Positions 1 to 38,289 of a DNA stretch of 38,289 nt are shown here, one piece after another. Under the pieces are notes generated by a model that was given only the letters and a program-made list of their open reading frames with translations, had not been told where the DNA came from and ran no database searches. Each line of letters starts with the position of its first letter. The first letter of the stretch is position 1. The translations under genes were made by a program, and so were the position numbers. The stretch is from Pseudomonadota bacterium (lineage in GTDB: Bacteria > Pseudomonadota > Gammaproteobacteria > Burkholderiales > Thiobacillaceae), in NCBI GenBank assembly GCA_030690985.1, contig JAUYFG010000166.1, positions 1 to 38,289 of the forward strand, read 5' to 3'.

Positions 1-174
1 ATGTTGCATGTTGAAGCAACTTTCTGACCATGCCGATATTCAATAAGAATGCCAATTTTTCGCTCCAATCACCAGCGCAAATCACTACATGCAGTGTGTC
101 ATGTGTTTACAGACACTACGGGTAGTACCTGAGTAGTTACGAACGCGGAACTGTAAATCTGTGGACTCGCTGCC

Positions 175-537
175 TCAGGCTAGTATCCAGGTGTGGTTGG
201 ATTCGCAATAGCGGGAGTCGAGGCGTGATACCGGGTTGAAAGTGAACTGTTCGACCAGGCCTTCATCGGCGCGGCTGAAGCTCGGGTGTTGCAACTGCCA
301 GCGCAGGTTGGACAGAAACATGAGTTCTTCCAGCACGTCTGCCGGGAATCCCTGACGATTGCCGCGATCATCCAGCATCAGGGCATTCAGGTAGGCATCG
401 ATATCGTCGCGATTCCAGCGTGTCGCGAGCTCCTGCGCAATTCGGGAAAAGCGCTGCTCGATGGCTGCCAGGCCATTCCGTTTACCGCTGTTCACCTGGA
501 CAGGCCTGGGCTTGTTATCAAAGGCATCGGTGAACAT
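175..537 (-). CDS. Hypothetical protein, 120 aa
   Basis: I do not recognise the family. The product is a soluble-looking, mostly helical protein rich in charged residues, with no signal peptide and no membrane segment. A central stretch reads DDRGNRQGFPADVLEEL and the C-terminus reads CESNHTWILA. I chose the ATG at 537 (MFTDAF) over the in-frame ATG at 546 because an AAGG ribosome-binding sequence lies directly against the upstream ATG and about 9 nt from the downstream one. The gene is transcribed divergently from the ABC transporter gene, and about 165 bp of AT-rich promoter DNA separates the two. Being real is supported by the ribosome-binding site and codon use typical of the neighbourhood; the function is unknown. 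Confidence 0.6.
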   Translation of the reverse strand: MFTDAFDNKPRPVQVNSGKRNGLAAIEQRFSRIAQELATRWNRDDIDAYLNALMLDDRGNRQGFPADVLEELMFLSNLRWQLQHPSFSRADEGLVEQFTFNPVSRLDSRYCESNHTWILA

Positions 538-702
538 GGCATGCATCCTTGAGAGTGGTTACCCTCTTAAACGCAAGCCTTGTGCCATTTTTGATGATTT
601 TATAGTCTCTTTGTTTATCAATGAGTTAGGAAGAGGTTATGCGTAGCGGCTGTGAGATATTCAAGATTCACCCCCCACCTTTACATCACGTATGACGAAA
701 TC

Positions 703-2490
703 ATGACGCCCACTTCCAACCCGCCCATGAACTGGCGCGGTATTTTTGCTGAACTGCGCGAGCACCGATCCGCGCTGATCAAGGGCAACCTTATCGCCGT
801 GCTGGCGGTGGCGTGCGCCGTGCCGGTGCCGCTCTTTCTGCCGATCCTGGTGGATGAAGTGCTACTGCATCAGCCTGGTTTTTTCATCAACCATATTGGG
901 CCCCTGTCCCCACTGGCCTGGCATGGGCCGGTGCTCTTCGTGCTGATTGCTTTATCGTTTACGGTAGGCCTGCGCCTGGCCGCCATCCTGCTCAATGTCT
1001 GGCAGACGCGGACTTTCTCGCTGGTGTCCAAGCAGGCGGTCTACCGTATCCGGGCGCGCATGCTGGAAGGGCTGTCGAAGATCGCGCTGTCGGAATATGA
1101 AACCCTGGGTTCGGGCCGGGTAGCCTCGCATTTCGTTACTGATCTGAATGCCGTGGACAGTTTTCTCGGGGCTTCCATCTCGGGCTTTCTGGTGGCGGTC
1201 CTTTCCCTGATTGGCGTGGCCATCGTCCTGCTCTGGATGAATTGGCAGCTTGCCCTGTTTATCCTGTTGTTGAACCCCGTTGTGATTGGTTTCTCGACGC
1301 GGCTCGGGAAAAAAGTGAAGGAATTGAAGCGGCGCGAGAACGCGGCCTTCGAGGTGTTCCAGGAGGCACTGATTGAGACGCTGGATGCGCTCAACCAGAT
1401 TCGCGCCATGAACCGGGAAAAACACTACCTGGCGCGGGTCACCGGGAAGGCGGCGGATATTCGTACCCACGCCGCCGCCTATGCCTGGAAATCGGATGCC
1501 ATGAGCCGGGTGGCCTTCTTCGTATTCCTGGCCGGGTTCGATACTTTCCGCGCCGGGGCGATGTTGATGGTGGTCTATTCCGATCTCACGATCGGCCAGA
1601 TGCTGGCGGTGTTCGGTTACCTCTGGTTCATGATGTCGCCGGTTCAGGAAATCATCAACATCCAGTACGCCTGGTACGCCGCCAACGCGGCACTGGCCCG
1701 CATCAACAGCCTGCTCGACCTGAAGGTGGTCGATGAGGGTGAGTCGCGCGTGAATCCCTTCACTGGCCACGATTCGGTGGGCATCGCTTTGCGTGACGCG
1801 AGTTTTTCCTATGGCGAGGGGGACACCATACTCGATGGCGTCAATCTGGAAGTGGCGCCCGGGGAGAAGGTGGCGTTGGTCGGCGCCTCGGGGGGTGGCA
1901 AGTCCACCTTGGTGCAGGCATTGCTCGGGCTCTACCCGTTGAAATCCGGTGAGATTCGTTATGGCGGCGCGGAGGTGGGCGAGATCGGCTGGCCGCTGAT
2001 TCGGGAGCATGTCGGTGTCGTGCTGCAACACCCGGTGTTGTTCAATGCCAGCGTGCGCGAGAACCTGACGCTCGGACGTGAAAAGGCTGACGCCGAACTT
2101 TGGCAGGCATTGGAGATTGCCCAGTTGAAGGAGTTCGTCGCAGACTTTCCCGATGGACTGGATGCTCTGGTGGGGAAGAACGGCGTGCGTCTCTCCGGCG
2201 GGCAGCGGCAACGCCTGGCGATTGCCCGCATGGTGTTGGCGCGGCCGCGTGTGGTGATTCTCGATGAGGCGACCTCGGCGCTGGACAGCGACACCGAGCG
2301 GCATCTGCACGAAGCTCTGGCCGGATTCCTGCGTAATCGCACCACACTGATCATCGCCCACCGTCTTTCCGCAGTGCGCCAGGCCGATCGGATTCTGGTG
2401 TTCGAGAACGGACGGATTGTGGAGTCGGGCGACCATGTCAGCCTGATGCGGCACGGCGGGCTCTATCACAAGCTCTATGCCCATGCGTGA
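703..2490 (+). CDS. ABC transporter, fused permease and ATPase (MsbA/HlyB type exporter)
   Basis: This is a half-transporter that should dimerise in the inner membrane and export a hydrophobic or peptide-like substrate, driven by ATP. The N-terminal half has hydrophobic segments at roughly residues 25-50, 75-105, 155-200 and 270-310, an ABC type-1 membrane domain. The C-terminal ATPase has Walker A GASGGGKS (about residue 393), the signature LSGGQ (about 496), Walker B VVILDEA (about 517) and the H-loop IAHR (about 550). The substrate cannot be read from sequence. The start is uncertain. ATG 703 gives 595 aa; an in-frame GTG at 652 adds 17 residues, and ATG 727 is also possible. The only good Shine-Dalgarno upstream (628-636) is placed for an out-of-frame ATG at 639. 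No dedicated partner genes adjoin it. Confidence 0.9.
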   Translation: MTPTSNPPMNWRGIFAELREHRSALIKGNLIAVLAVACAVPVPLFLPILVDEVLLHQPGFFINHIGPLSPLAWHGPVLFVLIALSFTVGLRLAAILLNVWQTRTFSLVSKQAVYRIRARMLEGLSKIALSEYETLGSGRVASHFVTDLNAVDSFLGASISGFLVAVLSLIGVAIVLLWMNWQLALFILLLNPVVIGFSTRLGKKVKELKRRENAAFEVFQEALIETLDALNQIRAMNREKHYLARVTGKAADIRTHAAAYAWKSDAMSRVAFFVFLAGFDTFRAGAMLMVVYSDLTIGQMLAVFGYLWFMMSPVQEIINIQYAWYAANAALARINSLLDLKVVDEGESRVNPFTGHDSVGIALRDASFSYGEGDTILDGVNLEVAPGEKVALVGASGGGKSTLVQALLGLYPLKSGEIRYGGAEVGEIGWPLIREHVGVVLQHPVLFNASVRENLTLGREKADAELWQALEIAQLKEFVADFPDGLDALVGKNGVRLSGGQRQRLAIARMVLARPRVVILDEATSALDSDTERHLHEALAGFLRNRTTLIIAHRLSAVRQADRILVFENGRIVESGDHVSLMRHGGLYHKLYAHA

Positions 2491-2492
2491 GA

Positions 2493-2631
2493 CTGTAGCG
2501 CCGGCGTCTCGCCGGCTTCGTGGGCCTGATTGGAAATACGAGGCCGGCGAGAGAGCGTGGTTGTTGCCGCCGGGGTTTGGGCGGCATTACAACCACGGCC
2601 TACTCCTTGCGGGTACGTCGGCGCTACAGTA
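2493..2631. repeat. Nested palindromic repeat (REP/BIME-like)
   Basis: The outer arms CTGTAGCGCCGGCG (from 2493) and CGTCGGCGCTACAG (to 2631) are inverted copies. Inside them TCTCGCCGGC pairs with GCCGGCGAGA. Nested further in is a 62-bp unit (2552-2613) that forms a long hairpin, and a 60/62 identical copy of it lies inside gluQ at 21692-21753. The block fills most of the gap between the ABC transporter gene and mnmG. No open frame in it looks like a gene. Confidence 0.75.
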
Positions 2632-2672
2632 GCTCGTAGGATGTGGTGAGCGTAGCGAACCGCATCAAACGA
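2632..2672. repeat. Short dispersed repeat, second family
   Basis: The stretch containing GTAGGATGTGGTGAGCG and CGAACCGCATC has a diverged, inverted relative at about 35121-35157 (read on the minus strand, GTAGGGTGTGGTGAG then CGAACCGCACC). It directly follows the nested palindrome at 2493-2631, so the two repeat families are stacked head to tail. Confidence 0.5.
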
Positions 2673-2704
2673 CGCCTCCGTGGGCGCCCCGCTCGCGCTC
2701 CATG

Positions 2705-2722
2705 ATGTTTCACGTGAAACAT
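2705..2722. promoter_or_regulatory. parS: parS centromere-like site (ParB binding)
   Basis: The 16-bp sequence TGTTTCACGTGAAACA at 2706-2721 is the canonical chromosomal parS site and is a perfect palindrome; with the flanking A and T it extends to 18 bp. ParB loads here as a CTP-dependent sliding clamp, and ParA moves the complex. The site lies about 70 bp upstream of mnmG and 2.6 kb from parA-parB, which is the usual arrangement near the replication origin. Confidence 0.95.
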
Positions 2723-2789
2723 GCTGAGTGCGTGACGTAGAATGCGAGCCCGTCGCCCTGCTGGGCGAGCGCCAGAAAACCAGAAAATC

Positions 2790-4685
2790 ATGCAATTTCC
2801 CGATCGTTTCGATGTCATCGTCGTCGGTGGTGGCCATGCCGGCACCGAGGCGGCGCTGGCGGCTGCCCGCATGGGTTCGCGCACACTGCTGCTGACGCAC
2901 AACCTCGAAACCCTGGGCGCGATGTCCTGCAACCCGTCCATCGGCGGCATCGGCAAGGGGCATCTGGTCAGGGAAGTGGATGCCCTGGGCGGGGCGATGG
3001 CGCTGGCCACTGACGAGGCCGGCATCCAGTTCCGTATTTTGAACTCCTCGAAAGGTCCGGCGGTACGAGCAACCCGGGCTCAGGCTGATCGGGTGCTGTA
3101 CAAACAGGCGATCCGCGCGCGCCTGGAAAATCAGGCCAACCTCACGCTATTTCAGCAGGCGGTGGACGACCTTGTACTGGAAGGCGATCGTGTCGCCGGG
3201 GTGCGTACCCAACTGGGCATCGTGTTCCAGGCGCGTAGCGTGGTGCTGACTACCGGCACTTTCCTGGCTGGGCTGATTCATGTCGGCCTGGAAAATTTTC
3301 AGGCCGGGCGCATGGGCGATCCCCCCTCGGTCTCCCTGGCGGCGCGCCTACGCGAGTTGAATCTGCCTGTTGGCCGGCTGAAGACCGGTACACCGCCGCG
3401 TATCGATGGCCGCAGCATCGACTTCTCGGCGCTGCAGGAACAGCCGGGCGATACGCCAGAGCCGGTGTTTTCCTTCATCGGCCGGCGAGAGATGCACCCG
3501 CGCCAGTTGCCTTGCTGGATTACCCAGACCAACGAGCGCACCCACGAGATCATCCGCCAGGGACTGGATCGCTCACCGCTTTACACCGGCGTGATCGAGG
3601 GCGTGGGACCGCGCTACTGCCCTTCCATCGAGGACAAGATCAGCCGCTTTGCCGACAAGACCGAGCACAACGTGTTTCTGGAGCCGGAAGGGCTTACCAC
3701 GCATGAGTTCTATCCCAACGGGGTGTCCACCAGCTTGCCATTCGATGTGCAGCTCAACCTGGTGCGCTCGATACGCGGCCTGGAAAACGCGCACATCCTG
3801 CGCCCCGGCTATGCCATCGAATACGACTACTACGACCCACGCGGCCTGAAACCCAGCCTCGAAACCCATGCCATTGCCGGCCTGTTTTTCGCCGGGCAGA
3901 TCAATGGCACCACGGGTTATGAGGAGGCCGCCGCGCAAGGCCTTCAGGCCGGCCTCAATGCGGCTTTGCAAGTGCAGGACAAGGCGGCATGGTGGCCGCG
4001 TCGCAACCAGGCTTATCTGGGCGTGATGGTGGATGACCTGGTGACGCGCGGTGTGGCCGAGCCTTACCGCATGTTCACCAGCCGCGCGGAGTACCGGCTG
4101 AGCTTGCGCGAGGACAATGCCGACCAGCGGCTGACCGAGATGGGCAGGCAGCTTGGCCTGGTGGATGACACCCGCTGGGCGCGTTTCGCCGGCAAACGCG
4201 AGGCAATGGTACGCGAGGCTGAGCGCCTCAAATCCACCTGGGTTAACCCGGCCAATCTGCGGGAAGAAGATGCGTTACGTGTTCTCGGCAAGCGCATCGA
4301 GCGGGAGTACAGCCTGTTCGACCTGTTGCGTCGTCCCGAGGTGGATTACGCGAGGCTCATGACTTTGCCCGGCGCGGGCGAAGCGCTCGCTGATGCCGAG
4401 TTCAGCGGGCAGGTGGAAATCGAAGCCAAATATGCGGGCTACGTTGCCCGCCAGTTTGATGAGATCGAACGCCAGCGCGGCCAGGAGGAGCAAGTCTTGC
4501 CTGCCGATTTCGACTACATGGCACTGACCAGCCTGTCCATCGAGGTGCGCCAGAAACTCAATCAGATGCGGCCGGCGACCCTGGGGCTGGCTTCACGGAT
4601 ATCCGGAGTGACGCCGGCGGCGGTTTCGGTGTTGCTGGTGTATCTGAAACGGGGCGAGTTGGCGCGTAAGGAAACCGGGGAATGA
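2790..4685 (+). CDS. mnmG: tRNA uridine-5-carboxymethylaminomethyl modification enzyme MnmG (GidA)
   Basis: MnmG works with MnmE to add the carboxymethylaminomethyl group at C5 of the wobble uridine (U34) of several tRNAs, using FAD, NADH and methylene-tetrahydrofolate. The product is 631 aa, the normal family length. It opens with the FAD-binding Rossmann motif [17 protein letters not shown], followed by the conserved [13 protein letters not shown] block. The helical C-terminal domain that docks MnmE is complete. The start ATG 2790 ([14 protein letters not shown]) was preferred to an upstream in-frame start at 2742, because family members begin just before the FAD motif. The stop overlaps rsmG by 4 nt (ATGA), so the two are translationally coupled. 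The parS site lies just upstream. Confidence 0.97.
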
Positions 4686-5314
4686 GCCTGGCCAATCAAT
4701 TAAAAGTACCTCTCACCGAGGCGTTACACGCGATGGGTACGAAGCTGGATGCTCGGCAGGAGTTGTGCCTGCTGGACTACCTGGCGCTGATCGCCAAGTG
4801 GAATCGCACCTACAACCTGACGGCTATCCATGAGCCGGAGCGCATGCTCACCCATCATCTGCTCGATAGTCTTTCCATCCTGCCTGCTGTTGCGGCTGGA
4901 CCGTTGCTGGATGTCGGCAGCGGCGCGGGCCTGCCGGGTATTCCGTTGGCTATCGTGCGTCCCGACCTGAGGGTGACGCTGCTCGATTCCAGCCAGAAGC
5001 GTTGTGGCTTCATGCAGCAGGCGGCGATTGAGCTCAAGCTTGGCAACGTCAAGGTGGTGCATGCTCGGGCGGAGGTTTTTCAGCCTGCCGAGAAGGTTCC
5101 CCAGATCGTCTCCCGCGCCTTTTCCGACCTCAGCGACTTCGTCAAGGCGACTCGCCATCTGCTCGCCGAGGGCGGGGAGTGGCTGGCGATGAAGGGGCTT
5201 TATCCGGACGAGGAAATCGCCTCGCTCAAGGGCGCCCGGGTCAAGCGCCACGCAAAGTTGCATATCCCCGGCCTGGATGCCGACCGCCACCTCATCATCA
5301 TGGAAATGGATTGA
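4682..5314 (+). CDS. rsmG: 16S rRNA (guanine-N7-)-methyltransferase RsmG (GidB)
   Basis: RsmG methylates N7 of G527 in the 530 loop of 16S rRNA with S-adenosylmethionine; loss of the homologue gives low-level streptomycin resistance in other bacteria. The 210-aa product has the SAM-binding motif [17 protein letters not shown] in the N-terminal third and the family sequence [11 protein letters not shown] before it. It overlaps mnmG by 4 nt and ends 4 nt before parA, so mnmG-rsmG-parA-parB reads as one operon. Confidence 0.96.
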
Positions 5315-5318
5315 ACTC

Positions 5319-6098
5319 ATGGCACGTATCCTGGCAATTACCAATCAGAAAGGGGGGGTCGGCAAGACCACCACGGCCGTCAACCTGGCGGCCAGTCTGG
5401 CCAGCCTGGGGCGGCGCGTGCTATTGATCGACCTGGACCCACAGGGCAACGCCACCACGGCCAGCGGGATCGACAAGCAGGCACTGAAGAAAACGGTTTA
5501 CCACTTGCTGTTGCGTACCGAGACGGCCGTCGACGTGCGGGTGAGCTCGCCCCAGGGGGGGTATGCCCTGCTGCCGGCTAACCGTGATCTGGCCGGCGCG
5601 GAGGTGGAACTGGTGCAGGAGAAGGAGCGCGAATTTCGTCTCCGTCAGGGACTGGAGGCGGTTACCGGCGACTATGACTTCATCCTGATCGACTGTCCGC
5701 CCGCGCTCAACCTGTTGACCGTCAACGCGTTGACCTGCGCGCATGCGGTGATCATCCCAATGCAGTGCGAGTATTTCGCCATCGAGGGCCTGGCCGATCT
5801 GGTCAATACCATCAAGAAAATCAAGGCACGCCTGAATCCCGGTCTGGTCATCGATGGCGTGGTGCGGGTGATGTTCGATACCCGCAATACGCTGGCACAG
5901 AATGTTTCGGACCAACTCAAGGCGCACTTCGGCGCCAAGGTGTTCGATACCGTGGTGCCGCGCAACGTGCGTCTGGCCGAGGCGCCTAGCCACGGCCTGG
6001 CGGCGCTGCAATACGACCGGGCTTCCAAGGGCGCGCAGTCCTACCTGCAAATGGCGCAGGAACTCATCGACAAGCAGGAGAAAAGCCACCATGGTTAA
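5319..6098 (+). CDS. parA: Chromosome partitioning ATPase ParA (Soj)
   Basis: ParA is a deviant Walker-A ATPase that binds nucleoid DNA as an ATP dimer and is displaced by ParB bound at parS, moving the origin region. The 259-aa product shows the deviant Walker A KGGVGKTT near residue 11, followed by LIDLDPQGNATT and LIDCPP (Walker B region). Its short N-terminus lacks a DNA-binding extension, as in the chromosomal Soj type rather than plasmid type Ia. ATG 5319 (MARILAITNQKGG) follows rsmG by 4 nt. An upstream in-frame ATG at 5277 would lie within rsmG and is less likely. The 3' end overlaps parB by 8 nt. Confidence 0.96.
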   Translation: MARILAITNQKGGVGKTTTAVNLAASLASLGRRVLLIDLDPQGNATTASGIDKQALKKTVYHLLLRTETAVDVRVSSPQGGYALLPANRDLAGAEVELVQEKEREFRLRQGLEAVTGDYDFILIDCPPALNLLTVNALTCAHAVIIPMQCEYFAIEGLADLVNTIKKIKARLNPGLVIDGVVRVMFDTRNTLAQNVSDQLKAHFGAKVFDTVVPRNVRLAEAPSHGLAALQYDRASKGAQSYLQMAQELIDKQEKSHHG

Positions 6099-6927
6099 GC
6101 TCAAGGGACTCGGGCGCGGGCTGGACGCGCTGTTGGGAGAAGGGGAAACCGCAGACGGTGAGCGCTTGCTCACCCTGCCGGTGGAGAGTTTGGTACCCGG
6201 CAAATACCAGCCGCGCACCCGCATGAATGCCGAGGCACTCGCGGAACTGGCGGATTCAATCAAGTCGCAGGGCCTGATGCAGCCGATTCTGGCGCGCGCC
6301 ATACCGGGCGGGCGCTACGAAATCATCGCCGGTGAACGGCGCTGGCGCGCCAGCCAGTTGGCCGGCCTCAGCGCGGTATCCGTGTTGGTACGCGATGTGC
6401 CCGACGAGGCCGCGCTGAAAATGGCCCTGATCGAGAATATCCAGCGGGAAGATCTGAATCCTCTGGAAGAGGCGCAGGGCATCCATCGCTTGATCCAGGA
6501 ATTTTCCATGACCCACCAGACGGCGGCGGACTCGGTGGGCCGCTCCCGTGTCGCGGTGACCAATCTTCTGCGTCTGCTCAACCTGGCCAAGCCGGTGCAA
6601 TCGTTGCTCATGAACGGCGATCTGGACATGGGCCATGCCCGTGCATTGTTAGCGCTCACTCACGCCAAGCAGCTTGATTCCGCTCACGAAGTGGTCAAGC
6701 GCGGCCTGTCGGTGCGGGAGGCCGAGCGCCTGGTGGCACGCGTGCTCAACCCGCAGGAAAAAAAGGCCGTAAGCAAGGATCGCGATGTCGCACGCCTGGA
6801 AGAAGATCTGTCGGAAAAACTCGGTGCCGGCGTGCACATCACCAGCAACCGCAAGGGAGCCGGGCGCCTCAGCATCGAGTTTGCCAGCCTGGACCAACTG
6901 GATGAATTACTGCGGCGAATACAATGA
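6091..6927 (+). CDS. parB: Chromosome partitioning protein ParB (Spo0J)
   Basis: ParB binds parS, hydrolyses CTP to clamp and spread on DNA, and stimulates ParA. The 278-aa product has the N-terminal KGLGRGLDALLG motif that contacts ParA, the CTP-binding box GERRWRAS, a central helix-turn-helix (around QTAADSVGRSRVAVTNLLRL) and a C-terminal dimerisation segment. The start ATG 6091 overlaps the end of parA by 8 nt. A longer reading frame upstream is only an overlap with parA. Its target site is at 2706-2721 in this window. Confidence 0.96.
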   Translation: MVKLKGLGRGLDALLGEGETADGERLLTLPVESLVPGKYQPRTRMNAEALAELADSIKSQGLMQPILARAIPGGRYEIIAGERRWRASQLAGLSAVSVLVRDVPDEAALKMALIENIQREDLNPLEEAQGIHRLIQEFSMTHQTAADSVGRSRVAVTNLLRLLNLAKPVQSLLMNGDLDMGHARALLALTHAKQLDSAHEVVKRGLSVREAERLVARVLNPQEKKAVSKDRDVARLEEDLSEKLGAGVHITSNRKGAGRLSIEFASLDQLDELLRRIQ

Positions 6928-6941
6928 TTTATGCAGACGCA

Positions 6942-6968
6942 GCAATCATCAAAGCATTTGATGATTGC
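6942..6968. other. Perfect 12-bp inverted repeat between parB and atpI
   Basis: GCAATCATCAAA (6942-6953) and TTTGATGATTGC (6957-6968) are perfect inverted copies separated by 3 nt. No T-run follows, so it is not a classic intrinsic terminator. It could be a factor-dependent terminator hairpin for parB, an mRNA-stabilising hairpin or an operator for the atp promoter, which overlaps its right arm. Confidence 0.7.
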
Positions 6969-6992
6969 ATTAGGCACCCTAATTCTTATATC
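6965..6992 (+). promoter_or_regulatory. Candidate promoter of the atp operon
   Basis: TTGCAT (6965-6970) and TATATC (6987-6992) are spaced 16 nt, a plausible sigma-70 promoter in the only AT-rich gap between parB and atpI. The -35 overlaps the right arm of the inverted repeat at 6942-6968. Transcription would begin only a few bases before the atpI ATG, which has no clear Shine-Dalgarno sequence. Confidence 0.35.
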
Positions 6993-7003
6993 ATTATCGG
7001 CTA

Positions 7004-7357
7004 ATGTTTTTTGCATACGCCTTGCAGGGCGCCCTGATCGTGGCTGCGGCTATACTCGCCTGGCTGTGGCAGGGTGCTGAAGTTGCTGGAGCAGCCTTGT
7101 ATGGTGGTTCGGCGGCGCTGGCGAATGTGGGTTTGCTGGTATGGCGTTGGCGCAGAGGTCGGTATGATTACCACTGCGATGGCGGTCGCCACTTAAGACA
7201 GTTTCACCGTTCCAGTCTGGAACGGTTTTTTGTTGTCGGGGTGGTGTTGGCGCTGGGGTTGTACGGATTGAGGTTGGATCCGCTGGCGTTGTTGCTGGGT
7301 TTTATAGTGGGGCAGATCGCATGGATCATCGCTGCGGCTACCCTGAAGACAGATTGA
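7004..7357 (+). CDS. atpI: ATP synthase subunit I (AtpI)
   Basis: AtpI is a small membrane protein encoded first in many atp operons, thought to help assemble the c-ring or import magnesium; it is not essential for the enzyme. The 117-aa product has four hydrophobic segments in two pairs, separated by a basic cytoplasmic loop (WRWRRGRYDYHCDGGRHLRQFHRSS). Position and topology identify it more than sequence does, since the family is poorly conserved. It begins at ATG 7004, only 76 nt after parB, and lies 30 nt before atpB. Confidence 0.85.
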   Translation: MFFAYALQGALIVAAAILAWLWQGAEVAGAALYGGSAALANVGLLVWRWRRGRYDYHCDGGRHLRQFHRSSLERFFVVGVVLALGLYGLRLDPLALLLGFIVGQIAWIIAAATLKTD

Positions 7358-7375
7358 CGCCCTTGGGCAATTTGA

Positions 7376-8278
<903 letters not shown>

Positions 8279-8313
8279 TTTTTCGCTTTTCGTGCTACCT
8301 GAATTGTCTCTAG

Positions 8314-8562
<249 letters not shown>

Positions 8563-8596
8563 TGCCATTCCGCGTTAACCCGCAAGAGGAGCGGTC

Positions 8597-9067
8597 ATGA
8601 ACATCAATATGACCCTGTTCGGACAGTCCATCACCTTCATCATCTTCGTGTGGTTCTGCATGAAGTATGTGTGGCCGCCGATCATCGGAGCCCTGGAGGC
8701 CCGCAAGAAGCTGATCGCTGATGGCCTGGCTGCCGCCGACCGTGGCAAGCATGAGCTGGAGCTGGCCGCCAAACGCGCCGGCGAAACCCTGCACGACGCC
8801 AAACTGAAGGCTTCCGAGATCATCGCCCAGGCCGATAAACGTGCCAGCCAGATCGTCGAAGAGTCGAAGAATGCGGCCAAAGGTGAAGGCGAACGCATGA
8901 TCACCTCCGCCAAGGCCGAGATCGAGCAGGAATCGCATCGTGCTCGCGAGGCGCTGCGCGGCGACGTCGCCGCCCTGGTTGTCGCCGGTGCCGGCAAGGT
9001 GCTGCGCCGCGAAGTCGACGCCAAGGCGCATGCCGACCTGCTCGAAGCGATCAAGAACGAGCTGTGA
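8597..9067 (+). CDS. atpF: ATP synthase Fo subunit b
   Basis: Subunit b is the peripheral stator stalk. The 156-aa product has one N-terminal membrane helix ([20 protein letters not shown]) and a long charged coiled coil rich in Ala, Glu and Lys that dimerises and reaches subunit delta. The length matches the family. An AAGAGGAG ribosome-binding site precedes ATG 8597. Confidence 0.96.
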
Positions 9068-9091
9068 GCCAACTGCCAGGATGATACCGAG

Positions 9092-9625
9092 ATGGAACGC
9101 GCAACCTTAGCCCGCCCTTACGCAGAAGCCGTGGGCAAACTGGCCGCCGAGGGCAAAGCCTGGGATCGCTGGTCCGAGCGTCTCGCCCTACTGGCCCTTG
9201 TTGCCGACGACGCGCAGATGCGAGACCTGGCTGGAAATCCGGCCGTGCCCGCAGCCCGCGTTGCCGAGGTGATCCTGGCGGTGTGTGGCGATAAGCTGGG
9301 TGCCGAAGGCGGCAATCTGGCCACGCTGCTGGTTGAGAACAAGCGCCTGTCGCTGCTGCCGGAAATCGTCGCCCTGTTCGAGGTGCTCAAGGCCGCGCAG
9401 GAAGGCGAATTGACCGCGCATATCACCAGTGCCTACGAACTGAGCAACGAACAGTTGGCCGGCCTGGTCGCCAAGCTGGAAGCCAAATTAGGCCGCAATA
9501 TCACCGCCACCCAGTCGCTGGATGTCGAACTGATCGGCGGCGTGGTGATCCAGGTGGGCGACGAAGTCATGGATTCTTCGGTGCGCGGCGGGCTGGCAAG
9601 CCTGGCCGTCACCCTGAAAGCTTAA
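9092..9625 (+). CDS. atpH: ATP synthase F1 subunit delta
   Basis: Subunit delta joins the b-dimer to the top of the alpha3-beta3 head. The 177-aa product begins ATLARPYAEAVGKLA, the typical N-terminal helical domain, and ends with the family sequence GGVVIQVGDEVMDSSVRGGLASL. It lies 24 nt after atpF and 15 nt before atpA. Confidence 0.96.
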   Translation: MERATLARPYAEAVGKLAAEGKAWDRWSERLALLALVADDAQMRDLAGNPAVPAARVAEVILAVCGDKLGAEGGNLATLLVENKRLSLLPEIVALFEVLKAAQEGELTAHITSAYELSNEQLAGLVAKLEAKLGRNITATQSLDVELIGGVVIQVGDEVMDSSVRGGLASLAVTLKA

Positions 9626-9640
9626 TTATCTGGAGTTCAC

Positions 9641-11176
9641 ATGCAACTCAATCCTTCCGAAATCAGCGAGCTGATCAAGAGCCGCATCGAGAACCTGGAA
9701 GCCGGTTCCGAACTGCGTACCCAGGGGACCGTGGTCTCCGTTACCGACGGCATCGTGCGGGTGCACGGCCTGGCCGAAGTCATGCAGGGTGAAATGCTGG
9801 AGTTCCCCGGCAATACCTTCGGCATGGCACTGAACCTGGAGCGCGACTCCGTCGGCGCCGTGGTGCTGGGTGAATACGAGCACATCTCGGAAGGCGACAC
9901 CGTCAAATGCACCGGCCGCATTCTTGAAGTGCCGGTCGGTGACCAATTGCTCGGCCGCGTGGTGAACGCCCTGGGCCAGCCGATCGACGCCAAGGGCCCG
10001 GTCAATTGCCCGACTACCGCGCCGATCGAGAAGATCGCCCCCGGTGTGATCGCCCGCCAGTCCGTATCGCAGCCAATGCAGACCGGCCTCAAGGCCATAG
10101 ACGCGATGGTGCCGGTCGGCCGCGGCCAGCGCGAACTGATTATCGGCGACCGTCAGACCGGCAAGACCGCCGTGGCTATCGACGCCATCATCAATCAGAA
10201 AGGTACCGGCGTTCTCTGTATCTACGTGGCGGTGGGCCAGAAGGCCTCCTCCATCGCCAACGTGGTGCGCAAACTGGAAGAGCACGGTGCCCTGGCGCAC
10301 ACCATCATCGTTGCCGCCACCGCCTCCGATCCTGCCGCGATGCAGTTTCTGGCGCCCTATGCCGGCTGCACCATGGGTGAATACTTCCGCGATTCCGGCC
10401 GCGACGCCCTGATCGTCTATGACGACCTGACCAAGCAGGCCTGGGCCTATCGTCAAATCTCTTTGCTGCTGCGCCGCCCGCCGGGCCGCGAAGCCTACCC
10501 TGGCGATGTGTTCTATCTGCACTCCCGCCTGCTGGAGCGCGCCGCCCGTGTCAACGCCGATTACGTCGAGAAGATGTCCGGGGTCAAGGGCCAGACCGGC
10601 TCGTTGACCGCCTTGCCGATCATCGAGACCCAGGCAGGCGACGTCTCCGCCTTCGTGCCGACCAACGTAATTTCGATTACCGACGGCCAGATTTTCCTGG
10701 AATCCGACTTGTTCAACGCCGGTGTCCGTCCCGCCATCAACGCCGGCCTTTCGGTGTCCCGCGTCGGTGGTGCCGCGCAGACCAAGGTGATCAAGAAACT
10801 GGGCGGTGGTATTCGTCTGGCGCTGGCGCAGTATCGTGAACTCGCGGCTTTCGCACAGTTCGCCTCGGACCTCGACGAAACCACCCGCAAGCAACTGGAG
10901 CGGGGCAAGATGGTTACGGAACTGATGAAGCAGTTCCAGTATTCGCCGATGAATGTCGCCGATATGGCCGTCACCCTGTTTGCCGTCAACCGTGGCTATA
11001 TGGATGACGTGGAGGTCAAACGCGCCCTTGCCTTCGAAGCGGCTCTGCAATCTTTCATGAAGGGCAAGTACGCCGCCATCATCGACAAAATCCAGAGTAG
11101 TGGCGACCTCGACGGCGAAACCGAGAAGCAGCTTTCCGCCGCCATCGAAGACTTCAAGGCCAGCGCGGCTTACTGA
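9641..11176 (+). CDS. atpA: ATP synthase F1 subunit alpha
   Basis: Alpha subunits form the non-catalytic nucleotide sites of the F1 head. The 511-aa product has the P-loop GDRQTGKT, the conserved [11 protein letters not shown], and the arginine-finger region [15 protein letters not shown]. The length is normal and there is no break. A good ribosome-binding site (CTGGAG) precedes ATG 9641. A long open frame on the opposite strand across this gene is a coding shadow. Confidence 0.98.
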
Positions 11177-11189
11177 GGACGGATAGAAC

Positions 11190-12056
11190 ATGGCAGCCGG
11201 CAAGGAAATACGCAGCAAGATCAAGAGCGTGGAAAACACGCGCAAGATCACTCGCGCCATGGAAATGGTCGCCGCCGCAAAAATGCGCAAGGCCCAGGAC
11301 CGGATGCGCCATGCCCGCCCCTATGCCGAGAAGATCGGCCGCGTTGCCGCTCACTTCAGTCAGGCGCACCCTGAGTATCGCCACCCCTTCGTGGTAACAC
11401 GCGTAACCGTCAAGCGTGTTGGCGTCATTCTGGTCACTACTGACAAGGGGCTCTGCGGTGGCCTCAACACCAACGCACTGCGCATGTCACTGGGCAAATT
11501 GAAGGCCTGGGACGAGCAGAAGATCGAAGTGGATGTCTGCGCAATCGGCAACAAGGGCCTCGGCTTCATGCAACGGCTCGGGGTCAATATCGCGTCTCAG
11601 GTCACCGGCCTCGGTGATACGGCACATATGGAGCGTCTGATTGGCCCGGTGCAGGTGATGCTGGACGCCTACAAGGAAGGCCGCATCGACGCGCTTTACC
11701 TGGTCTTCAGTCGCTTCATCTCGACCATGAAGCAGGAAGCCACGTTCAAGCAATTGCTGCCGCTCACTGCGGAAGAAGCCACCGAGAAGGCCGAACACCA
11801 CTGGGATTATATTTACGAGCCGGAAGCCAAGAGCGTGGTGGACAGCCTGATGGTGCGCTACATCGAGGCACTGATTTACCAGGCGGTGGCGGAAAACCTG
11901 GCATGCGAGCAGTCCGCCCGCATGGTGGCCATGAAGTCCGCTTCGGACAATGCCAAGACCGTCGTCGATGAGCTCAAGCTGGTCTACAACAAGACGCGCC
12001 AGGCCGCGATCACGCAAGAAATATCCGAAATCGTCGCGGGCGCAGCCGCCGTTTAA
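11190..12056 (+). CDS. atpG: ATP synthase F1 subunit gamma
   Basis: Gamma is the central rotor shaft. The 288-aa product starts with the family sequence [20 protein letters not shown] and ends with the C-terminal coiled-coil segment [20 protein letters not shown], the two helices that insert into the alpha3-beta3 ring. It contains the conserved [11 protein letters not shown] block. It lies 13 nt after atpA. Confidence 0.97.
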
Positions 12057-12070
12057 CAGATTCGAACTAG

Positions 12071-13465
<1,395 letters not shown>

Positions 13466-13477
13466 GGACGCGCCCTC

Positions 13478-13903
13478 ATGGCCATGACCCTACACGTCGA
13501 CATCGTCAGCGCGGAAGCGTCGATCTACAGCGGACTCGCCGAGTTTGTCGTAATCCCCGCCGAAATGGGCGAGGTCGGTATCTACCCGCGCCACACCCCC
13601 TTGCTGACTCGCATCAAGGCCGGCTCGGTGCGCATCAAGTCGCCGGACAAGGCTGAAGAAGACTTGATCTATGTCTCCGGCGGCATACTCGAAGTGCAGC
13701 CGGGTGTAGTCACCATCCTTTCCGATACCGCGATCCGCGGGCAGGATCTGGATGAAGCGCGCGCCAGCGAGGCCAAGGCCAGGGCCGAAGAAGTCATGCG
13801 CAATCGGACTTCCGCGATGGATTACGCCCAGGCCCAGGCGGAACTCGCCGAAGCCGTGGCGCAGCTCGCCGCTATTGCAAAATTGCGCAAGGTCGGACAT
13901 TGA
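13478..13903 (+). CDS. atpC: ATP synthase F1 subunit epsilon
   Basis: Epsilon sits at the foot of gamma and can inhibit hydrolysis through its C-terminal helices. The 141-aa product has the N-terminal beta-sandwich ([13 protein letters not shown], then [11 protein letters not shown]) and a C-terminal pair of helices with [10 protein letters not shown]. It is the last gene of the operon and ends 4 nt before the start of the terminator stem. Confidence 0.96.
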
Positions 13904-13907
13904 CGCA

Positions 13908-13944
13908 ACTGGCTGGTGCGCACCTCCTCACCGGCCAGTTTTTC
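13908..13944 (+). terminator. Intrinsic terminator of the atp operon
   Basis: An 11-bp stem (ACTGGCTGGTG with CACCGGCCAGT, one G-U pair) and a 10-nt loop are followed by a run of five T starting at the last stem base. It lies just after the atpC stop. Confidence 0.9.
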
Positions 13945-13955
13945 TCGATTAATCA

Positions 13956-13984
13956 TTGACATAGCTTAGACCGGCCGGGATAAT
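13956..13984 (+). promoter_or_regulatory. Sigma-70 promoter of the tRNA gene
   Basis: A consensus -35 TTGACA (13956-13961) and -10 GATAAT (13979-13984) have the ideal 17-nt spacing, with the tRNA starting 22 nt downstream. A GC-rich stretch follows the -10, as expected for stringently controlled stable RNA promoters. Confidence 0.85.
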
Positions 13985-14005
13985 CCGCGCCTCATTTTGT
14001 ACCCC

Positions 14006-14082
14006 GGTGATGTAGCTCAGACGGTTAGAGCGGTGGATTCATAACCCACAGGTCGGCGGTTCGATTCCGCCCATCACCACCA
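14006..14082 (+). tRNA. tRNA with CAU anticodon, probably elongator tRNA-Met
   Basis: The 77-nt cloverleaf has acceptor stem GGTGATG/CATCACC, discriminator A and an encoded CCA. The D arm is GCTC/GAGC, the anticodon loop TTCATAA and the T arm GGCGGTTCGATTCCGCC. The first G-C acceptor pair excludes initiator tRNA, which has an unpaired first position. CAU is also the gene sequence of tRNA-Ile2, where the C is later modified to lysidine, so Ile2 remains possible. The base pair closing the anticodon loop reads A31-C39, an unusual mismatch. Confidence 0.93.
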
Positions 14083-14203
14083 ATTAAATTGGTGCATCCG
14101 TTCGGCAATTACAGATGTTGTGCTAGAGTCATTCCCAGAGCTTGGCTTACTGGCGTTGATTTACTAGACTTCTGCTCGTGGCAAGGATCGCGTCACGGTT
14201 GAT

Positions 14204-14223
14204 CGGTTAACCGCCCTATATAA
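14204..14223 (+). promoter_or_regulatory. Palindrome and possible -10 box upstream of a small unknown gene
   Basis: CGGTTAACCG (14204-14213) is a perfect 10-bp palindrome immediately upstream of TATATAA (14217-14223), which could be a -10 box 15 nt before the ATG at 14239. No good -35 is visible at 16-18 nt, so an activator-dependent or repressed promoter is possible. The rest of the 156-bp gap after the tRNA shows nothing else clear. Confidence 0.3.
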
Positions 14224-14238
14224 CGACAGGTTTAGAAA

Positions 14239-14457
14239 ATGAGCTTATTTGATAAGTTTTTAGGTGCTCTCCGCGTTACTGAACCAGTTTTCACCGCTGT
14301 TCCTCCAGATCACTACCAGCCCGAAGTTTCGTTTGTAAAACAAGTTCGAGTCTCTTTGTCTGATGGTAGTGTTTCAATGGGGATTGGAAATATGTTTACG
14401 CGAGAAGGCCACGACAAACTGTACGCCTCTCTGAAGAACTACCAATTTACCGAATAA
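14239..14457 (+). CDS. Small hypothetical protein, 72 aa
   Basis: I recognise no family. The protein begins MSLFDKFLGALRV, has a central polar stretch of beta character (SFVKQVRVSLSDGSVSMGIG) and ends KNYQFTE. It has no signal peptide, membrane helix or Cys. A weak AGG lies 9 nt before the ATG. Base composition is clearly less GC-rich than the flanking atp and miaB genes. It sits between the tRNA gene and a good intrinsic terminator, which supports it as a separate transcription unit. With the next gene it forms an islet of probably foreign origin beside a tRNA. Confidence 0.6.
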   Translation: MSLFDKFLGALRVTEPVFTAVPPDHYQPEVSFVKQVRVSLSDGSVSMGIGNMFTREGHDKLYASLKNYQFTE

Positions 14458-14479
14458 CCGATATATTTGGTGATTGTGT

Positions 14480-14502
14480 CGCCGCCTACGGGCGGCGTTT
14501 TT
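14480..14502 (+). terminator. Intrinsic terminator after the 72-aa gene
   Basis: CGCCGCC and GGCGGCG form a 7-bp GC stem around a TACG loop, followed by TTTT. It lies 23 nt after the stop of the small gene and just 20 nt before the start of the next gene, so that gene needs its own promoter or readthrough. Confidence 0.85.
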
Positions 14503-14521
14503 CTATTTGTCGCGTGTAAAT

Positions 14522-15145
14522 ATGACAGCACAGCAGAATGACGACCTCCAACATTTGCTTGATTTGTTCAAGTCTATTGAGCCACTCCAGAAAATTGTCG
14601 AGTCCTTGGGTGATGGGCTTGATGGGCCTGCGCTCAATGAAACTCGCAATGCTACGTTCCATCTGCTTTGTGCCCTGCTGGCCGAATCTGGCGACGTAAG
14701 ACGAATCCAATTAGAAAAGGCGGAACGCCATGCGCAGCGTGCAATTTATGATTGCCATGAAGCCATGCTGCTGCGAGAGCTTGACCGCTTACGTGATTTT
14801 AAGGATAGCTACGCAAAAGTTGTAATATCTTCGATTATTCCAGATTGGGTAGATTTGGTGCGTGCGGCCAGAGACGCGCATTCAAGTATAAAAAGGGCTA
14901 GAGATCAGAATGGGGAGGAGCGGAACAACTTTTATGCAGAGATGGCGCCACATGTTAAGGAACTAAACAGGATTAACGAAATCTGTGAGTCGGCCCGCGA
15001 AGAATTAAACAAAATAATCAGAAGGGATAACGAAGAATTAAAGAGGCTGCATCTAGAGGCTTTGCGGGCACGGTCATTTGGTAAGTGGAGCTTGATTCTC
15101 GGCCTGCTGGCAGCAGTTGGTGCATGGATGTTTCCTGTCAAGTAG
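14522..15145 (+). CDS. Hypothetical coiled-coil protein with a C-terminal membrane anchor, 207 aa
   Basis: The family is not recognised. Residues 1 to about 180 are almost entirely helical and charged (for example [14 protein letters not shown] and [20 protein letters not shown]), predicting coiled coils. The last 20 residues ([17 protein letters not shown]) form a single hydrophobic helix, so it is probably tail-anchored with the bulk in the cytoplasm. ATG 14522 (MTAQQNDDL) was chosen; an in-frame TTG at 14474 would run through the terminator hairpin and is rejected. No Shine-Dalgarno is visible. Codon use is AT-richer than in the neighbours. Together with the 72-aa gene it forms an islet between the tRNA and miaB. 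Confidence 0.7.
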
Positions 15146-15186
15146 CATTCCCTTACGACTGTATTCATATTTCACCTCAATTTCCT

Positions 15187-16524
15187 GTGACAACTTCCCG
15201 CAAGGTCTACATCCGCACTTTTGGTTGCCAGATGAACGAGTACGACTCGGACAAGATGGCCGATGTGCTCGCCGCCGACGCTGGCTATATCGTGACGGAC
15301 AAGCCCGAGGATGCCGACATCATTCTGTTCAATACCTGTTCGGTGCGGGAAAAAGCGCAGGAGAAGGTGTTCACCGATCTCGGCATGGTGAGGCACCTGA
15401 AACAGGCCAACCCGAATCTGATTATCGGTGTCGGCGGCTGTGTGGCCAGCCAGGAAGGCGCGGCCATCGTGCAACGTGCGCCCTATGTCGATCTGGTGTT
15501 CGGGCCGCAAACCCTGCACCGCCTCCCGGCCATGATGGAAAAGCGCCGTGCCAGCGGCCGGCCGCAAGTCGATATTTCCTTCCCGGAAATAGAAAAGTTC
15601 GATCATCTGCCGCCTTCGCGTGTCGAGGGCGCCACCGCCTTTGTTTCGATCATGGAAGGCTGCAGCAAGTACTGCACTTTCTGTGTCGTGCCCTATACGC
15701 GCGGCGAAGAGGTGTCGCGTCCCTTGGCCGATGTGCTGGCCGAAGTGGCGCACCTGGCCGGCGAAGGCGTAAAGGAAGTGACCCTGCTCGGCCAGAACGT
15801 GAATGCTTACCGGGGCGAGATGGGTGAAGATGAAGTGGCTGATTTTGCATTGCTGCTGGAGCTCGTGGCCGAGGTGCCCGGCATCGAACGCATCCGCTTT
15901 ACCACGTCCCACCCTCGGGAATTCACGCAGCGTCTGATCGACGCCTATGCGCGCATTCCGAAACTGGTGTCCTACCTGCACCTGCCGGTGCAGTCGGGTT
16001 CGGACAGGATTCTGGCCGCAATGAAGCGCGGCTACACCACGCTGGAATACAAGAGCACCCTCCGCCGCATCAAGGAGGCACGCCCCGATATCAGCATCGC
16101 CTCGGATTTCATCATCGGCTTCCCCGGCGAAACCGAGGCGGATTTTGCGGCCACCCTGAAACTCATCGAAGACGTCGGTTTCGATGCTTCCTTCAGCTTC
16201 GTCTACAGCCCGCGTCCCGGCACGCCGGCCGCCAGTCTGGCCGACGACACCCCACATGAAGTGAAGATGCAGCGCCTCTACCGACTTCAGGAGTTGATCA
16301 ACAAACAGGCTGCGGCCATCAGTTCAAGCATGGTGGGCAGCGTGCAGCGGGTTCTGGTGGAAAAGCCTTCGAAGAAAGACCCCAAGGAGTTGATGGGGCG
16401 CACCGAGAATAACCGCATCGTCAACTTTCCCGCGCCGGCCCGCCTCATAGGGCAGTTTGTCGAGGTGATGATTACCCAGGCCATGCCACACAGCTTGCGC
16501 GGCGAAGTAGTCGTCAAAACCTGA
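15187..16524 (+). CDS. miaB: tRNA-2-methylthio-N6-dimethylallyladenosine synthase MiaB
   Basis: MiaB is a radical-SAM methylthiotransferase that converts i6A37 to ms2i6A37 in tRNAs reading codons that start with U. The N-terminal domain has the three Cys of the auxiliary Fe-S cluster in [16 protein letters not shown] and GGCVAS. The radical-SAM motif is [15 protein letters not shown], and the C-terminus is a TRAM domain. I placed the start at GTG 15187 ([15 protein letters not shown]), giving 445 aa. An in-frame ATG at 15124 overlaps the upstream unknown gene and adds residues not typical of the family. No clear ribosome-binding site is seen for either. The gene heads the overlapping set miaB-ybeZ-ybeY-corC. 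Confidence 0.95.
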
Positions 16525-17471
16525 TGCAGGTGAACTTCACGCCGGTGGATAACGCCCGCCTGGCCAACTTGTGCGGCGTTCTTGACGAAAACCTGCGCCA
16601 GATAGAAACCGCGCTCAATGTGACTATTTCCCGGCGCGGCGAGCTGTTTCAGGTGACCGGAGACAGCGAACAGCAGCAACACGCAATCAAGCTGCTCAAG
16701 GACTTCTACCAGCGTGCGCGCAAACCGCTGGACATCGACGAGATCCAGTTGGCCCTGGTCGAAGTGGCGCACACGCCGCACCTCCCTGACGCTGACGACG
16801 GCGACATCCCGGTATTGATGACCCGCCGTGTCGGGCTGCATGGCCGCACGCCGCGCCAGAACAGCTACATCCGCCAGATGCAGGAGTACGACATCACTTT
16901 CGGCATCGGCCCGGCCGGCACCGGCAAGACTTACCTGGCAGTGGCCGGTGCGGTGGATGCGCTGGAACGTGATCTGGTCAAACGCATCGTCCTGGTGCGG
17001 CCTGCGGTTGAAGCGGGCGAGCACCTGGGCTTCCTGCCCGGCGATCTGGTGCAGAAAGTCGATCCCTACCTGCGCCCGCTCCATGACGCGCTCTACGACC
17101 TGATGGGTTTCGACAAGACCACACGCCAGTTCGAGAAAGGGGTGATCGAAGTGGCGCCGCTCGCTTTCATGCGCGGACGCACCCTGAATCACGCCTTCAT
17201 CATTCTCGACGAAGCACAGAACACCACGCCGGAGCATATGAAGATGTTCCTCACCCGCTTCGGCTTCGGCTCGCGCGCGGTAGTGACCGGCGATGTCACC
17301 CAGATCGATCTGCCGCGTGGCCACCGCTGCGGCCTGATCGAGGCACGCGAGATATTGAAGAACGTGCGCGGGCTGGCCTTCACCGACTTCCAGAACGAGG
17401 ATGTGGTGCGGCATCCCCTGGTTGCCCGCATCGTCGATGCCTACGACGCCTATGCGAAAGGCCAGGTATGA
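16524..17471 (+). CDS. ybeZ: PhoH-family ATPase YbeZ
   Basis: YbeZ is a PhoH-like P-loop ATPase with predicted RNA helicase or chaperone activity that partners the ribonuclease YbeY. The 315-aa product has an N-terminal KH-like segment (residues about 1-60), Walker A GPAGTGKTYLAV and Walker B AFIILDEAQN, then the conserved GDVTQIDLPRG. Its start shares one base with the miaB stop (TGATG) and its end overlaps ybeY by 4 nt, so translation is coupled on both sides. Confidence 0.94.
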   Translation: MQVNFTPVDNARLANLCGVLDENLRQIETALNVTISRRGELFQVTGDSEQQQHAIKLLKDFYQRARKPLDIDEIQLALVEVAHTPHLPDADDGDIPVLMTRRVGLHGRTPRQNSYIRQMQEYDITFGIGPAGTGKTYLAVAGAVDALERDLVKRIVLVRPAVEAGEHLGFLPGDLVQKVDPYLRPLHDALYDLMGFDKTTRQFEKGVIEVAPLAFMRGRTLNHAFIILDEAQNTTPEHMKMFLTRFGFGSRAVVTGDVTQIDLPRGHRCGLIEAREILKNVRGLAFTDFQNEDVVRHPLVARIVDAYDAYAKGQV

Positions 17472-17923
17472 CCCAACCGTCCAAGCTTGCTCTTACCATT
17501 CAGTTCGCTTGTAAGCCCGCCAACCTGCCTAGCCGTGCGGAGTTCCGCCACTGGGCCAAGGCATCGCTCCAGCATGATGTGGATGCCACGCTACGCGTGG
17601 TGGATGAGGCCGAAGGCACGCAGTTGAATCAGGACTACCGGGACAAGCCCGCCGCCACCAATGTGCTTACCTTCGCCTACGGCGCTGAACTGGATGATGG
17701 CCCGCTGTGCGGCGATATTGTCTTGTGCGCCGCCGTGGTCGAGCGCGAGGCGATGGAACAGAACAAGACACTGCAAGCGCATTACGCCCATCTCACGGTT
17801 CATGGCATGCTGCACCTGCAAGGCTACGACCATGTAGCCGAGAACGAGGCGATTGCGATGGAAGCGATCGAAAGTTTTATCATGATGCGACTGGGATTCC
17901 CTGACCCATACCAAGATGGATGA
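17468..17923 (+). CDS. ybeY: Endoribonuclease YbeY (16S rRNA maturation)
   Basis: YbeY is a metal-dependent endoribonuclease that matures the 3' end of 16S rRNA and takes part in ribosome quality control. The 151-aa product has the zinc-binding signature HGMLHLQGYDH, with the three His ligands, and the family sequence NQDYRDKPAATNVLTF. It overlaps ybeZ by 4 nt and corC by 8 nt. Confidence 0.96.
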   Translation: MTQPSKLALTIQFACKPANLPSRAEFRHWAKASLQHDVDATLRVVDEAEGTQLNQDYRDKPAATNVLTFAYGAELDDGPLCGDIVLCAAVVEREAMEQNKTLQAHYAHLTVHGMLHLQGYDHVAENEAIAMEAIESFIMMRLGFPDPYQDG

Positions 17924-18755
17924 CAGTAGTAGTAATCGACCTGGCCTGATCGAACGCCTAACCTCCTGGCTCTCACGCGAGCCGGACAATCGCGAAGAAT
18001 TGCTCGAACTCCTGCACGGGGCCTACGAGAAAAATCTGCTGGATGCCGATGCGCTCTCGATGATCGAGGGTGTCATGCAGGTTTCGGAAATGCAGGTGCG
18101 CGAGATCATGATTCCGCGCGCGCAGCTCGATGTGGTGGACATCAACGAATCGCCGGAAAAAATTCTTCCCTACGTCATCGAGGCCGCGCATTCACGTTTC
18201 CCCGCCGTGGACGGCGAACGCGACAACGTGGTGGGTATCCTGCTGGCCAAGGATTTGCTGCGGCTCTGTACCGAAGAAGACGTCAACCTGCGCGACCAGT
18301 TGCGGCCGGCGGTGTTCATCCCGGAATCCAAACGGCTGAATGTGCTTCTGCGCGAGTTCCGCGCCTCGCGTAATCACATCGCCATCGTGGTCGACGAGTA
18401 CGGCGGCGTCGCCGGTCTGGTGACCATCGAGGATGTGCTGGAACAGATCGTCGGTGATATCGAAGACGAATTTGATTACGACGAGGACGAGGACAATATC
18501 CTCAAGCTGGACAGCAGCGCATTCCGGGTCAAAGCGCAGACGGAAATCGGCGACTTCAATCTGGCGATGGGTACCAGCTTTGCCGATGACGAATTCGACA
18601 CGGTGGGAGGCCTGGTTACCCACGCCTTCGGCCGGGTTCCCAAACGGGGTGAGGCCGTTGAGATCAATGGCCTGCGTTTCCAGGTGCTGCGCGCTGATAG
18701 CCGTCGGATGCACAGCCTGCGGGTCGAACGTCTGCCGCAGGCCTCGTTGTTGTGA
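17916..18755 (+). CDS. corC: CBS-domain protein of the CorC/HlyC family
   Basis: The 279-aa product has two CBS domains (around IPRAQLDVVDINESPE to GILLAKDLL, and IPESKRLNVLLREF to GLVTIEDVLEQIVG) and a C-terminal CorC_HlyC domain. There is no membrane domain, so this is the short cytoplasmic type long named magnesium/cobalt efflux protein CorC. Its true job is not settled; adenine nucleotide sensing is likely. In many proteobacteria corC follows ybeY and precedes lnt, but no lnt follows here. The start overlaps ybeY by 8 nt. Confidence 0.92.
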   Translation: MDDSSSNRPGLIERLTSWLSREPDNREELLELLHGAYEKNLLDADALSMIEGVMQVSEMQVREIMIPRAQLDVVDINESPEKILPYVIEAAHSRFPAVDGERDNVVGILLAKDLLRLCTEEDVNLRDQLRPAVFIPESKRLNVLLREFRASRNHIAIVVDEYGGVAGLVTIEDVLEQIVGDIEDEFDYDEDEDNILKLDSSAFRVKAQTEIGDFNLAMGTSFADDEFDTVGGLVTHAFGRVPKRGEAVEINGLRFQVLRADSRRMHSLRVERLPQASLL

Positions 18756-19058
18756 GCCGGTGTGGTTCTGCTGCTACTCGCACCAGGGCAGTCTATTGCC
18801 TGCACGCCGCAAGCGCGTCAGTGAAATAAATGGCGCGCTAAACTTGGCGCAACTTATCCGTTCAACCGGACAAGTGCAGGAAGCACCCCACTCTTTGAAT
18901 GCTGCGAAAAAAGTTGTTGCAATGTCGCAACGTGGTTATGAGATGGACCTGCGGCAGTTGTGCTACTAGTCGAATGTTCTAATATTCGCAAATATACTGA
19001 GCGCTCAACTTTCGATTCACCGATTTCTCTTTCTTGTCAACGTTTTAGGAGTATTCCC
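18756..19058. other. Gene-free stretch of about 300 bp before the repeat-protein gene
   Basis: No credible gene is visible. It holds an inverted repeat GTTGC-N6-GCAAC (18916-18931), a candidate promoter at 18958-18985, and a long AT-rich leader of about 70 nt that ends in a TAGGAG ribosome-binding site before ATG 19059. No terminator for corC is obvious. Confidence 0.6.
18958..18985 (+). promoter_or_regulatory. Candidate promoter of the Met-rich repeat protein gene
   Basis: TTGTGC (18958-18963) and TAATAT (18980-18985) are 16 nt apart, giving a 5' leader of about 65 nt. The inverted repeat GTTGC-N6-GCAAC lies about 27 bp upstream of the -35 and could be a regulator site. Confidence 0.45.
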
Positions 19059-19703
19059 ATGAAGATGATTTCTGCCCTGGTCCTGGCCATGATCGCCACC
19101 GCCGCTTCCGCCGAGACCCCGGAACAAACCGCCGCCAACCTGCTGGATCCCGTCAAAGCTGCCCACATCGCTGCGGACCCCAAGGCTGCCGTCGCCACCA
19201 TGACCAACCTGATGGACCCGGCCACCACCATGATCCTGATGCAGAAAGGCATGGATCCCGCCACCTTCACCAAGATGATGCAAGCCGGCATGTCTCCCGA
19301 CATCCTGAAGGCCTACATGGCCTTCATCGACCCGAACATGTACATGAAGTGGCTGGCCGCTTCCATGGACCCCAACTTCTACACCGCCGCCATGGCTCCC
19401 CTGATGAACCCCAACATGTACATGAAGTGGCTGGGTGCTCCTCTGGATCCCCGCGTCCTGCAAATGGCCGCTGCTCCCCTGAACCCCAACATGTACATGA
19501 ACTGGGCGATGGCTCCTGTTGCTCCGGCCAACCTGAACATGATGATGGCTCCGCTGAACCCCAACCTGTACACCCAATGGGCCGGCGCCGCTGCTGATCC
19601 CAAGACCTACGGCACCTGGGGCGGCTTCATCAACCCCGCCACCTACGGCAACATCGCCAACCCGTTCGCTGGTTTCTTCCCGGCCGCTCCCGCCGCGAAG
19701 TAA
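19059..19703 (+). CDS. Exported Met/Pro-rich tandem-repeat protein, 214 aa, function unknown
   Basis: I recognise no family. A signal peptide (MKMISALVLAMIATAASA, cleavage before ETP) directs export to the periplasm or outside. The mature part of about 196 residues is almost wholly made of about 14 units of 12-13 residues. Each unit opens with Asp-Pro or Asn-Pro (rarely Ser-Pro or Ala-Pro), as in DPNMYMKWLAASM, NPNMYMKWLGAPL and NPNMYMNWAMAPV. It holds about 23 Met, many Tyr/Trp, no Cys and one His. The N-terminal units are helical and Met-rich (DPATTMILMQKGM); the C-terminal ones are aromatic. It has a strong ribosome-binding site (TAGGAG), frequent-codon use and a very strong terminator, suggesting abundant expression. 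Ideas include a structural or surface protein, or Cu(I) binding through Met; none is demonstrated. ATG 19059 is fixed by the signal peptide. Confidence 0.85.
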   Translation: MKMISALVLAMIATAASAETPEQTAANLLDPVKAAHIAADPKAAVATMTNLMDPATTMILMQKGMDPATFTKMMQAGMSPDILKAYMAFIDPNMYMKWLAASMDPNFYTAAMAPLMNPNMYMKWLGAPLDPRVLQMAAAPLNPNMYMNWAMAPVAPANLNMMMAPLNPNLYTQWAGAAADPKTYGTWGGFINPATYGNIANPFAGFFPAAPAAK

Positions 19704-19721
19704 TAACGGCTAAGCAGCAGG

Positions 19722-19758
19722 AAAAAGGGGTGGAACGCGAGTTCCACCCCTTTTTTTT
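19722..19758. terminator. Strong intrinsic terminator, probably bidirectional
   Basis: AAAAAGGGGTGGAAC and its exact complement flank a GCGA loop (19737-19740), ending in eight T. The A-tract on the left makes it work for the minus strand too, closing the folate cyclo-ligase transcript from the other side. Confidence 0.95.
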
Positions 19759-19874
19759 GGTATGCCCGGTGCTGCCACGCTCCTGTGTTGGGATGCACGA
19801 ACAATTACTCGCTGATCGGCAATCCTGTATCGGTGTTCTTGTTCCGGTTTGCGGGTGATACGGCTGCGCCTGAA

Positions 19875-20495
19875 TCAACTACGGGTTGAGCGGAACACGC
19901 GGTACGCTCGTTCGGTGAGTACCGCATCCATAGGGATGTCCCAGGGGTCGCTGGGTAGTCTTCCCACCTCTTGCATAGAGAATGCCACACCGACCACCCG
20001 TGGCCGTCGCCAGGATCGAACACGCTTGAGGTGGGCCAGGCTGGCATCGTAGTACCCCCCTCCCATACCCAGGCGAAAGCCGTGTGAGTCAAAGCCCAGC
20101 AATGGCATAAATAGCAAATCCAGGTTCTGTACTCGCACGCGTTTCGCCAGCGGATGCCGATACTCGGGAATCCCATAACGGTTCAGAACCCAGGATGACT
20201 GCTTGCCCAATTGCGAGAACCACATCTTTTTACGCCCCCGACTGGGCACAATTGGAAGGAAACAGTGTGCCTGCATGGCCAAGGCGCGATCCCGCAAGGG
20301 GATAACATCAATCTCGCTCTTTGCCGGCATATAGATGCCGATGCGCCGCCCTTTAGCCAGTAGGCGGTGGCGCAAAGCAAGCCTGACCAAGGCACTGCTG
20401 GCGACGTGCCGAAAATGTGCTCCTACCGCTTTGCGACGCTCGCGGAGCTGCCGTCGTAGGGAGGCTTTGTCGATGTTGACAGCGGATGGAGGCAT
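19875..20495 (-). CDS. 5-formyltetrahydrofolate cyclo-ligase
   Basis: This enzyme converts 5-formyl-THF with ATP to 5,10-methenyl-THF, recovering a storage folate. The 206-aa product has the N-terminal basic helix KASLRRQLRERRKA, a central IGIYMPAKSEIDV (the substrate loop region), and the phosphate-binding signature GFRLGMGGGYYDASL near the C-terminus. It lies directly downstream of the 6S RNA gene, the same arrangement as ssrS-ygfA in enterobacteria, and is probably co-transcribed with it. Start ATG 20495 (MPPSAVNIDKASL). The names ygfA, fau and fthC are all in use. Confidence 0.92.
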   Translation of the reverse strand: MPPSAVNIDKASLRRQLRERRKAVGAHFRHVASSALVRLALRHRLLAKGRRIGIYMPAKSEIDVIPLRDRALAMQAHCFLPIVPSRGRKKMWFSQLGKQSSWVLNRYGIPEYRHPLAKRVRVQNLDLLFMPLLGFDSHGFRLGMGGGYYDASLAHLKRVRSWRRPRVVGVAFSMQEVGRLPSDPWDIPMDAVLTERAYRVFRSTRS

Positions 20496-20504
20496 ATTGG
20501 TGAG

Positions 20505-20690
20505 GGGGTCTCCCCGCTTGCGCCGACCTGGTTGCTTTCCTGAACCCAGGGGTCCAAGAGTGGTCGCAGCGCATCTGCTTCAGGCGCATGAACTAGCCAG
20601 GCGCACAACGGCAGACTTGATCGCCGCGACCTTCGCTTACGCGTATCGGTTCAAAGAATGCGCAACCTTCGCGAACGCAGCAGGGAGATT
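20505..20690 (-). ncRNA. ssrS: 6S RNA
   Basis: 6S RNA mimics an open promoter and sequesters sigma-70 RNA polymerase in stationary phase. On the minus strand the ends TCTCCC and GGGAGA form the closing stem. The 5' part contains GTTCGCGAAGG and GAACCGATACG, resembling GTTCGCAAGCGG and GAGCCGATATT of E. coli. The 3' part contains GGGTTCAGGAAAGCAACC, resembling its GGGUUCAAGGGUUACAGCC. Length (about 186 nt) and the position between zapA and the folate cyclo-ligase gene match known ssrS loci. Ends are accurate to perhaps 10 nt. Confidence 0.88.
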
Positions 20691-20718
20691 GATGGGCGGG
20701 CTGATGCAACCAGTCCGT

Positions 20719-21030
20719 TCAGAACAGATTATCTTGCTGAGCAAGCGCCTGATCAAGCAGGCTGGCCAGATGGTCAATTTTCTCGCGATGTAGCTGGTCG
20801 TCCGGATTGATCGGCTTCGCGGCCAGATAATCATGCGCGATATTGAGCGCGGCCATGATCGCAATGCGCTCCAGGCCAATTACTTTGCCGTGGTCGCGAA
20901 TCTCACGCATCTTGCGGTCGAGATAGGTGACGGCCTGAAGTAGGCTTTCCCGTTCTTCTTCCGGGCAGGCGACCCTGAATTCCCGTCCCATGATGGCGAC
21001 GTCGAGGCTGACGTTGGTTTGGGGGTGCAT
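20719..21030 (-). CDS. zapA: Cell division protein ZapA
   Basis: ZapA binds and bundles FtsZ filaments at the Z-ring. The 103-aa product has the N-terminal globular part with VSLDVAIMGREFRVACPEEE and LLQAVTYLDRKMREIR, then a long C-terminal coiled coil (ERIAIMAALNIAHDYL onward) for dimer and tetramer formation. It starts two bases after the stop of the zapB-like gene, so the two are coupled. Its 3' end appears to contain the 6S RNA promoter. Confidence 0.93.
   Translation of the reverse strand: MHPQTNVSLDVAIMGREFRVACPEEERESLLQAVTYLDRKMREIRDHGKVIGLERIAIMAALNIAHDYLAAKPINPDDQLHREKIDHLASLLDQALAQQDNLF
20728..20756 (-). promoter_or_regulatory. Candidate 6S RNA promoter inside the zapA 3' end
   Basis: Read on the minus strand, TTGATC (20756-20751) and GATAAT (20733-20728) are spaced exactly 17 nt. 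Transcription would begin near 20721, about 30 nt before the apparent mature 6S 5' end, consistent with processing of a longer precursor. Confidence 0.55.
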
Positions 21031-21031
21031 C

Positions 21032-21223
21032 CTAATCCGGGATTTTGGTGAGCAGCGATTCCATACGGCTGCGGGCTTCGCTCAAACGCTCTGACAGTTG
21101 CTTGTTGGTGTTTTCAAGGGTGACCAGTTGTTGGCGTAGCCGAATGTTCTCACCCCGCATGCCTTGATGGCGTTCGAGTATCTGCGTGAGTTTGCCTTCG
21201 AGGGCGTCCAGTTGAGCGTGCAT
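21032..21223 (-). CDS. Small coiled-coil protein, ZapB-like (TIGR02449-type)
   Basis: The 63-aa product (MHAQLDALEGKLTQILERHQ onward) is one continuous coiled coil rich in Leu, Gln, Arg and Glu, with no other domain. Such proteins lie directly upstream of zapA in many beta- and gammaproteobacteria and are taken to be division-ring accessories resembling ZapB; that role is inferred from context. The start ATG 21223 was chosen because the coiled coil begins there. The frame stays open upstream but enters the gluQ coding region. A good promoter places the transcript start at or within a base or two of this ATG, implying a leaderless message. Confidence 0.8.
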   Translation of the reverse strand: MHAQLDALEGKLTQILERHQGMRGENIRLRQQLVTLENTNKQLSERLSEARSRMESLLTKIPD

Positions 21224-21230
21224 GCGCGCA

Positions 21231-21259
21231 CTATAATTGCCGGCATTTTCCCGAGTCAA
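21231..21259 (-). promoter_or_regulatory. Sigma-70 promoter for the zapB-like/zapA operon
   Basis: On the minus strand TTGACT (21259-21254), 17 nt, then TTATAG (21236-21231). The expected start site, about 7 nt downstream, falls at 21224-21223, on the A of the ATG. Confidence 0.7.
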
Positions 21260-21306
21260 CCTGGGGTGGTCTTTATCTCTGTTTCTTCTCGTCTTACAAA
21301 CAGAAT

Positions 21307-22275
21307 ATGAGTGCTCTTTTGTATCGCGGCCGCTTCGCCCCCACCCCCTCCGGACCCTTGCACTTCGGCTCACTGGTCGCCGCGCTGGCGAGTTATCTGG
21401 AGGCGCGGTCACACAATGGGAAATGGTTGCTGCGCATCGAGGATGTCGATCCACCGCGAGTCGTGGCCGGGGCTAGCGCCGGCATTTTGCGCAACCTGGC
21501 GGCGCACGGGTTCGAGTGGGATGGCGACGTGTTGTATCAGAGCGACCGAAACGAGGCCTATCAGGAGGCGCTGGCGCGCTTGATTGGCCTGGGCAGGGCC
21601 TATGCCTGCGTCTGTAGCCGCAAGCGCATGGCCGAACTGGCAGGGCCTGGTGTGGACGGACCCATTTACCCTGGGACTTGCCGGGGCAGGAAGAGCGTGG
21701 TTGTTGCCGCCGGGGTTTTGGCGGCATTACAACCACGGCCTACCCCTTGCGGGCAGGCCGATGCGGCGGGCGCCCTTCGCTTTCTCTTGCCCGAACAACG
21801 GGTGGTCTTTCACGACGCCTTGCTTGGCCGCGTTGCCTGCGATGTCACGCGGGAGTGCGGCGACTTCGTGTTGCAACGTGCCGACGGCGTGTTCAGCTAT
21901 CAAATTGCCGTGGTGGTGGACGATGCCGAGCAGGGCATTACCCATATCGTCCGTGGCGCCGACCTGCTGACCTCCACGCCGCGCCAGATTGTTCTGCAGC
22001 AAGCACTCGGCTATCCCACTCCGGCCTACACCCACCTGCCCGTGGTACTGAATTCGCGCGGGGAAAAGCTCAGCAAGCAGACCCTGGCGGCCCCGCTGGA
22101 TGACGCCGATCCGCTGCCGGCCTTGCGCCTGGCGGGGCGTTTCCTCGGATTGCCGGAGATTGGCGCTGTCGGAGGTGCTACCGCCTGGCTGGCGCAGGCG
22201 ATTCGGCTCTGGCCCGGTGCCGCCACGCCGCCGTTGCGCGGCCGGATGTTGCTTCCGCCCAACCCTTCCGGCTAA
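21307..22275 (+). CDS. gluQ: Glutamyl-Q tRNA(Asp) synthetase GluQ, with an in-frame repeat insertion
   Basis: GluQ activates glutamate and attaches it to queuosine 34 of tRNA-Asp; it is a shortened GluRS without an anticodon-binding domain. The 322-aa product has the HIGH-like motif in FAPTPSGPLHFGSL, the zinc ligands ACVCSRK (Cys 101, 103) with YPGTC (Cys 125), the core VVVDDAEQGITHIVRGADLL, and the KMSKS-like KLSKQ. Residues about 129-149, just after the last zinc ligand, are encoded by a palindromic repeat also found at 2552-2613. They replace or lengthen the short loop normally joining the zinc site to the next strand. The frame stays open and all active-site motifs remain. The gene is divergent from the zapB-like gene and converges on purD. 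Confidence 0.93.
   Translation: MSALLYRGRFAPTPSGPLHFGSLVAALASYLEARSHNGKWLLRIEDVDPPRVVAGASAGILRNLAAHGFEWDGDVLYQSDRNEAYQEALARLIGLGRAYACVCSRKRMAELAGPGVDGPIYPGTCRGRKSVVVAAGVLAALQPRPTPCGQADAAGALRFLLPEQRVVFHDALLGRVACDVTRECGDFVLQRADGVFSYQIAVVVDDAEQGITHIVRGADLLTSTPRQIVLQQALGYPTPAYTHLPVVLNSRGEKLSKQTLAAPLDDADPLPALRLAGRFLGLPEIGAVGGATAWLAQAIRLWPGAATPPLRGRMLLPPNPSG
21692..21753. repeat. 62-bp palindromic repeat inside gluQ
   Basis: This matches 2552-2613 at 60 of 62 positions. It folds as CGTGGTTGT + TGCCGCC paired with GGCGGCA + TT + ACAACCACG around an 8-nt loop (GGGGTTTT), then runs into GGCCTACCCCTTGCGGG. It contributes about 21 codons to GluQ without a stop. Confidence 0.95.
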
Positions 22276-22282
22276 TCGCGGG

Positions 22283-23572
22283 CTATTTCTTCTTGCGCGA
22301 GATGGCACGCCAACCGATATCCCGGCGCATCTGGCGGCCGGCGAATTCGACGCCTAGCGCAACCTTGTAAGCGCGCGCTTGCGCGGTCTTGACCGTGTCG
22401 CCCAGCGCGGTGACGCACAGCACACGCCCCCCCGATGTAACGACCTGATCGCCGGCAATGGCCGTGCCGGCGTGGAAGATATGAAAATCCTCGCCGGCCG
22501 CGCCCAGGCCGGTGATCGCATCGCCCTTCCTCGGAGACTCCGGGTAACCGGCGGCGGCCAGAACCACGCCCAGGGCATAGCGCCGATCCCACTCCGCTTC
22601 GACCTGATCGAGCTTGCCCTCCACCGCCGCTTCCAGAAGCAAGGTGAGGTCGCTCTTCAAACGCATCATGATCGGCTGGGTTTCCGGGTCACCCAGGCGG
22701 CAGTTGAATTCCAGGACCTTGATCTGGCCTTGCGGGTCGATCATCAGCCCGGCATAAAGAAAGCCGGTGTAGGGGATGCCATCCGCCTTCATGCCGGCCA
22801 CCACCGGGCGGATCACCTCGCGCATGGCGCGGGCGTGGATTTCCGGGGTCACCACCGGCGCCGGTGAATACGCACCCATACCGCCCGTGTTGGGGCCAAG
22901 ATCGCCATCCAGCAGACGCTTGTGGTCCTGGCTGGTGGCGAGCGGCAAGACATTTTCGCCGTCGACCATGACGATGAAGCTGGCTTCCTCGCCGAACAGG
23001 CACTCCTCGATCACCACCCGATGCCCGGCCTCGCCCATGCTGCCGGGTTTGCCATCCGCATCCAGCATGGCAGCGACCGCCGCATGCGCCTCTTCCAGCG
23101 TGGTGGCGACCACCACGCCCTTGCCGGCGGCCAGGCCGTCGGCCTTGATGACGATGGGCGCGCCCTGGGCATCAAGATAGGCATGCGCGGCGGCGGCATC
23201 GGTGAAGGTGGCGAAAGCGGCGGTGGGAATCTTGTGGCGTGCCATGAACTGCTTGGCGAAATCCTTGGAGCTTTCCAATTGCGCGGCAGCCTGCACCGGC
23301 CCGAACACCTTCAGCCCGGCAGCCAGGAAGGCATCGACCACACCGGCGGCCAGCGGCGCTTCCGGGCCGACCACGGTGAGCTGGATGCCTTCTTTTTGCG
23401 CGAAGGCAACCAGCTCGGGAATGGCCGTGATCGCCACGTTTTCCAACCCTTCCTCGCGCGCGGTGCCACCGTTCCCGGGAGCCACGAAAACTTTTTGAAC
23501 GCGGGGAGACTGCAACAAGCGCCAGGCCAGCGCGTGTTCGCGCCCGCCGGAACCGATGACTAGAAGTTTCAT
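22283..23572 (-). CDS. purD: Phosphoribosylamine-glycine ligase (GAR synthetase)
   Basis: PurD joins glycine to 5-phosphoribosylamine with ATP, the second step of de novo purine synthesis. The 429-aa product starts [17 protein letters not shown], has the ATP-grasp segments [17 protein letters not shown] and [17 protein letters not shown], and the conserved [20 protein letters not shown]. Family length is normal. Its start overlaps the stop of the ORF6N gene by 4 nt (ATGA), so it is now translationally coupled to that unusual neighbour rather than directly to purH. It converges with gluQ, leaving 7 nt between the stop codons. Confidence 0.97.
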
Positions 23573-24081
23573 GGGGTATCTCTGTCCTGAACGAAACCGA
23601 TGGAGCGGCCTGGTTTCTGTGGTGGGGCCATCAATTGACGCAATGCGTCGAAAACGGCTTTGAACTGTTCGTCGTAATGCTGTTCCAGCTCATCCAACCT
23701 GCGCGCAAGGTCCACGTTCTCGGCCAGGATGCGGCGCAGCCGGATGAAGGTACGCATGATCTCGATATTGACCGATACCGCGCGCGGGCTTTTCAACACG
23801 CTGGAGAGCATCGCCACGCCCTGCTCGGTGAAAGCGTAAGGCGGCGTGCGGCTGCCGCCCCAACTTGAAATCACAAAATGTGATTTCAAGTTCAGCCACT
23901 CGTCACGGCTCAGCTGGAACATGAAATCCTCGGGAAACCGCTCGCTATTACGCTTGACCGCCTGCATCAATACGCGGGGCTCGACCTCGTAGAGCAGGGC
24001 GAGGTCAGCACTGAGCATCACACGCTGCTCGCGCAGTTGAACGATGTGGCCGAGCAGGTCGGTGGCAACAGGCAAGGCCAT
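23569..24081 (-). CDS. ORF6N-domain protein (phage antirepressor-like DNA-binding)
   Basis: The 170-aa product has an N-terminal ORF6N domain (residues about 5-90: [57 protein letters not shown]) and a C-terminal coiled coil ([20 protein letters not shown]). ORF6N/KilA-N proteins occur in phages and mobile DNA as antirepressor-like DNA-binding proteins, and as chromosomal orphans of unknown role. ATG 24081 ([10 protein letters not shown]) is preferred to an upstream TTG overlapping the purH stop. It sits between purH (11 nt gap) and purD (4-nt overlap), so it would be expressed with the purine genes. No phage genes adjoin. Confidence 0.85.
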
Positions 24082-24092
24082 ACGGCAAACGC

Positions 24093-25745
24093 TCAATGCC
24101 GGAAATGGCGCACGCCGGTGAACACCATCGCGATGCCGTGCTCGTCCGCCGCAGCGATGACTTCTTCGTCGCGCATCGAGCCACCGGGCTGGATCACCGC
24201 CACGATGCCTGCGGCGCCGGCCTGGTCGATGCCATCACAGAAGGGGAAGAAGGCATCCGAGGCCATCACCGATCCGGGCACGCTCAAGCCGGCATGCTCG
24301 GCCTTGATGGCGGCGATACGGGCGGAGTTGATGCGGCTCATCTGGCCGGCACCCACGCCGATGGTCATGCCGTCCTTGCAGTAGACGATGGCATTGGATT
24401 TGACGAACTTGGCGATCCGCCAGGCGAACAACAGGTCGGCCATTTCCTTCTCGGTCGGGGCGCGCTTGGTCACCACCTTCAGATCGCCGTGCAGCAGGAT
24501 GTCGGCATCCTGCACCAGCAGGCCGCCAGCCACCCGTTTCATGTCCATCTGCGCCACGGAGCCGCCTATGCCCGCCGCCGGGCCGCCCCAAGGCGGGCAT
24601 TGCGCCCCCTCGGGGTACCGAAGGGTAGGGGCTTTATCAGGCAGCGAAGCGTGGGGGCTGTTCAACCTTCCACACTCCAGCAGGCGCACGTTCTTCTTGG
24701 CGGCCACGGCTTCACTGGCTTCCGGGCTGACTTCGGGGGCGATGATGACTTCGACGAACTGGCGCTCGACGATGGCCTTCGCGGTCTCGCCATCGAGGCG
24801 GCCGTTGAAGGCGATGATGCCGCCGAAGGCGGATTCCGGATCGGTCTGGTAGGCGCGGTTGTAGGCTTCCAGCAGCGTGGCGCCGTAGGCGACGCCGCAG
24901 GGGTTGGCGTGCTTGACGATGACGCAGGCGGGGCCATCGTTGAATTGCTTGATGCACTCCAGGGCCGCGTCGGTATCGGCGATGTTGTTGTAGGACAGCT
25001 CCTTGCCCTGGATCTGGCGGGCCGTGGCGATGGTGCCGGCCGGGGCATTGGCTTCGACGTAGAAGGCGCCGTTCTGGTGCGGGTTTTCGCCATAACGGCA
25101 GGTCTGTGCGCGGCTGAATTGCAGGGTGAGTTTCTCGCCGAACTGTTCCTTGCCGCCTTCAGCATTCAACGAGGTCAGGTAATTGCTGATGTGGCCGTCG
25201 TACTGGGCGGTATGGGTGAAGGCTTTTTTCGCCAGATCGAAGCGGGTGGCATCGGTCAGCACACCGCCGTTGGCCTGTATTTCCGTGACCAGCGCGGCGT
25301 AATCGGCCGGGTCGGTGACGATGGCGACGTGCTTATAGTTCTTGGCCGAGGAGCGGACCATGGCCGGGCCGCCGATGTCGATGTTTTCGATGGCGTCATC
25401 CAGGGTGTGCGGCTTCGCCACGGTTTGCACGAAGGGGTAGAGATTGACGCAAACCAGGTCGATGTAGCCGAGGCCGTGTTCACTCATGGTGGCGGCATGC
25501 GCGGCGTTGTCGCGCACCGCCAGGATGCCGGCATGCACCTTGGGATGCAGGGTCTTGACCCGGCCATCGAGCATTTCCGGGAAGCCGGTGTAGTCGGCCA
25601 CGTCGATCACCGGCAGGCCGGCATCGCGGATGGCGCGGGCGGTGCCGCCGGTGGAGAGGAGTTCCACGCCGGCGGCGGCAAGCGCGCGGGCGAAGTCGAT
25701 GAGGCCGGTTTTGTCGGAGACGGAGAGGAGGGCGCGTTTGATCAT
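24093..25745 (-). CDS. purH: Bifunctional AICAR transformylase/IMP cyclohydrolase PurH, with an in-frame insertion
   Basis: PurH catalyses the last two steps of IMP synthesis. The N-terminal part ([21 protein letters not shown] to about residue 200) is the MGS-like cyclohydrolase domain; the rest is the transformylase, with [11 protein letters not shown] (the Lys-His of the catalytic KHANPCG motif) and [10 protein letters not shown]. The product is 550 aa, about 20 longer than the E. coli enzyme. Residues about 362-393, between VRLLECG and [16 protein letters not shown], read as translated repeat DNA ([18 protein letters not shown] and so on) and probably form a surface loop. The start ATG 25745 is fixed by the family N-terminus. 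A long open frame on the other strand is a shadow. Confidence 0.95.
24568..24660. repeat. Palindromic repeat inserted in purH
   Basis: ATGCCCGCC (24568-24576) and GGCGGGCAT (24592-24600) are inverted copies, next to GCCCCCTCGGGGTACCGAAG and a GTGGGGGCT end. The sequence resembles a repeat common in Burkholderiales genomes (recalled, not searched). It is in frame in purH and encodes about 30 extra residues. The exact borders need an alignment with related purH genes. Confidence 0.65.
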
Positions 25746-25777
25746 GATCGTAGTGTGAGAGGCGTGAGGGGTGAGTC

Positions 25778-25822
25778 GTAGGAGCGAGCTTGCTCGCGAA
25801 TCGCGGCCAAGGCCGCTCCTAC
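25778..25822. repeat. REP element between purH and fis
   Basis: The outer arms GTAGGAGCG and CGCTCCTAC enclose two small hairpins, GCGAGC-TT-GCTCGC and GCGGCC-AA-GGCCGC, giving a 45-bp three-way fold. It resembles the REP family common in Pseudomonas. On the minus strand its first bases supply the TAG stop codon of fis, and it lies 32 bp upstream of the purH start. Confidence 0.85.
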
Positions 25823-26070
25823 TTGATTCCATGCTGCTGCATCTTCTTGCGCAGCGTATTGCGGTTGATGCCCAGCCATTCGGCGGCGCGGCTCTGATTG
25901 CCGTCGGCGTGGTAGAGCACCAGGTCGAGAACCGGGCGCTCGACACAGTTCAGCACCATGTCATAGATGCCGGCCGGCGCCTCGCCGTCGAGATCCTTGA
26001 AATATTCGATCAGAACCCGGCGCACGCAGGCCGCCAGTTCGCTTTCGTCGATATGTTGTTCGGTGGCCAT
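25819..26070 (-). CDS. fis: Fis family DNA-binding protein
   Basis: Fis is a nucleoid-associated homodimer that bends DNA, activates stable RNA promoters and helps site-specific recombination. The 83-aa product ends with the Fis helix-turn-helix [26 protein letters not shown], preceded by [21 protein letters not shown]. It is shorter at the N-terminus than E. coli Fis (98 aa), as usual in betaproteobacteria. It follows dusB, the classical dusB-fis operon. Its TAG stop lies inside a REP element, so the element must have landed at or just before the original end of the gene. Confidence 0.95.
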
Positions 26071-26097
26071 AAAATTCTTGTCTCGCTCGTGTCGTTC

Positions 26098-27147
26098 TTA
26101 TGCCGCAGCGCGTTCGCCGGCGGTGGCTTCCAGGTAAACCAGGCGGCTGTTGCGGCCGCGCGCGCGCCAGAAGAAGTCGTTGACCGCGTCGAGTTGTTCG
26201 GCGGTGTGTTCCAGTTGGTTCATGGCGTGGCGGAAGCTGGCCGAATCAGCCAGGCCGCGCGTGTACCAGGCGATGTGCTTGCGTGCCATGCGCACACCGC
26301 CGATCGCGCCGTAAAACCGGTAAAGGTCGTCGAGATGGGCGAGCAGCACGTCGTGAATCTCGGCCACCTCGGGCGCCGGCAGTTTCTCCCCGGTCGCCAG
26401 GAAGTGTGCGATCTCGCGGAACAGCCAGGGTCGGCCCTGAGCGGCGCGGCCGATCATGATCGCGTCGGCGCCGGTCGCATCCAGCACGAATCGGGCTTTT
26501 TCCGGGGTGGTGATGTCGCCGTTGGCGATGATCGGGATGCGCGCTTCGGCTTTCACCCCCTTGATGGTTTCGTATTCCGCATCGCCGGAATAACCGCAGG
26601 CGCGAGTGCGGCCGTGGATGGCCAGCGCCTGAATGCCGGACTCCTGCGCAATATGCAGAATGGCGAGTGCGTTCTTTTGCGACTTGTCCCAGCCGGTGCG
26701 GATCTTCAGGGTGACCGGGGTATTCGGCACGGCCCGCACGACGGCTTCGAGGATGCGCGCCACCAGGGGTTCGTCCTGCAGCAGTGCGGAGCCGGCCATC
26801 ACATTGCAGATTTTCTTGGCCGGGCAGCCCATGTTGATGTCGATGATCTGGGCGCCGTTGTCGACGTTGTGGCGCGCCGCCTCGGCCATCATCGCCGGAA
26901 TGCTGCCGGCGATCTGCACGGAAATGGGTTCTACCTCGCCCTCATGGTTGGCGCGCCGCAGGGTTTTGGCGGAGCCATAGAGCAGGGAGTTGGAGGTGAC
27001 CATCTCCGACACCGCCATGCCCGCGCCCATTTTCTTGCACAACTGGCGAAACGGCCGATCCGTCACGCCCGCCATGGGGGCGACGATCAGCTTGTTCTTC
27101 AGTTGGAATGGGCCAATAAACGGGCCGACAAGGGGGCCGGATTGCAT
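26098..27147 (-). CDS. dusB: tRNA-dihydrouridine synthase B
   Basis: DusB is an FMN enzyme that reduces U17 in the D loop of tRNA. The 349-aa product has KLIVAPMAGVTDRPFRQL at the N-terminus, the catalytic Cys in IDINMGCPAKKI, and the FMN-phosphate segment IPIIANGDITTPEKA with ADAIMIGRAAQGRPW. The C-terminal RNA-binding helical domain is present and a little extended. On the minus strand a TATAAA box (27191-27186) lies about 40 nt upstream of the start, though the -35 spacing is poor. It heads the group dusB-fis-purH-ORF6N-purD. Confidence 0.96.
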   Translation of the reverse strand: MQSGPLVGPFIGPFQLKNKLIVAPMAGVTDRPFRQLCKKMGAGMAVSEMVTSNSLLYGSAKTLRRANHEGEVEPISVQIAGSIPAMMAEAARHNVDNGAQIIDINMGCPAKKICNVMAGSALLQDEPLVARILEAVVRAVPNTPVTLKIRTGWDKSQKNALAILHIAQESGIQALAIHGRTRACGYSGDAEYETIKGVKAEARIPIIANGDITTPEKARFVLDATGADAIMIGRAAQGRPWLFREIAHFLATGEKLPAPEVAEIHDVLLAHLDDLYRFYGAIGGVRMARKHIAWYTRGLADSASFRHAMNQLEHTAEQLDAVNDFFWRARGRNSRLVYLEATAGERAAA

Positions 27148-27312
27148 GTGCGAGGGGGAGTGGGGGGCGGAGAAAGGCTGCGCATTTTATACGCAACGCG
27201 GGGAGGGACAAAGCCTGGATTCCCTCATGGCACCTCGTCTCGCAGCCGGAGGAACCGGACACAGGCCGGCAATGGCGCGCGTCTGGCGTGGGAATAGGGG
27301 GAACTGCGGTCG

Positions 27313-28053
27313 CTAATCCTGCCCCAGCCGGTGCTTGTGCCGGTTCAGGCTGCCGGTGAGTTCAGAGATGATCTCGCCCGCCGCGCGAATGATCTGGTTG
27401 GGGGAGAAGCCGCAGTGGCGCATTTCCTTGAAGAAGGCTTTCGCCAGCATGCGCGCGACCTTGTCCGGTTCGTGGGTCGACAGCGACACCACCGAACAGG
27501 CATCGGCGCGGCCTTCGAGGGTGAAGGCCATCTGCGCGAAGCGCGAGTCGAGGATGCGGTCCAGGCGCGCGACATGGATGATGCGGCCGATCAGGCGGGC
27601 AGCGAGTTCGGCCGCATCGAGATCGGAGGGGGTGAAGTACGCGCGTTCGATCGGTTCACTGACGCTGAGCACCCCCGCCGGTTTGCCGGCGAGGTGGATG
27701 GGGCAGGCGATGAAGCTGCTGGTGCCGCCCAGACGGCGCGCCAGGGCGCGCCAGCGGGAATGGCCGATATCTTTGACATGCAGGCATTGGCCTTGATTGA
27801 GGACATGTTGAGCGATGCTCTCTTCGGGCGGAGTGTCGTCGCGCCAGGCCACTTCCGGCAACTCGCCGTAAAGGGCGGCGAGTTTGAGCTTCACCCCCTT
27901 GCCACTGTCGGTATCCAGCAACATCAACGATACCCGGCGCGCGGCCAGAGCATCGCCGGTAATACAGGTGAGTCGATAAAAGTTGTCCTCGAAGCGGCCG
28001 GTGGGCTCGAAGCCCGCCAGTTCCAGCAATTTCCCCTGACGCTGTGGGTTCAT
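27313..28053 (-). CDS. GAF-domain protein, 246 aa
   Basis: Residues about 25-165 look like one GAF domain (RLTCITGDALAARRVSLMLLD, SIAQHVLNQGQCLHVKDIG, SSFIACPIHLAGKPAGVLSV, FTPSDLDAAELAARLIG), a small-ligand or redox sensor fold. The last 80 residues (ADACSVVSLSTHEPDKVARM and on) are helical with no known output domain, so it probably acts through a partner. The start ATG 28053 has an AGGAG ribosome-binding site. It follows the thioredoxin-like gene by 22 nt and may be co-transcribed with it and the diguanylate cyclase. I cannot name a ligand. Confidence 0.8.
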   Translation of the reverse strand: MNPQRQGKLLELAGFEPTGRFEDNFYRLTCITGDALAARRVSLMLLDTDSGKGVKLKLAALYGELPEVAWRDDTPPEESIAQHVLNQGQCLHVKDIGHSRWRALARRLGGTSSFIACPIHLAGKPAGVLSVSEPIERAYFTPSDLDAAELAARLIGRIIHVARLDRILDSRFAQMAFTLEGRADACSVVSLSTHEPDKVARMLAKAFFKEMRHCGFSPNQIIRAAGEIISELTGSLNRHKHRLGQD

Positions 28054-28075
28054 GCGCTGACTCCTGTGTAAACGC

Positions 28076-28933
28076 TCAGTTCAAGACACGCGCCAGCTTG
28101 CGCCGATATTCGGGCACCAACGGACCCAGGCCGCCCAGCAGGCTGAACACGGCGAGGATGGCCTTGCGAGCCGCTTCCTCGTTCCAGGCACGGTCGCGCC
28201 GTACCATTTCCAGCAATTCCTCCAGCCCTTCCTGGTGGCGGCCGGCGGCCACCAACTGGTTGGCAAGCTGCATACGCGCCGCCATGTCGTCCGGTTGTTC
28301 CGCGATGCGGCTACGCAAGCCGGCTGCATCACCACTCTGCCGGCCACCTTCCGCAAAACCCAGGCGCGCCAGCACTTGTTGCGCGCGTTCTTCCATGCGC
28401 GCGAGGGGAGACAGACTGTCGAACAGCCGCCGTGCTTCATCCAGTTGGCCTAACTCCACCAGGATATCGGCGGCGTCCAGGCGCACCGCCTCGTTCCGGG
28501 CATCCAGTTGCGCGGCTTCACCCAGGAGCTTCAGGGCCTCCGCCAGATTGCCCTGATCGCGCGCGCGGCCGGCGGCGATGTGCAGTTCGCCCGCCGGCGA
28601 GGGAATCAGGCGCTTGAGAAATTCGCGTATTTCGGATTCGGGAATCGCGCCGGAAAATTCATCGACGATCGCGCCGCCGAAAAAGGCCTTCACACTGGGA
28701 ATGCCGCGCACGCCGAATTGCGTGGCAATGTCCTGATTCTTGTCGGAATCCACCTTGGCCAGGATGAACTTGCCCTGAAATTCCGCCGCCAGTTTTTCCA
28801 GGAGGGGCTTCAATGCGCGGCAGGGGCCGCACCATTCCGCCCAGAAATCCACCAGCACCGGGACTTGCTGAGAGCCTTCGAGCACCACCTGCTGAAAATT
28901 GCCGGCATCGACATCGAAAGAATATTGCTCCAT
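28076..28933 (-). CDS. cnoX: Thioredoxin-TPR protein, CnoX (YbbN) type
   Basis: The 285-aa product has an N-terminal thioredoxin domain (residues 1-110) with the active site WAEWCGPCRALKP (Cys35, Cys38) and cis-Pro in RGIPSVKAF, followed by a helical TPR-like region (AAGRARDQGNLAEALKLLGE to the end). This is the architecture of CnoX, a holdase chaperone that protects proteins from chlorine stress and hands them to GroEL or DnaK. E. coli CnoX has lost the first active-site Cys; here both are present, so real thioredoxin activity is expected, as in the alphaproteobacterial type. The symbol is by architecture. Confidence 0.88.
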   Translation of the reverse strand: MEQYSFDVDAGNFQQVVLEGSQQVPVLVDFWAEWCGPCRALKPLLEKLAAEFQGKFILAKVDSDKNQDIATQFGVRGIPSVKAFFGGAIVDEFSGAIPESEIREFLKRLIPSPAGELHIAAGRARDQGNLAEALKLLGEAAQLDARNEAVRLDAADILVELGQLDEARRLFDSLSPLARMEERAQQVLARLGFAEGGRQSGDAAGLRSRIAEQPDDMAARMQLANQLVAAGRHQEGLEELLEMVRRDRAWNEEAARKAILAVFSLLGGLGPLVPEYRRKLARVLN

Positions 28934-29007
28934 ACGTGTCGCTCCAAAAATGGGCCATTGTGCGGCCGTAGGCCAGGATTGAACAATGGAACGGGCAATC
29001 GACGGGC

Positions 29008-30105
29008 CTACGCGCCCGCCGTATGGCCGCAGCAGTCGGAACTCCGGTAGACCTGAACCTGATCGCGGCCGAGCTTCTTGGCTGCGTAGCAGGCTACATC
29101 CGCCTCGACCAGGGCGCGGGTCGCGTCTTCGGTTTCCGGGGTGATGAGGGTGATGCCGACACAGGCGCTAACCGAATAAAACTCGCCCTGCCACTCGAAA
29201 CGCAGGGCACGCAACGTCCCGAGCAGGTTGTCGGAGACGCGCACCGCCTGTTCCAGGGCGCAGTTTTCCAGCAATACACAGAACTCGTCGCCCCCCAGGC
29301 GCGCCAGGGTATCGGCACCGCGCACCTGGCCTTGCATCACCTCGGCCAACTGCGTCAGCAGCGCATCGCCGGCCGCTTGGCCGGCGTGATCGTTCACCAC
29401 TTTGAAGCGGTCCAGATCGATGAAGCAAAGGGCATGCACCGCGCCTTCCTGGCGCGAGCGCAGCCAGGCACGCTGTACCCGGCGCTTGAACTCGCGCCGG
29501 TTGGCCAGCCCGGTGAGTGCGTCATGGTTGGCCTCATGCCTGATCTGGCGACTGATGCGTAGCGCGTCGGTGATGTCGTGGCCAACGCCACGAAAGCCGG
29601 AGAAATAACCGCTCGGGTCGATCAGCGCTTCGCCGGAAAGGCGGAAAGCCGCGCGTCCACCTCGCTCCAGTTCCAGTTCCAGCACGGCATCCCGAAAAGG
29701 CCGGCCTTCCTTCAGGGCGGCCAGCGTCTCGGCGCAGTGCTCACCCGGCAACAGCCCCGGCAGGCAGCCGCTGAAAGCATCGGTGAGACGGTCGCCTTCA
29801 CGAATCGGCCCGTCGCTGGACCAGATGAGGTGGTGATCCTCGTCGGTTTCCCAGAACCAGTCGGCGGCGATACGGGCGAAGTGGCGCATGCGCGCTTCGC
29901 TCCATTTCAGCCGCTCGTGCGCCCGCTCCAGTTCACGGGCCTTGTGTGCCAACTTGACGCAATCCACCGGCTCGGAAGAAAGCGTGCGTGCATTTTCCAG
30001 GCTACAGGGCATGAAGCGCGCGCTGACACCGGCCTTGCGCAGGATTTCGCTGATTTTTTCGAGGTTGTTATCGTTGTCCTCGAATATGAACGCCTTTTTA
30101 TTCAT
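29008..30105 (-). CDS. Diguanylate cyclase with PAS domain
   Basis: The 365-aa product should make cyclic di-GMP from two GTP. Residues 1 to about 36 (KKAFIFEDNDNNLEKISEIL) look like only the first strand and helix of a receiver domain; there is no phospho-acceptor Asp region, so it is a remnant. A short coiled coil follows, then a PAS domain (about 70-185). The GGDEF domain (about 190-355) has the intact active site GGDEF (271-275) and the inhibitory I-site RGAD (262-265), spaced five residues before it. No EAL domain and no membrane segment. The start ATG 30105 has a GGGAGG ribosome-binding site. The gene follows xerC and precedes cnoX on the same strand. Confidence 0.92.
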   Translation of the reverse strand: MNKKAFIFEDNDNNLEKISEILRKAGVSARFMPCSLENARTLSSEPVDCVKLAHKARELERAHERLKWSEARMRHFARIAADWFWETDEDHHLIWSSDGPIREGDRLTDAFSGCLPGLLPGEHCAETLAALKEGRPFRDAVLELELERGGRAAFRLSGEALIDPSGYFSGFRGVGHDITDALRISRQIRHEANHDALTGLANRREFKRRVQRAWLRSRQEGAVHALCFIDLDRFKVVNDHAGQAAGDALLTQLAEVMQGQVRGADTLARLGGDEFCVLLENCALEQAVRVSDNLLGTLRALRFEWQGEFYSVSACVGITLITPETEDATRALVEADVACYAAKKLGRDQVQVYRSSDCCGHTAGA

Positions 30106-30204
30106 GGCGCCTCCCTATGAAACAGTAAATATGAACGCTGATTCTAGGGCCGTACCTGGGTAAGCGTTCAGCTTGTTTGCACCCGGATACCGGCCGGGTT
30201 CGGA

Positions 30205-31089
30205 CTATTTTTTCCTGGCGCGTGGGTGGGCCTGGTCATAGACCAGGGCCAGATGCTGGAAATCCAGATGGGTATAGACCTGGGTGGTGGACAGGCTGGC
30301 ATGCCCCAACATCTCCTGCACCGCGCGCAGATCGCCGGACGATTGCAGCACATGCGAGGCGAAGGAATGGCGCAGGGCATGCGGATGCACATGGGCCGTG
30401 ACGCCGTGTTTCAGCGCCAGTTTGTTCAGTGACAGGCGCACCGCCGTGGCGCCGATGCGGCCACCACGGGTGCCCACGAACAGGGCCGGTGTGTCGCGGA
30501 CCACCGTGCCGCGCTGCTCCAGCCAGGCGCGTAGCGCTTCCAGCGCCTGGCGACCGACCGGCACGATGCGGGTCTTGCGCCCCTTGCCGGTCACCGTCAC
30601 CTCGCGGACAACCAGATCCACGCTGTCCAGATTCAGGCCGATCAACTCGGCGCGGCGCAAGCCGGAGGAATACATCAGCTCGAACATGGCCTGGTCACGC
30701 AGCGACCAGAGATCCTCCGCCGGCCCTTCCAGCAACTTCGCCATTTCATCCACGGAAAGCGCGTTGGGCAGTTTTCGGTCGCCCTTGGGGGGGCGCAGGC
30801 CGAGACAGGGATTGGCTGCAACGATGCCCTGGCGTGCCAGGTAATGATAGAAACTGCGCCAGGCGGACAACGTGCGCGCCAGGGTTTTCGGCTGCTGCCC
30901 GCGCGCGTGCAGGGTGGCCAGAGCACGTCTGATGTCGTGAACGGCGAGACCGGCGGGATCGACATCCCCGACCCATTCCAGCAGATGCGCCAGGTCGATG
31001 GCATAGGTGGAGACCGTGGCCGGGCTGTACTGGCGCGCTTTCAGGGCGTTCAGAAAAGCGTCGGACAGGGAAGAAAGGAGAGGGGGCAC
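30205..31089 (-). CDS. xerC: Tyrosine recombinase XerC
   Basis: XerC, with XerD, resolves chromosome dimers at dif. The product has the N-terminal SAM-like DNA-binding domain (FLNALKARQYSPATVSTYAI) and the catalytic domain with Arg in SSGLRRAEL, the HALRHSFASH box, His in LGHASLSTTQVYTH and the nucleophile Tyr in that segment. All catalytic residues are present. GTG 31089 (VPPLLSSLSDAFLNAL) gives 294 aa, the family length. An upstream ATG at 31179 gives 324 aa, but a likely -10 (TATAGT on the minus strand near 31126-31121) lies between them, favouring the shorter form. The gene is divergent from nadA. Start confidence is moderate. Confidence 0.92.
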   Translation of the reverse strand: MPPLLSSLSDAFLNALKARQYSPATVSTYAIDLAHLLEWVGDVDPAGLAVHDIRRALATLHARGQQPKTLARTLSAWRSFYHYLARQGIVAANPCLGLRPPKGDRKLPNALSVDEMAKLLEGPAEDLWSLRDQAMFELMYSSGLRRAELIGLNLDSVDLVVREVTVTGKGRKTRIVPVGRQALEALRAWLEQRGTVVRDTPALFVGTRGGRIGATAVRLSLNKLALKHGVTAHVHPHALRHSFASHVLQSSGDLRAVQEMLGHASLSTTQVYTHLDFQHLALVYDQAHPRARKK

Positions 31090-31165
31090 GGGGCAATCGG
31101 TTCGTTCGGAAGGGGCGACAGGACTATAGCGGATGCACCGCGTGGCGGCGCTGGGCGCTGCCTGC

Positions 31166-31194
31166 TTGACAGCCCCCATCGCCGTCAATAAAAG
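31166..31194 (+). promoter_or_regulatory. Promoter of nadA
   Basis: A consensus TTGACA (31166-31171), 17 nt, then TAAAAG (31189-31194); transcription would start near 31201, 28 nt before the nadA ATG. Confidence 0.6.
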
Positions 31195-31228
31195 GTGGCT
31201 CTCCACGACCTGACCTTCGACTACCGCC

Positions 31229-32296
31229 ATGTCCGCCGCATTCATCCCCCCAGCCCATCCCGTCACCGACGTCCCGCCGGTGCTGGAGGAAACGCTGCAA
31301 CCCGGCGAGCGGGAGGGACTGATCGCGCGCATCAAACAACTCATGCGTGAACAGGATGCGGTGCTGGTGGCGCATTACTACGTCTCGGGCGAATTGCAGC
31401 GACTGGCCGAGGAAACCGGCGGCTGTGTCTCGGACTCCCTGGAAATGGCGCGTTTCGGCCATGCCGCCAAGGCGAAAACGCTGATCGTCGCCGGGGTGAA
31501 GTTCATGGGCGAGACCGCCAAGATACTCAACCCGGAAAAGCGCGTGTTGATGCCGGATCTGCATGCCGAATGCTCGCTCGACCTGTCCTGCCCGGCGGAC
31601 GAATTCACCCGCTTTTGCGATGCCCATCCCGACCGCACCGTGGTGGTCTACGCCAACACCTCGGCCGAGGTGAAGGCGCGCGCCGACTGGGTGGTGACCT
31701 CCAGCATCGCCGTGAAAGTGGCGGAACACCTGAAAGCGCGCGGCGAAAAGCTGATCTGGGCGCCGGATCGGTTTCTCGGCGATTACGTCCAGAAGACCAC
31801 CGGCGCCGACATGCTGCTCTGGCAAGGCTCCTGCGTGGTGCATGAGCGCTTCAAGGCCGAAGGCATCCGCGCCTTGCAAGCCGAATATCCGGAGGCCGCC
31901 GTGCTGGTGCATCCGGAATCGCCGGCCGCAGTGATCGCGCTGGCCGATGTGGTGGGCTCCACCACCCAACTCATCCGCGCGGCGGCGGAATTGCCGAACC
32001 CGGTACTGATCGTCGCCACCGACAACGGCATCTTCCACAAGATGCACGAAGTCGCCCCCGGCAAACGCCTGCTCGAAGCGCCCACCGGCGGCACTGGTGC
32101 CACCTGCGTGTCCTGCGCGCATTGCCCGTGGATGGCCATGAACGGCCTGAAAAACCTGCTCGCCGTGCTGGAAAACGGCGGCAACGAAATCCAGGTGGAC
32201 GAGGCCGTGCGTGTGCGCGCCGTACGTTCCATCAACCGCATGCTGGAGTTCGCCGGCCAGGCCGGTATCGTGTTCGCCGGTCGGAGCGCGGACTGA
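31229..32296 (+). CDS. nadA: Quinolinate synthase NadA
   Basis: NadA condenses iminoaspartate with dihydroxyacetone phosphate to quinolinate, in NAD synthesis, using a [4Fe-4S] cluster. The 355-aa product has the substrate motifs [20 protein letters not shown] and CVSDSLEMA, and the cluster ligands in [20 protein letters not shown] and the C-terminal [11 protein letters not shown]. Length fits the family. No other nad gene lies in the window. The start ATG 31229 has no good Shine-Dalgarno but a strong promoter lies upstream. Confidence 0.96.
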
Positions 32297-32396
32297 CCGG
32301 CTGGACTATTTTCCGGACACCGAGTGAGCGGCCTCACTGAGCCGCGCGTGGTGGCCGTGTTTCCATCACGTCGCCCAATCACATGAGGAGAGAGCT

Positions 32397-32807
32397 GTGA
32401 GCATCGTTCAGGAATTCAAGGCATTCGCCATGCGTGGCAATGTCGTCGACCTCGCTGTCGCGGTAGTCATCGGCGGCGCCTTCGGCAAGATTATCAATTC
32501 ACTCGTCCAGGACATCGTCATGCCGGTGGTCGGCAGCATGACCGGCGGCGTCGATTTCAAGCAGCTTTACCTGAATCTGGGTAGCCAGACGTTCGCAAGC
32601 CTGGAGGCGGCCGAGAAAGCCGGCGCACCGCTGGTCAAATACGGCGCCTTCATCAACAGCCTGGTGGATTTCACCCTCATCGCTTTGGTCATCTTTCTGG
32701 CGGTGAAAGGCATCAACAGCCTCAAGCGCGAAGAAGAGGCCGCACCGGCAGCGACGCCCGAAGACGTTGTACTACTGCGGGAAATCCGCGATTCCCTGAA
32801 AAAATGA
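32397..32807 (+). CDS. mscL: Large-conductance mechanosensitive channel MscL
   Basis: MscL opens under membrane tension and releases solutes on osmotic downshock. The 136-aa product begins [20 protein letters not shown], has the pore helix [20 protein letters not shown] with its glycines, a periplasmic loop, a second helix ([21 protein letters not shown]) and a C-terminal amphipathic helix. It starts at GTG 32397 behind a strong GAGGAG site. The end overlaps the next start by 4 nt (ATGA). Confidence 0.96.
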
Positions 32808-33516
32808 ATCCGTTCAGACGCCAATTTATCCTCGCACTTACCGCGCTGGCCTGTTCAGCGGTGGCTCGCGCCGAGGACTGGCCTCCATCACCGCCGGCGA
32901 AGCCACCCAGGCACTGCGCGACAGCCTGGGCCAGGGGACGCGCGTGGCCATCACCCGATTGGGCCGGGAAAACGGCTATTTCGGCTATGCCAAAGTCAAG
33001 ATCGGCCTGCCGAAAAACTTTGCCCGGGCCGAAGGCATCCTGCGTTTTCTGGAACTGGGAAAGCAGGTGGATGATCTGGTTCTGGCCATGAACCGTGCCG
33101 CCGAAGCCGCCGCTCCGCAGGCGCGCGAGGCGCTCCTGGAAGCGCTGCGGACGCTAAGCGTGGTCGACGCCAAAGCCATCCTTGCCGGCGGCGACGGCGC
33201 CGCCACTGCCTGGTTCCGCAAGGAAACAGAGGCGCAGCTCGCCGACAAAATGGCGCCGATCATTCACGCTGTCGCCGAACAGAGCGATCTGGTTCGCGCC
33301 TATCACGCGCTGTCCAGCGAACTGGCCAGGCTGGCTGGCATCAAGAGCGAGCTGGCCACGGTCGAGGACTATGTCACCCGCAAAACACTGAATGGCGTCT
33401 ACACGCTGATCGCCGAGGAAGAACACACCATCCGCGCGCAGCCTCTCAATTACACCGGCGGTGTGGTCGGAAAAGTCTTTGGATTACTGAACTCGGCTGC
33501 ACTCCCGCAGCCCTGA
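32804..33516 (+). pseudogene. DUF4197 protein gene, frameshifted just after the signal peptide
   Basis: ATG 32804 overlaps the mscL stop and encodes a signal peptide ([20 protein letters not shown] then ARAED). The DUF4197 domain then continues in a different frame: LASITAGEATQALRDSLGQG from 32878, TRVAITRLGRENGYFG, KVKIGLPKNFARAEGILRFL and so on to the stop at 33516. The downstream frame is offset as expected for loss of one base (or gain of two) within roughly 32860-32882. Otherwise the gene is intact, about 237 codons in total. DUF4197 proteins are exported and of unknown function. It could be a true recent pseudogene, a sequencing error, or reading from an internal start (GTG 32941) that would lose the signal peptide. 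No slippery heptamer is visible at the junction. Confidence 0.85.
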
Positions 33517-33542
33517 AAACCACGATTTAACAGGAGTCGAAC

Positions 33543-34589
33543 ATGCGTATTTCAATTTTTGTATTGAGTGCCCTCAGCGCGGCATTGCTGTCCACCATGA
33601 ATGTCCAGGCGGCGGACGCGCCGTATTACAACCCGGCCAATTCGGCCAGTTCCAGCGGCATGACTTCGGGCTACGAGCTGTACAAGACCATCGGTTGCCC
33701 GGGACGCGGCATCCTGGAAGCGCCCTGTGCGGCGCCGGTGGAGGCCAAGGTTGCCCCGGTCGTGAAACCGGCCGAAAAATCAGTGGCGATGCCGATCGAT
33801 AGCGATGGCGACGGCGTCGTCGATGCGAAGGACCGCTGCCCCGGCACCACCAGGGGCGCCAAAGTCGACGCCAATGGCTGCGAACTCGATGCTGATGGCG
33901 ACGGCGTGGTGGATCGCCTCGACCGTTGCCCGACCACCCCGGCCGGCCGCAAGGTCAATGCCGAAGGCTGCGAACTGGATGGCGATGGCGACGGCGTGGT
34001 CGATGCACTCGACCGCTGCCCGACCACCCCGGCCGGCCGCAAGGTCAATGCCGAAGGCTGCGAGCTGGATGGCGATGGCGACGGCGTGGTCGATGCACTC
34101 GACCGTTGTCCGACCACCCCGGCCGGCCGCAAGGTCAATGCCGAAGGCTGCGAGCTGGATGGCGATGGCGATGGCATCGTCGACGCCGCCGATGACTGCC
34201 CCGGCACCCCGGCGGGCACCCCCGTCGACGACAAGGGTTGCACCCTGCCGAAAACGTTGACGCTGGAAGGGGTGAACTTCGACAACGACGAAGATGTCCT
34301 GCGCCCGGACGGAATCGCCATCCTCGACGGGGCAACCGCGACCCTGAAACGCTACCCCGGCTTCAAGGTGGAAGTGGCCGGCCATACCGACAGCCGAGGC
34401 AGCAGCGTCCACAACCTCGATCTGTCACAGCGCCGCGCGCAGGCTGTGATGAACTACTTCATCGCCCACGGCATCGCCGCCGACCGCCTCAGCGCCAAGG
34501 GCTACGGTGAAACCCGGCCGACCGGCAACAACTACCTGGAAGAAGGCCGCATGAAGAACCGCCGCGTCGAACTGCGCACCCTCGACTGA
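33543..34589 (+). CDS. OmpA-family protein with five thrombospondin type-3 calcium repeats
   Basis: The 348-aa product has a signal peptide (cleavage near VQAADA), a short linker with Cys52 and Cys62, and five 30-residue repeats whose D-x-D-G-D-G cores begin at residues 86, 116, 146, 176 and 206, each with two Cys (DRCP and EGC). The C-terminal OmpA domain (about 238-348) has VNFDNDEDVLRPDG and the peptidoglycan-binding GHTDSRGSSVHNLDLSQRRA. There is no beta-barrel, so it is likely a periplasmic or outer-membrane-tethered protein that binds peptidoglycan, with the calcium-binding rod as a spacer. The repeats are almost identical at DNA level. A good AGGAG ribosome-binding site precedes ATG 33543. 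Confidence 0.93.
   Translation: MRISIFVLSALSAALLSTMNVQAADAPYYNPANSASSSGMTSGYELYKTIGCPGRGILEAPCAAPVEAKVAPVVKPAEKSVAMPIDSDGDGVVDAKDRCPGTTRGAKVDANGCELDADGDGVVDRLDRCPTTPAGRKVNAEGCELDGDGDGVVDALDRCPTTPAGRKVNAEGCELDGDGDGVVDALDRCPTTPAGRKVNAEGCELDGDGDGIVDAADDCPGTPAGTPVDDKGCTLPKTLTLEGVNFDNDEDVLRPDGIAILDGATATLKRYPGFKVEVAGHTDSRGSSVHNLDLSQRRAQAVMNYFIAHGIAADRLSAKGYGETRPTGNNYLEEGRMKNRRVELRTLD
33888..34157 (+). repeat. Tandem 90-bp coding repeats, three near-identical copies
   Basis: Units of exactly 90 bp at 33888, 33978 and 34068 encode thrombospondin type-3 repeats 2-4. The segments 33991-34080 and 34081-34170 differ at only two bases. The flanking units (33798 and 34158) are more diverged, the pattern of recent internal duplication. 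Confidence 0.9.
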
Positions 34590-35162
34590 GGGTTGCGGAT
34601 GTGGCCGCCCACGGCGTGCCGGTCAACGCTGTTTTGCAGCGCCGGCGAGCGCCGAGGGCGGCCAAAGTGCGGGTTGTCGCAAGGAGCTTTGCGGCGCCTG
34701 CGCCCTTATCAAGGGAGCGTCAGACAACGGCCAACTGCTGTTGTTTGCCTGCTGCCGACCAGTGTCCCGCAAGCCAGAAACAAAAACTGAAGTGGACCCA
34801 CCGCGTCAAGACAAATTCCCACTGGATTTAAGCTGTGCATTCGACTTGATTAGCAGCTGGACGGCGCTGCCCCGGTTTTGCCTTTGACTTGGTTGTTGCC
34901 GCTGCTTCTGACTTTGCTTCTGCGGTGGAGGAATCCCCTGAGGAGCGCAGCGGATCAGGGGATTCCTCCGCCGCGCCGCCGAATTTATCCAGCACGCGTA
35001 GGGCGGAAAAGCGGCTTTATCGCGCCTTCCGCCGGGTTTGTCGGAAGGCGCCGGCATGAAGACGCCGGCTTTTCCGATCTACGGGCTACGGGCCCGGAGA
35101 ACCGCATCGCCCACATTCGCGTTAGCGCGGTGCGGTTCGTCCCTCACCACACCCTACGGCGC
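34590..35162. repeat. Gene-free stretch of 573 bp made of stacked repeats
   Basis: No credible gene. From the left it has a GC-rich part of about 200 bp, then low-complexity DNA around 34870-34920 (TTGCCGCTGCTTCTGACTTT). Next is a 20-bp inverted repeat, one mismatch, at 34922-34941 and 34955-34974 (core GGAATCCCCTGA). A GTAGGGCGGAAAAG unit at about 34999-35090 follows, with GCCGGC-N8-GCCGGC and two CTTCCGCC-like ends. Last, at about 35121-35157, is a diverged inverted copy of the repeat at 2632-2672. No intrinsic terminator for the OmpA gene is clear. Confidence 0.7.
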
Positions 35163-36680
35163 TTACCCGGCCAGCCAGCCCATCACCAGCATCGCCGCCA
35201 GCAGGCCGGCGATCACGCCCAGCCAACGATTGCGCGCCTGTTGCTGGCGCAACATCAGCACCATGCCGGCTTCCAGCTTTTCCAGGCGATCCGTGCGCAG
35301 GGCCTGGTGCGCCATGCGCGGCAGTTGCGGGATCAACGCGCCCCAGTAAGGCACTTCTTCCTTGAACGTGCGCAGCCAGCCGCGCCAGCCGATCTGCTCG
35401 TTCATCCAGCGCTCCAGGAACGGCTTGGCGGTGGACCAGAGGTCGAGGTCGGGGTCGAGATCGCGGCCCAGGCCTTCGATGTTGAGCAGGGTTTTTTGCA
35501 GCATCACCAGTTGCGGCTGGATTTCCATGCCGAAGCGGCGTGAGGTCTGGAACAGGCGCAGCAGCACCTTGCCGAAGGCGATTTCCTTCAGCGGCCGGTC
35601 GAACACCGGCTCGCAGACCGCGCGGATCGCCGCCTCGAATTCGTCCACCCGGGTACCCGCCGGCACCCAGCCGGCATCCAGATGCGCCTGCGCCACTTTC
35701 TTGTAATCGCGGCGGAAGAAGGCCAGGAAGTTCTGCGCCAGGTAATTTTTGTCGCCATCGGTGAGCGTGCCCATGATCCCGAAGTCGAGGGCAATGTATT
35801 TGCCATCGGGGGTGATCTGGATGTTGCCGGGGTGCATGTCGGCGTGGAAAAAACCGTCGCGGAACACCTGGGTGAAGAACAGCTCCACCCCGGCCCGGGC
35901 CAGTCGGGGGAAATCGACACCCTGTCGGCGCAGCTCATCGGTGCGCGAGATGGGCGTGCCGTCCATCCAGCTCATCACCATCACTTCCGGGCCGCAGTAA
36001 TCCCAGTACACCTCGGGCACCACCAGTAGCGAGGAGGTGGCGAAGTTGCGATGCAGTTGCGAGCAGTTGGCGGCCTCGCGCATCTGATCCAGCTCGTCAC
36101 CCAGGTGTTTGGCGAATTCGGCCACCACCTCGCGCGGTTTCAGGCGCTTGCCGTCCCACCAGAGCAGCTCGACCAGATGGGCGAAGGCATCGAGCAGCTT
36201 CACATCCTGGCCGATGACCTTGTTGATGCCGGGACGCAGGATTTTCACCGCCACCGCTTCGCCGGTTTTCAGGCGCGCCTTGTGCACCTGGGCCACGGAA
36301 GCAGAGGCCACCGGGGTCGGGTCGAACTCGGCGAATACGTCGGCGGCATCTCGGCCGTAGGCGTGGCGCAGCACCGCCAGCGCCTGCTCGGAGGGAAAGG
36401 GAGGCACCCGGTCCTGCAACTTCGCCAGTTCATCGGCGATGTCCGGCGGCACCAGGTCGCGTCGGGTGGACAGCATCTGGCCGAACTTGATGAAGATCGG
36501 CCCCAGCGATTCCAGCGCCAGGCGCAGGCGCTCGCCGCGCGGCGCGGATAGCTGGCGCCAGAAGAACAGCGTTTGAACCACCCAACGCACGAGTTTCACC
36601 CGCTCGTGGCCGAGGAAAAACTCATCCAGACCGAAACGGCCGGCGGTGAGGCAGATGCGCAGGAGGCGGAAGAGGTACAT
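35163..36680 (-). CDS. ubiB: UbiB, ubiquinone biosynthesis atypical kinase/ATPase
   Basis: UbiB is a membrane-anchored kinase-like ATPase that supports the hydroxylation steps of ubiquinone synthesis. The 505-aa product has the family's KxGQ motif in [17 protein letters not shown], the Ala-rich loop [17 protein letters not shown], the catalytic region [10 protein letters not shown] and the metal site ALDFGIMG. Two C-terminal hydrophobic helices ([20 protein letters not shown]) anchor it. It lies downstream of ubiJ on the same strand, but a YgiT/DUF4258 pair separates them. Confidence 0.96.
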
Positions 36681-36701
36681 CAGATGATGTTCAGCGGTGA
36701 A

Positions 36702-36926
36702 TTAAGCGGCATAGCGTTGAATTTCGACTTCAACGTGGCGGGAAAAGCCCTGCTCCGCATCCGCATATACGCGGCGGGCAGTGATTTCATCCAGGTAATA
36801 CTCGCCACAGTCCTCGCAAATTTCTGCGGGCACGTCACGAATGACCAGCACGCTACCCCCTCGCTGCAAGGTCACCGTGGTCTTGCCTGGGCGGGTGGTT
36901 CCGGTCTTGCAGATGCTGCATTTCAT
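36702..36926 (-). CDS. YgiT-type zinc-finger protein (antitoxin-like), 74 aa
   Basis: The N-terminus MKCSICKTGTTRPGKTTVTL and VPAEICEDCGEYYLDE give two CxxC pairs (Cys3/6 and 37/40), the zinc-binding domain seen in the MqsA (YgiT) antitoxin. The C-terminal helix-turn-helix of MqsA is absent, so it probably does not bind DNA by that route. ATG 36926 is fixed by the CxxC start and overlaps the DUF4258 gene by 4 nt. The pair resembles type II toxin-antitoxin modules, toxin first. Confidence 0.85.
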   Translation of the reverse strand: MKCSICKTGTTRPGKTTVTLQRGGSVLVIRDVPAEICEDCGEYYLDEITARRVYADAEQGFSRHVEVEIQRYAA

Positions 36927-37216
36927 GTTGGTTTCCTTGATCTGAAAGTCTCGTCCCAAAGCGCCGGATCGGGCCGATACGCCGTAACCACTTGGCAATC
37001 TCCCGTTGCCCCATCCTGTGCAACTACCACGTGGATAGGTTCACCAGCATGGCTGCCGAGCAACAGTACGCTCGGATAGGGCGTGTCATCGGGATAGGCT
37101 GCGATCACCTCGCCATTAGCTATCACCTGCACCAGCGTGTCTGGCGGAATATTTCGCTGAAACATGCGTTCAAAGGCATGCCGTGAGTAACGCAATGTCC
37201 TGCATTTCACGCCCAT
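36923..37216 (-). CDS. DUF4258 protein (probable toxin partner), 97 aa
   Basis: The protein reads YSRHAFERMFQRNIPPDTLV, NGEVIAAYPDDTPYPSVLLL, then HVVVAQDGATGDCQVVTAY and RPDPALWDETF, the pattern of DUF4258 proteins that pair with YgiT-type zinc-finger proteins and share the RelE/BrnT-like fold. Ribonuclease toxicity is inferred from the pairing, not visible in the sequence. It begins 18 nt after the ubiJ stop and has no obvious promoter, so it may be transcribed from the ubi operon. Confidence 0.8.
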   Translation of the reverse strand: MGVKCRTLRYSRHAFERMFQRNIPPDTLVQVIANGEVIAAYPDDTPYPSVLLLGSHAGEPIHVVVAQDGATGDCQVVTAYRPDPALWDETFRSRKPT

Positions 37217-37234
37217 TGGAATCTTGAGTTCAGT

Positions 37235-37825
37235 TCAGCGTTGTCGTTCCAGCAACCCCAGGCACGCTTCCAGCCGATCCGCGTCCTCGCGCAGGCGGTC
37301 CACTTCGGCGATGAACTCATGCACGGCAAACGGTTCGGCGAGCATGGCCTGCTCGTAGACGGCGTATTCGGCGAGGTTGCGGCCGGCGGATTCGAGCGCC
37401 TGGGTGCGCCAGCCGGTGAGGCCCTGGATGAACTGATCGACGCGGCTGGCGGCGATGTCGCCCAGGTAGGGGCGCAACGCCAGCACCCAGTCGAAATCGG
37501 CCAGGGCATGGGCGAGATCGGCGGCGAGCACGCCGTCGCCGGCCACCCGGAACAGGTCACCGAGCTTGCCGCCGTATTTGCCACCACTGAGCCATAGCGG
37601 CACGGCGGAAAGATCGGGAAACAGTCGCACGTCGGCGGCGGCCTCCTTTGATGCGGCGACAAAACCGCCGTCGGCCTCGATGCGCAGGGACAGCGGCAGC
37701 AGCGGCAGGACCAGGCGCACGCACTTGCCGACATGGCGCACCAGCCGTGTTTTCGCGGTCGGTTGCTGGTCCAGCAGGGTGTTGAGGGCGGCGGCGAAAA
37801 GGAAATCGGGGGTGGCGTCAGACAT
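37235..37825 (-). CDS. ubiJ: UbiJ, ubiquinone biosynthesis accessory factor (SCP2 domain)
   Basis: UbiJ is a lipid-binding SCP2 protein that, with UbiK, holds the hydrophobic intermediates for the soluble Ubi complex. The 196-aa product has an N-terminal SCP2-like domain (LRIEADGGFVAASKEAAADV, LWLSGGKYGGKLGDLFRVAG, DVRLFPDLSAVP) and a helical C-terminus ending in a coiled coil (EFIAEVDRLREDADRLEACL). In most relatives the order is ubiE-ubiJ-ubiB; here the DUF4258/YgiT pair follows it and no ubiE is seen upstream within the window. Confidence 0.92.
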   Translation of the reverse strand: MSDATPDFLFAAALNTLLDQQPTAKTRLVRHVGKCVRLVLPLLPLSLRIEADGGFVAASKEAAADVRLFPDLSAVPLWLSGGKYGGKLGDLFRVAGDGVLAADLAHALADFDWVLALRPYLGDIAASRVDQFIQGLTGWRTQALESAGRNLAEYAVYEQAMLAEPFAVHEFIAEVDRLREDADRLEACLGLLERQR

Positions 37826-37924
37826 GGCCGGATTGTATGCGAAGGGATTGGCGGCGTTGCTGACGGAATAGCCCGCGAGCTATCCGCATCCGCACAAGCC
37901 AACCATTCCCTGCAAAGGAAAATA

Positions 37925-38003
37925 TCAGGCGTAAGTCAGCCCAAACACCGTATCCGCCAGCCATCTCTTGAAGTCCGGGTTGTCGCTGAATTGCTTGAAC
38001 CTA
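37925..38003 (-). pseudogene. 3' remnant of a protein-coding gene
   Basis: Read on the minus strand, about 25 codons end in a TGA at 37927-37925 and encode RFKQFSDNPDFKRWLADTVF and GLTYA. The composition and the NPDFKRWL...VFGLTYA ending look like the C-terminus of a large enzyme; I am reminded of type I restriction R subunits or related helicases, from memory only. The upstream end is cut by the terminal repeat at 38004. No start codon is available. Confidence 0.35.
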
Positions 38004-38289
38004 GAAACCTCAGTTGACCGCTCCTTGGCCCTCGTGAGGGCGCATGGATGCTGGCGTTAGCGCCTCCGATGGCGCTCACCCATTGGGTGACGCCGCTACG
38101 CGCCCGATTGCACGGTTTTCGGGCCGTCTGGCTGCGTTGCTCCTGATGAAACTACTAAGCGAAGGACTAAGCCGCCAAAAGACGGCGGCAAAGTCCCTGC
38201 TTATCCTTGCGGGCCCCGGCCCGCTGCGTCGTCGCGCCTTGCCAGCCGACCCGAAAACCGCACACTCGGGCGCGTCCAACTGAGGTTTC
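38004..38289. mobile_element. MITE-like element, 286 bp, with 13-bp terminal inverted repeats
   Basis: GAAACCTCAGTTG (38004-38016) and its exact inverted copy CAACTGAGGTTTC (38277-38289) bound the element. Just inside the right end, 38241-38274 pairs with 38099-38132 (29 of 34 positions), and a GCCGCC/GGCGGC hairpin sits between. No transposase or credible gene is inside, so it would need a transposase in trans. The right flank is beyond the window, so a target duplication cannot be checked. Confidence 0.7.

Follow-up and report, generated by a model that had tools for sequence, protein, structure and literature searches.

A Proline-Spaced Repeat Protein Family Partly Encoded in Sulfide-Oxidation Gene Clusters of Thiobacillus-Like Bacteria: A Candidate Periplasmic Sulfur Scaffold

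Introduction

The retention of elemental sulfur in the periplasm, and the proteins that touch it, are best known from purple sulfur bacteria. In the periplasm, sulfide is oxidized by FccAB, SoxYZ carries sulfur on cysteine, and rhodanese moves sulfane sulfur. According to the portions of PMC10386293 available to us, the sulfur globules of Allochromatium vinosum are enveloped by exported, proline-regular Sgp proteins, among which SgpD is found almost only in the Chromatiaceae. In other sulfur oxidizers, a DUF302 gene has been reported between soxA and soxB (PMC5248467, available in part).

Here, a repeat protein encoded in a 38,289-nt stretch of DNA from a member of the Thiobacillaceae (hereafter the window) was compared with its relatives and with these systems. 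The reading that we favor, with somewhat less than even confidence, is that the protein is a hydrophobic, short-helix periplasmic scaffold that holds or coats zero-valent sulfur, and that its family is tied to sulfide oxidation. An unnamed conserved protein in the Fcc/Sox clusters of Thiobacillus-like bacteria would provide a concrete candidate for the sulfur-holding part.

The Repeat Protein and Its Predicted Fold

The position, strand and reading frame given for the gene in a preliminary description of the window were correct (Table 1). The leader, read by eye, comprises 18 residues and leaves a mature chain of 196 residues, in which 13 D/N-P steps, together with one S-P and one A-P step in the same rhythm, open 15 units. 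These units start at mature positions 12, 22, 35, 48, 61, 73, 86, 99, 112, 124, 137, 149, 162, 174 and 183. A spacing of 12 or 13 residues throughout had been described, which holds for 12 of the 14 steps and fails for the first (10) and the last (9) when the S-P and A-P steps are counted. Based on the D/N-P steps only, the spacings are 10, 13, 13, 25, 13, 13, 13, 12, 25, 13, 12 and 9. Ten of these 12 fit 12–13 or 24–26 residues, compared with a maximum of four in 20,000 shuffles, and the repeats are thus genuine and far above chance, as originally proposed. The identity of the mature chain with itself was raised at lags of 13 (z 6.4), 25 (z 7.0) and 51 (z 5.5) residues. Since the lag of 25 gave the strongest identity, the units appear to be arranged in pairs; the repeat length of about 12–13 residues is right for the unit spacing, and the strongest period spans two units. 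The signal at 51 hints at a still higher repeat order.

Table 1. Features of the window copy and sulfur-gene clusters containing its paralogs. Window positions are given for the first eight rows and locus labels for the remainder
Feature	Position or locus	Strand	Remarks
Repeat protein gene	19059..19703	+	214 aa, ATG start, TAA stop; translation
Signal peptide MKMISALVLAMIATAASA (cleavage before E)	19059..19112	+	Read by eye; hydrophobic leaders similar in relatives
Mature chain, 15 units each opened by D/N/S/A-P	19113..19700	+	Helix predicted for each of the first 12 units
Ribosome-binding site AGGAG	19047..19051	+	In 11/11 aligned window-type upstream regions
-10-like TATACT	18993..18998	+	TATACTG in 11/11 aligned window-type upstream regions
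TCGAAT, 17 nt before TATACT	18970..18975	+	In 10/11 aligned window-type upstream regions
Dyad GTTGC-N6-GCAAC, putative regulator site	18916..18931		Exact before 21/30 window-type members
Intrinsic terminator: 10-bp perfect stem, GCGA loop, 8 T	19727..19758	+	Sequence, fold
RHOD-DUF302-REPEAT-FccA-FccB	L176 to L181		G002, G021 twice, G030 twice, G017
SoxZ + SoxY upstream of RHOD-DUF302-REPEAT-FccA-FccB	L179, L180, L181		Second FccA-FccB pair between in L180
DUF302-REPEAT-FccA-FccB, SoxZ + SoxY upstream	L175		G013
SoxZ-DUF302-REPEAT-FccA-FccB	L130		G020
FccA-FccB-REPEAT-SoxY-SoxZ-DUF302	L182		G036

The mature chain contains 23 Met (11.7%), 23 Pro, 39 Ala, 5 Trp, a single His and no Cys, and the values previously given for Met, Cys and His were reproduced. 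A Trp in every unit had also been described, which overstates the case, as five Trp residues are spread over 15 units. The prolines lie 12–13 residues apart, with a second proline in some units. Only 21 of the 196 residues are charged, and the grand average of hydropathy (GRAVY) is +0.05.

An AlphaFold2 model of the window protein, built on an alignment of 46 members, reached a mean pLDDT of 87.3 and a pTM of 0.73. One helix of 7–12 residues was predicted for each unit starting at positions 12 to 149, corresponding to 12 of the 15 units, with an extra helix ahead of the first unit; the helix of the unit starting at 162 was broken, and the last two units, for which pLDDT fell to about 64, showed no clear helix. 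A model of a distant member (24 rows; pLDDT 78.7, pTM 0.62) consisted mostly of 7–12-residue helices in its repeat part and had two longer N-terminal helices. The period had been considered too short for most solenoids, an argument that the helices predicted in both proteins do not support; structure prediction, which had been suggested as a check for a regular solenoid, gave one short helix for each of these 12 units of the window protein. The local helix-per-unit pattern is the firm part of the prediction. Most units are thereby predicted to form one short helix capped by D/N-P, and the helices together to build a solenoid that has few charges and abounds in Met, Ala, Tyr and Trp. Searches with Foldseek using the two models found no match at E ≤ 0.001 in the PDB (8 and 4 matches at E up to 10) and none at E ≤ 0.001 among viral models. 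The predicted helix-per-repeat architecture is thus without a match among the solved structures searched.

Distribution and Diversity of the Family

The repeat part had no match in Pfam, NCBIfam or PDB sequences, and nothing significant was found in PHROGs, which agrees with the earlier statement that no described family carries this repeat. The best PHROGs value (E 0.63) was also too weak for a phage origin, which was rejected. The family was not found described in the literature searched, including the accessible parts of PMC3753534, PMC10386293, PMC5248467, PMC11237559, PMC9774250 and PMC6397845, and it may yet be in print. The Thiobacillus denitrificans genes named in the accessible part of PMC3753534 could not be tied to it.

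The genome that contains the window encodes four members: the window gene and paralogs on C300, C107 and C215. The C107 paralog (L003) carries an OmpA domain (PF00691, E 1.4e-19) C-terminal to its repeats, and no such domain was found in the window protein by Pfam; the C215 paralog adjoins a NiFe-hydrogenase gene. In a search of 61 related genomes with a single sequence, the family was present in 29 of the 37 genomes of the same family-level group, with 4–11 matches each, and in none of the 24 genomes that represent other families in the order. Among the eight group genomes without a match, G024 also gave none with a profile. Profile searches detected the family in 8 of 369 genomes of the class and in 2 of 398 genomes of the phylum, the own genome being included in both counts. 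Two weak matches of the class search were treated as false, namely a leucine-rich-like protein in G155 (L099) and a match in G405 that contains three stops. Window-type relatives in other genomes are 59–96% identical to the window protein, the nearest two at 96 and 92%. Many family matches in relatives lie in open frames of about 400–660 aa, and distant members have an extra N-terminal stretch and two or three Cys.

The G155 row (L076) was present in a first tree and left out of a second one of 110 rows. In the latter, the 30 window-type rows, so labeled from BLAST score, formed one clade (99/99), and the 8 distant rows formed another (100/100). Five hydrogenase-linked rows fell within a 12-row clade (100/100) together with seven ungrouped rows. 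Eight of the nine fcc-cluster rows were placed in a 17-row clade (99/96) that also holds nine rows with no fcc link, and the ninth branches from an unresolved base. The tree gave no firm order in which the window clade, the fcc clade and the remaining rows branched. Outside its own clade, the seven sequences that best matched the window protein in BLAST were all fcc-cluster members, at 43–49% identity.

Several additional features of the family loci were observed. In many relatives the window-type gene is followed by a shorter second family member ending in YRY (L010, 493–1455; L006, L015, L019), and none was seen after the window gene itself. In two genomes, a small exported-looking protein of 107–118 aa is encoded downstream of the C300-type paralog (L101, 5412–5768; L106, 5664–5987), with no Pfam match for the L106 copy and no NCBIfam match for the L101 copy. 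A NiFe-hydrogenase large-subunit gene, which in NCBIfam comes closest to VhuA with a score under the cut-off, lies beside some members (L103, L107, L146, L150, L151, L164). In two genomes, the OmpA-fused paralog directly follows a gene that we take to be rplQ-like, at the end of a ribosomal cluster (L003, 1393–3024; L109, 4957–6507).

Sulfur-Gene Neighborhoods

Paralogs of the window gene were found in clusters with SoxYZ, rhodanese, DUF302 and FccA-FccB genes at nine loci in seven genomes (Table 1), based on tblastn of the cluster proteins against loci L092–L188; the gene order was read directly in five loci and taken from the tblastn matches in the rest. These clusters point to periplasmic sulfide oxidation and not to copper. 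Pfam confirmed representatives of the FCSD flavoprotein, dihaem cytochrome c, DUF302, rhodanese, SoxY and SoxZ, and one SoxY and one SoxZ exceeded the NCBIfam cut-off. The label FccA was assigned from gene position and a pair of haem motifs; in NCBIfam the top match, below the cut-off, was the dihaem shuttle PdsA. Among 124 listed non-window paralogs, 10 have a listed fccB (PF21706) at a distance of 3 kb or less, with about 1.0 expected, and 114 are not near fccB. None of the 38 places at which dsrA exceeded the cut-off, spread over 30 genomes of the group, was within 19 kb of a listed non-window paralog.

Similar links were observed farther afield. In G521, which lies outside the class, one repeat gene is followed by DUF302 and another on the same contig by an exported rhodanese; these are weaker matches (E 3.8e-14 and 1.1e-11), and the strongest (C4, E 4.4e-66) has no such partners. 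In G074, a DUF302-SoxZ-SoxY group lies about 4–6 kb from the repeat gene on the opposite strand. A stretch of 7 kb there contains the repeat gene and a gene for a second, different type of repeat protein, with genes for a Met-rich CAACH protein, DUF302, a small protein with Cys, SoxZ and SoxY on the opposite strand. The second kind (L095, 9809–10501, + strand) is exported and built of about ten 9-residue units resembling MNPATYxxW; the CAACH-containing chain (L095, 10595–11590, - strand) is exported and of low complexity, rich in Met, Asn and Pro. Neither has a Pfam match. A protein of the 9-residue-unit kind is likewise encoded after the repeat gene of G271 (L073) and that of G147 (L075). With respect to sulfur oxidation in general, outside the own group dsrA exceeded the cut-off in six of the seven family-bearing genomes (two same-genus pairs included; G153 is the exception) versus 111 of 368 genomes (hypergeometric P 0.0036). 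On the other hand, seven of the eight group genomes without a family match in the single-sequence search have dsrA over the cut-off, and the family is therefore not needed for sulfur oxidation.

The same gene clusters would fit a protein that binds proteins and not sulfur, as solenoids usually do. It would assemble FccAB, SoxYZ, rhodanese and DUF302 into a periplasmic relay, and the stand-alone copies, such as that of the window, and the hydrogenase-linked copies would dock other partners. Such a scaffold accounts for the clusters nearly as well as sulfur binding does, and both the common 12-row clade of the five hydrogenase-linked rows and the OmpA domain of one paralog are in its favor. However, for a solenoid that docks proteins the chain has few charges and is hydrophobic, and most loci among L092–L188 hold none of the partner genes tested; overall, we regard this explanation as rather unlikely, at roughly one chance in a few. 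Less likely again is a general envelope protein, serving as a periplasmic filler or spacer with a peptidoglycan link through the OmpA-fused paralog and with no direct role in sulfur metabolism. The OmpA fusion, the long open frames in relatives, the several matches in every one of the 29 family-bearing genomes and, as a weak measure, the codon bias (see below) are consistent with such a filler, but in three lineages members of the family are linked to Fcc, Sox, rhodanese or DUF302 genes.

Conservation across the family bears on the binding of copper or oxidants raised in the preliminary description. The alignment of 46 members is nearly gapless across the repeats, indicating that repeat number and spacing are under constraint, and Cys is absent from the aligned part in 45 of the 46. 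At the window positions, Trp is kept in 93%, Pro in 87% and Tyr in 81% of the aligned residues, whereas Met positions hold Met in 56% and other hydrophobic residues in 29% (best single position 87%), which is unlike the conserved Met ligand positions of Met-rich copper proteins. A Cu(I) binder or methionine oxidant sink is thus very improbable despite the Met-rich, Cys-free composition of the window protein and a median Met content of 12.4% over the 46 members, given the near-fixed Pro and Trp beside variable Met positions, a Met content ranging from 3.5 to 20%, and no copper gene noticed beside any paralog, with neighbors annotated non-exhaustively.

The Window Copy and Its Control Region

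The window copy, which lies away from the sulfur clusters, belongs to a stand-alone clade that has a conserved promoter dyad and a terminator of its own. The gene stands alone, with a presumed corC-like gene on one side and the 6S RNA and a presumed 5-FCL-like gene on the other. The ribosome-binding site and terminator noted in the preliminary description are present (Table 1); the region 19704–19770 folds at -36.1 kcal/mol (z -6.2), and a simple consensus scan reported the stem on the - strand only. The same scan reported no sigma-70-like promoter, nor did it report TATACT. Of the 22 window genes scored for codon bias, the repeat gene ranked first (0.839). The reference was small, comprising 464 codons from three ribosomal genes, and gave only 0.676 for rpoA, which should be a well-expressed gene; high expression is a guess.

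The dyad was found 149–183 bp ahead of the matched domain in 21 members, all of them window-type, and no exact copy precedes any non-window-type member (131 unique family members checked). It was considered as the mark of a sulfur regulon and rejected, as TGTTGC-N6-GCAAC occurs in 35 of 37 genomes searched, at 0–10 matches per genome, with genomes outside the group among those that have it; among the 30 loci returned, which were unannotated, the sole recurring site recognized by eye was the window-type promoter. Another copy in the own genome (L219, 4017–4033, - strand; G000:C197:7016–7032) lies about 1.2 kb ahead of an FccA-FccB pair, a single case that may be chance. An SqrR-type site was likewise rejected, since the window has GAAT-N8-ATTC and the site given in the accessible part of PMC9774250 is ATTC-N8-GAAT. 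Elsewhere in the window, a 6S RNA (RF00013, 55.7 bits) was detected at 20507–20689 on the - strand beside a 5-formyltetrahydrofolate cyclo-ligase-like gene, which is an ordinary arrangement. A tRNA-SeC reported by ARAGORN at 3117–3209 (+ strand) lies within a long open frame and is probably a false call because Rfam gave no match at the gathering cut-off.

None of the 24 window-type genes has a listed fccB at a distance of 5 kb or less, and one of them has it at 10 kb or less. The own genome has fccB at six places, with FccA-like cytochromes beside five of them, and neither DUF302 nor rhodanese was found in the stretches fetched around the six. For these reasons the window copy itself is linked to sulfur by homology only. 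Its sulfur role is suggested by this homology together with the host group, in which dsrA exceeds the cut-off in 30 of 37 genomes and fccB is present in 36 of 37.

A Possible Role in Holding Sulfur

Under the favored sulfur-scaffold reading, FccAB would generate zero-valent sulfur, as polysulfide or S8, which would be passed on by SoxYZ and rhodanese. The hydrophobic surface of the repeat protein may bind this sulfur and, acting as a coat or matrix, retain it in the periplasm until its oxidation by the Dsr system, as with sulfur-globule proteins. A Cys-free scaffold would not react with polysulfide. A secreted, charge-poor helical chain rich in Met, Ala and aromatic residues and encoded among Fcc/Sox genes would most plausibly meet the product, zero-valent sulfur, and serve as its coat, matrix or carrier, although we infer the step from cluster membership to sulfur binding. 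The window copy would act as a stand-alone member under its own promoter. A more far-reaching proposal, which we hold with less confidence than the scaffold role itself, is that single helices of about ten residues capped by D/N-P form a solenoid of a new fold class, which evolved to cradle zero-valent sulfur. The family would then be a second type of sulfur-globule or polysulfide-carrier protein in the periplasm, unrelated to the first and occurring in the Thiobacillus-like family and a few other members of the phylum and partly in Fcc/Sox clusters.

Comparison with Known Systems

Proteins with an OmpA-family C-terminal domain (PF00691) share this domain with the one own-genome paralog that carries it after its repeats, and the window protein lacks a match to it. 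DUF302 proteins of sox clusters are role-unassigned sox partners in the part of PMC5248467 available, and are here encoded beside repeat genes. DUF302 (PF03625) is nevertheless a different family from the repeat protein, and three DUF302 neighbors that were scanned had no other Pfam match.

A further likeness is to SgpA, SgpB, SgpC and SgpD of A. vinosum, whose host has rDsr and which, as described in the accessible text of PMC10386293, are exported and repetitive with regularly spaced prolines, SgpA–C being hydrophobic. The window protein likewise combines a secretion signal, read by eye, with a hydrophobic, repetitive chain of regular prolines. Similar to the window gene, sgpD is transcribed as a unit by itself and has both a promoter and a terminator of its own, according to the same partial source. 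There are also differences. SgpD follows a P-X2-P pattern, whereas the window protein places D/N-P every 12–13 residues and lacks that pattern; the SgpD model has two confident helices and low-confidence loops, in contrast to one helix per repeat; and the window protein, at a GRAVY of +0.05, is less extreme than the 'extremely hydrophobic' SgpA–C. By analogy, the repeat protein may work like a sulfur-globule or sulfur-carrier protein, and it is classed here as such and not with the Sgp families.
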